NCBI GenBank assembly: GCA_013327885.1
Contig: JABUMY010000019.1
Coordinates: 1 to 64,000, forward strand
Direction of reading: 5' to 3'
DNA from: Flavisolibacter longurius
GTDB lineage: Bacteria > Bacteroidota > Bacteroidia > Chitinophagales > Chitinophagaceae
Length of the DNA stretch: 64,000 nucleotides
Position numbers and translations under genes: made by a program. This document shows, in pieces, positions 1 to 64,000 of the stretch. How positions within the stretch are numbered: the stretch's first letter is position 1; each line of letters begins with the position of its first letter. A model generated the notes under the pieces. That model worked only from the letters and a program-made list of their open reading frames with translations. It was not told where the DNA came from and did no database searches.

Positions 1-412
1 GTCCGCTAACAGTAGGCTGTGCAAGGGTAGCATTGGAGAATACAGCCGTATTGGGCCCGCTAACTTGTGTCCATTGGTAGGCAGCGATGGTGCCATCGGC
101 ATCGGAGCCGCTGCCCTGCAGCTGTACTTCTGCCAGGGGCAGTGTGATGGCAAGATCGGTACCGGCACTGGCGGAGGGCAGCACGTTGGGGGCCGGGTTG
201 ACGGTGATGGTGACCAGAGCGGGGTTGCTGGCAGCACCCAGGTTATCGGTCACGGTCAGCGAAAAGACATAGCTGCCTTGTTGCAGTCCGCTAACAGTAG
301 GCTGTGCAAGGGTAGCATTGGAGAATACAGCCGTATTGGGCCCGCTAACTTGTGTCCATTGGTAGGCAGCGATGGTGCCATCGGCATCGGAGCCGCTGCC
401 CTGCAGCTGTAC
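1..412. repeat. Direct DNA repeat inside the giant gene (period 285 bp)
   Basis: Bases 1-127 recur identically at 286-412, a shift of 285 bp or exactly 95 codons. The copies encode the same half of two consecutive PKD-like domains. A second near-identical pair lies at about 1012-1165 and 1672-1825 (shift 660 bp, 220 codons). All shifts are multiples of three, so recombination between copies would change domain number without breaking the frame. Confidence 0.9.
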
Positions 413-3400
413 CTGCGAAAGCGGTAGGGTTATGACCTGATTTGCTCCCGCATTTGCTGTTGGCACTGTATTCGGCGTATTTGTGGTTAACACTTCAATG
501 GCCGAAACTTTTGCATTGTCAACCCCACCATCGGCTGCCAGGGAACTGAAGTTGATATTTAATGTGCCATCGGTAACAGAAACGGTAAACGTTTGCGTTT
601 TGGGAATAAAGGCCACACCGCCTGCAGCAACAATATCAAAGTTATCGAGCACCTTGGCGCCTTCGATGGACACATCAAAAATCCGTTTACCCGTGGTAGT
701 GAAATAAATCTCAGCAAAATGCAATACCACCTTGTATTGCCCATTCGTTACGGGAAAATGGTAGCCAAAGGTTTTGCCCCAGCGTTCTGACTGGTAAAGC
801 GCATCATCCGTAGTACTGTTGATGGCAGCATTGGTACGCCAGGTGCTTCCGGGGGCGGGGGCAAAATAATTATCAGCCGAAAAACTGCCAAGGGTTGTCG
901 CAAGCTGCGGTCCGCCTGCATTTACCCGGTATAGAATGTTTCCACCCACCACGGCAGGGATCACCGTTATGGTTACCAGGTCCGCCAGACTTTTCCCGCC
1001 CAGGTTATCGGTAACAACCAGCGAAAAGACATAGCTGCCTTGTTGCAGTCCGCTAACAATAAGCTGTGCAAGGGTAGCATTGGAGAATACAGCCGTATTG
1101 GGCCCGCTAACTTGTGTCCATTGGTAGGCTGTGATAGTGCCATCCGTATCCGTGCCGCTTCCCTGCAATTGCACTTGCGACAGCGGCAAAGTAATCGTTT
1201 GGTCGGCACCCGCATTGGCTGTGGGCAACAGGTTGGAGGGTGGTGCCGATTGATCAATGACGGAAAAGCTAACCATAAGCTGCGAACCTGCGGTACCGCT
1301 TCCACCTGCACCACTGTATGGTGTTGCTTTTAAGGTATAAGAACCAACAGCAGGAGTCCATGCATTGTAGTTTCCATTGGCATCACCAAAAAGGGAATAG
1401 GGTGCGCCGCTTTCTGTTTGATTCCTTGTTTGCTTGCCGGTCAGGTTAAAAACAACACTGCCAATTGTTGCAGGCGAAGTATTTGCCCGTATATTAAGAT
1501 TGCGGGTTGGCAGGGTACCTAAGTTCAGCGTTTCTCCATTGCCCAGCGTTAGTATTCCTTGTTCATTGTCTGCGTTTATCAAGGTAAACGAAACAACGGC
1601 ATGCGTGGAGTTTGCCGGATTCACCGTTACGGTTACCTGGTCCGCCAGACTTTTCCCGCCCTGGTTATCGGTAACAACCAGCGCAAAGACATAGCTGCCT
1701 TGTTGCAGTCCGCTAACAATAAGCTGTGCAAGGGTAGCATTGGAGAATACAGCCGTATTGGGCCCGCTAACTTGTGTCCACTGGTAGGCTGTGATAGTGC
1801 CATCCGGATCCGTGCCGCTTCCCTGCAATTGCACTTGCGAAAGAGGCAAGGTGATGGTTTGATCTGCCCCGGCATTGGCCGTAGGCAGCACATTGATCGC
1901 AGCATTGACGGTGACGGTAACCTGATCGGCAGCGCTGTTGGCGCCTTGATTGTCTGTGACAATAAGCGAGAAGGTATAGCTGCCTTGTACCAGTCCGCTA
2001 ACCGTAGGCTGTGCTGATGTATTGTTAGAAAAGACAGCCGTATTGGGTCCGCTAAGTTGGGTCCACTGGTAAGCAGCGATCGTACCATCGGGATCAGTGC
2101 CACTACCTTGCAGTTGCACTTGAGAAAGAGGGAGTGTGATGGTTTGGTCTGCCCCTGCATTGGCAGTGGGCAGTACATTAATACTGTTCACTGTTATGGC
2201 TACCTGATCGGCAGCGCTGGTGGCACCCAGGTTATCGGTAACCGTAAGAGCAAAGACATAGCTTCCCTGCACAAGGCTGCTGACGGTTGGCTGCGCCACG
2301 GTGTGGGAAGAAAAGACCGCCTGGGAAGGTCCGCTGACCTGGGTCCACTGGTAACCTGAAATGGTACCATCGGGATCAGTGCCACTACCTTGCAGTTGCA
2401 CTTGAGAAAGAGGGAGTGTGATGGTTTGGTATGCCCCTGCATTGGCTGTGGGCTGAAGATTGGAACTGCTCATAGTAAGCACTTCAACGGCAGATACTTT
2501 TGCATTGTCAAGGCCTCCGTCAACTGTTTGTGAGCTGAAGTTGATATTCAGGGTGCCATCGCTTACAGAGACAATGAAGGTTTCTGTTCTTGGCGCAAAT
2601 GCTGCTCCGCCCGCTGCGACGATATCGTAATTGTCGAGCACTTTGACGCCTTCAATAGAGACATCAAAAATGCGCTTTCCGGTTGTTGTAAAATAAATCT
2701 CCGCAAAGTGCAGTACCACTTTGTATTGCCCGTTAGCTACAGGAAGATTGTAGCCAAACGCTTTGCCCCAGCGTTCTGTCTGGTATAGCGCATCATCCGT
2801 GGTGTTGTTGATAGCAGCCGTTGTGCGCCAGGTACTTCCCGGGGATGGTGAAAAGAAGGCATCAGTGGAAAAGGTACCCATGGAAGTAACGAGTTGCTGT
2901 CCACCTGCGTTCAACCTGTAAACAAATGGACCACCTGTCTCAGCGGGATTTACGGTTATGGTTACCTGGTCGGCCGGGCTTTTTTCACCCTGGTTGTCTG
3001 TGACAACTAGCGAGAAAACATAGCTGCCTTGTACCAGCCCGCTAACCGTCGGCTGTGCTGTTATATTGTTAGAGAACGTTGCCGTATTGGGTCCGCTAAG
3101 CTGGGTCCATTGGTAACCAGTAATAGTGCCATCCGGGTCCGTCCCGCTTCCATGCAACTGCACTTGCGAAAGAGGCAAGGTAATGGTTTGATCTCCCCCG
3201 GCATTGGCTGTGGGCAGGAGGTTTGAGCCGTTAATGCTGAGCACTTCAATGGCAGACACTTTCGCATTGTTTACACCACCATCGGCCAAAAGAGAACTGA
3301 AATTGATGTTTAGTGTGCCGTCGGTAACAGGTATTGTAAACGTTTCCGTTTTCGCGGTATATCCTGCTCCGGCCCTGGCAACAATATCATAGTTGTCCAA

Positions 3401-6400
3401 CACCTTGGTGCCTTCGATAGCGACATCAAAAACACGGCTGCCGGTTGTTGTAAAGAAGATTTCTGCAAAGTGTAGTACCACTTTGTATTGCCCATTGGTT
3501 ACAGGAAGGTTGTAGCCGAATGAACTGCCGTAGCGTTCTGATTGATAGATGATATCATCGTTTGTGCCATTGATGGCGTTAGTAGTGGTTTTGACACTTC
3601 CCGGCGAAGGCGAAAAGAAGGCATCAGCCGAAAAACTACCAAGGCTTGTGGACACTTGCTGCCCGCCTGCATTTAGCCGGTAGACGGCTGTGCTTCCTTC
3701 TCCCGTTAAACTGATAGTATTACTCAACGCTTGCCCTGAATGATTTATCACAAGACTCCCGGTTTGCTGTCCTGCAGCCGTTGGCTTGAAGGCAAGAGTG
3801 ATGGTAACACTACTGCCCACAGCAAGTACAAATGGTAGTGTTATTGGAGAGCTGAACGTAAAGGTGCCGGAACCCGTTAAAGCCATGCTGGAAACCAGGA
3901 TACCCTGGTTCCCGCTTGTATTGGACAATGTTATTGTTTTGACATTCTCGGCGTTCAGGTTTGTTGTACCAAAATCAACGGCAGCAGGGGCAGCAAGTTG
4001 GCTTTGCACCAAGGCTTCTCCGATTGGTGTGGTAGGAGCGAATAAATAAAATGCTTCCTGTGTGTTTAATTCGGGACTACTTCCGCGTCCGCCTGATCCG
4101 GCAGCGATATAAATACCGTTATTGTTGACAATAGCCTGTGTTCCATGTCTTCCCTGCTGTAGATCCGCCAGTCTCCGCCAGGTGTTTGAAGTAATATGTA
4201 AAGCTTCCGTTTCGCGGTGGGCTTCGGCCTGGGTCCCGCTTTCACCACCAATGACGATTATCTCGTTTCCAAGTCCAACCGTGGTTGTACCCGCTCGTTG
4301 CGTTGGCAAATTGCTGCCGCTGGGAAGCGTTGACCATGTGCCGGATGTAAAATCAAAAACATCAACTTCCGGTACTGTTAGGTTAAACACCTGGTTCGTG
4401 ATGCCGGAGGATCGCCGGCCGGCAGTTAGGTAAAGTTTGTTATCTAGGATGGCTGCTTGAAAATGGTCACGTTCATGCGGGGCATCCGGGAGTACCTTCC
4501 AGGTATTTGTTGCCGGGTCAAATTCGTCAAGCCATTTTACCGTTCCCGTCCAGTGGCCGTCGGTGATTCCGCCAACCAAATAGATTTTCTTGTTGTGCAC
4601 AATAGCTCCGGCAGCTCCCCGGCGCCTTGCCTGCGGAATGGAGGGTCCCATTATCCACTGGTTGGTTGCCGGATTATAGACATATATATTGGGCACAGGA
4701 ATTTCGTGTGGATATGCGCCGCCAAAGGCACCTGCCACGTAGATCAATCCTTCATGACTGACTGCCTGGAAATGATTTAATTCAACAGGCGTTAACGCTT
4801 TTGCTAACCAGGTTTTTGTTAGGGGGTTGTATTCCTGAACCGGTTTGATACCTCTTCCGCCAATCAGGTAAAATTTGTTACCTGCTTGAACGTATGCATC
4901 TTCATGCCTGGCCGTAATCGTGCCACTGGCCGCAGCAAGTGTTTGCCAGGTTCCCGTTGCCGTAACGGCGTCATAATTTAGTTTAAGGTAATCCCAAGAA
5001 GCCGTGAAACTAGGCCCGCCTTGTGATGTTGAAATAATACCGACAGCCAGCGTCGAATTTCCGAGTAAGGCTGCCAGGGTTGCACCGCTGACAGGAATCG
5101 GCGTACCGATATCAATAGCCTCTCCGTTATTGGAAACATAAGCAGCCTGTATTGAGTTGTTGACAGGATTGAACTTTAACAGCAAATCCATTGTAGATGT
5201 TGGAATGCCACCTTCGAGGGAGTATTCAAAAACGGTGGGCACACCGGCGTTTTCGTACACAACCTGTATGCCACCTGCACCGTTATTTGAAGTCAGTGCA
5301 ATTTTCAGGTAATTGTCCTGGTCTCCGTTACCAATATACATGCCTTGAGAATGCACACCTTCCAGTGTCTGGCTGTTAAAAAAAGGCCCCAGCATGCGGG
5401 TACGTACAGTGAAAGGGAAGCCATTTGTATGCACACCTGCCTGAAATGCATTTTCCTGCGTATTCGTTGTTCCCATCGCATCCCCTGCCGTAACATTTAC
5501 AACAGTAAATGCTCCCACAGCACCGCCGGCAATCAGGTTGTCTTCGGTAAATAAATCGTAATAATCGATGGTGCTGTTACTCATCAGTCCCGTAAAGCCA
5601 AGGCCGAAAAATCCTGTACCTGGGTCGTAGTTGAACAGATCATAGTTAATAGGCAGCAACGTGTTGCTACCATTTGTAGCGTCAATCGAAAAGGCATCGT
5701 GTTTATCGTCGATACCATCATTATCATCATCAGGATCATTCAGGTCAGAGATTTTGTCGTGGTCTGAATCCGGTGGCATGCTTGCTGCCGAACAAGGGTT
5801 GGATGCATTGTCTATTTCATCTGCGTTGGTATAGCCGTCACCATCCTCATCGACTGTTCCGTACACACCGGTGCAGATGCCAAAATCCTGCGGCTCAAAA
5901 ATGGTAATTGAATTGGAGCCATGTGTGGCCGCCCATACCGTTCCTGCAAAGACAGCATTATCACCCTGCACCGTAACATCCAGCGGCGTGGAACCAAAGT
6001 TGGAGGCAAAGGGAAGGTCCTGGTTGAGCTTATTGACCGGGTCCCTTGGATTGGTTACATCCGTTCCGTCAGTGGTTAGGTCAAGTTTGTAAATCTTACC
6101 GTCAAAGCTTGCTGCCAACAGGTTTCCTTTTAAAGCACTGTTGAAATTTGACGCCGTATACTCGGCAATACCATTTGTCGATGCAGTAAAGGTTAAAAGT
6201 GCGCCATCACCAGTTCCTGGCATTTTAAAATCTCCTTGGCGGGGATCCGCAATGGTTACCGGTGGCCAGTCAACCGGCAAAGGGTTATTTCCAGTTTTAC
6301 TGGTGCGAAAAACGCCTGTTGTGCCATTGTGCGTGTACAGCCCGGCACCGGAAGGGTTGCCCCAGATAGGATTGGGGTGTCCACCATAGAAGCTACCCGG

Positions 6401-7579
6401 CACATAGGTGTTTAGATTTCCGATATAATGCAGGTTGTCAAGGTTGTTCACCACCCCTTCGTTGACAGAGGGCTGGGTGGAGCCGGGCTCACCAGGTACA
6501 TAGTTGTTGGTGACGTTTGCAGTGCCTTCGTTACTGGGATACCCTCCCCATCCCTGGTTAGGTCCATTGTCGATGGTGTACATGCGCCTTGCGTTGGTAA
6601 TGACCAGGTCATACGGGTTGCGAAAACCCGGGGAATAAACCTGCACAGGTCCGCCTGCAACTATTTTGGCCATGTTCAGGCCATCGTTGCCACCAAAGGG
6701 ATCATTGAGATCAGTACCGTCTGGATTGTTGCTGCGGGTGGGATCGTCAAGCGTGGGAAGATCATATTTATAGGCGGTATTGCCGCTTTCTTTAACAGGT
6801 AATGCATTGATGACATTCAAATCAATGGAAACAATAGCAGCCGAGAAAGTATATTCACAAGTGTAGGCAAAATTTGTAGATGGTGAACCGGCGTTGGTAT
6901 GTCCCCCAATGGCCAGGTATAGCATATTCGTTTGCTCATCCAACTGCATTCCGTTCACAGAATGGTTCTCTTCCGAACGGGGAAAGCCCCTGACCAAATC
7001 TACTTTGACCCATGCTGTTCCGTTCCAGGTTAGCATGGAAAGAATGCCGGAATTGGTATCCAGGTTCAGGTCGCCGCTTGGACCGCCAATGCGGCTGTCA
7101 CTTGAACTGACGTAGATGACAGGGCTTGCTGCGGTTCCTTTTACAAGAATGCCGGTGATTTGCCTTTTTACAACCGCCGGATTCAGTGTGCCATCATCGT
7201 TACGATTAGGAATTTGATTGATGAGGTCAATGGTTTGTGTAGCTGTTACCGAGTAATTGTTTGAGCCATTCCGAACAACGGTAAACACTTTTATAAGGCC
7301 TCCTTGTTCGGATACATACAGGCGCCCATCTGGGCCGAATTGCAGCGAGGTTGGGTTGACAAGGAAAACATTTTTTAACGCACTGCTTGAGAAATTATAC
7401 TGGGCATTTGCCAGCATTACGCCAGATAAATTCTGAGGAGGTAGTTTCTGTTTTTTCCTTTTTTCTTTCTTTTCTTTCGGAACAATTTGCGCCGAAACCC
7501 AAGGTGAAATAACAGCAGTAAAAAGAAAATAAAAAATGCAAAATTTAAAAAATGAATGGCAGGACAATGCTTTACGCAT
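1..7579 (-). CDS. Giant secreted modular protein (propeller, Kelch, malectin and PKD-like domains), partial at the left edge
   Basis: The frame opens at the ATG at 7579 and stays in phase to the window edge (7579 minus 4 is a multiple of 3), giving at least 2,526 codons; the C-terminus is missing. Residues 1-31 look like a signal peptide ending near VSAQ. In order: a sugar-dehydrogenase/NHL-like propeller (about 50-560, with FGPDGRLYVSEQGG); Asp-rich thrombospondin type-3 calcium repeats (about 575-630); an unassigned beta-rich segment (630-860); Kelch repeats (870-1175, IYLVGG, NKIYLVGGITDGHW); an ASPM/Hydin-like domain (1190-1290); malectin-like domains near 3690-3230, 2930-2465 and 940-485; and seven PKD-like domains (TANAGADQTITLPLSQVQL type) between and after them. 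A further module lies at 1255-1615. It is probably an exported surface or secreted carbohydrate-binding/adhesion protein. A type IX secretion C-terminal signal would lie outside the window, so the export route is inferred. Domain edges are approximate. Confidence 0.9.
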   Translation of the reverse strand, partial: MRKALSCHSFFKFCIFYFLFTAVISPWVSAQIVPKEKKEKRKKQKLPPQNLSGVMLANAQYNFSSSALKNVFLVNPTSLQFGPDGRLYVSEQGGLIKVFTVVRNGSNNYSVTATQTIDLINQIPNRNDDGTLNPAVVKRQITGILVKGTAASPVIYVSSSDSRIGGPSGDLNLDTNSGILSMLTWNGTAWVKVDLVRGFPRSEENHSVNGMQLDEQTNMLYLAIGGHTNAGSPSTNFAYTCEYTFSAAIVSIDLNVINALPVKESGNTAYKYDLPTLDDPTRSNNPDGTDLNDPFGGNDGLNMAKIVAGGPVQVYSPGFRNPYDLVITNARRMYTIDNGPNQGWGGYPSNEGTANVTNNYVPGEPGSTQPSVNEGVVNNLDNLHYIGNLNTYVPGSFYGGHPNPIWGNPSGAGLYTHNGTTGVFRTSKTGNNPLPVDWPPVTIADPRQGDFKMPGTGDGALLTFTASTNGIAEYTASNFNSALKGNLLAASFDGKIYKLDLTTDGTDVTNPRDPVNKLNQDLPFASNFGSTPLDVTVQGDNAVFAGTVWAATHGSNSITIFEPQDFGICTGVYGTVDEDGDGYTNADEIDNASNPCSAASMPPDSDHDKISDLNDPDDDNDGIDDKHDAFSIDATNGSNTLLPINYDLFNYDPGTGFFGLGFTGLMSNSTIDYYDLFTEDNLIAGGAVGAFTVVNVTAGDAMGTTNTQENAFQAGVHTNGFPFTVRTRMLGPFFNSQTLEGVHSQGMYIGNGDQDNYLKIALTSNNGAGGIQVVYENAGVPTVFEYSLEGGIPTSTMDLLLKFNPVNNSIQAAYVSNNGEAIDIGTPIPVSGATLAALLGNSTLAVGIISTSQGGPSFTASWDYLKLNYDAVTATGTWQTLAAASGTITARHEDAYVQAGNKFYLIGGRGIKPVQEYNPLTKTWLAKALTPVELNHFQAVSHEGLIYVAGAFGGAYPHEIPVPNIYVYNPATNQWIMGPSIPQARRRGAAGAIVHNKKIYLVGGITDGHWTGTVKWLDEFDPATNTWKVLPDAPHERDHFQAAILDNKLYLTAGRRSSGITNQVFNLTVPEVDVFDFTSGTWSTLPSGSNLPTQRAGTTTVGLGNEIIVIGGESGTQAEAHRETEALHITSNTWRRLADLQQGRHGTQAIVNNNGIYIAAGSGGRGSSPELNTQEAFYLFAPTTPIGEALVQSQLAAPAAVDFGTTNLNAENVKTITLSNTSGNQGILVSSMALTGSGTFTFSSPITLPFVLAVGSSVTITLAFKPTAAGQQTGSLVINHSGQALSNTISLTGEGSTAVYRLNAGGQQVSTSLGSFSADAFFSPSPGSVKTTTNAINGTNDDIIYQSERYGSSFGYNLPVTNGQYKVVLHFAEIFFTTTGSRVFDVAIEGTKVLDNYDIVARAGAGYTAKTETFTIPVTDGTLNINFSSLLADGGVNNAKVSAIEVLSINGSNLLPTANAGGDQTITLPLSQVQLHGSGTDPDGTITGYQWTQLSGPNTATFSNNITAQPTVSGLVQGSYVFSLVVTDNQGEKSPADQVTITVNPAETGGPFVYRLNAGGQQLVTSMGTFSTDAFFSPSPGSTWRTTAAINNTTDDALYQTERWGKAFGYNLPVANGQYKVVLHFAEIYFTTTGKRIFDVSIEGVKVLDNYDIVAAGGAAFAPRTETFIVSVSDGTLNINFSSQTVDGGLDNAKVSAVEVLTMSSSNLQPTANAGAYQTITLPLSQVQLQGSGTDPDGTISGYQWTQVSGPSQAVFSSHTVAQPTVSSLVQGSYVFALTVTDNLGATSAADQVAITVNSINVLPTANAGADQTITLPLSQVQLQGSGTDPDGTIAAYQWTQLSGPNTAVFSNNTSAQPTVSGLVQGSYTFSLIVTDNQGANSAADQVTVTVNAAINVLPTANAGADQTITLPLSQVQLQGSGTDPDGTITAYQWTQVSGPNTAVFSNATLAQLIVSGLQQGSYVFALVVTDNQGGKSLADQVTVTVNPANSTHAVVSFTLINADNEQGILTLGNGETLNLGTLPTRNLNIRANTSPATIGSVVFNLTGKQTRNQTESGAPYSLFGDANGNYNAWTPAVGSYTLKATPYSGAGGSGTAGSQLMVSFSVIDQSAPPSNLLPTANAGADQTITLPLSQVQLQGSGTDTDGTITAYQWTQVSGPNTAVFSNATLAQLIVSGLQQGSYVFSLVVTDNLGGKSLADLVTITVIPAVVGGNILYRVNAGGPQLATTLGSFSADNYFAPAPGSTWRTNAAINSTTDDALYQSERWGKTFGYHFPVTNGQYKVVLHFAEIYFTTTGKRIFDVSIEGAKVLDNFDIVAAGGVAFIPKTQTFTVSVTDGTLNINFSSLAADGGVDNAKVSAIEVLTTNTPNTVPTANAGANQVITLPLSQVQLQGSGSDADGTIAAYQWTQVSGPNTAVFSNATLAQPTVSGLQQGSYVFSLTVTDNLGAASNPALVTITVNPAPNVLPSASAGTDLAITLPLAEVQLQGSGSDADGTIAAYQWTQVSGPNTAVFSNATLAQPTVSG

Positions 7580-8378
7580 ACAAGCAGTTTTAGAATAAAC
7601 AATTAATTATTCCATAGCGCAGGAAGGCAAAAACTTGCACAGACGCCGTTTGATCCTTTCAAGCAATTGAAAGCTCAACCCAGCGGCTTTGATCGGTTAC
7701 GTAAAATGCTTACAGGTAGGAAGAGTCCTATTCGTGAAATTGATAGACAAGTAGCCTAAACAGTGTTTTTCCTAGGAGTGGTTTAGCTTAGTTTTCGTTT
7801 AAAAGATTCAGTCTGTTTGCGATAGTTGGGAGTTGGTTGATGTTTTGTTTTTTTAAGCAGTATTTTATGTAACGATAAAATTACATTATATCGGCATATA
7901 TCAAAATATTCTCATTGAAAAAAAGACATTGATTACTATTTCTGATCTTCGATCAATAATTTAGAATAGTTGATAAAATACAAGCGACGACTATGACTTT
8001 TCAATTGCCTTTGAAAAAACAAATTCACTAAAAAATTCTCTCGTTGCAATGCATTTTATGCATGCATTTTTTACTGTTGAGCTAATGGCGGTCGTAAGAA
8101 TCTCTTCTGTTTCATCCAATGATTAGTAGCAATAGGCCACCCGTCTCACGATGGAAGAATGCATTGATCGTTCTATCTTTTACTCCATTGTTGATTGTCT
8201 TCATTTTTGTTCAGATCTTATGATGAGAAGGGTTGGATATAGATAATTCCTATTTACAGGTTTGTGGGCAAGTGGTGAATTTTTTCCTGCCAACATATCA
8301 TTATCTTGAAGGGGAAAATTCAGAAGCCACTAATCAAGGCTTGCTATTTCTTCCCAGGCACAATCTAAAAACAGAACC
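7580..8378. other. 800-bp AT-rich intergenic region between divergent genes
   Basis: This region separates the divergently transcribed giant surface-protein gene and the sugar porter gene, so it should carry promoters for both. I see no convincing ORF or RNA gene. Small dyads are visible: CTTTCAA-gcaa-TTGAAAG at 7656-7673 and repeated ATGCAT hexamers at 8048-8068. No good TAnnTTTG element with a correctly spaced TTG was found for either gene. Confidence 0.5.
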
Positions 8379-9782
8379 ATGTTTGTTGAAACCAACCAAT
8401 CGGTAAAAGCGATTCCGAACCAGTCAACTGCCGGAACATCGGGCTATGTTATGCGCATTTCATTAACGGCGGCCCTGGCCGGCTTTATCTTCGGCTTTGA
8501 CACCGTTGTTATTTCCGGTGCCAACCTGCCCATCAAAGAGCTTTGGCAAACCTCACCGCTGTTTCACGGATTTTTCATTATGTCGATGGCCCTTTGGGGA
8601 ACCGTTATCGGTGCCATTTTTGGTGGCTTGCCTACCGAAAAATTCGGCCGTAAAAAAGTATTGTTCTGGATCGGGATATTGTTTACGGTTTCGGCCCTGG
8701 GCACGGCATTGGCGCCGGGTCCTTACAGCTTTTCGCTCCTGCGTTTTATTGGCGGATTGGGTATTGGGGTATCGTCGGTAGCAGCGCCAACATATGTTTC
8801 TGAGATATCGACACCCGCCACGCGGGGCCGGCTAGTGGCGCTTTACCAGTTCAATATTGTTTTTGGTATTCTTGTCGCGTTTTTGTCCAATTATTTCTTA
8901 GAAGGCGTTGGCGGCGAAAATGACTGGCGCTATATGTTAGGCATTATGGCCATTCCTTCGGTCATTTATATGCTGCTGGTGTTGGGTGTGCCCGAAAGTC
9001 CGCGTTGGCTCCTGGCAAAAAAAGGAGATGCTGCGGCAGCCGGCAAGGTACTTTCGAAGCTTGGCGTGCAGGATGTAGCGGGTGAAATTGCGGACATCGA
9101 AGAAAGCAACCGGCACGAAAAAAAAGTGGGAGCGGACACCGGACTTTTCAGCGCCAAGTACAGCCGGGTCATGTGGTTGGCTTTTATGGTGGCCTTTTTT
9201 AACCAGGTTTCGGGTATCAACTTTATCCTTTATTATGCACCGGAAATTCTGGAAAGAGCAGGGCTTGCTGCTAAAGAATCCCTGTTCAATTCCATTGCTA
9301 TTGGTGGCACCAATCTGGTTTTCACGTTTGTGGGGCTTTACCTCATTGATCGTCTGGGACGAAAAACCCTGCTGGTTATCGGTTCCCTCGGTTATATACT
9401 CAGTCTTTCTGCTGTAGCCTGGTGCTTTTATGCCAGTGCCGCACCCGGGATGCTCCTGTCGTTTTTGCTGCTTTTTATTGCGGCGCATGCCATTGGACAG
9501 GGCGCCGTGATCTGGGTTTTCATATCAGAAATATTTCCCAATAACATTCGTGCTTTAGGACAATCCTTTGGCGCTTCCGTGCATTGGGTGTTTGCTGCCA
9601 TCATCACCCTTGTTACACCCGTTTTTCTTGATGCACAAAACGGGATCTTCAAAGACAACCCCTGGCCCATCTTTGCCTTTTTTGCGTTTATGATGGTGAT
9701 GCAATTGATTTGGGTGCTTACCAAAATGCCCGAAACAAAAGGTATTTCGCTGGAAGACCTCGAAAAAAAGCTGGTAAATTAA
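8379..9782 (+). CDS. Sugar porter family MFS transporter
   Basis: This 467-residue protein is a 12-helix major facilitator of the sugar porter family (XylE/GLUT type), an inner-membrane sugar:H+ symporter. Visible signatures are GFIFGFDTVVISGA in TM1, the loop motif EKFGRKK, RFIGGLGIGVSS, PESPRWL at the end of the first half, LIDRLGRKTLL in the second half, and PETKG after TM12. Length is normal for the family. The next gene encodes a GH32 fructan hydrolase only 23 bp downstream, so the likely substrate is fructose, sucrose or a short fructan product; this is inferred from context. Start ATG 8379 places the N-terminal tail and TM1 as expected. Confidence 0.93.
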   Translation: MFVETNQSVKAIPNQSTAGTSGYVMRISLTAALAGFIFGFDTVVISGANLPIKELWQTSPLFHGFFIMSMALWGTVIGAIFGGLPTEKFGRKKVLFWIGILFTVSALGTALAPGPYSFSLLRFIGGLGIGVSSVAAPTYVSEISTPATRGRLVALYQFNIVFGILVAFLSNYFLEGVGGENDWRYMLGIMAIPSVIYMLLVLGVPESPRWLLAKKGDAAAAGKVLSKLGVQDVAGEIADIEESNRHEKKVGADTGLFSAKYSRVMWLAFMVAFFNQVSGINFILYYAPEILERAGLAAKESLFNSIAIGGTNLVFTFVGLYLIDRLGRKTLLVIGSLGYILSLSAVAWCFYASAAPGMLLSFLLLFIAAHAIGQGAVIWVFISEIFPNNIRALGQSFGASVHWVFAAIITLVTPVFLDAQNGIFKDNPWPIFAFFAFMMVMQLIWVLTKMPETKGISLEDLEKKLVN

Positions 9783-9805
9783 ATCTGTCTAATACCTTTT
9801 GTCAA

Positions 9806-11353
9806 ATGTTCAGGCACTATTGTACAATTAAGACGGTCATTGCAGTTGCCGGTGTTGCAGGATTTTTTTCCTGCAGCAGTGGGAAAAGGGTAAGAGCAGA
9901 ACCCGATTACTCGCTGGAAAAGCACCGGCCGCAGATACATTTTACACCAAGAACCGGCTGGATGAATGATCCCAATGGCATGGTCTATTTTAACGGCATT
10001 TACCACCTGATGTACCAGCACAACCCGGATAGCACGGTGTGGGGCCCGATGCACTGGGGGCATGCCACTTCCAAAGATCTTATCCATTGGGAGCATCAGC
10101 CGATTGCATTGTACCCGGATAGCCTGGGAACTATTTTTTCCGGCAGTGCGGTGGTGGATCTGCCCAACACTTCCGGTTTTGGTAGAAACGGTAAACCGCC
10201 CCTTGTCGCCATCTTCACCCATCATGATCATACGGGAGAAAAAGCCGGAACGTCTACCTTCCAGAATCAAAGCCTTGCGTATAGCGTAGACGAAAGCAAG
10301 ACCTGGACGAAATACAGCGGCAACCCGGTGCTGAAAAATCCGGGTATCAGGGATTTTCGCGACCCCAAAGTAAGCTGGCATGAAGCTTCACAAAAATGGA
10401 TCATGACATTGGCAACGCTCGATCGGATAACCTTTTACTCTTCCCCCAATTTAAAAGACTGGACAAAAGAAAGCGAGTTTGGAAAAAACGTTGGGGCGCA
10501 CGGTGGGGTATGGGAATGCCCCGATCTTTTTCCCCTTGAAGTGGATGGGAAAACCGTTTGGGTGTTGTTGGTCAGTATCAACCCCGGTGGCCCCAATGGT
10601 GGCTCGGCTACGCAATATTTTACCGGTGATTTTGATGGAAAAACCTTCACGCCGTTGCAGACCGATACCCGCTGGATAGACTACGGGCCCGATAATTACG
10701 CAGGTATTACCTGGTTCAATACCGGTAGCAGGAAACTGTTTATGGGTTGGATGAGCAACTGGCTTTACGCCAACGTAGTACCCACACAACGGTGGCGCAG
10801 CGCCATGACCCTTCCGCGGGACCTGGCACTGCAAAAAATCGGGGAGAAGTATTTTATACAGTCAGTTCCTGCGCTTGAACTGGCAACGCTGGAAGAAAAG
10901 ACAGTGCTGCTGAAAAACATAAATGCTGCCGACTTTGACCTTGGAGCGAAGATTGGTGCAGCTACTGTACCGGGCAGGATTACCCTGAAGGCCGATTCAC
11001 TTCAAGACTTTTCCCTGACCTTTTCCAATGCAGCCGGGCAAAAGCTTTCGGTTGGGTATCTTGCAGGCACTAACGAATATTTTATTGACCGTGCACTAGC
11101 CGGCGATACATCCTTCAACGGCAGTTTTGCAAAACGAATTACGGCGCCCCGCTTAGCAAGCGGCAGATCCATGCACATTGACCTGGTCATCGATCATTCT
11201 TCGCTGGAATTATTTGCGGATAGTGGCCTTTCGGTGCTTTCAGCCCTGTTTTTTCCCGATCAATTGCTTACCGGTATCAGGCTGCAATCACCCGTTCCTT
11301 ACACAATAAAAACCATTCGATTTGCCCCGCTAAAATCGATGTATAAAAAATAA
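9806..11353 (+). CDS. GH32 family fructan/sucrose hydrolase, predicted lipoprotein (levanase/inulinase type)
   Basis: I choose ATG 9806 because it gives a lipoprotein signal (hydrophobic stretch, then GVAGFFSC with the lipidated Cys at residue 23); an upstream in-frame ATG would overlap the transporter gene. The 515-residue protein has all three GH32 catalytic motifs: GWMNDPNG with nucleophile Asp55, FRDPKV with the transition-state Asp near 186, and WECPD with acid/base Glu237. After the five-blade propeller comes the usual C-terminal beta-sandwich (from about 400). It should cleave beta-fructoside links in levan, inulin or sucrose at the cell envelope and feed the adjacent sugar porter. No SusC/SusD pair accompanies it here. 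Substrate specificity cannot be read from the sequence. Confidence 0.93.
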   Translation: MFRHYCTIKTVIAVAGVAGFFSCSSGKRVRAEPDYSLEKHRPQIHFTPRTGWMNDPNGMVYFNGIYHLMYQHNPDSTVWGPMHWGHATSKDLIHWEHQPIALYPDSLGTIFSGSAVVDLPNTSGFGRNGKPPLVAIFTHHDHTGEKAGTSTFQNQSLAYSVDESKTWTKYSGNPVLKNPGIRDFRDPKVSWHEASQKWIMTLATLDRITFYSSPNLKDWTKESEFGKNVGAHGGVWECPDLFPLEVDGKTVWVLLVSINPGGPNGGSATQYFTGDFDGKTFTPLQTDTRWIDYGPDNYAGITWFNTGSRKLFMGWMSNWLYANVVPTQRWRSAMTLPRDLALQKIGEKYFIQSVPALELATLEEKTVLLKNINAADFDLGAKIGAATVPGRITLKADSLQDFSLTFSNAAGQKLSVGYLAGTNEYFIDRALAGDTSFNGSFAKRITAPRLASGRSMHIDLVIDHSSLELFADSGLSVLSALFFPDQLLTGIRLQSPVPYTIKTIRFAPLKSMYKK

Positions 11354-11415
11354 ATTCTGTAGTCAGTGGAAAGTATTAAATTGTATTACTTTCTCATGTA
11401 AGCAGTCAATCTTTT

Positions 11416-11444
11416 GCCTGTTGTTTCTACAACAGGCTTTTTTT
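11416..11444 (+). terminator. Intrinsic terminator after the sugar porter-GH32 operon
   Basis: An 8-bp perfect stem GCCTGTTG / CAACAGGC with a six-base loop is followed by seven T residues on the plus strand, 62 bp past the GH32 stop codon. Confidence 0.9.
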
Positions 11445-11456
11445 ATGTAAAAGAAA

Positions 11457-11477
11457 GTGCCGGTTTTGTACCGGCAC
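11457..11477 (-). terminator. Intrinsic terminator for the minus-strand gene at 11566-11982
   Basis: A perfect 8-bp stem GTGCCGGT / ACCGGCAC with a five-base loop, followed on the minus strand by TTTCTTTT. It lies back to back with the plus-strand terminator, as expected between convergent genes. Confidence 0.8.
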
Positions 11478-11565
11478 CTTTACAGAATATTTCAAACAGT
11501 ATTTTTCTTGCCAGGTTGGTTGAACCTGTTAACGCTGTCAAGCAAAACTTCCAGCTATAGAACCG

Positions 11566-11982
11566 TCATCTGCCAGCTTCCTGTCCCATGCCATCCGGCT
11601 TTTTCTCCACTTCCACCTGCTTCATAAAATCGCTGGTGTCATCATCGGAATAAAGGCCGTAAGCATCGGTGAGTGTTCCTTTACAGCCATCACAGGTTTC
11701 AATAGCATAAAGAATACTCATATCGTCCGGATCGGTGATGCCTTCAAACCGGTAGAAGTTTACAGCCTTTACATCTGCAGGCTTGTATTTTTTCTTGCTT
11801 TCAATGCCAACAAGGCGTCCTTTTTCTACCCTGAACTGTTCGTTGTAACCATATTTCTCCAGGTTTTCCTGCACCTTTTCCAGGTCGGTCATAAAGGTCA
11901 TCCGGTCGTTTGCTTTATCGTAATTTCCGGTCCTGTTATCCGTTTCGTTGATGTTGTCCGGGTTAAATTTATTTTGTTCCAT
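11566..11982 (-). CDS. Small conserved Bacteroidota protein (family often labelled phosphoribosylpyrophosphate synthetase)
   Basis: A 138-residue soluble, acidic protein. The core FRFEG/FYRFEGITDPDDMSILYAIE and KGTLTDAYGLYSDD pattern is that of a short Bacteroidota family commonly annotated as phosphoribosylpyrophosphate synthetase. The protein is far too short for that enzyme (about 310 residues) and shows none of its PRPP-binding motif, so that name is not supported. The first 30 residues are Asn/Asp-rich and probably disordered. It stands alone between the GH32 operon and cphA, with its own downstream terminator. Function unknown. Confidence 0.8.
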   Translation of the reverse strand: MEQNKFNPDNINETDNRTGNYDKANDRMTFMTDLEKVQENLEKYGYNEQFRVEKGRLVGIESKKKYKPADVKAVNFYRFEGITDPDDMSILYAIETCDGCKGTLTDAYGLYSDDDTSDFMKQVEVEKKPDGMGQEAGR

Positions 11983-12256
11983 GTTGTTTCTCTTTATGGG
12001 GAATAATGCAGTTTTTGTGCCTATTGAATGTTATCCCCAATTAAATTTTTTGCCTGTGAATTACCGTGGACAATCGCTTTTGTAAAAGATTTTCTTTTGC
12101 ACTGGTTGGCTGTACAAGTTCATCTGTAGGGTTGCTTATGCTTGCATTGAAAAGCGAAATCGCTTCCCACTAAAAGATCCTCCTCCAGAATTTTCATGTC
12201 AAATAGAGAACTGCATTTTCTTCTCCGGATGGCGAAACTCTTCCACACTGGGCCGA

Positions 12257-14896
12257 TCAAACTGCTGTTCGCATGTTTACCTGAACCTGTTCTTCTTCTT
12301 TTTTGTATTTCAGCATGCATTCCGTAACCGCCTGTATATTTTCCGTCAGTACCACCAATACTGTCCTAGGCCGGCGGCGTTGCAACGCTTTTTCAACCGC
12401 TTCGTATTCGTTGCCATAATTCGCAATGGGGATGTTCTTGTTCACCTGCCGGATTCCCCTTGTCAATAAATCGTTCAATTCGGCAGGAGTGCGTCCCCGC
12501 ATATCTTCGTCGTGACGAATAATGATTTCGTCAAAGATGCGGGCAGCTTCTTCCCCCAGGGCAACAATGTCCTCATCCCGGCGATCGCCGACGCCTGTAA
12601 TAATGCCAATGCGGGCATCAGCATCCATGGTTTTCACGTACTGTCCCAGTGCCTTTACGCCATGCGGATTATGTGCATAATCCAGCACCACCGTAAAATC
12701 GTTAAAGGAAAAAATATTCATGCGGCCAGGCGTGTTCTCATAGGAGGGCTCAAAGCTGCGCAGCGCTTCACGAATCACCCCCAGTTTGATGCGGGATGTA
12801 TACGCCGCCAGCACGGCCGCCAGGGCATTGGCAATATTAAAGTTGGCTTTGCCACCAAAGGTGATGGGAACATTTACGGCTTCTTCAATGGGAATATAAT
12901 GGTTTCCGACGCGAAGCAGGAGATAGCCGTTCTCGTACACAGCAGCCAATCCGCCGGCCGCGCAATGTTCGGCAATTCGCGGACTGTTTTCATCCAGGGA
13001 GAAAAGGGCAATTTTTCCATTTATATTTTCCCGCATGGCATACACCAGGTCGTCATCTGCATTCAACACGGCATAACCGTTTGCATGCACCGTTTCGGGA
13101 ACCACGGCTTTTACCCTGGCCAGTTTTTCCAGCGTATCGATGCCGCCAATGCCCAGGTGATCTTCGGCAATGTTGGTGACAATGGCACAATCACACTGGT
13201 CAAACGCCAATCCTGATCGCAAAATGCCGCCTCTTGCTGTTTCCAGCACGGCAAATTCCACGGCGCTATCACGGAGTATCATTTCCGCGGAAGATGGCCC
13301 CGCACAATCGGCCTTGAGCACTTGCTCGTCGTTGATGTAAATGCCATCGGTACAGGTATAACCTGTTAGAAAACCGGCCGTTTTTACCATGTGGGCCAAC
13401 AGCCTTGTAGTGGTGGTTTTGCCATTGGTGCCGGTAATGGCAATGATAGGAATTCGTCCGTTCTGCCCCTTTGGGAACAACATGTCCACTACCGGGCCTG
13501 CCACGTTGCGGGGCTGTCCGTGTGTTGGCTCCAGGTGCATGCGAAAACCCGGTGCCGCATTCACTTCCAGTACGGCACCGCCGGTTTCTTTTAGCGGCGC
13601 AGATAGGTTGGGCGCCATCACATCAATGCCGCAGACATCCAGGCCAATGGTACGGGCAATGCGTTCAAAAATGGCCCGGTTCTGCGGGTGAACGCTGTCG
13701 GTAACATCGGTAGCAGTGCCGCCGGTGCTCAAATTGGCGGTTGGCTTTAAGGCCAGTTCTTCATCAGCTGGCAGAACCGAATCTAAGGAATGGCCTTTTT
13801 TGGCCAGGAACTCCAGGCAAACATCATCCACGTCAATTTCGGTCAGTACATTGTCATGCCCATTTCCCCGGCGCGGGTCTTTATTGGCAATGGCAATCAG
13901 TTCCCGAACCGTATGGCAGCCATCTCCGGTGATACTGGCCGGCGTACGCAGGGCAGCCGCAACAAATTTGTAGTTCACCACCAGTATGCGAAAGTCTTTT
14001 CCGCAGACAAACTGCTCTACAATCACATCCACGCCGTATTGCTGCGCCCTTTCAAAGGCACAGGTGGCATGCTCCCAGTCTTGTATATTGATGGTTGCTC
14101 CCTTGCCGTGATTGCCTTTAAGCGGCTTAATGGCAAGCGGGTAGCCAATGGTGTTGATTGCTTTTTGTAAACCTGCAACACTGGTGACCGCTTCACCGGT
14201 AGGAACGGGTAAATTGGCCTCCTGGAGAAGTTGTTTTGTTCGGTTTTTGTCGCAGGCAATGTCCACCGCCAGCATGCTGGTTTGCGAGGTGATGGTAGCT
14301 TCAATGCGTTTTTGGTTACAGCCATAACCCAGTTGCACCATGGAGTCATCGTCCAGGCGTTTTACCGGGATCCCCCTGCTTTTTGCTTCGGCTACAATAG
14401 ACCCGGTGCTGGGACCCAACTTTTCCTTCAACCACAACCGGCGAATTTCGGCTACGTCTTTTTCCACGTCATAGTCCTCACCCCTTATCAGGGCTTCGGC
14501 AAGTGCTACCGCTGCCTGCACCGTGTAGCGGCCCTCGGCCTCTTCGCCATATTCAAAGGCAACATGGTAAACACCTTCGGTGCCTGTGCCTCTAGTCTGG
14601 CCAAAACCTACTTCAATGCCGGCCAGGATCTGCAGTTCAAGGGCAATATGCTCGATCACATGACCCATCCAGGTGCCGCGTTGCACCCGCTCGAAAAATC
14701 CGCCCGGCTTGCCCAAACTGCACCGGTGTTCGTGGAGAGAAGGCAACAATTGTTGAAGCCGTTCCAGGAATCCGGGAATGGTATCTGTCGGTTTTTGTTC
14801 AAGTTCCTGTAAGTCGAGGGTGAACTGAATGATCTTTTGCCGTTTAACCGACCAGTAATTCGGTCCCCGCAACACTTTAATATCTTGTACTAGCAT
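12257..14896 (-). CDS. cphA: Cyanophycin synthetase
   Basis: This 879-residue protein has the length and architecture of CphA: an N-terminal domain (1-160), an ATP-grasp domain (about 220-480, with PLAIKPLKGNHGKGATINI) and a Mur-ligase-like domain starting near 485 (ITGTNGKTTTTRLLAHM, the ATP P-loop) with the C-terminal DYAHNPHG and GVGDRRDEDI motifs. It polymerises Asp and Arg with ATP into multi-L-arginyl-poly-L-aspartate, an insoluble cytoplasmic nitrogen store. The cyanophycinase gene is divergent 220 bp away, which strongly supports the assignment. No isoaspartyl dipeptidase gene is present in the window. Start ATG 14896 matches the usual N-terminus (MLVQDIKVLRGPNYWS). Confidence 0.96.
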   Translation of the reverse strand: MLVQDIKVLRGPNYWSVKRQKIIQFTLDLQELEQKPTDTIPGFLERLQQLLPSLHEHRCSLGKPGGFFERVQRGTWMGHVIEHIALELQILAGIEVGFGQTRGTGTEGVYHVAFEYGEEAEGRYTVQAAVALAEALIRGEDYDVEKDVAEIRRLWLKEKLGPSTGSIVAEAKSRGIPVKRLDDDSMVQLGYGCNQKRIEATITSQTSMLAVDIACDKNRTKQLLQEANLPVPTGEAVTSVAGLQKAINTIGYPLAIKPLKGNHGKGATINIQDWEHATCAFERAQQYGVDVIVEQFVCGKDFRILVVNYKFVAAALRTPASITGDGCHTVRELIAIANKDPRRGNGHDNVLTEIDVDDVCLEFLAKKGHSLDSVLPADEELALKPTANLSTGGTATDVTDSVHPQNRAIFERIARTIGLDVCGIDVMAPNLSAPLKETGGAVLEVNAAPGFRMHLEPTHGQPRNVAGPVVDMLFPKGQNGRIPIIAITGTNGKTTTTRLLAHMVKTAGFLTGYTCTDGIYINDEQVLKADCAGPSSAEMILRDSAVEFAVLETARGGILRSGLAFDQCDCAIVTNIAEDHLGIGGIDTLEKLARVKAVVPETVHANGYAVLNADDDLVYAMRENINGKIALFSLDENSPRIAEHCAAGGLAAVYENGYLLLRVGNHYIPIEEAVNVPITFGGKANFNIANALAAVLAAYTSRIKLGVIREALRSFEPSYENTPGRMNIFSFNDFTVVLDYAHNPHGVKALGQYVKTMDADARIGIITGVGDRRDEDIVALGEEAARIFDEIIIRHDEDMRGRTPAELNDLLTRGIRQVNKNIPIANYGNEYEAVEKALQRRRPRTVLVVLTENIQAVTECMLKYKKEEEQVQVNMRTAV

Positions 14897-15116
14897 GCAA
14901 GCAATTTTTTGCGTTGGTTGAAATAAGAAAAAATTTGGGCCAAAAATCTGGCATGAGGCACTTCCACTTTTACTTCTTGTTTACCGATGTCATTTACGCG
15001 AAAATTTTCTTAGCGGGCTGAATGACAGGCTTTAACACCTTTTGTTTTTCCTTCATTTGAAAATTTGGCTAATGCGAAAGTGCCGACAATGGCATGTTTT
15101 TTCAATGCATGCAGGT

Positions 15117-15983
15117 ATGCAACAACCCAAAGGAGTACTGATAGCCGTTGGCGGAGCGGAAGACAAAGGATCAGAGGAAGAAAAAGAACGGCAGAACAGC
15201 CTTGATTTTTTCAAGCAGGGCATCCTGAATGAGATCGTTGGCATCTGCGGAAAAAAGGCAGAACCCAAAATTGAGGTGGTTACCACAGCTTCTTCTATTC
15301 CCGATGAAGTAGCGCAGGTATACAAGAAATCCTTTAAAAAGCTGGGTTGCATTGATATTGGGCATCTCAAGATTACCCGGCGGGAGGAAGCCGATTCCAA
15401 AAAGATACTTGAGCGACTGGAAAAATGCAACGGCATTTTGTTTTCGGGTGGCGATCAGCTACGATTATGTTCTGTACTTGGTGGTACGGAGTTCATGGAC
15501 ATCCTCCGTGAACGCTACGAAACCGAGCATTTTGTGATTGCCGGAACCAGTGCCGGTGCAGCCGCCATGAGCAATACCATGATCTGCGGTGGTGATGAAA
15601 CCAAAGCCTATCTCAAAGGCAAAGTAGAACTAAGCATCGGCTTTGGCTTTTTGCGGGAAGTGATCATTGATACGCATTTTGATGCCAGGGGGCGCTTTGG
15701 CAGGTTGGTGCAGGCCATTGCCGCCCAACCCGGAGCGGTGGGCATTGGTCTTGACGAAGACACCGGCGTGATCATCGAAAAAGGCACCAAGATGAGTGCT
15801 ATCGGGTCAAGTTCCGTGGTGGTGATCGACGGTACCAGTATCAGTCATAACAACATTGCCGATATACGGAACGGTATGCCCATTTCAGTGGCCAACCTGG
15901 TGGTGCACATGATGACACATTCCGATGTTTTTGATATCAATTCGAGGGTGTTCACGGGTGTCAGTTCACCGGTGCATGCGTAA
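15117..15983 (+). CDS. cphB: Cyanophycinase (peptidase S51)
   Basis: A 288-residue cytosolic serine peptidase of the S51 family. The nucleophile elbow GTSAGAAAMS places the catalytic Ser at residue 145; other family features are GVLIAVGGAEDKG at the N-terminus, FSGGDQLRLC and GFGFLREVIIDTHFDARGR. It degrades cyanophycin to beta-Asp-Arg dipeptides. ATG 15117 is chosen because the family N-terminus begins there; in-frame ATGs at 15105 and 15042 would add a poorly conserved extension. It is transcribed away from cphA, so synthesis and breakdown share one 220-bp control region. Confidence 0.95.
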   Translation: MQQPKGVLIAVGGAEDKGSEEEKERQNSLDFFKQGILNEIVGICGKKAEPKIEVVTTASSIPDEVAQVYKKSFKKLGCIDIGHLKITRREEADSKKILERLEKCNGILFSGGDQLRLCSVLGGTEFMDILRERYETEHFVIAGTSAGAAAMSNTMICGGDETKAYLKGKVELSIGFGFLREVIIDTHFDARGRFGRLVQAIAAQPGAVGIGLDEDTGVIIEKGTKMSAIGSSSVVVIDGTSISHNNIADIRNGMPISVANLVVHMMTHSDVFDINSRVFTGVSSPVHA

Positions 15984-16023
15984 AAAATTATGTAGGGTAT
16001 TGCGTGCATCTCAAACAAATCAC

Positions 16024-16755
16024 TCACAGGTAGAGATAATAAGGTTTGAGCAGGTCAATAAAGTCTTTCGTATAGGCATTCTCGTTATCCTTAATAGAAA
16101 GCAATTCTTCACTCGTTTCTTTTACCGGTTGTGAACCTCCCTGCAACAATAACCGGAAAGGAGCGTGGTTGACGGTTTGCTGCACCAGGACAAGTTTTTC
16201 AACAAATAAATGTTGCTTTTGCAATAGATCATTGATCTCTTCTTTTCGCTTGGCAGGGAGGAGAAGGTAAAAGATTCCCTCATTTGAAAGATTCGTTTTA
16301 ATAAACCGAAACAAATCATTTAATGGCAAGCCGCCATCATGGTGGGCTATGTTCCTGGAAATGCTTTCAGACTTCAATTCCCTTTCATAAAAAGGAGGAT
16401 TGGCGAAAATTACATTGTAAGAAGCGTCCGGTTTCCATTCGCGGATATCAGCATGAACTACCTTAATGCTTTGTTTCCATGGAGATGCCTCAACATTTTC
16501 CCTGGCTTGTTCTGCCGCGTCCTTGTCAATTTCCACGGCATCAATTAATGCTTTATTTTTTTGTGCCACCATCAGGGATAGCAAACCCGTTCCCGTACCA
16601 ATATCCAACAACCTGCTGTTGCCAATTGCCAATTGCTCGTTGCCAATTGCTTCGGCCGTCCAGGCACCAAACAGACAGGCATCTGTTGTTACCTTCATGG
16701 CGCAACGGTCATGGTAAACCGTAAATTGCTTGAACCGGAAAAAGGGATTGGGCAT
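16024..16755 (-). CDS. trmN6: tRNA1(Val) (adenine(37)-N6)-methyltransferase
   Basis: A 243-residue class I SAM-dependent methyltransferase. It has the family N-terminus FRFKQFTVYHDRCAMKVTTDA, motif I LDIGTGTGLLSLM (residues 50-62), the acidic VEIDKDAAEQA, and the N6-adenine catalytic NPPF at 119-122. It should methylate A37 of tRNA-Val. Residues 35-47 (AIGNEQLAIGN) are encoded by a short DNA repeat and form an insertion before motif I relative to what I recall of E. coli TrmN. It is followed on the same strand upstream by tsaD, 39 bp away, so the two tRNA modification genes may be cotranscribed. Confidence 0.92.
   Translation of the reverse strand: MPNPFFRFKQFTVYHDRCAMKVTTDACLFGAWTAEAIGNEQLAIGNSRLLDIGTGTGLLSLMVAQKNKALIDAVEIDKDAAEQARENVEASPWKQSIKVVHADIREWKPDASYNVIFANPPFYERELKSESISRNIAHHDGGLPLNDLFRFIKTNLSNEGIFYLLLPAKRKEEINDLLQKQHLFVEKLVLVQQTVNHAPFRLLLQGGSQPVKETSEELLSIKDNENAYTKDFIDLLKPYYLYL
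16618..16650 (-). repeat. In-frame GCAATTGGCAA-type repeat inside trmN6
   Basis: On the coding strand the unit GCAATTGGCAA(C/T) occurs at both ends with a third partial CAATTG in between. It encodes the near-duplicate peptides AIGNEQ and LAIGN in the linker just before SAM motif I. The repeat style resembles the intergenic short-period repeats found elsewhere in the window. Confidence 0.8.
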
Positions 16756-16794
16756 GGTAGCAGTAAAATATTTTCAGGAAAGAAACCGAAAAAG

Positions 16795-17853
16795 CTAATC
16801 CCAGGCCGCTCTTGCTGAAGCGCTAACAGAAAGCGGCGTGGTTTGTCCGTCTGCAAATTTATAATACGCCGTGATGGCGATCATGGCTGCATTGTCGGTG
16901 CAGTATTCAAACGGCGGTACAAAGCTGTTCCAGCCATTCTCCTCGCACAGTTGCGCAAAGGCCGTGCGCAGGCCGCTGTTGGCCGATACACCGCCAGCGA
17001 TACAGAGGTCGGTGATGCCGGTTTGCAGGGCCGCTTTTTTGTATTTTTTCAGCAGTATGGTGATTATCCTTTCCTGGATGGAAGCACAAAGGTCAGCCAG
17101 GTTTTCGCTGATAAAATCAGGGTTTGCCCTGACTTCTTTTTGCAGGAAATAAAGGATAGAGGTCTTTAACCCGCTAAAGCTAAAATCAAGTTCGGGTATT
17201 TGCGGTTCGGCAAAAGTAAACCGCTTTGGATTGCCCTCTTTTGCATACCGGTCTATAAGAGGGCCGCCGGGGTAGGGGAGCCCAAGCAGTTTTGCCGACT
17301 TATCAAAGGCTTCTCCGGCAGCATCGTCCAGCGTTTCGCCAATCACCTTCAGGTCAGAAGGACTGTTGGCCACTACGATTTGCGTATGCCCGCCACTCAC
17401 GGTCAGGCAGAGAAACGGAAAGGAAGGCTTGCGTTCAGGAATCAGGTTGGCCAGCACATGCGCCTGCATGTGGTGCACGGCTAAAAGCGGTTTGTTTAGT
17501 GCCAAGGCCAGTGACTTGGCAAACTGGCTGCCGACTAGGAGTGAACCGATCAGTCCAGGTGCCTGTGTAAATGCAATGGCGTCAACATCGGCCAGCGCTA
17601 CACCGGCTTGGTGCAAGGCTACATCTACTACCGGCACAATGTTCTGCATGTGTGCCCGACTGGCCAGTTCAGGTACCACCCCGCCGTATTTTTCGTGCAC
17701 GGTTTGGTTGGCAATATAGTTCGACAGGATACGGCCATCGCGACAAACCGCTGCCGAGGTTTCATCACAAGAGGATTCGATCGCTAAAATTGTGGTTACC
17801 TGTCCCACGGCGGGGTCAATATGGTTTACCATTTCTTGGTTTTGTTCAGCCAT
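16795..17853 (-). CDS. tsaD: tRNA N6-threonylcarbamoyladenosine synthase catalytic subunit
   Basis: A 352-residue Kae1/TsaD/YgjD ASKHA-fold protein that transfers the threonylcarbamoyl group to A37 of ANN-decoding tRNAs with TsaB and TsaE. Diagnostic motifs are LAIESSCDETSAAV (24-36), the metal-binding HHMQAH (H128 and H132), SFPFLCLTVSGGHTQIV, GEAFDKSAKLLGLPYPGG and CIAGGVSANSGLR. The protein has about 20 residues before the conserved LAIESS; an internal ATG at codon 8 is an alternative start. It precedes trmN6 on the same strand. Confidence 0.96.
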   Translation of the reverse strand: MAEQNQEMVNHIDPAVGQVTTILAIESSCDETSAAVCRDGRILSNYIANQTVHEKYGGVVPELASRAHMQNIVPVVDVALHQAGVALADVDAIAFTQAPGLIGSLLVGSQFAKSLALALNKPLLAVHHMQAHVLANLIPERKPSFPFLCLTVSGGHTQIVVANSPSDLKVIGETLDDAAGEAFDKSAKLLGLPYPGGPLIDRYAKEGNPKRFTFAEPQIPELDFSFSGLKTSILYFLQKEVRANPDFISENLADLCASIQERIITILLKKYKKAALQTGITDLCIAGGVSANSGLRTAFAQLCEENGWNSFVPPFEYCTDNAAMIAITAYYKFADGQTTPLSVSASARAAWD

Positions 17854-18082
17854 TTTCTTTTTTCAAACGTTATGCATCAATTGTCGCTCTTTCGTAAAGG
17901 GGAATCCAGTTTTCTTGCAACCCAGGAAAATCCTCCGCCATTCTGTTCAACAGAAAATCAATAAAGCCTTCCCTCTTGCAAAAAGTCTTACCACAGCTCC
18001 ATCCTTTTTTTGCAAAGAAACAGATGGAAATGCAGAAAGTCAGAAAGACCAGAATTTGCTATGCAGGAAAAGGGTAGCGCCA

Positions 18083-19327
18083 TCAGCTACGAATGGCAAC
18101 AACAGGATCCAGCCTGGCGGCTCTGTAGGCAGGAACAATGCCAGCGACAATACCCGCCGTTATGCAAATCAAAAGTGCAACAGAGATCATCCCAGCCGAT
18201 AGAAAAAAGGGAAAGCCAACAACAACCGTTGCCACTTTGGTGAGGATAAAAATGAGCAGCAATCCAACCAGTCCGCCCAAAATGCAAAGAAAGGCTGACT
18301 CCAAAAGAAACTCAACCAGGATAACCGTTTGGCGGGCGCCCAATGCTTTTTTCAAACCAATCTGCGAGGTTCTTTCTTTTACCGTAACGAACATAATATT
18401 AGCTACGCCAAATATGCCTACGATGAACGACAGGGCGCCAATGATCCAACCTCCCAGGTTGACGGTGCCAAAGGCCTTGCTCATCACTTCACTGGCTTCG
18501 GCTACATCATTCAGCGAAAAATTATCTTCTTCTGCAGGGCGCAGCTTTCGTACGGCACGCATCGTTCCCTTTAATTCATCCTGCAGTTGCCTGCTGTCAA
18601 CACCATCTTTGCCCTGGACAAGGATCAGGGGCTCCGACCGGCTTTCGTCCATCAGCGTACGGGCAAACTTATAAGGCAGTACCAGCGATGCATCAAAGCC
18701 CCAGCCACCAAGGAGTTGGGTTCCCTGCTTTTTAGTAACGCCAACTACGATGGCCTGCTGTCCGCGAACCAGTACTGTTTTCTGCAGCGCTGCTTTTGCT
18801 TCACCAAAAAGGTTTTCCGCCAGTGTGGCCCCGATAACGGCCCTGTTGACACCGCGGTAAAACTCAGCTTCGCTCAAAAAGCGGCCGGTTTCAATTTCAA
18901 GTGGCTGAATGTTGGCAAAATCCTCGCTGATGCCGTAAATGCGTACGTTGGCTGCCAGGCTGCTCCCTCCTTCAACATTGCTGAGCGTATTTATCTTAAA
19001 CGCCGCGTATTTGGCTGTGCTTGTGCGTTGCATGATCTCGGGGAGTTCATGGTATTGGGGTACGGGTCGCTTTGCAAATTTCCAGTAAGGAAAATCAGGA
19101 CCGGCACTGTATTGCCATTTGTCCACGTAAATGGTATTGGTGCCCAACGACCGTATTTCTGATTGTAGATTTTGTTCAAGGCTGTTAACCGTAGCGAGGA
19201 CGCCGATAATGCAAAAAATGCCAATGGTAATGCCGAAGAGGGACAAAAAGGTGCGTAGCTTGTTTTTCCACAGCTCCAGCATAGCAAGCCTGAAGCTGCT
19301 TCCGGTGATCTCAAAAAAGCGGCGCAT
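18083..19327 (-). CDS. ABC transporter permease, MacB/FtsX type
   Basis: A 414-residue protein with one N-terminal membrane helix (about 20-42, SLFGITIGIFCIIGVLATV), a MacB periplasmic core domain (45-255) and the FtsX/DUF214 three-helix permease region at the C-terminus (GVANIMFVTVKERTSQIGLKKALGA, then PAYRAARLDPVVAIR). MacB-like permeases use mechanotransmission to move peptides, antibiotics or lipoproteins. I chose ATG 19327 (MRRFFEITG); the longer frame from 19411 has no family support. No ATPase or membrane-fusion gene is adjacent, so partners must be encoded elsewhere. Substrate unknown. Confidence 0.9.
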   Translation of the reverse strand: MRRFFEITGSSFRLAMLELWKNKLRTFLSLFGITIGIFCIIGVLATVNSLEQNLQSEIRSLGTNTIYVDKWQYSAGPDFPYWKFAKRPVPQYHELPEIMQRTSTAKYAAFKINTLSNVEGGSSLAANVRIYGISEDFANIQPLEIETGRFLSEAEFYRGVNRAVIGATLAENLFGEAKAALQKTVLVRGQQAIVVGVTKKQGTQLLGGWGFDASLVLPYKFARTLMDESRSEPLILVQGKDGVDSRQLQDELKGTMRAVRKLRPAEEDNFSLNDVAEASEVMSKAFGTVNLGGWIIGALSFIVGIFGVANIMFVTVKERTSQIGLKKALGARQTVILVEFLLESAFLCILGGLVGLLLIFILTKVATVVVGFPFFLSAGMISVALLICITAGIVAGIVPAYRAARLDPVVAIRS

Positions 19328-19444
19328 GTGACAAAAGTAGCCGAAAACGCTGCGAAAGCTGCGCTGAAATTGCCGAACATTTATTATCATTGTTTTTTCA
19401 ACGTGTACCAATAAAATTGAAAAGCACCAATTGGCTCTAGCTAT

Positions 19445-19810
19445 ATGACAACCATTTTATTGATCGATGACGACCCCGATGTGCGAACGGTAATGAGCAG
19501 GCTTTTGCAAAAGCAGGGATACGGGGTAGCAACGGCTTCGCGGCGGGAAGATGCCCTGGCAAGACTGGAGGAAGGCCTGCCTTCGCTTATTTTGCTGGAT
19601 GTATTGCTTTCAGGGCACGATGGCCGGGAACTTTGCCGCGAGTTAAAAGCTTCGCCAGCCACCGGTCATATTCCTGTTATCATGTTTTCGGGTCATCCAG
19701 GTGCAGCCTCGCAGTTTGAAGTCTATGGTGCCGATGATTTTCTGACCAAGCCCTTCAATACTGATGTGCTGCTGGAAAAGCTCAACCGTCATCTCAAAAT
19801 CACCCCATAA
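19445..19810 (+). CDS. Single-domain response regulator (receiver only)
   Basis: A 121-residue CheY-like receiver. Visible are the acidic pair IDDDPD (residues 6-11), the phospho-acceptor Asp in LILLDVLLSGHDG (about 56), the switch Ser in IMFSGH and the Lys of TKPFN (about 100). There is no output domain and no kinase alongside, so it probably acts by protein-protein contact or in a phosphorelay. It is divergent from the ABC permease, 117 bp apart. Confidence 0.9.
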   Translation: MTTILLIDDDPDVRTVMSRLLQKQGYGVATASRREDALARLEEGLPSLILLDVLLSGHDGRELCRELKASPATGHIPVIMFSGHPGAASQFEVYGADDFLTKPFNTDVLLEKLNRHLKITP

Positions 19811-19853
19811 AGTGGAAGTGATAATCCTTCAAAGACACAAGTAACCGCATAAA

Positions 19854-19879
19854 AAAAGTCTCCTCGAAAGGAGACTTTT
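19854..19879. terminator. Bidirectional terminator between convergent genes
   Basis: A stem AAAGTCTCCT / AGGAGACTTT with loop CGAA on the plus strand (TTCG on the minus strand). Both sides have T-rich tails (TTTTAG on plus, a run of seven T on minus), so it can serve the receiver gene and the small minus-strand gene. Confidence 0.85.
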
Positions 19880-19898
19880 AGTTTCTGGAGATTTCAAA

Positions 19899-20099
19899 TT
19901 AACCTTCATCCGGTCTTTTTCCGTCTTTCCTTTCATCATTCGAGCGATTCCTGCTTACATATTTCGGGTTGAAGGGCTGCCGTGGCTGTTCGTAGTTCAT
20001 GCCATCGAAGCCTTCATAATTTTTTTGCTCGCTTGCCTGGTTGCCGTTTCGGTTTATGTCTCTTTCTCCACCGGTGTTTTTCCTAAGCTCTTGTGACAT
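19899..20099 (-). CDS. Small hydrophilic hypothetical protein
   Basis: A 66-residue protein rich in Asn, Arg, Glu, Gln and Lys with no Cys and almost no hydrophobic core (EQPRQPFNPKYVSRN, then GKRPDEG), so it is probably disordered. The downstream hairpin with seven T on the minus strand supports a transcribed gene. I do not recognise a family; such short charged proteins are common in Bacteroidota and some are stress-induced, but nothing here proves this. Confidence 0.6.
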   Translation of the reverse strand: MSQELRKNTGGERDINRNGNQASEQKNYEGFDGMNYEQPRQPFNPKYVSRNRSNDERKDGKRPDEG

Positions 20100-20457
20100 A
20101 ATCTGTGATTGTTGCTGATTAATGTATGGAAAAATGGTACCAAGAATTTTAAATGGGTCTGTTTCAGCTTAATAAAAGCGCCAAGGCCGCAAAAATGCAA
20201 AAAGGGTAGAGGTGAGATTTCCACAGTAAGGCATTCCTTTGGAGTCGGTTAAATTTTCATTAACAAAAACTGTGGAACGGTTTGCTTGTGCCAAAATCCT
20301 TTTCTCTACTACCGTTCGTACGATTACAATTCTTCTTTAACGTTCAGCGCTGTACCTTCGCGCCGCGAAAACGGCGATAATTTGTTGAGGGTAGCACAGG
20401 AATGATATCTCCCGGCACTATCACATTTTCCAATTATCGTATTAGCACATTCACCAC
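20100..20457. other. Intergenic region upstream of prfC
   Basis: No gene is visible. It holds a 9-bp inverted repeat TTCCACAGT (20219-20227) and ACTGTGGAA (20269-20277) 41 bp apart, and TACCTTCG at 20353-20360, a one-mismatch match to the Bacteroidota -7 element TAnnTTTG, about 98 bp before the prfC start. The TTG at -33 is not evident. Confidence 0.45.
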
Positions 20458-22044
20458 ATGAAATATCAGAACGAAATACACAAACGCAGAACGTTTGCGA
20501 TCATCTCTCACCCGGATGCGGGTAAAACAACCCTAACGGAAAAACTCCTGCTTTTTGGTGGCGCCATCCAGGTTGCCGGAGCGGTAAAAAGCAACAAGAT
20601 CAAAAAAGCGGCGACCTCCGACTTTATGGAGATCGAACGCCAGCGGGGTATCTCGGTGGCTACCTCGGTGATGAGTTTTGAATACAATGGTACCCTCATC
20701 AACCTGCTGGATACGCCGGGTCACAAGGACTTTGCAGAAGATACCTACCGGACCCTGACCGCCGTGGATAGCGTTATTCTGGTGGTGGACAGTGTGAATG
20801 GAGTGGAGGAGCAGACCCGCCGCCTGATGCAGGTGATTGCCATGCGCAAAACGCCGGTGATTGTTTTTATCAACAAAATGGACCGCGACGGAAAGAACCG
20901 TTTTGACCTCCTGGAAGAGATTGAAAAGGAACTGTCCATTTCGCTGCATCCCATGACCTGGCCCATTAACCAGGGAAAAGATTTTAAAGGGGTGTACGAC
21001 CTGCACAACAAAAACCTGCGCCTGTTTACGGCCCATACAAAGGCCGGTGACGAAGAAACCATGTCCATTGCTGACCTGGCGTCCAAAGAGCTTGACAGCA
21101 AGATCGGTGACCGGGATGCCGATATTCTGCGGGAAGACGTGGAACTGATCAGTGGTGTTTACGGTGCACTCGATGAAGAGACCTACCTGGCGGGAGACGT
21201 GGCACCCCTGTTTTTTGGCAGTGCCATCAACAACTTTGGTGTGCAGGAATTGCTGGAAACCTTCATCCGCATTGCACCGGAGCCCAAAGACCGCGAAACC
21301 AATACACGCAAAGTGGCGGTGAACGAAGACAAGTTCAGCGGCTTTATTTTTAAGATCCACGCCAACCTGGACCCGAAGCACCGCGACCGCATCGCTTTCC
21401 TTCGGGTTTGCTCTGGCAGGTTTGAGCGGAACAAATATTTTCACCACGTACGGCTCGACAAGGATGTTCGCTTCAGCAATCCTTATTCTTTCCTGGCCCG
21501 CGAAAAAAGCATTGTAGACGATGCGTATCCCGGCGATGTGGTGGGCCTTTTTGACACCGGCAATTTTAAGATCGGTGATACGCTGACGGAGGGTGAAGAG
21601 TTTTATTTTACCGGCATTCCTACCTTTTCGCCGGAGATCTTCCGCGAAGTGGTGAACAAAGACCCGATGAAAACAAAGCAGCTTGAAAAGGGCTTGCTGC
21701 AGTTGACCGATGAAGGCGTTGCGCAGTTGTTCACCCAGTTTGGGGGCAATAAAAAGATCATTGGCTGTGTGGGCGAACTGCAGTTTGAAGTGATCCAATA
21801 CAGGCTCCTGCACGAATACGGCGCTTCAGTGGTATTTAATTCGCTGCCCTTTTACAAGGCCTGCTGGATCACCAGCAAGGATCCGAAAAAGCTGGAAGAA
21901 TTCATTCGCTTTAAAAGCGCCAATATCGCTGAGGACAAAGACGGTCACCTGGTTTACCTGGCTCAAAGCGAATGGTTCCTGAACACCGAACGCACCAACA
22001 ACCCTGATATCGAGTTTCATTTTACTTCGGAAGTCCATAAGTAG
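20458..22044 (+). CDS. prfC: Peptide chain release factor 3
   Basis: A 528-residue translational GTPase. G1 is SHPDAGKTT (19-27 region), switch [11 protein letters not shown]4 NKMD; the family stretch [16 protein letters not shown] distinguishes RF3 from EF-G and LepA. It recycles RF1/RF2 from the ribosome after termination. Length matches the family. The TAG stop codon lies inside a short-period repeat arm that starts at 22041. Confidence 0.97.
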
Positions 22045-22196
22045 CGAGTGGGGAGTAGTGAGTGGCGAGTAGCCATTTGATGACACCATCCCTACGTAAA
22101 CGACCCTCTTGCCATCGCAAGAGGGTCGTTTACGTAAAAAAACTTACACAGAGAGGCTACTCGCTACTCGCTACTAGCTACTCGCTTCTTGCTTCC
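22041..22196. repeat. Nested palindromic element at the prfC stop codon
   Basis: Outer arm one (22041-22073) is a run of GTAGCGAGTGG-like units; outer arm two (22155-22190) is a run of CTACTCG-like units, which are reverse complements. Between them is a perfect 20-bp inverted repeat (22093-22112 and 22117-22136) with a four-base loop. The inner hairpin is followed by A residues on the plus strand, so it is not a classic intrinsic terminator in the prfC direction. The prfC stop codon is part of arm one. Confidence 0.85.
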
Positions 22197-22221
22197 AACA
22201 AATCTCCCGTGCTTACTTTTG
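22189..22221 (+). promoter_or_regulatory. Predicted Bacteroidota-type promoter for bshB1
   Basis: TTG at 22189-22191 and TACTTTTG at 22214-22221 match the -33 TTG and -7 TAnnTTTG elements with a 22-bp spacer. The start codon at 22227 lies at about the predicted +1, so the transcript would be leaderless or nearly so. Confidence 0.6.
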
Positions 22222-22226
22222 CACAC

Positions 22227-22958
22227 ATGAAATTAGACATACTCGCCATCGGGTCGCATCCCGATGATGTGGAATTAGGTTGCTCCGGAACGCTGATCAA
22301 TGAAGTAAAAAGGGGTAAAAAGGTTGGTATTATTGACCTGACACAGGGAGAACTTGGCACGAGGGGAACCATTGAAACCCGCTACCAGGAAGCGGCCGAT
22401 GCTGCCAGGATTATGGGGCTTTCCGTACGGGAGAACCTGAAAATGCGGGACGGTTTTTTCCGCAACGACGAAGACCACCAAAAACAACTCATAAAGATCA
22501 TCCGTAAATACAAGCCCGAGATCGTGATCGGGAATATCCTGGAAGATCGGCACCCGGACCATGGCCGTGCCGGCTGGCTGATCTATGACGCCTGTTTTTA
22601 TTCCGGTCTTCGCCAGATAAAAACGGTTGGGGATAACGGCGAGGAGCAGGAAAAATGGCGGCCAAAAATGCTCTTGCATTACATACAGGACCGGTTTTAC
22701 GAACCGGATATTATCCTGGATGTGACCGATGTATGGGAAGATCGCATGGAAGCGATCAAAGCGTATAAAACACAGTTTTCACCCGATGCCAGCGCCGATC
22801 CGCAAACCTATATTTCTTCTCCCGAATTCGTAGAATCCTTAACGGCAAGGGCTCGTGTCCTTGGAAAACGGATCGGGGTGAAATACGCGGAAGGTTTTCT
22901 TTCCAAAAAAAGCATTGGGTTGAAGAACCTCGATTCCCTCGTGCTGAATGAAACCTGA
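22227..22958 (+). CDS. bshB1: Bacillithiol biosynthesis deacetylase BshB1
   Basis: A 243-residue LmbE/PIG-L family zinc deacetylase. It has GSHPDDVELG (His11, Asp13, Asp14 region, metal ligands), GELGTRGTIETRYQEA, MRDGFF and LEDRHPDHGRA, the set typical of BshB1 from Bacteroidota. It removes the acetyl group of GlcNAc-malate to give GlcN-malate for bacillithiol, a low-molecular-weight thiol. ATG 22227 is chosen because the family N-terminus starts there; the longer frame from 22062 is translated repeat DNA. BshA and BshC are not in the window. Confidence 0.93.
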   Translation: MKLDILAIGSHPDDVELGCSGTLINEVKRGKKVGIIDLTQGELGTRGTIETRYQEAADAARIMGLSVRENLKMRDGFFRNDEDHQKQLIKIIRKYKPEIVIGNILEDRHPDHGRAGWLIYDACFYSGLRQIKTVGDNGEEQEKWRPKMLLHYIQDRFYEPDIILDVTDVWEDRMEAIKAYKTQFSPDASADPQTYISSPEFVESLTARARVLGKRIGVKYAEGFLSKKSIGLKNLDSLVLNET

Positions 22959-22971
22959 TTTTACCGAAAGA

Positions 22972-23523
22972 TTATTTCGGCTGGTATTTTTTGCCCAAGT
23001 TGGCAACGGCATTTTTTAAAAAGGCGTTTACCACTAGTTTGTGCAAGGGCTGCAGCGGAAGGAAAGAGAACCGGCCGCGGGCACTGTTATACTGTACCAT
23101 TGTGGTAATGGCCAGTCGCTTTTGGTTGGACGAATCGGCAGGTTTTTGAAGAAAGAACGATACCCGGAAGGAAAAATGCCTGCCATCGCTGCCCAGCACA
23201 ATTTCGTCGGCTGAATGGCTGAACAGTTGCAACGGGAAGGAAATGAATTTGCCAGCCCTGGCATCGTACCACCAGTTTTCTTTTTCGGTTACACCTGCAA
23301 ACGAGGATGTTAGTCCCAGCAATGCGATGACCTTGTTGCCCGCCAGTAAAAATGGCGATAACCAACCCGGCTTTGCTGAGAAAAATGCCTGCACGGCGTC
23401 AGTGATCTGAACCCTGTCTTCTTTGTCCCCAAAGCCGGCTTCCGACCTGTCAATATAATGACAGCGTTGCAACGTATTGTACAAAAACGACTGGTCGGGG
23501 AGGGTGAACGACAGGGTGGTCAT
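22972..23523 (-). CDS. DUF2867-like protein
   Basis: A 183-residue protein beginning MTTLSFTLPDQSFLYNTLQRCHYIDRS. The ending FRVSFFL in the middle and the general plan (short N-terminal helix, ...LLAGNKVIALLGL..., DGRHFSFRVSFFL, a late MVQYNSARGRFSFLPLQPLHKLVV) resemble DUF2867, a small START/SRPBCC-like lipid- or ligand-binding family; I am only moderately sure. ATG 23523 is chosen over 23565. It shares strand and close spacing with the glycosyltransferase upstream (63 bp) and may be cotranscribed. Confidence 0.75.
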   Translation of the reverse strand: MTTLSFTLPDQSFLYNTLQRCHYIDRSEAGFGDKEDRVQITDAVQAFFSAKPGWLSPFLLAGNKVIALLGLTSSFAGVTEKENWWYDARAGKFISFPLQLFSHSADEIVLGSDGRHFSFRVSFFLQKPADSSNQKRLAITTMVQYNSARGRFSFLPLQPLHKLVVNAFLKNAVANLGKKYQPK

Positions 23524-23586
23524 ACGATTGTTTTTAAATCCTGAACAAGCATAGGACGCGAACACGCAAGTTTTTGTTACAGCTTT

Positions 23587-24723
23587 TTAGCTTTGTTTTT
23601 TTAATTCTGCCAGGGGGTAGAAGCTGTTGCGCCAGTAAATGCCGCCCTGCTTCAGGGTACGGTAGCTCGACACAACAATGATATAAACCATCACCATTCC
23701 CGAAAACGAAATCAACAGGGAGTGCCACCATTTTGCCTGCATGCCTTTTACACCCAGCGTAATCAGCAATTGCGCCAGCAGGATAATGGCAGCCGTAATT
23801 GGATAGCCACTAAATAAAAGCAGGGGCCAGGGCAAAACGATCAATAGTAAAGTTGACAAGGCCATGCCCAGGGCCATAAAGACATTGTAGTTGGCAACCG
23901 AAAACGTATTCTTCATCAGGCCCTTGACAAATTCACCCAAACCGGTGTACCATTGAAGGGAAATCTCGTCCTTGCCAAAAACAACGTTCTGCCGGAAGCC
24001 GGCCGCTTTCAGGCGTTCACCCAGCTTCAGGTCATCGTCCGGACGAAGTGAGATGACTTTGTGCGTACCGGCTGCTTCGTAAGCGGTACGCCTCACCAGG
24101 TTAAAAGCACCTACGCCCATGGAGGCTTTGGAAGAAGGTTTGGAGATGTCCCAGGGACGAAGTTTTACATTCAGCATCAGGGCAAAGGTGTTCATCACAC
24201 TTTTAAAAAGTTCAGACTTTGACGTTACTTCCGGCAGTGCGGTCAGGTGATCGAGACTTTGCTGCTGCACGTAGTGCATGGCTTTTCGCAAGGCGTTCGG
24301 GGCGAACAAAACATCGGCATCGGCAAACAAGAGCCATTCCGATGACGTGGCGAGATAACCCTGGTAAAGCGCATGGTTTTTTCCCAGCCAGCCTTCGGGC
24401 AAACTTTCCACCGTAATAACCTGGATGGACCTGTTTTGCTGCGCCATACGCTGCAGGATAACCGGTGTGTTATCGGTTGACCGGTCGTTAATGACAACAA
24501 TCTTCAGGTTAGGATACTGCAGGTTGCAAACGCTGCGCAGGGCTTTTTCCACTTCGGCTTCTTCGTCCTTCACGGCAATAATTACGTCAATCGAAGGCAG
24601 TTCGTTGCCAGTCAGGGGTGAAATGTCTTTGAGGTAAGCAATGCGCCGCGAGCTGATAAGCAGGTAGACGCACATGCCCGTCCAAAGCACCAACATCGCT
24701 ATTGCATAGATCTGTAGCAGCAT
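23587..24723 (-). CDS. Membrane-associated family 2 glycosyltransferase
   Basis: A 378-residue GT-A enzyme with an N-terminal helix (about 4-24), a catalytic domain (47-270) with IDVIIAVKDEEAEVEKAL, NDRSTDNTP, the metal-binding DADVLF and the acceptor-site RPDDDLKLGERL, and three C-terminal membrane helices (about 285-360). The plan resembles HpnB/CrtQ-type transferases that glycosylate lipid acceptors at the inner membrane. A sphingolipid desaturase lies 2 kb upstream on the same strand, so a glycolipid role is possible but not shown. Confidence 0.85.
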   Translation of the reverse strand: MLLQIYAIAMLVLWTGMCVYLLISSRRIAYLKDISPLTGNELPSIDVIIAVKDEEAEVEKALRSVCNLQYPNLKIVVINDRSTDNTPVILQRMAQQNRSIQVITVESLPEGWLGKNHALYQGYLATSSEWLLFADADVLFAPNALRKAMHYVQQQSLDHLTALPEVTSKSELFKSVMNTFALMLNVKLRPWDISKPSSKASMGVGAFNLVRRTAYEAAGTHKVISLRPDDDLKLGERLKAAGFRQNVVFGKDEISLQWYTGLGEFVKGLMKNTFSVANYNVFMALGMALSTLLLIVLPWPLLLFSGYPITAAIILLAQLLITLGVKGMQAKWWHSLLISFSGMVMVYIIVVSSYRTLKQGGIYWRNSFYPLAELKKQS

Positions 24724-24814
24724 CGTTCAAAGCTATTGCAGGGTAGAAGTAAGGAAGCGCTGCAGGTGAGAGGATGCTGTTAAAAATAACGCCAGGAAGG
24801 AAGTGGATAAATGA

Positions 24815-25438
24815 TCAGGTAATCGTTGCTGTTGACAATTCTTCCTTCACCCAATCACTGAAAACAGTTTTTTTCAGGCCGGGCCATTCGCTTTTTAAAA
24901 TGCTGTAATAAACCGTATCCCGCCGGAAACCATCGAGCATTACGGTATGGCTGCGCAAGGCACCTTCGTACTGTCCGCCTATTTTTTCTATGGCGTTCCG
25001 CGATGCCGTATTTCGGGCATCGGTTTTAAATTCTACCCTCTCGAATTCCAGTTCATCAAAAGCATAGGAAAGCAGCAAGGCTTTGCAGGCCCGGTTCAGT
25101 CCTGTTTGCTGAAAAGCCCTGCCGATCCAGGTCCAGCCGATCTCCAGCCTTCGGTCTTTGTTGGAAACATTGGCAATCGACGTGCTGCCGGCATAGGTCT
25201 GCGCTTTTTTATCAAACACGGCAAAAGGGTAGCGAAAGCCTTTCTCCCTTTCCTGCAAAGAGGTTTGGATGTAATCCGCTAAAAGGGCCGGCGTATGAAT
25301 TTGATAAGGTGAGAATTGCACCAGGTCTGTTTGCGCCGTGGCCACGGGGAGCAGGTTGTTATTGTCATCCTGGGTTAGCGGTCGTAACAGCACACGGCTG
25401 TTCTCCAGGATGATGTCTTTTGCAAAAGAAAAGTCCAT
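24815..25438 (-). CDS. GNAT family N-acetyltransferase (RimJ/RimL-like)
   Basis: A 207-residue protein of the GNAT fold. It has ILENSRVLLRPLT at the N-terminus, EIGWTWIGRAFQQTGLNRACKALLLSYAFDEL (acetyl-CoA binding loop), and RVEFKTDARNTASRNAIEKIGGQYEG, the signature of RimJ/RimL and similar acetyltransferases acting on protein N-termini or small molecules. ATG 25438 (MDFSFAKD) is chosen; the longer frame from 25528 reads through intergenic DNA. Confidence 0.9.
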   Translation of the reverse strand: MDFSFAKDIILENSRVLLRPLTQDDNNNLLPVATAQTDLVQFSPYQIHTPALLADYIQTSLQEREKGFRYPFAVFDKKAQTYAGSTSIANVSNKDRRLEIGWTWIGRAFQQTGLNRACKALLLSYAFDELEFERVEFKTDARNTASRNAIEKIGGQYEGALRSHTVMLDGFRRDTVYYSILKSEWPGLKKTVFSDWVKEELSTATIT

Positions 25439-25539
25439 TGATTTTGTTTCAGTCCTGAAAATAAAAAATGTCCCGCACAGGAGACATAATTTAAAATTAG
25501 CGATAAGAAAGAGAAGGAATGTAGCCACCAGTAACCAAA

Positions 25540-25570
25540 CTCACCACTCACCACTCACCACTCACCATCA
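25540..25570. repeat. CACTCAC tandem repeat abutting a stop codon
   Basis: Four tandem copies of a 7-bp unit CTCACCA run up to and touch the TGA stop (25568-25570, minus strand) of the outer-membrane barrel gene. Similar units recur at 49922-49935 beside another stop codon. Confidence 0.85.
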
Positions 25571-26140
25571 CGGCCTGAACTGGTAAAACAACCCGATCTG
25601 CCAAACCCGGTGCTTGGATTCGCGGCCGCCCTGCTCAAAAACATCTGTCAGTCCCAGGTTAAAACGGGCATCCACACCAAGTCCGCTGCGTGACAAAAAG
25701 CCAAGCCCAAACGCCCAGGAAAAATCAGCTTCGTTCATGCCGTTTTTTAGGTCAGCTACGGTATTGCCATTGCGTTTGAGATCAGCATCCAGCAGGAAGC
25801 CTACCTGCGGACCGGTCTGCAGGCGGATACCCTTGTTGCCCATGTATTGCAGCAAAACGGGAATGTTCAGGTAATTGGTTACCACCTCGCCATTAAAATT
25901 AGGATGGGTGTACTTGGCGCCCTGCGACGAAAAAACGACTTCAGGCTGCACGGCCAACTTGCGCTGCACATGAATGTGAAAGAGGAGGCCGCCATGATAG
26001 CCAAGCCGGGTGGCGGTGTTGTTGCGGTAGCGGCTGTCGGAAATGTCGTTGATGTTCAAGCCGCCTTTAATACCGATCTGTGTTTGCGAAAAGACGGTGC
26101 AAGAAAAAAGAAGGGCCATTGCCAGGAAAGCCTTTTTCAT
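25568..26140 (-). CDS. Outer-membrane beta-barrel protein, PorT-like
   Basis: A 190-residue protein with signal peptide MKKAFLAMALLFSCTVFSQ, then an eight-strand barrel pattern (QIGIKGGLNINDI, GYHGGLLFHIHVQRKLAVQPEVVFSSQGAKY, LNIPVLLQYMGNKGIRLQTGPQVGFLLDAD, VDARFNLGLTDVF) ending in an aromatic strand (WQIGLFYQFRP). This is the outer membrane protein beta-barrel (PorT/OMP_b-brl_2) family, abundant in Bacteroidota. It is not necessarily the type IX secretion PorT itself. It follows the receiver gene and is separated from it by a terminator. Confidence 0.88.
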   Translation of the reverse strand: MKKAFLAMALLFSCTVFSQTQIGIKGGLNINDISDSRYRNNTATRLGYHGGLLFHIHVQRKLAVQPEVVFSSQGAKYTHPNFNGEVVTNYLNIPVLLQYMGNKGIRLQTGPQVGFLLDADLKRNGNTVADLKNGMNEADFSWAFGLGFLSRSGLGVDARFNLGLTDVFEQGGRESKHRVWQIGLFYQFRP

Positions 26141-26167
26141 AAGTGTACTTTACCACACCTCTATGCA

Positions 26168-26193
26168 AAGAAAAGGCCACCGAAGTGGCCTTT
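26168..26193 (-). terminator. Terminator after the receiver gene at 26192
   Basis: Stem AAAGGCCAC / GTGGCCTTT with a TTCG loop on the minus strand, followed by TTCTTTG. The stem includes part of the receiver gene stop codon. Confidence 0.75.
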
Positions 26194-26620
26194 ATTCTGT
26201 ACAGTATTTGAGCAGCTTTTGCACTGCGTCTTTTAAGTTCGAATACTGGGGCGGCTTGGTAATCATTTCCACCCCCTGGTGCTTGCAATAAAGCTTGTCC
26301 ATCTGGCTGTTAGACGTGGTAAAGAAAACCACGGGTATCTCCCGCAATTCATCGTCCTTTTTCAGGCGCGACAAGGTTTCTTTGCCATCCATCACCGGCA
26401 TGTTCATATCAAGAATGATGAGGCTGGGCAGGCTTTTGTTGTCTTTGCCTTCCGTTAAATAATCCAATGCTTCCTTTCCGTTGTGTACTTCCTTGATATT
26501 ATAGTTGTCGCCAAGTTCCTGCAGCACCTGGCGCATCAGCATCAGGTCGTCCGTATCATCATCTGCCCACAGGATGTGTCGGCCTTGCATATCAAATTTT
26601 TGTTCTTTTGGTGTTTCCAT
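26192..26620 (-). CDS. Single-domain response regulator (Rcp1-like receiver)
   Basis: A 142-residue receiver with acidic cluster WADDDTDDL, phospho-acceptor Asp in LIILDMNMPVMDGKE, switch Thr in VFFTTS and a conserved Lys (MITKPP). The LILLD.NMP pattern and a divergent tail resemble Rcp1-type regulators paired with phytochrome-like kinases. In-frame ATGs at 26635 and 26626 are alternatives. It lies 50 bp downstream of the desaturase gene on the same strand and may be its operon partner; no kinase is adjacent. Confidence 0.88.
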   Translation of the reverse strand: METPKEQKFDMQGRHILWADDDTDDLMLMRQVLQELGDNYNIKEVHNGKEALDYLTEGKDNKSLPSLIILDMNMPVMDGKETLSRLKKDDELREIPVVFFTTSNSQMDKLYCKHQGVEMITKPPQYSNLKDAVQKLLKYCTE

Positions 26621-26670
26621 AATCATTGTTAGCATTTGGTCTTAAACAGGATCAGGAATTGGCGCGGCGT

Positions 26671-27702
26671 TTATACGGTTGTGTTGGCCATTTCCCCGGT
26701 TTTGCTTTCTACCACTACCAGTTCTACGTCTGGCTTCGATTCGTCGGTAAGCTTCACCTTGCCACGGTTTTTCCGTACAATTCTTGACCAAAGTGATAAT
26801 TCGCGGTCGAAAATAAAGCGGAAGAACAGCTTGGTCCATGAAGTATGATAATGCAGTGTATCGTAATGCTCCGAAGCCTGCTTGCGCACCTGCGGAAGCT
26901 TGTTCCAAGGAATGGAAGGAAAATCGTGGTGTTCGTTGTGGTAACCCACGTTAAAAGCAACCTTGTTCAGGGGACCATAATAGCTATAGGTTTCCTGCTC
27001 GCCATGTACCAGGTAGTGCTCCTGGATCCAGCGGCCACCCAAGGGATGCAGTCCCACTGAAAAGAAAAAGCTAAGGGTTAGAAACGCCACCGCTTTCCCG
27101 CCGAGGAAATACCAGATGGCAGCTACAAAAGCAATGTTGGCAATCCAGTTCAGGGCCATCCAGCCGTCAAACGGTTTGATCTCCTTCAGGCGGGCAACAC
27201 GAAAAGCCTGGAAAAGCGGGTAAAACAGGAACCAGATCACTTTTCCAATAAAATAATTATTGATCAGTTTGGCTTCCCATCGGTTGGGCAGATCGGCGTC
27301 AAGTTCGTGCACACCCTGGAAGGAGTGGTGCTTGATATGGTAACGCTCAAATGCAACGGCACTGGGGAAAACCTGCGGCAGGTTGGCCAGGATGCCCGAA
27401 AGCCGGTTGGCTACATTGCCTTTAAAAATTAGTTTGTGTGTTGCCTCGTGAATCATAACAAACAGGGCATGATCGGCAAAAGCACCAACCAGGTAAGCAG
27501 CGCCAAAAATCCACCACCAGCTTTTATCGGCCACGAACCAGGCAAGAACCACCTGAATGCTGACAAGAAAAAGAATGGCGAAAATGGTGTTGATGTTTTT
27601 CCCGATAAGGTTGCGGATCTGTGGGTGTTGTTTCAGGATCTGCTTGGTACGTCCACGGTGTGGTTCGGGGGCATTGGAAAAAAGAAAATCGTTTGGTCTC
27701 AT
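26671..27702 (-). CDS. Sphingolipid delta-4 desaturase-like protein (DEGS1/DES family)
   Basis: A 343-residue integral membrane di-iron desaturase. Residues 4-38 match the N-terminal DES domain of eukaryotic dihydroceramide desaturases (DFLFSNAPEPHRGRTKQIL). The three histidine boxes are HEATH (85-89), HIKHH (122-126) and HNEHH (255-259), set in ETYSYYGPLN and FNVGYHNEHHDFPSIP, which closely match my recollection of human DEGS1. Helices lie near 40-58, 64-85, 150-170, 182-215. The expected reaction is insertion of a 4,5 trans double bond in dihydroceramide. Bacteroidota make dihydrosphingolipids, so a substrate is plausible. No serine palmitoyltransferase gene is in the window. A bacterial carotenoid or other lipid desaturase is the alternative, but the DES N-terminus favours sphingolipid. 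Confidence 0.9.
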   Translation of the reverse strand: MRPNDFLFSNAPEPHRGRTKQILKQHPQIRNLIGKNINTIFAILFLVSIQVVLAWFVADKSWWWIFGAAYLVGAFADHALFVMIHEATHKLIFKGNVANRLSGILANLPQVFPSAVAFERYHIKHHSFQGVHELDADLPNRWEAKLINNYFIGKVIWFLFYPLFQAFRVARLKEIKPFDGWMALNWIANIAFVAAIWYFLGGKAVAFLTLSFFFSVGLHPLGGRWIQEHYLVHGEQETYSYYGPLNKVAFNVGYHNEHHDFPSIPWNKLPQVRKQASEHYDTLHYHTSWTKLFFRFIFDRELSLWSRIVRKNRGKVKLTDESKPDVELVVVESKTGEMANTTV

Positions 27703-27935
27703 GTACCTCTTCTTTTAGATGAAATGTAAATATAGAAAAGCGGGGGTTAAAAGGGTCTAAATATTCGTTGAAGCCCTCTATATGAAAGATATAGAATTGG
27801 GATTTTCCCGATGACCATTTGCACCATCGTTAAGGCCCGGTTCGCTGGAAACCAACCTGTTCGCAGGTTTTCGGGATTGGCCGAAGCTTTTCCCGTTTTT
27901 ACCGACTAGCCTATTTCCCAAAACCATAGCCACCT

Positions 27936-27943
27936 TACATTTG
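27936..27943 (+). promoter_or_regulatory. Predicted -7 element upstream of the 58-aa gene
   Basis: TACATTTG is a perfect match to TAnnTTTG, 45 bp before the start at 27988. A correctly spaced TTG at -33 is not clear. Confidence 0.45.
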
Positions 27944-27987
27944 CTCACCTTGCGCTTCGTGTAAGATCCAGTTTTAAGAGCACACAT

Positions 27988-28164
27988 ATGAAACACTACT
28001 TCACCGAGAAAAACGCCCTGACGGTAATGGTTAGCATTTTTTGCTTTGTTATGATGATCATTGCCTTTGTAAAAGACCAGTCATTCTGGCAAGGAATCGC
28101 TTTTGCCCTTGCTTTCAGCTTTTCCATCGAAGTGATCTGCCATCGCTCGAAAGAAGCCAAATAA
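27988..28164 (+). CDS. Small membrane protein, 58 residues
   Basis: ATG 27988 opens a 58-residue frame ending at TAA 28162-28164. It starts MKHYFTEKNALTVMVSIF and contains two likely membrane segments (about 11-27 and 34-50), ending in a short charged tail HRSKEAK. A perfect TAnnTTTG element lies 45 bp upstream. I do not recognise a family. It precedes the AI-2E exporter gene, which has its own -7 element. Confidence 0.65.
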   Translation: MKHYFTEKNALTVMVSIFCFVMMIIAFVKDQSFWQGIAFALAFSFSIEVICHRSKEAK

Positions 28165-28254
28165 ATCTTGGCCCTATAACGTGCCGCCCTGCATGCACTT
28201 TTTTGCCATCACTTTCGGTGGCATTTGTCATTTCCTGCAACCTGTATAGCCGCT

Positions 28255-28262
28255 TACTTTTG
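28255..28262 (+). promoter_or_regulatory. Predicted -7 element for the AI-2E exporter gene
   Basis: TACTTTTG matches TAnnTTTG exactly, 57 bp before ATG 28319. The nearest TTG (28225-28227) is about 27 bp upstream, longer than the usual spacer. Confidence 0.4.
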
Positions 28263-28318
28263 CTTTAGCAGCGACTGAAGCCGGGGCGTGGCATTAAACA
28301 TGCAGGGAGAATGGTGGT

Positions 28319-29383
28319 ATGAATAAATCGGAATTAAAAGTATTCCAGAAAAAAGTCTGGACTGCAACCGCCATCGTTGCACTATTTGTCATTCTTATCT
28401 GGATCACCAAAGCCATCTTCAACGTACTGCTGCTCCTGTTTGCCGGTTCCCTTATTGCCATTTTTTTCGGCGGGCTGGCGGGCATTATCCGCCGGAAGTT
28501 TGGGTTGAAGGAAGGGCTGGCGCTTACCATCTCCATTATTTCTTCGCTGCTCCTGCTCATTGGCTTTTTCTGGCTTTCCGGCAATGCCATTTCGCAACAG
28601 GTCAACGATCTGAAGGAAACACTGCCTTCAGCGGTGGAGAATGTAAAAGGCAAACTGGCCGAAACGGGGTTGGGCCGCCGGCTACTCGAGACTGCTACGT
28701 CCAAGGATGTCTCCGGACAGGCAACTTCTATCCTGCAAACCTTTTTCAAAAGCACCTTTGGTGTGCTGGGAGATATTTACATTGTTCTTTTCCTGGGGAT
28801 CTTTTTCACGGTTTCACCAAAAAGCTATATCAATGGGGTAGTGGCCCTTGTGCCGCCACCGGGTAAAGCCAAAGCTGACGATATTGCTGAAAAGCTGGGA
28901 GCTTCGCTCAGCCGGTGGTTAAAGGGACAGATCTTTGCCATGCTGGTGGTTTTTGTGCTGACGGCTATCGGCCTGCTGATCATCGATGTTCCTATGTGGC
29001 TGGTGCTTGCCCTGATGGCCGGACTGCTCAATTTTATTCCCAACTTTGGCCCGCTGATCGCCATGATACCGGCCCTGCTCGTAGGTTTCTTGCAGGGACC
29101 CACCACAGCGCTGATCGTTGGTGGTCTTTATATTTTGGTGCAAACGCTCGAAAGCAATTTTATTACCCCCCAGATACAGAAGCGGATGCTAAGCATTCCG
29201 CCAGCCCTGATCATTATTGCCCAATTGATCATGGGTGTGCTCACCGGTGGCTGGGGATTGGTGCTGGCAACACCGGTGATGGTGGTGCTGATGGTACTGG
29301 TGCGGGAACTTTACCTGGTGCATTTTGACGAGGAAGAAGTGGAGAAAAGCAAAGAAACCGCTATCGAGGCGGCAAAGGATTAG
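28319..29383 (+). CDS. AI-2E family transporter (PerM/TqsA-like)
   Basis: A 354-residue inner-membrane protein with about eight helices: pairs near 15-55 and 65-90, then a soluble stretch, then helices from 150 onward. Family features are WLKGQIFAMLVVFVLTAIGLLI, GLLNFIPNFGPLIAMIPALLVGFLQGP and LESNFITPQIQKRMLSIPPALIIIAQL. Members export autoinducer-2 or, in many cases, have unknown substrates or act as Na+/H+ antiporters, so substrate is open. The C-terminus is a charged cytoplasmic tail. Confidence 0.93.
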   Translation: MNKSELKVFQKKVWTATAIVALFVILIWITKAIFNVLLLLFAGSLIAIFFGGLAGIIRRKFGLKEGLALTISIISSLLLLIGFFWLSGNAISQQVNDLKETLPSAVENVKGKLAETGLGRRLLETATSKDVSGQATSILQTFFKSTFGVLGDIYIVLFLGIFFTVSPKSYINGVVALVPPPGKAKADDIAEKLGASLSRWLKGQIFAMLVVFVLTAIGLLIIDVPMWLVLALMAGLLNFIPNFGPLIAMIPALLVGFLQGPTTALIVGGLYILVQTLESNFITPQIQKRMLSIPPALIIIAQLIMGVLTGGWGLVLATPVMVVLMVLVRELYLVHFDEEEVEKSKETAIEAAKD

Positions 29384-29844
29384 AAGGCGAAATGGTACTT
29401 CACAGTGTGATCCGTTTATCAATTCCATTATAAAAGCACTTACAATTAAAACAAGGTCTTCAAAAAGAAAGAATTCAGGAATCTAAACGAATTGAAAGCG
29501 GATAGTGTTCACCGTGAGTTTGACGGTAAATCCTGATTTTTTGCTATGCCATTGACACAAGCAGGATTGTTTTTGGGAAGTGAAATTTCATGTTCGCTAA
29601 ATTTCTAATTTCTTTTTAATAAAACGTTTACTACGCTTGTTGCATCAGCGGATGCGCTCCTTTTTTCGGTCACAGCTGCTAACCCATGGTCCTGTTTTTG
29701 ATGGCTCGTACTGCTGTTATCTATAGTCCGATTTGTTTGCTGTAACAAGGGAACGAAATCTTCCTTCCGGTATTCAGGCGATATTGCTAAAAGGCCTTCT
29801 CAAATGCGTGCAGCGAATCTACCCGTTTAAACTGTTTCCGCTTT
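29384..29844. other. 460-bp intergenic region upstream of catalase
   Basis: No gene or clear promoter is visible. A small hairpin GCATC-AGCG-GATGC at about 29643-29656 precedes a short T run. This stretch must contain the catalase control region; I could not identify an OxyR or PerR site with confidence. Confidence 0.4.
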
Positions 29845-31977
29845 ATGAACAAACTCTCTAAAATTCATGTTATGCGTAAAAAAGACGAGCAGCAAAACAG
29901 TCAGCACCTTACTACCGACCAGGGTGTAAAGATCAGCGACAACGAAAATTCGCTCAAGGCTTCGGTCAGGGGCGGAACCTTGATGGAAGATTTTCACTTC
30001 CGGGAAAAGATGACGCATTTTGACCATGAGCGCATTCCCGAACGCATTGTGCACGCCAGGGGATCTGCCGCACACGGGGAGTTCAGGGTGTATGACGATA
30101 GCTTGAAAAAATATACCCGTGCCCGGTTTCTTACCAATCCATCGCTGGTAACGCCGGTATTCACCCGTTTTTCTACGGTTGTGGGTTTCCGTGGTTCTGC
30201 CGATACGGTTCGGGATGCCCGGGGCTTTGCTACCAAATTTTATACAACAGAAGGCAACTACGACCTGGTGGGCAATAACATGCCGGTCTTTTTTATCCAG
30301 GACGCCATAAAGTTCCCTGATCTTGTTCATGCCATCAAGCCGGAGCCTCACCACGAAATGCCGCAGGCATCGGCCGCACACGATAATTTCTGGGATTTTA
30401 TCACCCTCATGCCGGAAAGCATGCACATGATCATGTGGGTGCTTTCCGACCGGGCCTTTCCGCGCAGCTATGCCACCATGGAAGGTTTTGGCGTGCACAC
30501 CTTCCGGCTGGTGAATGAGGCCGACGAAAGTCATTTTTGCAAGTTTCACTGGAAGCCCCTTGCCGGTGTGCATTCACTGGTGTTTGAAGAGGCAGCCAAA
30601 CTGGCTGGCGTGGATGCGGACTATAATCGCCGCGACCTGTGGGAAGCCATTGAAAAAGGTGCTTTCCCCGAATATGAATTAGGGCTGCAGATCATACGCG
30701 AAGACGAGGAGTTTGCGTTTGACTTTGACATTTTGGATGCCACCAAGCTGTGGCCCGAAGAACTGGTGCCGGTACTCCGTGTCGGTAAGATGACCCTCAA
30801 TCGCAACCCGGACAATTTTTTTATGGAAACAGAGCAGGTGGCATTTCATCCCGGCAACCTGGTGCCCGGCATTGATTTTACCAACGACCCGCTGCTGCAG
30901 GGACGGTTGTTCTCTTACCTCGATACGCAGTTGATACGCTTAGGCGGTCCCAATTTTACCCAAATACCCATCAACCGTCCGCATGTACCCGTGGTTAATA
31001 ACCAGCAGGATGGCTACATGCGGCAGGAGAACCGGAAAGGCCGTGTCAATTATTCGCCTAACTCTCTTGGCGGTGGTTGTCCTTTTGCTGCCGGTGCCGA
31101 TGCAGGCGCTTTTTCCCATTATGCCGAACGGATCGACGGCCATAAAATAAAGCAGCGAAGTGAAAGCTTTGGCGACCATTATACGCAAGCCCAATTGTTT
31201 TACCGCAGCATGACCGACACGGAAAAGCAACACATTGTGGAAGGTTTTCATTTTGAGCTGGGCAAAGTTGATCATATGCACATCCGCGAACGGATGGTGG
31301 ATCACCTGGCAAAAATTGATGCTGACCTGGCCCAAAAAGTGGCGACGGGAATTGGTGTAAAGCCACCGTCCGGCTTGCAGGTAGCTGAGCCGCTGCCCGC
31401 AAATAAAGACAAGAAAAGCGTGGCCCTTTCACCTGCCCTGCGTACCATTGGCTTCGAGCAAAACCCGGTGATCCTGAAGGGGCGAAAGGTGGCAATCCTG
31501 GCCGAAGACGGCGTGGATGGCAACGTCGTCGCATCGCTGAAAACGGCACTGGAAAAAGAAGGCGCCTCCTGTGAAGTGGTTTCGAAGAACCACGGCACCC
31601 GTAAAGCAGAAAAAGGGCCTGATGTAAAAACGGATAAAAACCATATTACCACGGCTTCACTGGTTTACGATGCTTTGTTTGTGCCGGGTGGCAGAGGATC
31701 GGTGGACAAGATGAAAGGAATGGGCGATGCGATTCATTTTGTTCGCGAAGCCTACAAATATGGAAAGCCCATTGCCGCCATTGGCGAGGGTGTAGAACTG
31801 ATAGAAGCCTGTGGCCTGCCGGAGCTTTCGGTATTTGACAAACTGGGAACGGACAAAGGCGTGGTGACGGCTCGTAGCCAAAACAAAAGCAAAGAAGTGA
31901 TCAATGAATTCTTAACCGCTATGCTTCAGCACCGCCACTGGGAAAGAGAGGTAAATAAAGATATGATTCCGGCTTAG
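29845..31977 (+). CDS. katE: Large-subunit catalase (HPII/KatE type)
   Basis: A 710-residue haem catalase converting hydrogen peroxide to water and oxygen. The core shows [21 protein letters not shown] with the distal His, the Asn-containing [15 protein letters not shown], and the proximal Tyr motif [14 protein letters not shown]. Residues from about 535 form the extra C-terminal DJ-1/GATase1-like domain of large catalases ([30 protein letters not shown]). Its usual nucleophile elbow reads AIGEG, not a Cys elbow, so the domain is structural, as in E. coli HPII. Single gene unit closed by a strong terminator. Confidence 0.96.
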
Positions 31978-32006
31978 GATAAAAATCGCGAAGAACAAGT
32001 TTCGAA

Positions 32007-32045
32007 AACCAAAAGCAACCTATCAAGGTTGCTTTTGGTTGTTTG
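32007..32045 (+). terminator. Catalase terminator
   Basis: A perfect 14-bp stem AACCAAAAGCAACC / GGTTGCTTTTGGTT with a six-base loop, 30 bp past the stop codon, followed by GTTTGG. Confidence 0.85.
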
Positions 32046-32242
32046 GAAAGTTGATACCTTTTCTTGATAATAGAAGTCTATTCAGAAATGCTCAAATTCT
32101 GGAAAGCGTCCCTTTTCAAAACAGCGACGGAACCGCCAACTGCTTGATTAGATTTCCATTAGAATCCTTCCTAAGCTGAAAGCCAGCCCTTTTTCGGGAT
32201 AACTTTACAGCGCATAATTCTTTGTTTTTAATGAGAAATTCA

Positions 32243-32270
32243 GCCCCTGCATTTACAGGGGCTTCTTTTT
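32243..32270 (+). terminator. Orphan plus-strand intrinsic terminator
   Basis: Stem GCCCCTG / CAGGGGC with a six-base loop followed by TTCTTTTT. It lies 200 bp past the catalase terminator, and the next gene is on the minus strand. Confidence 0.8.
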
Positions 32271-32305
32271 ATTCGCAACTTTTTTCTGTTGAATTAGGGT
32301 TTCCG

Positions 32306-32752
32306 TTAAAACGAATTTGTGTTGAGAATAACATAGGAACTGGGGTAGGTGGCGGTAGGCACATCCTCCGCCGTGATAAAAATTCGTGATGGCTTGTAAG
32401 CTGTTACAGTTTTTAATTCGGCTTTTAGCTTACTGCTGAAAAGGCCACTGGAAGAGCGAACCTGTCCCAGGTTTTGGGGGCTGCCACCGCCGGTTTGTGC
32501 CCAGGCAACATACACCGATTTTGGCACCGGTAACCGGTTGGGCTCGGCCAGGTTTTCTACAGAAATTTCTACCCGGTAATTGTTGTTGTCGTCTTTCTTC
32601 ACTTTCACCTCGCCTACGGCAGCAGGCACAACAGTGGACGTGACAAATTTTTCCCGTGTAGCACAAGATGTCAAAAGAAGCGCTGTTGCCAAAAGGGTCA
32701 AAACGCTTCCGGAAAAAATGGTGCGGAAGGATCTATGTATCGATGTTGTCAT
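32306..32752 (-). CDS. Predicted lipoprotein of unknown function
   Basis: A 148-residue protein from ATG 32752. Residues 1-31 form a lipoprotein signal ending in the lipobox LLTSC. The mature part is beta-rich (EVKVKKDDNNNYRVEISVENLAEP, then VPKSVYVAWAQTGGG, RIFITAEDVPTATYPSSYVILNT) and looks like a small Ig-like sandwich. No named family recognised. It is downstream of PAP2 on the same strand, 102 bp away. Confidence 0.75.
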   Translation of the reverse strand: MTTSIHRSFRTIFSGSVLTLLATALLLTSCATREKFVTSTVVPAAVGEVKVKKDDNNNYRVEISVENLAEPNRLPVPKSVYVAWAQTGGGSPQNLGQVRSSSGLFSSKLKAELKTVTAYKPSRIFITAEDVPTATYPSSYVILNTNSF

Positions 32753-32854
32753 AATCTTAGGTTGAGAATAAATGTTCATCTAACTATGTCTTCGCAAAAA
32801 CTAAACCAGCCGGCGTCTGCGACATCAATCACCCTTTTTTCTTAACGCGTTAAT

Positions 32855-33553
32855 TCAGTTTTTACTTGTCGTCAGCATTCTCTTTTTTGCTTTCCGAACA
32901 TTGTGCCGCAGAAAGAATTGCTGGATGCCGTAATTCATAAACAGCCAGCTTAGCCCGATGCAAAAACCGGCAATAACATCGGTGGCATAATGCACCCGCA
33001 AAATGATGCGGCTGATGCCCAGGCAAAGGGCGAAAAAGAGCAGGAAAATGGTGAGCAGGTATTTAAAGAACGGCTTTTTCTGCCGGCTCCAGGTCCAGTA
33101 AACAAGAAAGCTGCACAAAATAAAAGAGAGCAAGGCATGCCCACTGGGAAAGCTGTACGCATTCACGTGTTCAAATACCGGGAACGATGGCCGTTCCCGC
33201 TTAAACAATTCCTTTAACCCAAAAAGCAAACCGGTACTGGAGGCACCAAGTATGCCCAGTTCGATGGCGTATAACCGCTGCTTTGTCAATACAAAATAAA
33301 GCAGCAGGAGAAGAAAACAGGGCAGGAGAAATTGGGTGGTACCAAAAAAGGTGATCAACTCCGTTATGCGGTAATATTTGTCAGAGGCAAACTGGTTGAA
33401 AAAACGAAACGCGGCCTCGTCAAAGGATTTTTTATCCTGGACAAAAATCGCATCCACCACAAGGGCTGTTATGAACAAAGAAAAGAGCAGCCCGAAAACT
33501 GTCAACACAAATTTGAGGGAAACTGTTTTTGCCTGGTCTACTTGTTTGTTCAT
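32855..33553 (-). CDS. PAP2 family phosphatase
   Basis: A 232-residue membrane phosphatase with five or six helices. The three PAP2 motifs are present: KELFKRERP, SFPSGHALLSF, and SRIILRVHYATDVIAGFCIG with the catalytic His. Such enzymes dephosphorylate phosphatidic acid, undecaprenyl pyrophosphate or lipid A at the outer face of the inner membrane; which one cannot be read. Length is typical. Confidence 0.93.
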   Translation of the reverse strand: MNKQVDQAKTVSLKFVLTVFGLLFSLFITALVVDAIFVQDKKSFDEAAFRFFNQFASDKYYRITELITFFGTTQFLLPCFLLLLLYFVLTKQRLYAIELGILGASSTGLLFGLKELFKRERPSFPVFEHVNAYSFPSGHALLSFILCSFLVYWTWSRQKKPFFKYLLTIFLLFFALCLGISRIILRVHYATDVIAGFCIGLSWLFMNYGIQQFFLRHNVRKAKKRMLTTSKN

Positions 33554-33675
33554 GGCTGGTGAGGAGGAAGTTATTTCTGTTGGTAAACTGTCTGCGTTTC
33601 ATGGTTAGGACCATGTTATGCTTTGTGTTTTCTTGACGCGGTAGGGAAAGTAAATCTGGCTTTTTGTGAGCTTGA

Positions 33676-34071
33676 TTACAAAACAGGCCGTAAATAAATG
33701 AGCAGTAAAATGCAGCCAGCAACCAGCGCTATCGTAAGCAACATCGAAAGCCATTGCGATGGAAAATAAGCATTGTCTTGTAGCTTTTTTTCAATGTTGC
33801 GGTAACGCAGATAGGCAAAGGTTGCCATCAGGCCGCCAAGTACAACCATCCCAATACCCGTAATAATCGAAACGCGGTTTTGGGGCAGTGACAATTGGCG
33901 ATCCGTGAGAATGGCCATCTGCCGTAAGAAAACTGCAAACTTTACCACCACAAAGCCAAAGCCCATGAGGGCAATGCTGGTACGTATCCAGGCTAAAAAA
34001 GTTCTTTCATTGGCAAGGTAGTCGGCCGGGCCGGCTGGCTTCTTTGCCGGTATGTGTTCTATTTTGTCCAT
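33676..34071 (-). CDS. DUF202 family membrane protein
   Basis: A 131-residue protein with the DUF202 signature YLANERTFLAWIRTSIALMGFGFVVVKF (about 21-48) and three membrane helices (33-50, 72-92, 107-127). YidH-like members are widespread; function is unknown. It is isolated by more than 100 bp on both sides. Confidence 0.9.
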   Translation of the reverse strand: MDKIEHIPAKKPAGPADYLANERTFLAWIRTSIALMGFGFVVVKFAVFLRQMAILTDRQLSLPQNRVSIITGIGMVVLGGLMATFAYLRYRNIEKKLQDNAYFPSQWLSMLLTIALVAGCILLLIYLRPVL

Positions 34072-34300
34072 TGCCTTGTTTTAATTCGGTAGATAATGCT
34101 GTTTGGGTGTTGGTGCAATCGGGCACAAAAATCAAACCATCGGCTAACGAAGTTTTAACCCGCAATTGCTATAAGTAGGGCTGTCTATCCAAGCGCAATG
34201 CCTGCATAATCTTTTATGTAAACACGAGAGATGCTGCTTTACTTTCCAATCTGTTTTACGGTCGAAAGGCAATCGGTTTTTGCCAAAAACAATTCGTTTG

Positions 34301-35062
34301 TTACTCACTGTTCTTTTGCGCCTGATCGGGAGAACGTGTTAAGTTGTTGATCATTGTTTTGATCTCTGCCACGTCTTTTGCGCTGGCCATAGGCGCTTCT
34401 TTATTTTCTGCATCCCGTCCAATAAAAAAGGTTGCGAGTGTAGCTGTTACATAGCCAAAGATGGCGTAGCCGAATATCGCAATAAAAAAAGCCAGTGCCC
34501 GTCCTTCCGATGTCACCGGCCAGTATTCGTTGCCTGCCGTGATAACACGCATGGCTGTCCAGTAGAGCGAAAGGCCATAGCTTTCAAAGCCTGGATTGCC
34601 ATTTTCGGCTGCATACATACCAGCGGCGCCGCCAAACGTTACCAATAGGGAAAGCATGACAACACAGCCAAATCCTCTTCGTTTCATGGTGGCGCCAAGG
34701 CTCTTCATCGTGCGGTTGAGCGACGAGACCACCCGGATAAGCCGAACGCCCCTGAACACACGTAAAAAACGAAGAACCCGGAATATTCTCAGGGCTGGTA
34801 TTAACAATGAAATAGCCGTAAAAACATTCCTTTTAAAATAGAGCAATTTGTCGGGTGCCAGCACGAACTTCAACAGGAAATCAACAATGAACAGGGCCCA
34901 GATCACCAGGCTGGCGGTTTGCAGCAAAGGAGATAGTCCCCATACCAACTCTACCACCAGCAAGGCAAGCCAGACAAAGCCCAGGAAGATCATCGGTGCT
35001 TCCAGTATATTCTCCAGTGTATGCAGCAGCTTTTTTCGCTCAGATCGTATTTGTGGTTTCAT
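34301..35062 (-). CDS. Voltage-gated-type ion channel with a non-canonical selectivity filter
   Basis: A 253-residue six-helix ion transporter. S4 is visible at 91-112 (LRIFRVLRFLRVFRGVRLIR) with Arg every third or fourth residue, typical of a voltage sensor. The pore loop reads SLYWTAMRVITAGNEYWPVTSEGRALAFF (about 164-192). Aligned on the following P-VT-EGR, the filter TVGYGD of K+ channels is replaced by ITAGNE (174-179). Selectivity is therefore uncertain. S6 follows at 189-212, then a short cytoplasmic tail. The gene follows DUF2254 by 9 bp and is probably cotranscribed. Confidence 0.88.
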   Translation of the reverse strand: MKPQIRSERKKLLHTLENILEAPMIFLGFVWLALLVVELVWGLSPLLQTASLVIWALFIVDFLLKFVLAPDKLLYFKRNVFTAISLLIPALRIFRVLRFLRVFRGVRLIRVVSSLNRTMKSLGATMKRRGFGCVVMLSLLVTFGGAAGMYAAENGNPGFESYGLSLYWTAMRVITAGNEYWPVTSEGRALAFFIAIFGYAIFGYVTATLATFFIGRDAENKEAPMASAKDVAEIKTMINNLTRSPDQAQKNSE

Positions 35063-35071
35063 ATTGGGGGT

Positions 35072-36316
35072 TTAATCGTGCCAGGCGTTTTGTGTCAAAC
35101 GAAAAGTTGTCTGTTTTTCTACCTCCGTCGCCAAGTTGCTGATTGCAGGATGGGGTGCCACCTGTTGCAACTGCAGCAATACTGTGTGCATTTCCCGGTG
35201 CAGAAGCCTGTCCTTTTTTCCATAATCCCAAATTGGCAGAAGCACCTGGTCAAGGATCTGTTCTATGGTTGGTTCAGCCGTTGTCAGGCGAAGGTTTCCT
35301 TTTTCGTCGTACGCTGTGGTGGCAGGATGATGTTTCAATCGGAACGCTAAAAGATCAGCCAATGAATGAAGGCTGTTAATGGCTGTACCAGGGTCGTTTA
35401 TTCCGGGGCTTAGTGACCGTAAGGCTACTTCTGTTAGCTGTCGCATGCCGTAAACAAAATTGTCGTCGATGAATTCCTCATTAGTGATAAAGAGGTTGAG
35501 AAAAAGATCTTTCGCAATGTCCTTTTCCATTTGGCGAGAGTCCGTTTCAAGCCTGCCCAAGGGAAGTCCTTCCAGCAGGTATTTGCCCAGGGGGTGAAAA
35601 AGCGAGAGGCGTGCATTGTGTTTTTGTAAGACGGTTAATAAGCTATCACGGTTGAAGCCGGAAAAAACGCCAGAAACCGGCGTGAGTAAAAGTTGGCCTT
35701 GAAAAGACTGCGCTTCTTCGGCAATGGCATTCAACCGGCAAGTAGATTGTAACGCTTTTTTTGTCTGGGTATGAATACGGCTGATGATAATCTCATACTT
35801 CACCGATTGCGTGATATAATGAAGAAAATAAATAAACAGGAAAATATCTCCTACAGTTAATAAGATCAGTAAATAGGTACTCAACGAGGGAACATAGATA
35901 CCAGAATCAATATCGCGAATGGTGCTGAGCAGGAAAAGGGAATACACAATGGTGCCGATGTAAAAGCCAAGAACAACCTGCTGAAAACGGTTTCCGATCA
36001 ATTTATCCAGGATGCGATTACTCATTTGGGAAGCAGCCTGGTTAAGAACAATCATTACCATGGAAAAACTAAAAACAGTGAGTGAAATTAGGCCTGCAGC
36101 AATAGCTGATATGATACTCCGTGCTGTACTGGCATCACGCAGACGCAACATCTTCCAGGTGGATTTGATGTTTGTGCCGAAAGAAGAATAATCGATAGAA
36201 ATCATCAATATGGAAAGACCGACAAAAAATGCTGCAATCAGGGAAGGGTAGAAGGCAATACTGTTTACCATTCGCTTCGTCCTGCCGATCAGCCATTGGA
36301 AAAAACTGGCTTGCAT
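35072..36316 (-). CDS. DUF2254 family membrane protein
   Basis: A 414-residue protein with four N-terminal helices (about 19-41, 62-85, 103-125, 135-158) and a soluble C-terminal half. The stretch STARSIISAIAAGLISLTVFSFSMVMIVLNQAASQMSNRIL and the later GINDPGTAINSL are DUF2254 hallmarks. Function unknown. A short gap to the ion channel gene suggests an operon and perhaps a shared membrane role. Confidence 0.9.
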   Translation of the reverse strand: MQASFFQWLIGRTKRMVNSIAFYPSLIAAFFVGLSILMISIDYSSFGTNIKSTWKMLRLRDASTARSIISAIAAGLISLTVFSFSMVMIVLNQAASQMSNRILDKLIGNRFQQVVLGFYIGTIVYSLFLLSTIRDIDSGIYVPSLSTYLLILLTVGDIFLFIYFLHYITQSVKYEIIISRIHTQTKKALQSTCRLNAIAEEAQSFQGQLLLTPVSGVFSGFNRDSLLTVLQKHNARLSLFHPLGKYLLEGLPLGRLETDSRQMEKDIAKDLFLNLFITNEEFIDDNFVYGMRQLTEVALRSLSPGINDPGTAINSLHSLADLLAFRLKHHPATTAYDEKGNLRLTTAEPTIEQILDQVLLPIWDYGKKDRLLHREMHTVLLQLQQVAPHPAISNLATEVEKQTTFRLTQNAWHD

Positions 36317-36427
36317 GATTACTTTTACAGAAATGGCTTACAAGAATTATGCGAAGTGCATAGTATTTGTACCGATAAGGTGAGAGCAGGAGGCGAGATT
36401 AGCGTAAGATTAAAACTTTTGTAAACA

Positions 36428-38059
36428 ATGTTGAAAGCAGGATTCTTATATACGGTATCGTTAATGGTTGGTTTCTTCCTGTTGGCGGCCTGTAACAACA
36501 TCGATAACACGCTGGAAACAGTAGAAACAAATGAGGCTAGGCTAACCGTGCCCGAACCGATAGAAGCCGTAGAGATGGTTGCTGACCTTTTCCTGGATAG
36601 TACAGCATTGGAAGCATTTATTGCCTCGCATTCCATCGAACCGGAAAAAGCCGTTTATCTGCGTGATTTTTACCAAAGCCGCCAGTACCAGTTTGCCTGG
36701 TTCTCCAAAAAGGGACTGGATGAACACGGCCGTTCTTTCTGGAACCTGCACAATGCCTACCTGAATTATTCACGTGACAGCTCGCATTGGGATAAGCAGT
36801 TGCACAAACAAATGGATTCGCTTGTGAGTAACACGGAGCGTATTGCCTTATCACCCGAAGAGCTGCGTGAACTGGAACTGTTGCTGACGGCGCATTTTTT
36901 TGACTATGCCCACCATGCCTTTGAAGGAAAAATTGACCCGGCCGACCTGAAATGGAACATTCCCCGTAAAAAGATAAATGCTATTGCCTTGCTGGATTCG
37001 CTAATTCAGCGTAACGGCGAAAGGCTTGATACCTGGGAACCGGTGAACCCGCAGTACAAAGCGTTACGCAAAGAATTGATACGGTATTACGACATCGATA
37101 AAGAGGGCGGTTGGCCACAGGTTGTACTGACGGGCAAAAAATTACAGGAAGGCGATTCGGCAAAAGCCGTGACGCAACTAAAGCAGCGCCTTCGTCTTGT
37201 TGGCGATTACCGTCCAAAGGACAATTCGCCTCGGTTTAATGCTGCGTTGAAAGAAGCCGTGCGCCATACACAAAAACGGTTTGGCCTAACCGAAGATGGC
37301 GTGGTGGGACCGGGGACGGTGGCGCAATTAAACAAGCCTGTTTCAGACCGTATCGAGCAGATATTGGTGAACATGGAGCGCATGCGGTGGATGCCCGTAC
37401 AACCGGACAGCAACCTTATCCTGGCCAACATTCCTGATTTTACTCTGCATGTGTTTGAAGATGGCAAACGGGCATTCAGCATGAAGATCGTGGTGGGAAA
37501 AGCCGCCAACAAAACGGTTGTGTTTAACAACCAACTGAAGTATATTGTTTTTAGTCCCTACTGGAATGTGCCGGAAAGTATTGTACGCAACGAAATTTTA
37601 CCTGCCATCAAACAAAACCCCTCTTACCTGGCCAGGCACAACATGGAGCAAACAGGTGTGAGCAATGGTCTTCCGGTCATTCGACAAAGACCAGGCGGCA
37701 GTAATTCACTGGGATTGGTCAAGTTTCTTTTCCCCAACAGCTATTCCATCTACTTTCACGATACGCCGGCAAAATCACTTTTCAGCCAAAGCCAACGGGC
37801 TTTTAGTCATGGCTGTATACGCCTGGCCGAACCTGAAAAACTGGCTAACTATCTTTTGCGCAAACAACCTGACTGGACCGACAGTGCCATTTACAAAGCC
37901 ATGCATGCAGGTACAGAAAAATGGGTAACGCTGGCCGATCCAGTGCCTGTTGCCATTACCTATTTTACGGCCTGGGTCGACAGTGAAGGCGCAATCAATT
38001 TCAGGGAAGATATTTACGGCCACGACAAAGCCCTTGCGGAAAGGCTGTTTAAAAAATAA
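36428..38059 (+). CDS. L,D-transpeptidase (YcbB/LdtD type), lipoprotein
   Basis: A 543-residue periplasmic enzyme that makes 3-3 cross-links in peptidoglycan. An N-terminal lipoprotein signal ends at FLLAAC (Cys22). Residues 60-230 are the scaffold domain, 235-305 a peptidoglycan-binding domain (AKAVTQLKQRLRL, FGLTEDGVVGPGTVAQL), and 330-500 the YkuD catalytic domain with YFHDTP and the nucleophile motif FSHGCIRL (Cys463). This order is that of the YcbB family. It is divergent from DUF2254. Confidence 0.94.
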   Translation: MLKAGFLYTVSLMVGFFLLAACNNIDNTLETVETNEARLTVPEPIEAVEMVADLFLDSTALEAFIASHSIEPEKAVYLRDFYQSRQYQFAWFSKKGLDEHGRSFWNLHNAYLNYSRDSSHWDKQLHKQMDSLVSNTERIALSPEELRELELLLTAHFFDYAHHAFEGKIDPADLKWNIPRKKINAIALLDSLIQRNGERLDTWEPVNPQYKALRKELIRYYDIDKEGGWPQVVLTGKKLQEGDSAKAVTQLKQRLRLVGDYRPKDNSPRFNAALKEAVRHTQKRFGLTEDGVVGPGTVAQLNKPVSDRIEQILVNMERMRWMPVQPDSNLILANIPDFTLHVFEDGKRAFSMKIVVGKAANKTVVFNNQLKYIVFSPYWNVPESIVRNEILPAIKQNPSYLARHNMEQTGVSNGLPVIRQRPGGSNSLGLVKFLFPNSYSIYFHDTPAKSLFSQSQRAFSHGCIRLAEPEKLANYLLRKQPDWTDSAIYKAMHAGTEKWVTLADPVPVAITYFTAWVDSEGAINFREDIYGHDKALAERLFKK

Positions 38060-38163
38060 GCTCGTAACCATTCGAAAAAGTAAGTCGGCATACAAGTTTT
38101 ACCTTATGGCAAGACTAATCATTATAGTCTGCATATTTACGAATTGCAAGCGTTCAATTCTTT

Positions 38164-40335
38164 TTACGCATCTTTCTTCTTATTGAAAATGCCCTTGAAA
38201 AAGTTGCCGACCTTGTTTACATTGTTGACCCCTTCTACGATGGTTTCAGCCAATGCTCCATCTGAGTACTGAATGTCCTCGCGTTTCAGGCCAAGCTCAA
38301 GTTGCTTGGGATAAAGAATGATAAAGCTGTTTTCGGTAAAATACTTTGAAAGGTAGTAAGGAAGCCGGTCCTGCACGGCATGATAAGAAAAATGACCTTT
38401 CCGAGAGGCAACAATAACAAAAAGATCGTTCTGTTTTACTTCCCTGGTCAGCACCAGGAAGTCTTCCCAATTGGCAAATTCAGTGAATGATGTTTTGATG
38501 GAAAGTTTACTTACTGCCTGCATGTCCTTTAGCTCTTTCAGCACAGGCGCAGTGGCGTAAAACACCAGCGAAATACCCGTTTCCTTTGCAATGTTGGCTA
38601 CTTTGTAAAACCAATGCTTAAAGCCCGGTTCCAGCTCAGCTTTTGGTGGTACTACCACCACCATCCGGCGCAAGGTGTTCAGCGGCTGCACAGGCTTGTA
38701 AACATAAACGGTTTCGTAAACACGCCGCATTATCTTTTCGGCAATGGCACCAAAAAAATCACGCTGGCCGGCATTGTGGTGCAAGCCAATCAACAAGTCT
38801 GAAATGCCTTGTTCTTTGATGGTGTAAATAATACCGTTGGCGATGCTGGCATCGTGCCGGGTAAGTGGTAAAATAGTTTGCTCGGTTGCTGTTGCCTGCA
38901 TCACGGCTTTATCCATCATTTTTTTACCTGCCTGTTGCAGCCCCTGTGCGTTGTTTTCATCACTGATGATATGCAGTGCATACACCGGTACCGGGCTTTT
39001 TTTAGGCTTTAACATCAGCCCAAGATCCACCAGGTCGGTGACGGTTTCGGGATAGGCCAGCGAAATCAGGATTTTTTCCGATTCATCAATAATGGCTGCC
39101 TGGTTCTCGTTCTGCAGGGCCAGTTGCTGCGACGCCTTTTCAACAATAAAAGAACTGATGGTACAGGTAACCAGTATCATCACGATGGTGCCGTTCAGCA
39201 CACTTTCATTCAAGAGGCGAATAGGCTCGCCGGTGGCCGTTTCACCAATGATAATGTTATAACCAACCAGCACAACCGCCAGGGTAGCACCCACACGGGC
39301 AGTGCTTAGGCCAAAGATCATGCGCCGTTCCGATGGTGAAAGCTTAAAGGATTTTTGCGTCAGCAGGGCGGCAATAAATTTTGAGCCTACGGCGATAATG
39401 GTCATCACTACAGCAATCAGGAGTGAGTTCCAGTTTGTGAACAAAACACGGATGTCAACCAGCATGCCCACACCAATCAAAAAGAATGGAATAAAGATGG
39501 CATTGCCTACGAACTCGATCCGATTCATCAGGGCCGAAGAGTGGGGGATAAAGCGGTTCAACGTCAAGCCTGCCAGGAAGGCGCCGATGATCGCTTCCAG
39601 TCCTGCCATCTCGGCTAAAAAAGCTCCAAGGAAAACCATTGCCAGCACAAAAATGTATTGCGAGATATTGTCTTCAAAATTTTTAAAGAACCAGCGGGCT
39701 ATCAGCGGAAACAACGTAAATACAATAGCTCCAAACAGCAAGGTGCCGATCACAAGGCGCAACCAGAACGAAGGCCCGATATCGCCCCTTGTGACACCGG
39801 CAACGGTGGCCAAAACCAGGAGCGAAAGAATGTCGGTAATGATCGTGCCGCCGATACTCAGGGTTACGGATTTTATTCTTGCCACTCCGTATTTACTGGC
39901 AATGGGATAAGCCAGCAGCGTATGCGAGGCAAACATACTTCCCATCAGGAGCGACGACTCAATGCTAAACCGGAAAAAGTAATAGATAATAGTTGTGCCT
40001 ACCAGCATGGGAACAAGAAAGGTGAACAGTCCGAATACAAAACTGGCCAGCCGGCTTTTCCGAAATTCCTCCAGGTCAATTTCCAGTCCGGCAGTGAACA
40101 TAATGTATTGAAGGCCTACCGTGCCAAAGAGCACAATGCTGCTGTCGCGGAGAAGGAGGTTGGCGCCGTAGGGGCCAATGATCATCCCGGCCAAAATCAA
40201 CCCAATGATATGCGGCACCTTGATTTTATTAAAAAGTATCGGCGCAAAAAGAATGATAAAAAGTACCAGTGAAAAAATTACCACCGGGTTTTTTAACGGC
40301 AATGAAAAGTCAACGTCGCTGAGTAAAATGATCAT
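38164..40335 (-). CDS. Monovalent cation:proton antiporter (CPA2) with C-terminal stress-protein-like domain
   Basis: A 723-residue KefB/NapA-like antiporter. About 12-13 helices fill residues 12-410 (KVPHIIGLILAGMIIGPYG, SSLLMGSMFASHTLLAYP, and MAGLEAIIGAFLAGLTLN). Residues 430-690 are a soluble region with two universal-stress-protein-like halves (ILISLAYPETVTDLVDLGLML and RMVVVVPPKAELEPGF), probably the nucleotide-sensing regulatory part. It should exchange Na+ or K+ for H+ and help pH and salt tolerance. Ion specificity is not clear from sequence. Confidence 0.92.
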   Translation of the reverse strand: MIILLSDVDFSLPLKNPVVIFSLVLFIILFAPILFNKIKVPHIIGLILAGMIIGPYGANLLLRDSSIVLFGTVGLQYIMFTAGLEIDLEEFRKSRLASFVFGLFTFLVPMLVGTTIIYYFFRFSIESSLLMGSMFASHTLLAYPIASKYGVARIKSVTLSIGGTIITDILSLLVLATVAGVTRGDIGPSFWLRLVIGTLLFGAIVFTLFPLIARWFFKNFEDNISQYIFVLAMVFLGAFLAEMAGLEAIIGAFLAGLTLNRFIPHSSALMNRIEFVGNAIFIPFFLIGVGMLVDIRVLFTNWNSLLIAVVMTIIAVGSKFIAALLTQKSFKLSPSERRMIFGLSTARVGATLAVVLVGYNIIIGETATGEPIRLLNESVLNGTIVMILVTCTISSFIVEKASQQLALQNENQAAIIDESEKILISLAYPETVTDLVDLGLMLKPKKSPVPVYALHIISDENNAQGLQQAGKKMMDKAVMQATATEQTILPLTRHDASIANGIIYTIKEQGISDLLIGLHHNAGQRDFFGAIAEKIMRRVYETVYVYKPVQPLNTLRRMVVVVPPKAELEPGFKHWFYKVANIAKETGISLVFYATAPVLKELKDMQAVSKLSIKTSFTEFANWEDFLVLTREVKQNDLFVIVASRKGHFSYHAVQDRLPYYLSKYFTENSFIILYPKQLELGLKREDIQYSDGALAETIVEGVNNVNKVGNFFKGIFNKKKDA

Positions 40336-40348
40336 AAAGCCCGAATGG

Positions 40349-40933
40349 TTAAGGTTGAACTTGTTTTTTTGTCAGCACAAGCGTGTACAGGATCTTGCAC
40401 TCGCCGATGCGCTCAATTTCACGGGTGCCATCCAAATGGTTTGCATTGGTTAATCGCAGCCGCACAACAATGCGGGTGGCCGGTTGGTTGGGAATGTTTT
40501 CCCGGTTATCAATCAGTTCAAGCGTATTGCCGGTAAACTGGCCGCTGTATACTCTCACCAGTTCGTTGTTTACCATGGCACGGGCCACCACGGTGTTTTC
40601 CTGGTAGGCCAGTTGCCAGGTTTCTGATTTTGTGTCGCCGACGGCTGAACCCGGGCAGGATGTTTCCGTGCAGGTCATGCGTACATCCCAGGTGCCAGGA
40701 AAGGCAGCATTATACAGGGCGGTAGAATCAACCAATTGCGAGCTGTCAATCTTTTGCTCCCGCTTTACCAGTTCCTCTTCTTTTATCTGCAGCGTTTTTT
40801 CTTTCAGCAGGAGCTCCTGCTCTTTTTCATTGAGCCTGGTTTCTCTTTGCTTGATCGCTTCTTCCTGTTTTCGCAGGTCGCAACCCTGCAGCAATGCAAA
40901 TGAAAAGGCCAACAGGTAAAAAAAATACTTCAT
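40349..40933 (-). CDS. Lipoprotein with N-terminal coiled coil
   Basis: A 194-residue protein from ATG 40933. Lipobox is ALLQGC (Cys18). Residues 20-65 are a continuous charged coiled coil (KQEEAIKQRETRLNEKEQE and on). The rest (75-194) is a beta-rich domain beginning FPGTWDVRMTCTETSCPGSAVGD with three Cys, and ending KILYTLVLTKKQ. No family recognised. It follows the antiporter on the opposite side of a 13-bp gap, so the genes could be cotranscribed, this one first. Confidence 0.8.
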   Translation of the reverse strand: MKYFFYLLAFSFALLQGCDLRKQEEAIKQRETRLNEKEQELLLKEKTLQIKEEELVKREQKIDSSQLVDSTALYNAAFPGTWDVRMTCTETSCPGSAVGDTKSETWQLAYQENTVVARAMVNNELVRVYSGQFTGNTLELIDNRENIPNQPATRIVVRLRLTNANHLDGTREIERIGECKILYTLVLTKKQVQP

Positions 40934-41166
40934 TCGGGCTGTTTTGAGGTTGGTAGTACTGAGCGGCAAAGGTGTCACTAAAATTAAAGCAAAGCGGTTA
41001 TTTCGCTCCTGCCATTCTTATTCTAACGGCATTTTAATTCATTCAAAGCCTTTACCATATTTCGCAGTTTAGAAAAGATTTAATAAGAATCTAATACAGG
41101 CTTAATACCCTTCTATGGTGGGCACGGTACCTTGGCTTGCACCGATCTTATCAAAAACAACGCAGT

Positions 41167-43398
41167 ATGAAGAATAACAACCGTCTATTTATCGTATCCA
41201 ACCGGTTGCCGGTTACGGTTCACCAGGAAAGCAACGGTGACGTAGAAATTAAAACATCATCCGGCGGACTCATTACAGCCATGGACAGTTTTCTACAGGC
41301 TGACAACAGCGGCTACTCCGATGTTTATTGGGTGGGTGTGCCGGGCTGCAATCCAACGGCATGGGAAGAAGCCAGCCGTAAGCTGGAAACGTCTATTTAC
41401 ACCTACCTGCCGGTCATGTTGTACAAGGAGCAGTACGAAAAGTATTACAACGGCTTTTCCAATTCTGTTCTGTGGCCCTTGTTTCATTATTTCCCTTCGT
41501 TTGCCGAATACGATCCAGAATATTACGAGCATTACCTGCTAGCCAACGAGCATTTTTTAGAAGTGCTCCTGCGCTATGCACGACCTGGTGATACCATCTG
41601 GATACACGATTACCACCTCTTGCCGCTGGCCGGCCTGCTGCGCAACCGCTTGCCCGATTGTACCATTGGCTTTTTCCTGCACATCCCGTTTCCTTCGTAC
41701 GAGATCTTCCGCATGCTTCCGCGTAAATGGCAGCAGGGAATTTTACAGGGAATGCTCGGCGCCGACCTCGTTGGTTTTCATACCATGGATTACGCCGCTC
41801 ACTTTTTGCAAAGCGTACAGTTGGTGCTGGGCCTCGACAACGACCGGCACATTATCCGCTACGACAACCGGCTGGTAAAGGTGGATGTATTTCCCATCAG
41901 CATCGATTATCAAAAATTCAATTCCGCTTACCGGAATGAAGCTGTGATTTCGCTACGCGAATCGTTGCAGCATAAATTGATCGGGCAAAAGATCCTTTTT
42001 TCGGTTGACCGCTTAGATTACACCAAAGGCATACAAAACAGGCTGCGGGCTTATGAACTTTTTTTGGAAGAAAATCCTGAGTACCGTGGCAAGGTTGTTT
42101 TTATTCTGGTCATTGTTCCTTCCCGTGATACCATCACCAAGTATGCCGAACGAAAGCGCAGCATCGATGAACTGGTGAGCGGCATCAACGGCAGGGTAGG
42201 CGGTGTACATTGGCAACCGATCGTTTACCGGTACAACAGTCTTTCGTTCGACGAAATGATCGCTTTGTATTCGGCCTGCCACCTGGCGCTGATCACACCT
42301 TTACGCGATGGCATGAACCTCGTTGCAAAAGAATTTGTGGCCAGCCGGCAGGATCAAAAAGGCGTACTGGTGCTGAGCGAAATGGCAGGTGCTGCACGGG
42401 AGCTGACCGATGCCATTTGCATTAATCCAAACGACGTGATTGAACTTTCCGGCGCCATTAAAGAGGCGCTGGAGATGCCGGTAGAAGAGCAGCAGCAACG
42501 CATGGCATCCATGCAGCGCAGGGTGGCGCATTACAACGTACAAACCTGGGCGCAGGATTATATCGGGGAGATGAAACAGATCAAGCACAAGCAGGAAAGC
42601 TTCCAGATATTCTTCCTGGATATGCATTCGAAACGTGACCTGCTGGACGCTCACCGGCGGGCAAAAAAGCGCCTGTTCCTGTTGGATTATGATGGCACCC
42701 TTGTGTCATTTGCCGCACAGCCGCAAATGGCGATACCAAGCGGCAGCTTGCTGCAACTGATCGAGTCGCTTTCTGCCAATAGTGAAAACGACGTGTACAT
42801 TATCAGCGGCAGAAGCAGTGCCTGGCTGCAAACATATTTTGGTCACCTGCCGGTATCGCTGGTGGCCGAGCACGGCGCACGTACCAAAGAAAAATCCGGT
42901 GAGTGGACCACTGCCGTGCAAACGCACAGCGAATGGAAGGAGACCATCACACAGGTGATGGAAATGTATGTGCGGCGCTGTCCCGGGTCGACCATTGAAG
43001 AAAAAGAATTTTCGATGGTATGGCATTACCGCAATGCCAACACCGAACAGGGAAAGCTGAGGGCACTTGAACTGATGGGAGAATTGAACGATTATATTCC
43101 CACCCGCAAGCTGCAGGTAATGGCCGGAAACAAGATCGTGGAAGTGCGGAACAGCGGCATCGACAAAGGAACAGCCATTAAAAAAATACTGGCGCAACGA
43201 ACCTATGATTTCATTTTTGCCGCCGGCGACGACAGGACGGATGAGGACATGTTCAAAGTGTTGTCGTCAAAACCAAATTGTTATTCCATCAAGGTGGGAA
43301 CTGATGCTTCTTTTGCCCGTTTTAACCTGCAAACCCCGCAGATGGTCGTTTCACTGCTCGAAAGCCTGCGTCATTTGCAGGTCGCTTCGTTACAGTAG
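41167..43398 (+). CDS. otsAB: Bifunctional trehalose-6-phosphate synthase / trehalose-6-phosphatase
   Basis: A 743-residue fusion. Residues 1-475 are a GT20 synthase (IVSNRLPVTV, SSGGLITAMDSFL, IWIHDYHLLPLAGLLR, FFLHIPFPSYEIFR, DRLDYTKGI, LRDGMNLVAKEFVASR). Residues 500-735 are a HAD phosphatase with nucleophile motif LLDYDGTLVSF (Asp507, Asp509) and the late AGDDRTDEDMF. It makes trehalose from UDP-glucose and glucose-6-phosphate, a desiccation and osmotic protectant. ATG 41167 starts at the family N-terminus. It lies in its own unit and ends in a strong terminator. Confidence 0.96.
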   Translation: MKNNNRLFIVSNRLPVTVHQESNGDVEIKTSSGGLITAMDSFLQADNSGYSDVYWVGVPGCNPTAWEEASRKLETSIYTYLPVMLYKEQYEKYYNGFSNSVLWPLFHYFPSFAEYDPEYYEHYLLANEHFLEVLLRYARPGDTIWIHDYHLLPLAGLLRNRLPDCTIGFFLHIPFPSYEIFRMLPRKWQQGILQGMLGADLVGFHTMDYAAHFLQSVQLVLGLDNDRHIIRYDNRLVKVDVFPISIDYQKFNSAYRNEAVISLRESLQHKLIGQKILFSVDRLDYTKGIQNRLRAYELFLEENPEYRGKVVFILVIVPSRDTITKYAERKRSIDELVSGINGRVGGVHWQPIVYRYNSLSFDEMIALYSACHLALITPLRDGMNLVAKEFVASRQDQKGVLVLSEMAGAARELTDAICINPNDVIELSGAIKEALEMPVEEQQQRMASMQRRVAHYNVQTWAQDYIGEMKQIKHKQESFQIFFLDMHSKRDLLDAHRRAKKRLFLLDYDGTLVSFAAQPQMAIPSGSLLQLIESLSANSENDVYIISGRSSAWLQTYFGHLPVSLVAEHGARTKEKSGEWTTAVQTHSEWKETITQVMEMYVRRCPGSTIEEKEFSMVWHYRNANTEQGKLRALELMGELNDYIPTRKLQVMAGNKIVEVRNSGIDKGTAIKKILAQRTYDFIFAAGDDRTDEDMFKVLSSKPNCYSIKVGTDASFARFNLQTPQMVVSLLESLRHLQVASLQ

Positions 43399-43411
43399 CG
43401 AATCATCACAA

Positions 43412-43438
43412 AAAAAAGCCCGGTGACGGGCTTTTTTT
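43412..43438 (+). terminator. Terminator after the trehalose synthase/phosphatase gene
   Basis: Stem AAAGCCCG / CGGGCTTT with a four-base loop GTGA followed by T residues, 15 bp past the stop codon. Confidence 0.9.
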
Positions 43439-43551
43439 ACTGAAAACAAAAAGAGAAACAAAAAAACTGCACTATGAAAAAGATGTTTGTTTTAGCTGGA
43501 ACGAATTGAAGCAAAATCTTTGCAGATCGCCAATTGCATTCTGACTATTGA

Positions 43552-43791
43552 TTACTTCACTGAAAGCCGGTCCCTTTTTCCCGAACTTTTTACCTCTTGC
43601 TGTAGCATCGCATTCTTCAATGCAATGTTTTCCGAGAGGATTGAATCATTCTGCAACACCAAAACCCTATTGACCGTTTGGGCCTTGCAATTTTGTTGGT
43701 ACAGCAACAGGGCGGCAACCGCAAGAACAAGCACCGTAGCCGATAAAGCATAAACCAACTGAACACCGTATTTAAAAATAAATACCCTCAT
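43552..43791 (-). CDS. Small membrane-anchored coiled-coil protein
   Basis: A 79-residue protein with one helix (12-34, LVYALSATVLVLAVAALLLY) and a soluble tail with a short coiled-coil pattern (VLVLQNDSILSENIALKNAML). It lies 66 bp downstream of the histidine kinase on the same strand, so it may be part of that operon. No family recognised. Confidence 0.65.
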   Translation of the reverse strand: MRVFIFKYGVQLVYALSATVLVLAVAALLLYQQNCKAQTVNRVLVLQNDSILSENIALKNAMLQQEVKSSGKRDRLSVK

Positions 43792-43857
43792 TTCAACTGT
43801 AAATTGACGCCAGTTGTTTAAGATTGGATTAACCGAGAATTAGAAAGTTGTTAGAAT

Positions 43858-45246
43858 TTAAGAACCGCCTGCAACGGGCAGTTCAACCCGGAAGGTAGAA
43901 CCCTCATTTTCTACTGAACGAACCTTGATGGTTCCATTGTGCAACTTGATAATGCGGTAGGAGAGCGAAAGTCCAAGGCCGAAGCCGCCTGTGCCTGCTG
44001 TGTTGCTGCCTTCCACCCGGTAAAAAGGTTGAAAGATGTTGGCTATTTTTTCTTTCGGGATACCGATGCCTTTGTCCTCAATTTCGATGATAACCTGCTG
44101 CTGTCCTGTTCTTAGCCGAACGGTTGCCTGGTGTCCCGGCGTGTATTTGCAGGCATTCACCAAGATGTTTTTAAGCGCCGTTTCCAGCAGCGGCCGGTTG
44201 CCATACACCAGCAAGGCCTCTTCGTCTTCCGGAAGGTCGTCAAAAAGCAGTGTGGCCGAATAGGCGGGATTCATACGTACGATTTGTGCCGGTAACTCCA
44301 GCACGATTTCATCCACCCGTATCGTGCTTAATTCAAGACCACCGGGATTGCCAGAGGCTTTGGCAAAATCAAGCAAGGTCAGCGTAAGGTTGCTCATGTG
44401 CTTTACATCCTGGTAGGTCGATTGAATGACCTTGCGGTATTCTTCGGCTGTGCGTTCCCGTTGCAAGGCAATCTCCAGTTGGCTTGAGATGGATGTCAAC
44501 GGCGTGGAAAGTTCGTGTGAGGCGTTGGAGATAAAACGGCGCTGCATGTCAAAGCTTTCCTGCAGGCGGTTTAACAACTCGTTCAGCGTTTCCGCCAGGT
44601 GGTGCCATTCGTCTTTTGTCTTTCCCGTTTGCAATCGTCGTACGAGGTTATGCGCCGATATGTCGGCAACATCGTGGGTGATCTTTTGCACCGGCCGAAT
44701 CAGGCGACCGGCAAACACATAGCCGGCAGCCAGCACAATCAAATTGCCCGTCAAAAAACTGAGCAAAAGGTTGTTTTTTAGTTTGCTGAGACTCGACAGC
44801 CCGTCTACATCTTCGCCAGCCGAAACCACCACCATGCGGGAATTGTTATCGGCATAATGATAGGCGATGGCTTCCTTACCGTTTTGCAGGAAAAAAACAC
44901 TGCCGGCATAACGGGCATCATCCAGGATGTCGGTGGATACATTGAATTCTTCCGATGCATTGTCCTTGTAGCTGTAAAACCGTGCATTCTGGTAATCGTA
45001 CGCCTGTACGATCTTGTTTTTTAGCGCAATGGTGGTAAACGAATCAATCTGCCGGATCCTTTCCAGGTCAAATATCTCCTGCTGGCTCAGTAACCTTGCC
45101 GTGGTAATGGCCCGGTTGGTCAAACGCTGCTGAATGGTTTGCTGCCGCGAACGAAAAGAGAAAAAATAGATGCCCAGGCAAACAAGACTGAAGATCACAA
45201 ACACCAGCAATGAGAACAGCAAAGTTATGCGTAACCGAACGGGCAT
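43858..45246 (-). CDS. Sensor histidine kinase (HAMP, HisKA, HATPase)
   Basis: A 462-residue inner-membrane kinase. TM1 at 8-29, a periplasmic sensor of about 130 residues, TM2 near 158-180, a HAMP segment, the phospho-accepting His in ISNASHELSTPLTSI (about 243), the N box ILVNACKYTPGH, and G boxes DKGIGIPKEKI and GFGLGLSLSYRII. It pairs with the response regulator 88 bp upstream. The plan resembles CusS/ArlS-like kinases; signal unknown. Confidence 0.94.
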   Translation of the reverse strand: MPVRLRITLLFSLLVFVIFSLVCLGIYFFSFRSRQQTIQQRLTNRAITTARLLSQQEIFDLERIRQIDSFTTIALKNKIVQAYDYQNARFYSYKDNASEEFNVSTDILDDARYAGSVFFLQNGKEAIAYHYADNNSRMVVVSAGEDVDGLSSLSKLKNNLLLSFLTGNLIVLAAGYVFAGRLIRPVQKITHDVADISAHNLVRRLQTGKTKDEWHHLAETLNELLNRLQESFDMQRRFISNASHELSTPLTSISSQLEIALQRERTAEEYRKVIQSTYQDVKHMSNLTLTLLDFAKASGNPGGLELSTIRVDEIVLELPAQIVRMNPAYSATLLFDDLPEDEEALLVYGNRPLLETALKNILVNACKYTPGHQATVRLRTGQQQVIIEIEDKGIGIPKEKIANIFQPFYRVEGSNTAGTGGFGLGLSLSYRIIKLHNGTIKVRSVENEGSTFRVELPVAGGS

Positions 45247-45334
45247 ATGGTACTCGATTGTCTTGTAAAATGGAAGTAGTTACCGTCGGCCATTGCTTTC
45301 ACCAGCATTATTTTTATCAACTAAAAGTGGACAC

Positions 45335-46024
45335 TCAGCGCTCTTTTAAAATATAGCCCATTCCCACCTGGGTTTGGATCAGCTTTTTGTCAAACGGCTT
45401 GTCTACCTTGTTCCGAAGATAATTGATATACACATCGATGACATTGGTGTTGGTGTCAAAATCAATGTCCCACACATTAATGGCAATATCAGCTCGGGAG
45501 ACAACGCGGTTCTTGTTGCGCAGCAGGTACTCCAGTAACTGGAACTCTTTTGCGGTAAGGTTGATGGTTTTTCCGGCCCGTCTTACTTCCTTGCTGTCAA
45601 GGTTCATTTCCAGGTCGCCGGCTATCAGCAAAGTGCCAACCGGGATGTGCTGGTTCATGGTACGCTTGAGCAATACGCGTATTTTCATCACCAGTTCCTT
45701 AAAGGCAAAAGGCTTGATGATGTAGTCATCGGCGCCGGCATCGTACCCTTCAATTTTGTTTTCCAATGAGTTCAACGCCGTGAGCATGATGATGGGAACA
45801 CCGGTATCCCGGGCCCGTATATGCTTACAGAGTTCATAGCCATTCATCCCGGGCAGGTTCAGGTCAAGAATTACCAGGTTGTAAGGTTGCTGTTGAAACA
45901 ATCGCCAACCAATGGAGCCATCATAGGCCACATCTACCTGGTAACCGTTCTCGGTAAGGCCAAGCTTTAATGTGTCGGCAATCTTTTGTTCATCTTCTAC
46001 CAAAAGGAGTCTACGTTCTTCCAT
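45335..46024 (-). CDS. OmpR-family response regulator
   Basis: A 229-residue regulator: receiver (1-118) with VEDEQK, the acceptor Asp in LVILDLNLPG (about 53) and KPFAFKELV, then a winged-helix DNA-binding domain (128-228, LTAKEFQLLEYLLRNKNRVVSRADI, TNVIDVYINYLRNKVD). It forms an operon with the downstream kinase and should bind direct repeats near its targets, which cannot be identified here. Confidence 0.94.
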   Translation of the reverse strand: MEERRLLLVEDEQKIADTLKLGLTENGYQVDVAYDGSIGWRLFQQQPYNLVILDLNLPGMNGYELCKHIRARDTGVPIIMLTALNSLENKIEGYDAGADDYIIKPFAFKELVMKIRVLLKRTMNQHIPVGTLLIAGDLEMNLDSKEVRRAGKTINLTAKEFQLLEYLLRNKNRVVSRADIAINVWDIDFDTNTNVIDVYINYLRNKVDKPFDKKLIQTQVGMGYILKER

Positions 46025-46341
46025 TATTTATTCAAAATGTTTCGTTGCAAAGACAGCAAATTTTTATCTGCACGCCGTAAAGGTATTCTGTTTTAATGCG
46101 ATTCTAATTCCAGATTAAGAGAAGCCTAATGACTGCCGTTTAGTTTTGAGCTCATTGAAGGCATAATCAGTTCTGCCAGGTTGCTGGCAGCTAGAAGAAA
46201 AAAGCCAGGGTTCAAAATACGACGCTAACGATCTCTACTCTTTCTTTCATTTTGAATATTGGCTTTTTTCTTTTTCTTTTTTGCGCAGGAAGTTGTCCTT
46301 TCTGCATGACCAGCACATTCTTAAACCCCTAAAAAAGATCT
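46025..46341. other. 317-bp region between divergent regulator and TPR genes
   Basis: No gene is visible. A perfect 7-bp hairpin CTGCCAG-gttg-CTGGCAG lies at 46173-46190; it has no T tail and could be an operator or an mRNA structure. TGTCTTTG on the minus strand about 30 bp before the regulator start is a one-mismatch -7 candidate. Confidence 0.4.
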
Positions 46342-47961
46342 ATGAAGAAATTCCTCCTTGTTACCTGTTTTGTTTGGCCCACTTCGGCACTGTTAGCGCA
46401 GTCGGTGGAAGAAGCGCAAAAGCATCTTTATTACCAACGCTATTACAGTGCTGCCAATAGTTTTCAAACCCTGTTAAAAGATGATCCAAAGAATGACGAA
46501 GCCCTCTATGGCTTGGTAAAATCTTACCTGTCGGTAGATGAATTGGAAAAGGCAAAAGAAGCCTTGCAGACAGCGCCTGAGGCCGTGCAGGACGATCCTT
46601 ATTATTACGTGGCCAAAGGCGAAGTGCTCCTGGCAGAAAATCAGTTGCAGCAAGCCGCGCCGCTTTTTGAAAAAGCGCTGGACGAAACCAAAAATAAAGA
46701 TGCAGGCGTTATGCTGGCCATTGCCGATGCGCACAACGATGCACCGGGTGGCAATGCCACCTATGCCGTGGAATTATTGAAAAAAGCCATAGAACGCAAA
46801 AGCGAGGACCCTGCCATTTATGTGGCCTTAGGCGATGCTTACCGCAAGCAAAACAACAGTTCGGAAGGGTACAAAGCCTACCGCGAAGCGCTGAACCTGA
46901 ATGCGAATTATGCACCGGCGCTGTACAATATGGGCGATATCTTCCTGTCGCAAAAGAACCGCGAAATGTACCTGAATTATTTTGATCGTGCCGTGAAGGC
47001 CGATCCCGGGTATGCGCCGGCGCTTTACCGGTTGTACCTGTACAACTTCAGTTACAACCCCGAAAAAGCAATGGAATATTACCAGCAATACATGGCCAAT
47101 GCCGACAAAGGTTTGCAGAACGATTACGACATGGCTGATCTGAATTACCTCAACAAAGATTACAAAGCTGCCATCGAAAAGGCCAAGAGCATTCTGGCAG
47201 CCCAGGGCGAAAAAACAAAGCCACGGTTATATAAATTGATTGGCTACAGCCAGGCAGCACTGGCTGATTCGGCTGCCGCGTTGCAAAGCCTGCACCGGTA
47301 TTTTTCGGCGGAAAGCGACAGCAACGTGATTGCGAAAGACTACGAGATGTTGGCAACCCTGTATGCTGCGCAAAACAAAACGGATTCGGCTGCTTTTGCG
47401 TTTACGAAGGCTGCAACCCTGGTGCAGGATTCTGCTGAGGCCTATCCCTATTACAAAAACCTTGTGGACATGTACAAGGCTGAAAAAGATTTTTCAAAAG
47501 AAGCCAAATGGGCCGGGATGTTTTATACAGGTAATGCCAAAGCAAGCAACGTTGACCTGTTTAACTGGGCGCTGGCACATTACCGAGCCGAAGAATATGC
47601 AGCGGCTGATACCGTGTTTGGTCTTTATGTACAAAAATATCCCGAACAAAGCTTTGGTTACTATTGGCAGGCGCGGACCAATGCCGCCCTTGACACGGGA
47701 ATGAAGGAGGGACTGGCGATACCGCATTACCAAAAACTGGTGGAAATGCTGGCGAAAGAAGAACCAACAGAAAGCAATAAAAAATGGATGGTGGAAGCGT
47801 ATAATTATATGGCCGCTTACGAAACCAACACCACCAAAAATTACGATGCAGCCATTAACTATTTTGACAAAGTTATTGAGCTGAACCCGGATGACGCGGA
47901 TGCTAAAAAATACAAGGCTATGCTGGAAAAGACAGCAGCGTCGGGCAGCGGTGGCCGGTAA
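46342..47961 (+). CDS. Secreted tetratricopeptide-repeat protein
   Basis: A 539-residue protein with signal peptide MKKFLLVTCFVWPTSALLAQ followed by about a dozen TPR-like helix pairs over residues 24-530 (for example DDPKNDEALYGLVKSYLS, NYAPALYNMGDIFLSQ, YDAAINYFDKVIELNPDDADAKKYKAML). TPR arrays mediate protein-protein contacts; periplasmic ones in Bacteroidota often serve envelope or secretion complexes. No enzymatic domain is seen. Monocistronic with a terminator. Confidence 0.88.
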   Translation: MKKFLLVTCFVWPTSALLAQSVEEAQKHLYYQRYYSAANSFQTLLKDDPKNDEALYGLVKSYLSVDELEKAKEALQTAPEAVQDDPYYYVAKGEVLLAENQLQQAAPLFEKALDETKNKDAGVMLAIADAHNDAPGGNATYAVELLKKAIERKSEDPAIYVALGDAYRKQNNSSEGYKAYREALNLNANYAPALYNMGDIFLSQKNREMYLNYFDRAVKADPGYAPALYRLYLYNFSYNPEKAMEYYQQYMANADKGLQNDYDMADLNYLNKDYKAAIEKAKSILAAQGEKTKPRLYKLIGYSQAALADSAAALQSLHRYFSAESDSNVIAKDYEMLATLYAAQNKTDSAAFAFTKAATLVQDSAEAYPYYKNLVDMYKAEKDFSKEAKWAGMFYTGNAKASNVDLFNWALAHYRAEEYAAADTVFGLYVQKYPEQSFGYYWQARTNAALDTGMKEGLAIPHYQKLVEMLAKEEPTESNKKWMVEAYNYMAAYETNTTKNYDAAINYFDKVIELNPDDADAKKYKAMLEKTAASGSGGR

Positions 47962-47993
47962 AAAAAGTTTTTCATAGGTTGAGGGTTTTCTAG

Positions 47994-48023
47994 GGCCTGC
48001 CGTTTTTGGCAGGCCTTCTTTTT
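47994..48023 (+). terminator. Terminator after the TPR gene
   Basis: Stem GGCCTGCC / GGCAGGCC with a six-base loop GTTTTT, followed by TTCTTTTT. Confidence 0.92.
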
Positions 48024-48126
48024 AATACTAATTTTTCTTTTCTTTTAACAACCTGCTATAAAACTTTGGTGCTTTATTTTCTTCTTACACTGCATCAATT
48101 AAAACACAATCACTAAACACAATCAT

Positions 48127-48735
48127 ATGAAAAGATTTATACCCATTCTTCCCCTTGCCTTTTTGATCACTGCCTGTACCAGCAGCCCGGAGAAAAGCGA
48201 AACGCAAACCCTGCAATCGGTACAACAAAATGCAGCCAGCATTGATACAGCCGGACTGGCACAGTTCCAGGCCTGGAAAGCACAGAACGAACTGGCGGCC
48301 GCCGCTCCTGTTCAGCAGGTGCAGCAGCCAGAAGAGCAAGTGAAATCGGTAAAGGTGATCCGCGAGATTCGTGTACCGCAACCGGCACCTACCGTACGCA
48401 AGCCTGTTAAGCAACAACAGCCTTCACCCGCACCCCAACAGCAGGCCCCACAGCCTGAGCCTGAGGTAACACCTTCGGCCGGTAACGGCGATGTTGCGTC
48501 CAACACCGGTTCCGGTACGGTTGGCGAAGGCTCACAGTCGCAGGAAGGCGCCAAAGAAGGCGGTTGGAATAATTCTAAAAAAGGTGCAGTCATTGGTGCT
48601 GCCGGTGGTGCAGTGATCGGTGCCGTTATCAACAAAAAGAACCGTGCGGTTGGTGCTGTTATCGGTGGTGTACTGGGTGGTGCAGCCGGTTATGGCCTTG
48701 GTAAGAACAAAGACAACAAAGAAGCAAAACAGTAA
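48127..48735 (+). CDS. Glycine-zipper lipoprotein
   Basis: A 202-residue protein with lipobox FLITAC (Cys18). Residues 55-125 are Gln/Pro-rich and probably disordered (KQQQPSPAPQQQAPQPEPE). Residues 155-190 form a glycine zipper (AVIGAAGGAVIGAVI, AVGAVIGGVLGGAAGYGLG), as in the YMGG/2TM-zipper domains of SlyB/Pcp-type lipoproteins that insert in membranes. It may stabilise the outer membrane. Stand-alone with its own terminator. Confidence 0.85.
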   Translation: MKRFIPILPLAFLITACTSSPEKSETQTLQSVQQNAASIDTAGLAQFQAWKAQNELAAAAPVQQVQQPEEQVKSVKVIREIRVPQPAPTVRKPVKQQQPSPAPQQQAPQPEPEVTPSAGNGDVASNTGSGTVGEGSQSQEGAKEGGWNNSKKGAVIGAAGGAVIGAVINKKNRAVGAVIGGVLGGAAGYGLGKNKDNKEAKQ

Positions 48736-48755
48736 ATGATTTGCTGAAAGAGATA

Positions 48756-48785
48756 AGAGCCTGCAGTTTGCAGGCTCTTTTTTTA
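48756..48785 (+). terminator. Terminator after the glycine-zipper lipoprotein
   Basis: Perfect 10-bp stem AGAGCCTGCA / TGCAGGCTCT with a three-base loop and a T run. Confidence 0.93.
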
Positions 48786-48943
48786 TGCCGTATTTGTTGT
48801 GAAGTTTTGGCTGAAGAAAATTAGGCCTTTAAGTGATATTGCCGTTGGAAGCTATTCCTGAAATCATTGTATCTTGACGGCTCTTTTGATGCATTCTACC
48901 AAGGACAAAATTTTAGGAACAGGACTTTCAAAAACAGAATAAC

Positions 48944-49774
48944 ATGCAACGAAAAAACAGGCTTCTTTGTTTGATTGATTTTTCCGAATTCACCGAAACA
49001 ACGCTCCGGCATGCCAAAAGCTTTAGTGGTTGCCTGGATGCCGAATTGGTCCTTATCCACCAATTGGCGCCGATCGTTCCCTCCCGTGCCAGTGAAAGCT
49101 TGCGGGAGCAAGTATACAAGAGTGAAGAAGAAGATGCTTATGAACGCCTGACGAAGCTGGCCGGTCCCCTGTTTGACACTTTACCGAAAATGGTTGCCAG
49201 TGAAAAGGATTTTTCTGAAGTGCTGCAAGGCCTGAAAGCGCCTGACTATTTTGACTGGCTTTTTCTTGGGTTAAAAGGCACATCGTTTATTGAACAGATT
49301 TTCTTAGGCAGCAAAGCTGCTGAAGTGTTGAACCAAACTGATTTTGTTTCCGTAGCTGTTCCGCTCAGCAAAGAGGTTTGCAACCCAAAAGAACTGGTGG
49401 TAGCGGTTGACCCCGAGACAAGTTTTGACCCAAGCCATCTCTTGGAGATGCTGCCGCAAATTCCGGGTGGTGTAGCCAGGATCACGTTTCTTTCCATCAC
49501 CTCCAGTGAGCGATCCGATGCAGATGTGCAGGCGTCGCTTTCCAGCCTCGCAGCAGCTTGTTCGGCCTATACAACCGACACGGTTATTTTCAACACCGGC
49601 GAAGAGATCAAAGAGATCGAGCGTTTTATGAGCGATAAAGAAGATTGCTTTTTGGTATTGCAGGCGGGTGACCCGGACACACATGATTTCATCTTCAACC
49701 GTGGCCTGGTAAACGAACTGGTTTACAAATCCATCGTTCCTATGATCGTTTTGCCCCGCAAGACAAAGGGATAA
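48944..49774 (+). CDS. Tandem universal stress protein
   Basis: A 276-residue protein with two UspA-like halves (1-142 and 147-272). The first half has LCLIDFSEFTETTLRHA and the ATP-binding pattern G-2x-G-9x-G-S in GLKGTSFIEQIFLGS. The second half (ELVVAVDPETSFDPSHLLEM to YKSIVPMIVLPR) lacks that motif, so only one half is likely to bind nucleotide. A TTG plus TATCTTGA pair upstream (about 48844-48876) is a possible promoter. Convergent with the luciferase-like oxidoreductase gene. Confidence 0.88.
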   Translation: MQRKNRLLCLIDFSEFTETTLRHAKSFSGCLDAELVLIHQLAPIVPSRASESLREQVYKSEEEDAYERLTKLAGPLFDTLPKMVASEKDFSEVLQGLKAPDYFDWLFLGLKGTSFIEQIFLGSKAAEVLNQTDFVSVAVPLSKEVCNPKELVVAVDPETSFDPSHLLEMLPQIPGGVARITFLSITSSERSDADVQASLSSLAAACSAYTTDTVIFNTGEEIKEIERFMSDKEDCFLVLQAGDPDTHDFIFNRGLVNELVYKSIVPMIVLPRKTKG

Positions 49775-49891
49775 ACGACTGACGAGAAACGAAAAACGTC
49801 AGCCAAGAAACGTGATACGAGAAACGAACGTCAAGGGAAGAGCATCGAACCTCTAACCTCGAACTTAGAACATATAACCTCAAACAAAAAA

Positions 49892-49935
49892 TAGTGAATG
49901 GTGAGCCCGAATCGACCCAAACTCACCACTCACTA
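49892..49935. repeat. Hairpin of GTGAG/CTCAC units overlapping a stop codon
   Basis: TAGTGA-TGGTGAG (49892-49905) is complementary to CTCACCA-TCACTA (49922-49935) with one mismatch. The TAG stop codon of the minus-strand oxidoreductase (49933-49935) is part of the second arm. Upstream, 49785-49890 holds other degenerate short-period motifs (ACGAGAAACG, AACCTCTAACCTCGAAC). Confidence 0.8.
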
Positions 49936-50961
49936 CCGCAGTGCTTCTCTTACTTTCGGTGCGATCACGGTTCCAAATATTTCAATTGATTTCATCAGGG
50001 CTGCGTGTGGTGGGCCGCCAACATCCATGTGTGCAGAGAATCTTGTCAGGCCGAACATTTCATGCAGGTGCAGGATCTTGTCGATCGCTTCCTGCGCATC
50101 GCCAATCAGCAGGTGCCCCTGCGGCCCGCGGCCCGCTTCAAACTGCTGTTTCTGATAGGGCGGCCAGCCACGCTGCCGGCCAATCCGGTTCATTTGTGCT
50201 GCATACAGCGGGAAATAATCATTAGCTGTTTGCTGGCTGTTCTCACCAAAAAATGAATGCATGTGCACACCTACCTGCAGGTTCTCCGGCTTGTGTTCAA
50301 AATGCGTATAAGCCTTGCGGTAATAATCGAAGAGGGGCTGGAAATGCGCCGGGTTGCCGCCAATGATGGCAAAGATAACGGGCAGGCCAAACCGCCCGGC
50401 ACGCAACACCGACTCTGGTGTACCGCCTACGGCTACCCAAACATCAAGGTTATCATTCACGGCCCTGGGCAGCACTTCCTGGTTCACCAGTTCCGGACGA
50501 AAACGGCCTTTCCAGCTAATGCGTTTTTGTTTATTGATCTGTAGCAGAAGATCCAGCTTTTCTTCAAATAGCTCATCATAATGCGCCATGTCAAAGCCAT
50601 ATAGCGGGAAGGATTCGGTAAAGCTCCCGCGACCCACCACTAATTCGGCTCGTCCGCCGGAGATCAGGTCCATCGTGGCAAAACTTTGGTAAAGCCGCAC
50701 AGGGTCCGATGAGCTGAGCACTGATACGGCGCTACCCAGTCGTATATTTTTTGTGACCGTGGAGGCAGCCGCCAGCACAATCTCGGGTGTGGCAACGGCA
50801 TAATCGGGGCGGTGGTGTTCGCCAATGCCAAAAAAATCCAGTCCCACTTCATCCATTAATTTGATCTCTTCGATCAGCTCCTGCAGCCGTTGCTGCGTAG
50901 GCTGCGCTTCTCCTTTGCTGTTGATCGAAATATCGCCAAACATACCGACTCCTAGTTCCAT
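49933..50961 (-). CDS. LLM class flavin-dependent oxidoreductase
   Basis: A 342-residue luciferase-like monooxygenase fold protein. It begins MELGVGMFGDISI and has MDEVGLDFFGIGEHHRPDYAVATPEIVLAAAS, LGSAVSVLSSSDPVRLYQSFATMDLISGGRAELVVGRGSF. These enzymes use FMNH2 or F420; FMN is likely in Bacteroidota. The substrate is unknown. ATG 50961 is chosen over 51051. It is divergent from the quinone-oxidoreductase-like gene. Confidence 0.92.
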   Translation of the reverse strand: MELGVGMFGDISINSKGEAQPTQQRLQELIEEIKLMDEVGLDFFGIGEHHRPDYAVATPEIVLAAASTVTKNIRLGSAVSVLSSSDPVRLYQSFATMDLISGGRAELVVGRGSFTESFPLYGFDMAHYDELFEEKLDLLLQINKQKRISWKGRFRPELVNQEVLPRAVNDNLDVWVAVGGTPESVLRAGRFGLPVIFAIIGGNPAHFQPLFDYYRKAYTHFEHKPENLQVGVHMHSFFGENSQQTANDYFPLYAAQMNRIGRQRGWPPYQKQQFEAGRGPQGHLLIGDAQEAIDKILHLHEMFGLTRFSAHMDVGGPPHAALMKSIEIFGTVIAPKVREALR

Positions 50962-51143
50962 TACAATCTGTTTAGATACAAAGGTAATGGCGAATACAGG
51001 TTGTTTGTGGGTTGCAAGGTCCGGACCGGAAAAGGGACTGTGTTGACGCACACAAGATGCTATCTATGATGCGATGATGCGTTACCCATTCACGCATGCT
51101 GCACTTGCTTTCTCTACAAGTGTTCTGCCTGGAACCGATTGCA

Positions 51144-51151
51144 TAGCTTTG
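51144..51151 (+). promoter_or_regulatory. Predicted -7 element for the MDR oxidoreductase gene
   Basis: TAGCTTTG is an exact TAnnTTTG match, 73 bp upstream of ATG 51224. No well-spaced TTG is seen. Confidence 0.45.
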
Positions 51152-51223
51152 CATTTTTGATCAACAAAAATTTGCAGGAAGCAAGTGTCCTGCGCAACTT
51201 TTGTCAACTGAAATTTACCACCC

Positions 51224-52255
51224 ATGGAGAGACAGGTTTACCGCATGGCAAAGACCGGATCGATTGCTGACTTAAAACTGGAGAAGCAGGAATTGCAGGA
51301 GCCGGGACCGGACGAGGTAACGGTTGCCGTCAGGGCCATCGGGCTCAATTTTGCCGATGTATTTGCCATGCAGGGTCTGTACAAAGCCGCACCGAAAATG
51401 GATTTTATTCCCGGGTTGGAGTTTGCAGGAGAGATCATTGCAGTAGGCGAAGGCGTAACGGAATGGAAAGTGGGAGACAGGGTGATGGGCGCCACCAAAT
51501 TTGGTGGCTACGTTACCCATCTGAACAGCCACCGGCGATATGTTCTGCCGCTTCCGGCCGAATGGAGCTTTGCGCAGGGTGCCGGCTTCCTGGTGCAAGG
51601 ACTAACGGCTTGGTATGCCCTAAAAGAATTAGGCAACCTGCAGAAAGGATCAACGGTTTTGATCCACAGCGCTGCAGGTGGCGTTGGCATTCTGGCCAAC
51701 CGCATTTGCAAAGCTTTCAATGCGTACATTATTGGTACGGTAGGCTCTGCAAAAAAGGTAAGTTTTCTGCAAGCGGAAGAAGCGTATGATGAGGTTATTG
51801 TACGCGACAAAAACTTTTATGATAAACTGCAAAAAGCGCTTGGCAACCGGCCGCTCAACCTGGTAATGGAATGCATTGGGGGGGGAATTTTAATGGATGG
51901 CTGGAAGGCAATGGCGCCAATGGGACGCATGGTCGTTTACGGCAGCGCCAGCTTTGCCACACACGGATCAAAACCCAATTATGCAAAGATGCTTTGGCAT
52001 TATGTAAAGCGGCCAAAGATCGATCCGTTAATCATGCCGACCCAGAATAAATCCCTGATGGGTTTCAACCTTATTTACCTGTACGAGCAAACGGACCTCA
52101 TGCACCAGATGCTGCAGGAACTGCAGGCACTAAACCTGAAACCACAGCATATCGGTCACGAGTTTAGTTTTGAAAACCTGCCGGCAGCCGTTCGCTTGTT
52201 TCAACGCGGCGAAACCGTTGGTAAAGTGGTGGTGGAAGTGGAGTCTGATAAGTAA
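51224..52255 (+). CDS. Medium-chain dehydrogenase/reductase, VAT1/quinone oxidoreductase-like
   Basis: A 343-residue MDR protein. N-terminal catalytic domain (ALGL-type: RAIGLNFADVFAMQGLY, FIPGLEFAGEIIAVGEGV), then a Rossmann domain with VLIHSAAGGVGILANRICK. The structural and catalytic zinc ligands of alcohol dehydrogenases are absent, which fits the zinc-independent NADPH:quinone reductase/VAT1 branch. The late NLIYLYEQTDLMHQML stretch supports VAT1-like. Physiological substrate unknown. Confidence 0.92.
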   Translation: MERQVYRMAKTGSIADLKLEKQELQEPGPDEVTVAVRAIGLNFADVFAMQGLYKAAPKMDFIPGLEFAGEIIAVGEGVTEWKVGDRVMGATKFGGYVTHLNSHRRYVLPLPAEWSFAQGAGFLVQGLTAWYALKELGNLQKGSTVLIHSAAGGVGILANRICKAFNAYIIGTVGSAKKVSFLQAEEAYDEVIVRDKNFYDKLQKALGNRPLNLVMECIGGGILMDGWKAMAPMGRMVVYGSASFATHGSKPNYAKMLWHYVKRPKIDPLIMPTQNKSLMGFNLIYLYEQTDLMHQMLQELQALNLKPQHIGHEFSFENLPAAVRLFQRGETVGKVVVEVESDK

Positions 52256-52355
52256 GAAGCCGTTTGCCGTTCCGTTTTCTAACGGATCGTTTGTGTGATC
52301 GAAACTATTTTGATTGGTTAGGCAATAAATTGTTTTATAAAACGTGTTAATCCGG

Positions 52356-52946
52356 CTATTTGTTTTTCGTATCTGCCGGTTTTCGTTTTCCTTTTGCCGC
52401 TTCTGACGTCACCAGTGCTTCCCGGATGCGGTTGTTCCAGGCGTTTTGTGCAGCCGCGTCTCTTCCGTTTTTCGTTTCGGCATCGTATTCCTTTTGCATA
52501 GCTTCCAGGTTTGTCAACCATTTATCTACCGTTTCGTGCAACAGCGGCGACTTTATTGAAAAAATCTTTAACTGGTTTAATTCCGCTTCCAACGCCCTGG
52601 CACAAATTTCGGCAATGTCAAAATGCCGCTGTTCGTGCTGAAGGATAGGCTCAATGGCAAAACCGGCTCCAACCCACGAAGCTTTTTGGTCCATCACCGC
52701 ATACGTTTTGAACCGTATTCTTCCTGTCCAGATGCTGGTCTTCGCTGCTTGGACATAAATGGTGGTGGCGATCATCGCCGCAGAAGTATCGTTCGTAGGC
52801 TCTCCCCGAAAAACCTCCCAGCCGATCTGCGGTTGGTAGCGAAAAAGGCTGTCCGTTGTTTGCGCAGCGAGTGTGCAACACATGAAAAGAAAGATGGCTA
52901 CTATAACAAAAGCATTCCTATATAAGCACAGTTTCGGTTTCTGCAT
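52356..52946 (-). CDS. DUF922 family secreted protein (putative zinc-dependent protease)
   Basis: A 196-residue protein from ATG 52946 (ATG 52967 is possible). A signal peptide ends near CCTLAAQ. The core is IGWEVFRGEPTNDTSAAMIAT, then RFKTYAVMDQKASWVG and ILQHEQRHFDIAEICARALE, in which HEQRH is the HExxH-like metal site of the family. It ends in a basic Lys-rich tail. Proteolytic activity is predicted for the family, not proven. It is downstream of the WG-repeat gene on the same strand. Confidence 0.85.
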   Translation of the reverse strand: MQKPKLCLYRNAFVIVAIFLFMCCTLAAQTTDSLFRYQPQIGWEVFRGEPTNDTSAAMIATTIYVQAAKTSIWTGRIRFKTYAVMDQKASWVGAGFAIEPILQHEQRHFDIAEICARALEAELNQLKIFSIKSPLLHETVDKWLTNLEAMQKEYDAETKNGRDAAAQNAWNNRIREALVTSEAAKGKRKPADTKNK

Positions 52947-52998
52947 TTGTACGTTTTCAGGAGGCAAAATATTCGTTTCTTATCTATCCTACGGTAAA

Positions 52999-54132
52999 CT
53001 ATTTTGGTAATGTAACGCTGATCAACCGGTACCCATTTTCTGTGCGCAGAAACGCAAAGCTCTCCTGAAAATCTATTTCGTAGCTGGCTGTATCGGCAGC
53101 AACCGTTTGCTGTGTTTTTTTGTACGTAGTGAGCAGTACATTGTACATGGGGAAACGATCACTGTTGGGCTGACCACAGGCATTCATGTATTTTTTATAC
53201 AGTGGTTTATTGTAGATCATGTCGTTGAAGAGTTGGGAGTTAATTGATATTTCCCGGTGTCGCCTGGTGTCAAAAGTTGCCAGCGCTAACGCTCCCGGGT
53301 AGGTACGTAGAAAAGCATTTTTCTCCAGGGCTACCCAACCATCTGCATCGGTCCAAAATGTGATCTCGTCAAAAAGAAAAGGGAGGAGAGAATCCCTGCT
53401 GGCACCAGCCGCCGGTAGAAAATAGTTTGTAAACCATTTTTTAAACTCCTTGTCGAAATCAACAAACGAAAAACTTGTGTTGTTCCGGCCTTGCAACGTA
53501 ATGAAAAGGCTGGTGTCGACAAAAGCATCGTTGATGCGTTTCGAATACCAGTCAACTGAATAAAGATCATTTTCCAGGCTGTCAACGAGTACATCGTCCT
53601 TTTCATTGATAAGAATGCGTTCACCGCCTGTCCAACTTAAATGCTCACAATTGGTTGTGTCCTTTGTTCTGTCGGCGCATTGTCGCCTGGCGTTTTGCAA
53701 GGCTATTGCCATCCCGTTTCGAAACGGGGTTACATAATTGTATTTCGCCGGAATGATTGGCCTGCCATCTTTGTTTAAAAAGCCCATGCGGTCTTTCTTC
53801 CAATCTTTGAAGATGATTTTTTCTTCGCTTTCGCAATCAAACGTGAAATCCACCATGTAAACGCTGTCCCTGGCTACTTTCCGGCCGTCTTTTAAAAGGT
53901 AGTAGTAGGTTTCAACATTATTGATTGTTTCTGACACAGCAATAATGTTGAAAAAAGAATCCGTTCTGCTAAAACCGCTAAACGTGGGTGGGATTCTTAC
54001 ATTGCCCTGCAGATCCCTATAACCCGATTTTTCCGTAGTGGAATCAAAAAAATAGATCCAGGGACTATTGGATTGCGCAGCTGAAAAAAGGACGGATAGA
54101 AAGAAAAGTAGAAAAGCAGCCGATTGTTTCAT
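52999..54132 (-). CDS. Secreted WG-repeat-containing protein
   Basis: A 377-residue protein with signal peptide MKQSAAFLLFFLSVLFSAAQ. It has WG-like repeats, clearest at about 130-155 (MGFLNKDGRPIIPAKYNYVTPF) and 37-50 (GYRDLQGNVRIPPTF). The C-terminal 150 residues contain no recognised domain. WG proteins in Bacteroidota are usually of unknown function and thought to bind ligands. Together with DUF922 downstream it may form an operon (32-53 bp gap). Confidence 0.8.
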   Translation of the reverse strand: MKQSAAFLLFFLSVLFSAAQSNSPWIYFFDSTTEKSGYRDLQGNVRIPPTFSGFSRTDSFFNIIAVSETINNVETYYYLLKDGRKVARDSVYMVDFTFDCESEEKIIFKDWKKDRMGFLNKDGRPIIPAKYNYVTPFRNGMAIALQNARRQCADRTKDTTNCEHLSWTGGERILINEKDDVLVDSLENDLYSVDWYSKRINDAFVDTSLFITLQGRNNTSFSFVDFDKEFKKWFTNYFLPAAGASRDSLLPFLFDEITFWTDADGWVALEKNAFLRTYPGALALATFDTRRHREISINSQLFNDMIYNKPLYKKYMNACGQPNSDRFPMYNVLLTTYKKTQQTVAADTASYEIDFQESFAFLRTENGYRLISVTLPK

Positions 54133-54287
54133 CTAATTGGCATTTGGCGTTGTTTGCCGGTCAACAGGCATTAAATATAAACCTGAATTTGTCTTTTGCC
54201 ATACAAAGCAAACAAGGCAAATGCCCAGCGAACGTTAGTGCCAGTTCTCTGATCCGAGAGATTAGAGCGAAAAGACGCTTTTAAAAG

Positions 54288-55241
54288 TTAATTGCGAAAT
54301 TCCTGTGAGATCATAAGGCCGTAAATTCCGCCATCCATGATTCCGATACCCAGCCGGCCAAAAGACGGGTTAAGGATATTGGCCCGGTGTCCCGGCGAAT
54401 TCATCAAACCCTCATGACAAATCTTAAGGGTGCGGCCAAGAGCAAGGTTTTCACCCGCGGTCAAAAACTTTACGTTGGCACTCCGCATGCGGTCGAAAGG
54501 GTCTTTTTTATCGGGTGTGTAATGCGAAAAATAACCACGGGCAAACATGTCAATGGAATGGGCCCGCGCCACCTTTGTCATTTCAGGGTCTGCTTTAACC
54601 GGCGCTAGTCCCCGTTGCGTCCGTTCTTTGTTCACCAACTCCAGCATTTGCGCTTCCAGGTCGGGACGAACCTTGGGATCTTTCACCGTATAATGCAGGT
54701 TCACCGTTTCGTCCGATTCTGGTTTCACCACCATACGGTTCATGGTCTGTGCGGCTTCGCCAAAAATGGGTGAGAATTTTTCATCCAGCCACGCCACCTG
54801 CACGCCCAACTGGTTGGCAATTTTGCTTTCCCTGGCTTCTTTGGCCAATCCATTCCACATGGGAACACTCAGCAGCAGCGCCGCAACAATAGCTGCGTAA
54901 ATTGAACCGGTGATAATACCGGGAATCACTCCCATGGCCTTGTTTACCGGGGAAAGATGCGCATCCGGCGTAGCGGCACGAACAAACCTGTTAACGAGAA
55001 AGGAAAGTACGATCCGGGAAAGAATAACGGTCAGCAAAAAGCCCAGCGGGAAACCCCAAACACCAAGCGCAGGAAAGGCTTTAAAAAGCAATTGACCTGC
55101 ATCCTGGTAAAAAATAAACCCAACCAGCAAGCTGCCCAGCCACACAAACAGGTCGGAAATGCCCAGAATAAAACCTTTTGTCCAGCCTGCCCACATTGTC
55201 AACACCACGATCAGCAACAACAATACATCAATCAGGTTCAT
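54288..55241 (-). CDS. CvpA-CAP (SCP/PR-1) fusion protein
   Basis: A 317-residue protein from ATG 55241. Residues 1-150 are a CvpA-like four-helix membrane domain (NLIDVLLLLIVVLTMWAGWTKGFILG). Residues 190-317 are an extracytoplasmic CAP domain (LELVNKERTQRGLAPVKADPEMTKVARAHSIDM, GYFSHYTPD, GENLALG, MNSPGHRANILNPSFGRLGIGI), with the two His expected of the CAP cavity. The fusion is known in other bacteria. CvpA anchors or senses at the membrane, CAP may bind lipid or cell-wall material; the job of the fusion is unknown. Confidence 0.92.
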   Translation of the reverse strand: MNLIDVLLLLIVVLTMWAGWTKGFILGISDLFVWLGSLLVGFIFYQDAGQLLFKAFPALGVWGFPLGFLLTVILSRIVLSFLVNRFVRAATPDAHLSPVNKAMGVIPGIITGSIYAAIVAALLLSVPMWNGLAKEARESKIANQLGVQVAWLDEKFSPIFGEAAQTMNRMVVKPESDETVNLHYTVKDPKVRPDLEAQMLELVNKERTQRGLAPVKADPEMTKVARAHSIDMFARGYFSHYTPDKKDPFDRMRSANVKFLTAGENLALGRTLKICHEGLMNSPGHRANILNPSFGRLGIGIMDGGIYGLMISQEFRN

Positions 55242-55460
55242 AACATCATCTTTAGATTTCACGCCATCGCTATCCATCTGGAGCTACCAGACCTGTCGAA
55301 GGGAGATGCCGGCTATAAAAAAGCAGGCGGTGTTTTTCGTCCATCGACATCTTCTTATGCCTAAAAATCAATGCCAAAAAATTGCGATTGGTATTTGATG
55401 GATGCAATAATGGCGATTCATTAAGACAAACCCTGCCTTGGCAGTTTCTTACCAACGAAG

Positions 55461-55505
55461 ACAATAAAACAAAACCCTGCACAGGGCAGGGTTTTGTTTT
55501 ATTGT
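55461..55505 (-). terminator. Long hairpin downstream of fba
   Basis: A perfect 20-bp inverted repeat (55461-55480 and 55486-55505) with a five-base loop, 25 bp past the minus-strand aldolase stop. The 3' arm on that strand is T-rich, but there is no extra T tail beyond it. Confidence 0.75.
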
Positions 55506-55529
55506 GAACACCACCTGGTGTTATAGAGA

Positions 55530-56597
55530 TCAGGCGTTGCGGTTGATGCAGTTCAGGTCTTCAAAAGCAACTTCAAGGCGCTTGCTGAAGGCTTCTTCGC
55601 CTTTCCGCAGCCAAACGCGGGGATCGTAGAATTTTTTGTTGGGCTTGTCGTCTCCTTCGGGATTGCCCAGTTGCCCTTGCAAATAACCCTCGTTCTTTTT
55701 GTAAAAATCTTTGATGCCTTCCCAGAAAGCCCATTGCAGATCCGTGTCAATGTTCATTTTGATGGCACCGTATGAGATCGCTTCGCGGATCTGGTGCTGC
55801 GGCGAACCGCTGCCGCCATGGAAGACAAAATACACAGGCTTAGGACCGGTGCCGTATTGCTCCTGGATGTATTGCTGGCTGTTGTTCAAAATTTCGGGAC
55901 GCAGCTCCACGTTGCCAGGCTTGTACACACCGTGTACATTACCAAAGGCTGCCGCTACTGTAAACAGGTCACCCACTTTCCGCAGCTCTTCGTAAGCGTA
56001 GGCTACTTCTTTGGGCTGCGTGTACAAACGATCATTCTCCACGCCGGAGTTATCTACGCCGTCTTCTTCGCCACCGGTAACGCCCAACTCAATTTCAATG
56101 CCCATGCCCAAAGGAGCCATGCGCTTGAAATATTGTACAGAGGTTTCGATGTTTTCCTCAATGCTTTCTTCAGAAAGATCCAGCATGTGCGAAGAAAAAA
56201 GCGGCTGTCCTTTTTCTTTAAAATATTGCTCACCGGCATCAATGAGACCGCTGATCCAGGGCAGCCATTTTTTGGCTGCGTGGTCGGTATGCAACACAAC
56301 CGAAACGCCGTAATGCTTGGCCACGTTGTGAATATGCAGGGCACCGGAAATGGCACCGCTGATATTTCCCTGCAGGCTGTCGTTGGGCATGCCTTTACCG
56401 GCAATAAATTGGGCGCCCCCATTGGAAAACTGAACAATGACAGGTGAGTTAACTTTTGCGGCCGTTTCCAGGGTGGCATTAATAGTATTGGTGCCAATGG
56501 TGTTAACAGCGGGGAGTGCAAAATTATTTTCTTTTGCGTCTTGCAGGAGTGCTTTCAGTTCGTCGCCAAAAAGTACGCCGGTAGAATATTTCTTCAT
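55530..56597 (-). CDS. fbaA: Class II fructose-1,6-bisphosphate aldolase
   Basis: A 355-residue zinc-dependent aldolase of glycolysis and gluconeogenesis. It has PAVNTIGTNTINATLETA, VVLHTDHAAKKW with metal-ligand His and catalytic Asp, EIELGVTGGEEDG, VAAAFGNVHGVYKPGNVEL and VFHGGSGSP, all in the long E. coli FbaA subclass. It lies alone on the minus strand. Confidence 0.97.
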   Translation of the reverse strand: MKKYSTGVLFGDELKALLQDAKENNFALPAVNTIGTNTINATLETAAKVNSPVIVQFSNGGAQFIAGKGMPNDSLQGNISGAISGALHIHNVAKHYGVSVVLHTDHAAKKWLPWISGLIDAGEQYFKEKGQPLFSSHMLDLSEESIEENIETSVQYFKRMAPLGMGIEIELGVTGGEEDGVDNSGVENDRLYTQPKEVAYAYEELRKVGDLFTVAAAFGNVHGVYKPGNVELRPEILNNSQQYIQEQYGTGPKPVYFVFHGGSGSPQHQIREAISYGAIKMNIDTDLQWAFWEGIKDFYKKNEGYLQGQLGNPEGDDKPNKKFYDPRVWLRKGEEAFSKRLEVAFEDLNCINRNA

Positions 56598-57182
56598 TTT
56601 ACGTTCGGTGATATGTTGTTAAAAAAATTTAGTAATCCAGCGCAAGACAATCGTATAGGGTTGCTAAGATAAGGATTTACGACTTGTTTTAAACTGAGGA
56701 TAAAAGGCGAAAAAGATGAGACTTGTCAAACGGAAGGGCCTAACCGACATCATTCTTTATACAGTGGTAAGGATTTACCATTACGTTTGCATTTTTCGCT
56801 GGCCTGATATAAGAAAGAAAAATAAATCAATTTAATTTCATGTTTCTTTCGTCCGCAATGGTAGTGTTGGTTTTGTAATCCCACGTACCAGTTTTGAACG
56901 AAATGTTCCAGTACTATGAATAAACTTAAATTAACTCTCAATCGGTTTAACCGCTTTAAACAAGCATTGACTCCATTCCTACAAGGTCTTGCTTTTCGAA
57001 GCGGTCACAACTTTTCAACTCAAAAAGATTTGCTGTTTTCAGTTGTCAAACCAACGTATGATGTAACTCATGCAGGTCAATTGGGCAATGGGAAAGTACC
57101 CGGTTTCGGCGGTGACCTTGGCAATTCCTATCTTCAAAGGCGAACAGAACCATTTATTTAATGGTGTGCAATCCGTTGCTTC
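56598..57182. other. 585-bp intergenic region between divergent fbaA and sensor kinase genes
   Basis: I see no convincing gene. An 81-codon plus-strand frame at 56916-57161 has no domain or family look. TACGTTTG at 56782-56789 matches TAnnTTTG, but lies 394 bp before the kinase start. A small dyad GGTAA-gga-TTACC precedes it. Confidence 0.45.
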
Positions 57183-59177
57183 ATGAAAAACCTGCTTAGA
57201 GAAAACCGCTTGTTATTTGGCCTTTTTACGGCTTTTTACCTTTTGATCGTATCGCTGATATGGCTGCAGTTCAAGCGGCAAACCGATTCGGATCGTAAAG
57301 AATCCATTCGTGCTGCCATCGAACATAATAATAACCTTGCCATCACGCTGGAGCAGCATACCCTTCGTACCATTCGCGATGCCGACGCCACCATGCAAAT
57401 GGTAAAGCAGGAATTTCTTCAGAAAGGTCATGCCATCAAACTGCAAAATTTTCTGACCAGCGGCATCTTTCATACACCTTACTTTAATGGCCTGGTGATA
57501 ACCGATAGCGCTGGTAACGTCACGCAAATCTATCCCGGCGAGATCGGCCAAAGGAAGATGACAATCGGCGACCGCGAGTTTTTCCCATCGCTGAAAAAGG
57601 AAAAGGACAAACTGGTCATTTCAAAACCCATCGAATCACGCAGCATCAAAAAGCAGGTGATCGTACTGAGCCGTGGCATTCATAGTGCCGACGGCCGTTT
57701 TTTGGGTGCCATTGCCATGCAATTGCTGCCCTCGACCTTCATGTCCTTTTATTCGCAGGCAAGCTTGAAGAAGTACGACATTCTTTCCCTCATTTCTCCT
57801 GATGGTATTACGTATTCGCGTCGTACGGGAGCTGTCGAAAGCAGTGGTGAGGATATTCACAAAAGTCCGCTATTTAAGGAGGTGAAAAAAACTCCGGTCG
57901 GTGCCTACTTTGCACCAGATGCCATCCGTGGCATTCCGTCCTATTTCAGTTATCGTAAGCTTGCCAACTATCCCATCATTGCAACGGTTGGCAGCACAGA
58001 AGGAGACATACTTGCCAAATTTCATGAACGGCAAAAGCGGGAATCCTTTTTTGGTTTTATCACCAGCTTTCTTCTCCTGATCTTCCTGCTGGTGGTCTTT
58101 GTTGCCTTGTCGCACCGGCGGCATATTATGCAGGTGCTTTTGAGAAGTGAAACGAAATACCGACTCATCTTTGAAAGCAGCCGTGATGGGTTTTTACTGG
58201 TGCAAAATAATGGCAAAGTGGAGGCCATGAACAGGGCCGCTTCCGTGATGTTTGAAACCTACGCCAATCCCGATAATGTAGTAACCTTCCAGCAGTTGTA
58301 CGCCAAAACGGAGCCTGCACTTTCCTGCATCACCGATGAGAACAATTGCTTTTGCATCGAAGAAAAGGAAACGGTATTCCACAGCCACAATGGGCGAAAG
58401 TTTATCGGTGAGATCGCCAGTTCTTCCTTTAAAGACGGGAGGGGCCGCTGGTATACGTTAATACTGATCCGCGATGTAACGCAACGCAAACGTATTGAGC
58501 AAAAATTGCAGAACGAGCAGAAACGTTACCAGCGCATTATGACACGACAAATGATCGTTGCGCAGGAGCAAGAGCGGGAATTGATTGGCCATGAGCTGCA
58601 CGACAATGTAAACCAGATATTGACCACGGTAAAACTTTACCTGGAAACGTTGCAACAAAAGGAGACCCTGCAAAGGGAAATGATCAGCCGGTCGATTCGC
58701 TATCTCCAGCAATGTATCAACGAGATTCGTCACTTGTCGCACCGGTTGTCGGCGCCAACGCTGGGTACACAATCACTGGTGGATTCGTTGCAGGCACTCA
58801 TCGAAACTGTAACGCCGCTCACAGATTTCGAGATACATCTTTGTATTGAAAAATACCGCGAACCGGTGAGCAAGGAATTAAGCCTGGCCATTTACCGCAT
58901 TGTACAGGAGCAGTTGAACAACATCATCAAGCACGCCAGTGCTACCATTGTCACCATACACCTATCGCAAACAGGAGAAGAAACCTGCCTTTTGGTGGAA
59001 GACGATGGCAAAGGCTTTGATCCGCTGGCCCGAAGAAAAGGTATTGGGCTGAACAACATCACCAGTCGCGTAAAAGCTTTTAACGGCAAGCTTTCCGTTG
59101 ATTCCGACCTTGGTAAAGGTTGCCGCTTAGAGGTCAGCTTCCCGCACAAGGAAGAATATGAAATGGCAACTGTGTAA
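57183..59177 (+). CDS. Sensor histidine kinase with extracellular dCache-like domain, PAS and HisKA_3
   Basis: A 664-residue kinase. TM1 lies at about 12-30, an extracytoplasmic sensor (30-290) of Cache type (FNGLVITDSAGNVTQIYPG, GDREFFPSLKKEKD, IVLSRGIHSADGRFLGAI), TM2 at about 290-315, a PAS domain (325-440), and the transmitter with ELIGHELHDNVNQILTTVKLYLE (phospho-His likely 473) and ATPase motifs DDGKGFDP and GIGLNNITSRV. NarX/DegS-type HisKA_3 kinases pair with LuxR-type regulators; none is adjacent, so the partner is elsewhere. Confidence 0.93.
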   Translation: MKNLLRENRLLFGLFTAFYLLIVSLIWLQFKRQTDSDRKESIRAAIEHNNNLAITLEQHTLRTIRDADATMQMVKQEFLQKGHAIKLQNFLTSGIFHTPYFNGLVITDSAGNVTQIYPGEIGQRKMTIGDREFFPSLKKEKDKLVISKPIESRSIKKQVIVLSRGIHSADGRFLGAIAMQLLPSTFMSFYSQASLKKYDILSLISPDGITYSRRTGAVESSGEDIHKSPLFKEVKKTPVGAYFAPDAIRGIPSYFSYRKLANYPIIATVGSTEGDILAKFHERQKRESFFGFITSFLLLIFLLVVFVALSHRRHIMQVLLRSETKYRLIFESSRDGFLLVQNNGKVEAMNRAASVMFETYANPDNVVTFQQLYAKTEPALSCITDENNCFCIEEKETVFHSHNGRKFIGEIASSSFKDGRGRWYTLILIRDVTQRKRIEQKLQNEQKRYQRIMTRQMIVAQEQERELIGHELHDNVNQILTTVKLYLETLQQKETLQREMISRSIRYLQQCINEIRHLSHRLSAPTLGTQSLVDSLQALIETVTPLTDFEIHLCIEKYREPVSKELSLAIYRIVQEQLNNIIKHASATIVTIHLSQTGEETCLLVEDDGKGFDPLARRKGIGLNNITSRVKAFNGKLSVDSDLGKGCRLEVSFPHKEEYEMATV

Positions 59178-59294
59178 GAGAAATGCAATAACGCGATAAT
59201 GTGATAATTGGATAATTAGTCGGACCACTTCACTAATAAGGATTCGTTGACGTTAAACGCCTAACTCCAAACCCCAGACTCCAGACAGCCTACT

Positions 59295-60365
59295 TCACAT
59301 CGCCTTGCCAAGGTTTCGTTGCAGCCGGGATAAGTGTGGCTTTAAGGCAAAGCGTAAAACAGTTTTTACAATTTCACCCATCGTTTTGCAACGCCGAAAA
59401 ACCGTTGTTTGGAAATGCTCTCCCAATTCATGTTTTAACTGTTGCTTTTTTTCATCAGTAGAAATGCTGTCGCCGGCCATCACATTCAAAAGATCCATGA
59501 TGCGGTAACGTGACGTGGCCAGTCTGTAGGCGATCAAGGTTCGTTCTTCGGCCCGGTATTGATCAACGGAATCCTTGTTCAGGAATTTAGTGCCCAATTC
59601 TACATAAGGATAGTTCTCTTTAAAGAATTGCGGCAGGTAAAGATTTTTCCTGCCTTCATAGGATTGCTGGTCAAAATCAATGGCACGAATGCGGTATTGG
59701 TAATCTTCAATGTCAGGCGTGATGTCCACAACAAAATTGTAACTGCGCATGTCGCCCAACAGCCGTAAAAAACAGCGCTCATTGAACTTGACAAACTCCT
59801 TTGCAATGCGGATCTTGTTGGTCTCCGGCCGTTCAAAATAATCCCTTATAAACACATCGCCAGGTATACCAGGAATATGCTCTTCCACCAATGTATCATG
59901 ATGCGAAAGAAAGGTGAAGCGATTGGGAGAGAGCAAGTGTTCCAACTCCAGGCCATACACACGTGACGCATCTTCTTTTTTGATGTAATAGTGGTCGTAG
60001 TTGTCGTTATAATTATTGACGATGCGGATGCGAAAGGGATGCGAGTTGCCGAAGGTGCAATAGTCCACCCGGGCAACATCCAGGTGCTTGGTAAAGCTGT
60101 AATCGCCTTCCGTTTTTAGAATGGCATAAAGCTTAATTAGCCCGGCTTTTAACTTGGGCCAATGCTTTGGTTGATACAAGGCTTTTTCCCACAGGGTATC
60201 CTTGCCGGCTTTGTCAAGTAGCGGTACGGCGTGGCCAATATCGAGCAGGTCATTGTACGAAATAGGAAGTGCCGTTTCCCTGCCATGTGTTTTTAAATAA
60301 TTGCGTAAAGCCGTACTAACGGGAAAATGGATCTTTTTGCGTGATGGTTTATCGCTACCCTGCAT
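59295..60365 (-). CDS. Conserved hypothetical protein with kinase-fold signature
   Basis: A 356-residue cytosolic protein. It shows the order of residues of a protein-kinase-like fold: YYIKKED (Lys129/130, beta-3 Lys candidate), LELEHLL (Glu140 or 142), hinge-like LVEEHIPG (161-166 area), catalytic-loop-like GDMRSYNFVVD (Asp205, Asn210), and AIDFDQ (Asp230/232, DFG-equivalent candidate). This resembles aminoglycoside-phosphotransferase or HipA-like enzymes. I do not recognise a named family. Target unknown. It lies 9 bp downstream of the BtuF-like gene on the same strand and is likely in that operon. Confidence 0.75.
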   Translation of the reverse strand: MQGSDKPSRKKIHFPVSTALRNYLKTHGRETALPISYNDLLDIGHAVPLLDKAGKDTLWEKALYQPKHWPKLKAGLIKLYAILKTEGDYSFTKHLDVARVDYCTFGNSHPFRIRIVNNYNDNYDHYYIKKEDASRVYGLELEHLLSPNRFTFLSHHDTLVEEHIPGIPGDVFIRDYFERPETNKIRIAKEFVKFNERCFLRLLGDMRSYNFVVDITPDIEDYQYRIRAIDFDQQSYEGRKNLYLPQFFKENYPYVELGTKFLNKDSVDQYRAEERTLIAYRLATSRYRIMDLLNVMAGDSISTDEKKQQLKHELGEHFQTTVFRRCKTMGEIVKTVLRFALKPHLSRLQRNLGKAM

Positions 60366-60374
60366 GGGCCGAAT

Positions 60375-61163
60375 TTACGCCATCAGGATTGTTTGCAGGC
60401 TGCGGAAATAAGCAGGTGACTTTAACAGCCGGCTGCCATACCAGCTAAACAGTTCGCCGTCTACCAGCAATACCTTTGTGCCGGGAAGCTGTGCCTCTAA
60501 TTCGGCCACCTGCTTTTCCCGGAACGGATAGGGTTCCGATGAAAGCAGGACCACCTCGCAACCTGATTGCTGTAGTTCCTCAATTGTTACCGCCGGGTAC
60601 CGGTTCCTGTCGGCAAAACAATTTTGAAAGCCTGCCTTTTCGAGCATGTCATGGATAAATGTATCGCCACCAACCGTCATGTACGGATCTTTCCAAATAA
60701 GGTAGGCTGCTCGTATGGGGGAGGAGGAAATTTTTAGTTGCGAAAATTCCTGTTGTATGGCGGAGGCGATAGCATTGGATTCTTCCTCTTTCCCCGTGAT
60801 ACGGCCAATGCCAGCAATCATCTGCAGTGCATCGTCCAGGTTATTCACATCACTTACATAAACAGGAAATTGTTCCGCCAGGGCTTCCACTTGTTCCTGC
60901 AAGTTTTCTTCTTTGTTGGCGATGATAAGGTCCGGCGCCAAAGCGGCTACCTTTTCCAGGTTTACATTCTTTGTTCCGCCAATGCGGGCCTTGTTGCGAA
61001 ACCAATCGTTGGGATGAATACAGAATTTGGTAATGCCCACCACTTGTTCTTCTAAGCCGAGTGCAGCTAAGAGTTCTGTTTGCGAAGGAACCAAGGAAAC
61101 AATGCGCTTAGGTGGTGATGAAATTGAAACCCTTCGCTGCATTTGATCGGTGAAAACGGCCAT
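60375..61163 (-). CDS. BtuF-like helical-backbone metal receptor without signal peptide
   Basis: A 262-residue protein of the cobalamin/iron-siderophore binding-protein fold: RIVSLVPSQTELLAALGLEEQVVGITKFC, VNLEKVAALAPDLIIANKEEN, RAAYLIWKDPYMTVGGDTFIHDMLEKAGF, and EVVLLSSEPYPF. It starts MAVFTDQMQRRVSI with no signal peptide or lipobox, so it is predicted to be cytoplasmic, unlike BtuF. No ABC permease or ATPase gene is adjacent. Corrinoid or another metal cofactor could be its ligand. Confidence 0.88.
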   Translation of the reverse strand: MAVFTDQMQRRVSISSPPKRIVSLVPSQTELLAALGLEEQVVGITKFCIHPNDWFRNKARIGGTKNVNLEKVAALAPDLIIANKEENLQEQVEALAEQFPVYVSDVNNLDDALQMIAGIGRITGKEEESNAIASAIQQEFSQLKISSSPIRAAYLIWKDPYMTVGGDTFIHDMLEKAGFQNCFADRNRYPAVTIEELQQSGCEVVLLSSEPYPFREKQVAELEAQLPGTKVLLVDGELFSWYGSRLLKSPAYFRSLQTILMA

Positions 61164-61187
61164 GGGTAAAGATAGACTGAGTTTTTA

Positions 61188-61258
61188 GTTTGTGGTTTGT
61201 TGTTTGTAGTTGCCAGAAATCTTTGCTAACGACAAACCAGAAACTATAAACCACAAAC
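61188..61258. repeat. Inverted repeat of AAACCACAAAC units
   Basis: GTTTGTGGTTT (61188-61198) pairs perfectly with AAACCACAAAC (61248-61258), with degenerate copies of the same unit between them (TTGTTTGTAGTT, ACAAACCAGAAACTATAAACC). The DUF4130 stop codon begins five bases further (61263-61265). Confidence 0.8.
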
Positions 61259-61262
61259 CCCT

Positions 61263-62084
61263 CTATGCTCTCCGGTACGTCCAGTTTGTTAAGCGGTCCT
61301 GCAAGCTGTTAAGATTAGCGTCAGGTGCTTTTTCCGGCAGGTATTTCCAGTAGCGGCGGGGCATGTGTTGTATGTGCAGCCTGGCGTTTTTGCGGGCTGC
61401 AATGTTCACGCTTTTAAAATATTGCTTCCATAATTGCTGGTAAATTTCTTCCGACGCATCGTACACCTGCGAAACATCTTTTCCGTCCATCGCATTTTCA
61501 GCAAACTGGATTTGCACACTTGTTACCGATTGAAGATCATAATACAGGCCGTATTTGCGGCGTGAATCATAGATCATCCACCGCTGGTCGGCGTACCGCA
61601 TTTTAAAATGCCCGCTAATTAGCGGTAACACATTGTAATCGGGGTCAATGATGGCGTAATACAAGCCATCGGCCGTGTGCTGAAACCGGACAAAAGCTTC
61701 CATTCGGTGTTTTTCACGCCATATTTTTTTGGCGGTTTGCGATACGTACAAGACGGCGGGGTGGCTGTAATCTTCTTCCATAAACACATCCGAGGCAAAC
61801 ACATACTGAATGTATTGGAGCAGGATATTTTCCATTCCCTCCAGCTCCGACAAAAACGTCCGGTACACCTGGTCTTGCGCTTGCTGTGTCAGTTTTTTCT
61901 GCAGGCCTTTCCATACCCGGTCGCTATGTTCAGTACTAAAATTGACAAAATGGGGTTCGGCAAAAAGGGAGGGCTGGTGCCTGTGTTCCGGTACAATGTT
62001 CACATCCGTGAATTTATATTCATACACATCAAACACGGCACACAAAAAACCCTCGAAACTGCCATTGTAAACAATCGTTTGCAT
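61263..62084 (-). CDS. DUF4130 protein (TIGR03915 family), putative DNA repair partner
   Basis: A 273-residue protein opening YNGSFEGFLCAVFDVYEY, then PLISGHFKMRYADQRWMIYDSRRKYGLYYDL and YWKYLPEKAPD, the pattern of the family that is found next to a radical SAM protein or fused to uracil-DNA-glycosylase-like domains. It starts 3 bp after the radical SAM gene stop, so translation is likely coupled. Family members are predicted, not proven, to act in DNA modification or repair. Confidence 0.9.
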   Translation of the reverse strand: MQTIVYNGSFEGFLCAVFDVYEYKFTDVNIVPEHRHQPSLFAEPHFVNFSTEHSDRVWKGLQKKLTQQAQDQVYRTFLSELEGMENILLQYIQYVFASDVFMEEDYSHPAVLYVSQTAKKIWREKHRMEAFVRFQHTADGLYYAIIDPDYNVLPLISGHFKMRYADQRWMIYDSRRKYGLYYDLQSVTSVQIQFAENAMDGKDVSQVYDASEEIYQQLWKQYFKSVNIAARKNARLHIQHMPRRYWKYLPEKAPDANLNSLQDRLTNWTYRRA

Positions 62085-62087
62085 TGT

Positions 62088-63344
62088 TTAAAACAGGTTT
62101 AATTGTGGTGAATGATTGGCAGCGTATTTGGTTTGCGAACTGGCCAGGATAAAATTCCGTATCTGGTCAGGCGTGTAATCTTTGGGACGAAAATCATCGG
62201 CCTTCAGGTTCAAGAAATAACGGGCACGGTTAGCCGCAATGTTGAACTTCTTCAGATGGTCCCAGGTAAGCTTCCGGAACTTACGGGCCTCCCAGATCTT
62301 TTGCGCCGATTGAATACCGATACCCGGTACCCGTTTGATAATTTCAAGGTCGGCGTTATTAATGTCCACGGGAAACTGGTGCAGGTTGCGCAGGGCCCAG
62401 CCCAACTTGGGATCGATCTGCATATCCAGGAAAGGATCATCCGGCGTAACGATTTCATCTACGCCAAAGCCATAATTGCGCAGGAGCCAGTCTGCCTGGT
62501 AAAGACGGTTTTCCCGCACCATAGGTACCGGTGTGCCAATGGCCGGCAGACGATTGTCATTGCTTATGGGCACATAGCCCGAATAATAAACCCGCTTCAG
62601 TTTCATCTGGCTGTAAAACAGGCCGGCCATTTTCAGGATCTGCCAGTCGCTTTCCGGCGTGGCACCAATCACCATTTGGGTGCTTTGTCCGGCCGGCGCA
62701 AAAAGCGGCGCTTTTACCACTGCTTTTTTCTCTTCGCGGCGGGCTATGATCTCGTTCTTCAGAAAGGTCATGGGCTTGATCATGTCTTCCCGCTTTTTAT
62801 CGGGTGCCAGCAGCTTGAGGCTTTGCTCAGTTGGCATCTCTACGTTCACCGACAAACGGTCGGCATAAAGGCCAGCCTCCCGCAAAAGTTCATCGCTGGC
62901 ACCTGGAATTGTTTTCAAATGAATGTACCCGTTAAAAGCATGCTCGGTACGCAGTTTTTTTGCAATCAGCACCAGCCGCTCCATTGTATAATCGGCATTG
63001 CTGAAAATGCCGGAACTCAGGAACAGTCCTTCAATATAATTGCGGCGGTAAAAATTGATGGTGAGGTCAACCACTTCCTGCACGGTAAAGGCAGCCCGCT
63101 TTACATCGTTGCTCTTCCGGCTAACGCAATAGGCACAATCAAAAATGCAATGGTTGGTCAGCAAAATTTTTAAGAGAGAAACACAGCGGCCATCCTCGGT
63201 GTAAGCATGGCAAATACCCATTCCTTCCGCATTTCCTAACCCCTTGTTTTCGTTCTTTCGCTTGCTGCCGCTCGATGAGCAGGATACGTCGTATTTAGCA
63301 GCATCGGCAAGTATCGACAACTTCTCCAGCACCCGTTCATTCAT
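62088..63344 (-). CDS. Putative DNA modification/repair radical SAM protein (TIGR03916 family)
   Basis: A 418-residue radical SAM enzyme. The 4Fe-4S motif CIFDCAYC (Cys66, Cys70, Cys73; CxxxCxxC) lies in a TIM-barrel-like domain. The C-terminal region carries a helix-hairpin-helix (KRVPGIGIQSAQKIWEARK, about 339-357), a DNA-binding feature. The family is linked by name and genome context to DUF4130. It may repair or modify bases by radical chemistry; the reaction is unknown. First gene of the two-gene operon. Confidence 0.92.
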   Translation of the reverse strand: MNERVLEKLSILADAAKYDVSCSSSGSKRKNENKGLGNAEGMGICHAYTEDGRCVSLLKILLTNHCIFDCAYCVSRKSNDVKRAAFTVQEVVDLTINFYRRNYIEGLFLSSGIFSNADYTMERLVLIAKKLRTEHAFNGYIHLKTIPGASDELLREAGLYADRLSVNVEMPTEQSLKLLAPDKKREDMIKPMTFLKNEIIARREEKKAVVKAPLFAPAGQSTQMVIGATPESDWQILKMAGLFYSQMKLKRVYYSGYVPISNDNRLPAIGTPVPMVRENRLYQADWLLRNYGFGVDEIVTPDDPFLDMQIDPKLGWALRNLHQFPVDINNADLEIIKRVPGIGIQSAQKIWEARKFRKLTWDHLKKFNIAANRARYFLNLKADDFRPKDYTPDQIRNFILASSQTKYAANHSPQLNLF

Positions 63345-63445
63345 CTTTTAAAATTACTAAAAATAGTAGCAAAAAACGGTGCTGAAATGCAGTAGTTTTC
63401 TTAATAAAAAGTTCTGTTGAATAAGGCTGTTTTCAGAGGGAAAAA

Positions 63446-63976
63446 TCATTCCACAAAGCCATCTTCCGGCTTGCGCAAAAGGGCCGAAATTTTAGCGATG
63501 TGATGGTCATCGTGTTCGGCTACAAAATAGAGCGAATCGATAAGCCGCATGGGTTGCTGCAGCCGCGGGTGAAGGGAGGTCAAACCCAAGGTACCCTTGT
63601 CAAAACTATAAATGACTTCGAGCATTTTTTGGCGCTCGATGACAAAGGTTTGCAAGAGCCTTTCCAGGCTTTTTTCATTGTGGCCGGCTTCAAAGGTTTT
63701 CCGGTTGGTAAGGTCGGCCGTGGTGAGAGTTGTCTTGCCGTCGAGAAAGTCCTGCAAGCGCTGCCACCACAAGCTTTCAAGGTCGGATAAATGACCCAGG
63801 TGTTCCTTCACCGACCAACCGTTCTTGCTTTGGCTGCACGCTTCTTCATCGGCAGTGGCCAGGATAGCTTGCAGGCGAAAAAAGCTTCCTTCGAGGCGAC
63901 TAAAAATAACTGGGAAAAGGCTCACCGGGAAGTCAAAATGAAAGCTGCGTTCGAACCAGGGTGTTTGCGGAATCAT
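63446..63976 (-). CDS. DinB family protein
   Basis: A 176-residue four-helix-bundle protein: WSVKEHLGHLSDLESLWWQRLQDFL holds the first metal-ligand His, and SLYFVAEHDDHHIAKISALL holds the second and third (HDDHH). The family includes metal-dependent thiol S-transferases, including bacillithiol-dependent ones, which fits the bshB1 gene in this window. Substrate unknown. A start at 63976 gives the expected N-terminus. Confidence 0.9.
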   Translation of the reverse strand: MIPQTPWFERSFHFDFPVSLFPVIFSRLEGSFFRLQAILATADEEACSQSKNGWSVKEHLGHLSDLESLWWQRLQDFLDGKTTLTTADLTNRKTFEAGHNEKSLERLLQTFVIERQKMLEVIYSFDKGTLGLTSLHPRLQQPMRLIDSLYFVAEHDDHHIAKISALLRKPEDGFVE

Positions 63977-64000
63977 ATTCTAAGATAGCAAAACGTAAGA

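Follow-up and report, generated by a model that had tools for sequence, protein, structure and literature searches.

A gene for a membrane desaturase of the DES/DEGS family was found on the minus strand of the window, which is the whole 64,000-nucleotide stretch of DNA that was analysed. The enzyme probably acts on bacterial dihydroceramide, by Delta4-desaturation or by C4-oxidation, and Delta4-desaturation would give a 4,5-unsaturated ceramide. It belongs to a real bacterial branch of the DES family, one that is widespread and most likely takes part in bacterial sphingolipid synthesis. The original prediction that the organism makes 4,5-unsaturated ceramide is retained as a best guess rather than as an observed property, and we infer it because the genome encodes a serine palmitoyltransferase (SPT) together with GNAT and SDR proteins, because SPT and the desaturase co-occur in relatives, and because one locus (L160) places a desaturase in an SPT and inositol-phosphoceramide gene cluster.

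Desaturase gene and protein

The features of the gene and its product are listed in Table 1. Frame 1 of the plus strand contains several stops across the same interval. The protein scored above the Pfam cut-offs for both PF08557 Lipid_DES (47.7 bits, cut-off 23) and PF00487 FA_desaturase (86.4 bits, cut-off 29.7), and the human DEGS1 sequence used here as the positive control scored 74.3 bits as Lipid_DES. The draft genome of the source organism (5.75 Mb) gave a single PF08557 match (5.8e-13) and the 14 control genomes gave none, while another desaturase of the same genome, L151, matched PF00487 and not PF08557 and served as the negative control. The DES-type N-terminal segment, the three histidine boxes and the two blocks shared with animal DEGS1 that had been noted earlier were all recovered, the first as the PF08557 match, the boxes (at the residues stated) and the blocks by script, with the blocks also present in the human DEGS1 sequence used here. 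Alignment of the window protein with 17 relatives gave 61 columns invariant across the 18 sequences, which places the observation far beyond chance.

Table 1 Features of the desaturase gene and its predicted product
Feature	Position in window	Strand	Remarks
DES-family membrane desaturase gene, 343 aa + stop	26671..27702	-	Start ATG at 27702
Lipid_DES N-terminal domain PF08557, residues 3-36	27595..27696	-	Pfam
Histidine box 1 HEATH, residues 85-89	27436..27450	-	H85 and H89 invariant, 18 sequences
Histidine box 2 HIKHH, residues 122-126	27325..27339	-	H122, H125 and H126 invariant, 18 sequences
Histidine box 3 HNEHH, residues 255-259	26926..26940	-	All five residues invariant, 18 sequences
Block ETYSYYGPLN, residues 237-246	26965..26994	-	Also in the human DEGS1 sequence used here
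Block FNVGYHNEHHDFP, residues 250-262	26917..26955	-	Also in the human DEGS1 sequence used here
AGAGG, Shine-Dalgarno-like, just 5' of start codon	27706..27710	-	By eye, no statistic

The window protein is 39 % identical over 317 aa to the human DEGS1 sequence used here (E 9e-81 in a small local set). It shares with animal DEGS1/DES1 the PF08557 and PF00487 domains, three histidine boxes at like places, and both conserved blocks; it differs in beginning with MRP where the human sequence used here has MG, and in a C-terminal tail (residues 320-343) that has low model confidence. Membership of the DES/DEGS family is supported by domain, motifs and full-length similarity. The structure model is largely helical (pLDDT 81.8), and its Foldseek matches were weak and of large rmsd (8xqw_M 1.6e-6, 8xks_K 1.4e-5, AlkB 1.5e-3, human SCD 0.08). 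By sequence, the desaturase had no match of weight in the PDB, and its NCBIfam matches (CrtW, GntB and CrtR) were distant and all far below their own cut-offs.

PF00487 spans many acyl-lipid desaturases, and on that ground the protein might be an ordinary fatty-acyl desaturase that merely resembles DES. This is very improbable, because the DES-specific PF08557 is above cut-off here, as it is in 40 of the 395 genomes of the phylum sample, and is lacking from L151 of the same genome; the association with SPT in relatives and the L160 cluster, both described below, also argue against it. The domain result, with L151 as control, likewise speaks against a place among non-sphingolipid desaturases.

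Distribution and phylogeny

Two samples were used, one of 395 genomes drawn across Bacteroidota (phylum sample) and one of 195 Chitinophagaceae genomes (family sample). The 40 genomes with PF08557 above cut-off in the phylum sample fall in 25 of 170 genera, and a further count gave 43 of 195 in the family sample. A weak Lipid_DES fragment with two in-frame stops (G544:C20:298220-298291) lies in an SPT-bearing genome and is possibly a decayed desaturase; it was scored as desaturase-absent in the Chitinophagaceae counts. In a scan of named genomes, relatives were encoded in at least 567 of 596 stretches. The best 80 of the 567 came from Chitinophagaceae, from Mucilaginibacter and from bins whose names go no further than phylum or order, and among these 80 the closest named relative was Flavisolibacter longurius (93 %). 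Viral or plasmid carriage was rejected, since searches of viral contigs with A1 or L002 as query, and of phages and plasmids with L002, gave no desaturase.

An unrooted tree was built from 44 rows, 43 bacterial and one human (the DEGS1 sequence used here). The window protein was placed among Flavisolibacter, within Chitinophagaceae, followed by Mucilaginibacter and then other families of Bacteroidia, so that the tree broadly follows bacterial families. One Chitinophagaceae desaturase, L009 (genome G253), was placed outside the clade of its own family, and like proteins occur in L160, L162 and L168 (70-74 % identity to L009) and in L163 (64 %), so that Chitinophagaceae have a second desaturase type; the L009 and L160 proteins are about 58-60 % identical to that of the window.

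Human DEGS1 grouped with four proteins (L002-L005) of family f24, which belongs to another class of the phylum, with support of 100/100, although the human branch is long (1.86) and consists of one sequence; other f24 proteins were placed elsewhere in the tree. L002-L005, together with L131 and L132, are the desaturases nearest human DEGS1 (43-49 % identity) and come from genomes of 1 to 20 contigs. L002 itself is 48.7 % identical to the human sequence used here, and contamination is unlikely for it because its genome is a single contig and its neighbour genes look bacterial by eye. The suggestion that the gene came into this lineage by transfer from a eukaryote is not supported: carriers occur across many families of Bacteroidota, with which the tree broadly agrees, and the branch closest to human DEGS1 lies in another class. 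The window desaturase is not a lone import.

Sphingolipid and sulfonolipid genes of the source genome

A PF00155 search of the source genome gave 23 matches, among which three alpha-oxoamine synthases (L114, L112 and L120) were classified. L114 is an SPT, with 652.7 bits for NF047600 against a curated cut-off of 640 and serine palmitoyltransferases as its top PDB matches, and L112 is a glycine C-acetyltransferase. L120 is of the SulA type, its best PDB match being a Cysteate-C-fatty acyltransferase (1.5e-179), and has Lys281, a residue given as a SulA marker in PMC9304779.

The SPT gene is followed contiguously on one strand by a GNAT and an SDR gene (L158, G000:C52:66000-80000, at 3590-6942). 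The GNAT protein scored 40.7 bits for PF00583 over the whole protein (cut-off 20.7), with no single stretch passing, and the SDR is of epimerase type (PF01370, 112.6 bits). As a GNAT and an SDR, these two are candidates for the roles of bCerS and CerR, assigned by position and family. PMC11087976 describes that pair as an acyltransferase and a reductase. SPT, GNAT and SDR adjoin in the source genome, whereas PMC11334938 describes the three genes as lying apart from one another in Bacteroidota that produce sphingolipids. Dihydroceramide synthesis by the organism is plausible, given its SPT above the curated cut-off and the adjoining GNAT and SDR genes. The desaturase and the SPT lie on different contigs of the draft genome. 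Since the genome holds both the SPT set and a SulA-type enzyme, dihydroceramide and N-acyl-capnine are both possible substrates.

Co-occurrence of desaturase and serine palmitoyltransferase

Among the 195 Chitinophagaceae genomes, 28 have both genes, 15 the desaturase only, 13 the SPT only and 139 neither (odds ratio 20, Fisher p 1.4e-13, kinship ignored), which is to say that SPT was found in 28 of 43 desaturase carriers versus 13 of 152 others. Counted by genus, the corresponding figures were 19, 8, 7 and 67 of 101 (p 4e-9, kinship again ignored). The SPT search used for these counts also gave a match in Bacteroides ihuae, one of the 14 controls. A hand tally of the genera that vary in both traits gave six concordant and one (g7) discordant (one-sided p 0.06). 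Kinship was taken into account with a quick tree of 101 hand-chosen SulA sequences as a stand-in for the species tree, representing 35 of the 43 carriers, 11 of the 13 genomes with SPT only and 55 of the 139 with neither; independent pairs on its starred branches gave 3.9 changes in the same direction and 0.1 in the opposite one, at a median p of 0.125 in what is an underpowered test. The Bacteroidia part of the phylum sample had 15 genomes with the desaturase, 18 with SPT and 9 with both.

SPT-free carriers numbered 15 of 43 in Chitinophagaceae (12 of these at least 95 % complete), plus four Bacteroidia of other families. A search of these 19 with an SPT protein query, in which every candidate was scored, found no SPT, the best identities being 33 to 38 %; with the same query, two controls that have SPT reached 60-62 % and genomes G070 and G191 48-49 %. 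SPT is truly absent from the 19 carriers.

The enzyme might instead, or in addition, desaturate or hydroxylate the capnoid base of N-acyl-capnine, a sulfonolipid whose base is made by SulA from cysteate. The SulA-type enzyme L120 with its Lys281 would make such a sphingoid-like base in the source organism, a SulA-type match was found in all 15 Bacteroidia carriers of the phylum sample of which only 9 have SPT above cut-off, and the same match is present in each of the 15 Chitinophagaceae carriers without SPT. We consider this reading unlikely. The SulA-type match says little on substrate because it is near-universal in Chitinophagaceae (184 of 195, made up of 42 of 43 carriers and 142 of 152 others), and a sulfonolipid-only substrate, which the 15 of 15 count in Bacteroidia had put forward, was demoted for that reason. 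Furthermore, the 110 desaturase loci contained no SulA-type gene, and 17 carriers of families f17, f35 and f43, from other classes, had no SulA-grade match (best 2e-54 to 3e-69), yet encode SPT-like enzymes below the SPT cut-off. RIF-1 from Algoriphagus has a capnoid base that is saturated and 5-hydroxylated (PMC3463246) and that lends no support to a sulfonolipid desaturase in Algoriphagus. As a separate observation, Lys281 was present in 101 of 101 aligned SulA-type enzymes (L120 and L180-L279), and sulfonolipids may be near-universal in Chitinophagaceae.

Gene neighbourhoods

Neighbouring genes were counted in 110 of 111 desaturase loci (L041 was left out), of which 77 are approximately full length and two repeat another locus. 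SPT is present in two, L160 and L053. L160, from genome G447, was picked because an SPT had already been seen 10 kb from the desaturase; on listed coordinates it is the sole pair so close among the 28 genomes with both genes, and in G555, G395 and G484 the two are 44-74 kb apart.

The L160 cluster runs on one strand in the order SPT, GNAT-like, SDR, MIPS, PgpA, GtrA, DUF5686, LpxR, PIP synthase, FA_hydroxylase, desaturase and PAP2_3, with gaps of about 30 bp on each side of the desaturase. The PIP synthase is of BT1523 type (NF052561, 401.9 against a cut-off of 350), the GNAT match is just below the Pfam cut-off (20.1 against 20.7), and the desaturase is of the second type, 60 % identical to that of the window. 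The Bacteroides inositol-phosphoceramide genes are BT_1522-1526 according to PMC9246714 and PMC8791184. L160 resembles that cluster in MIPS, the PgpA-like and GtrA-like genes and the BT1523-type PIP synthase, and its PAP2_3 may match BT_1522; it differs in also having SPT, GNAT-like, SDR, DUF5686, LpxR, FA_hydroxylase and the desaturase. Neither "desaturase" nor "desatur" appears in the main texts of these two papers.

The FA_hydroxylase gene of L160 (PF04116, 17203-17814) lies about 30 bp before the desaturase and perhaps encodes a ceramide hydroxylase. Its presence bears on whether the desaturase homologue could itself be a sphingolipid C4-hydroxylase, or a bifunctional enzyme like animal DEGS2, making phytoceramide-type bases. 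The window protein is of the same family as DEGS2, which has hydroxylase besides desaturase activity according to PMC12993136, but the L160 cluster already has a separate hydroxylase, and we regard this alternative as quite improbable.

L053, from a Chitinophagaceae bin of the named-genome scan, contains the L160 gene set except for DUF5686, LpxR and FA_hydroxylase. The set is on the strand opposite to the L053 desaturase, which lies 2.6 kb from the cluster edge and about 9 kb from the SPT and is 72 % identical to that of the window. In G191 and G070, two carriers of other classes, a gene for a GNAT related to that of L160 comes after the SPT-like gene, which scores under the SPT cut-off; in G070 an SDR adjoins as well. 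The commonest neighbour family occurred in 34 of the 110 loci, and no sphingolipid gene was recognised among the commonest neighbour families of these loci, judged by the look of their first residues.

A glycosyltransferase encoded near the desaturase in the window (23587-24723, minus strand) matched Glyco_transf_21 (43 bits against 21.7), with HpnB as its best NCBIfam match, below cut-off, and may act on lipid. It had been pointed to earlier as a neighbour of possible relevance, and was rejected as a partner because the link is not conserved: a homologue was found in only one of 80 other loci (L031), 50 of the 80 having some 10 kb to either side. The gene immediately downstream of the desaturase encodes a response regulator receiver protein (PF00072; 26192-26635, minus strand), homologues of which occur in the three other Flavisolibacter loci L031-L033 (69-86 % identity) and in L057 (35 %).

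Proposed reaction

The desaturase, a member of the sphingolipid Delta4-desaturase family, is predicted to sit in the inner membrane and to use a non-haem di-iron centre. The histidine boxes of this superfamily bind two irons that activate O2, and in animal DEGS1/DES1 the electron donor is cytochrome b5. Dihydroceramide would come from the SPT, the GNAT-type acyltransferase and the SDR reductase whose genes lie elsewhere in the genome. With O2 and donated electrons, the desaturase would then remove hydrogens at C4-C5 of the sphingoid chain, the substrate, place of the bond and its geometry all being putative, and the resulting 4,5-unsaturated ceramide would presumably gain its head group afterwards. 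The CerR reductase of Caulobacter is placed in the periplasm in PMC11087976; if CerR is periplasmic here too, either a desaturase that faces the cytoplasm would encounter the keto form or the steps would have to run in a different order.

Significance

Delta4 sphingolipid desaturases have been classified (PMC5037126), and the Delta4 step is still treated as eukaryotic in recent texts: DEGS1 is placed under early eukaryotic sphingolipid enzymes in Table 1 of PMC12993136, and bacteria are said to largely lack the desaturases in the introduction of PMC12724326. A ceramide d18:1/24:1 is reported in Sphingobacterium detergens in the same paper. No report of a bacterial dihydroceramide desaturase was found among the matches listed, as judged by titles and the starts of abstracts and with subscription journals and preprints outside the scope.

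A wider proposal, tentative and on balance doubtful, is that Delta4-desaturation of ceramide is a long-established trait among Bacteroidota, presumably aerobic ones, that the bacterial and animal enzymes have a single origin through transfer between domains, most visibly through L002-L005 of f24, and that sulfonolipids may be a further substrate of the family where carriers lack SPT. If this were true, and the direction were from bacteria to eukaryotes, animals would owe to bacteria the enzyme with which they make true ceramide. Production of 4,5-unsaturated ceramide by the bacterial enzymes would mean that a widespread bacterial phylum has this chemistry, that ceramides from such bacteria could be mistaken in lipid surveys for those of eukaryotes, and that the origin of the animal enzyme can be put to the test.
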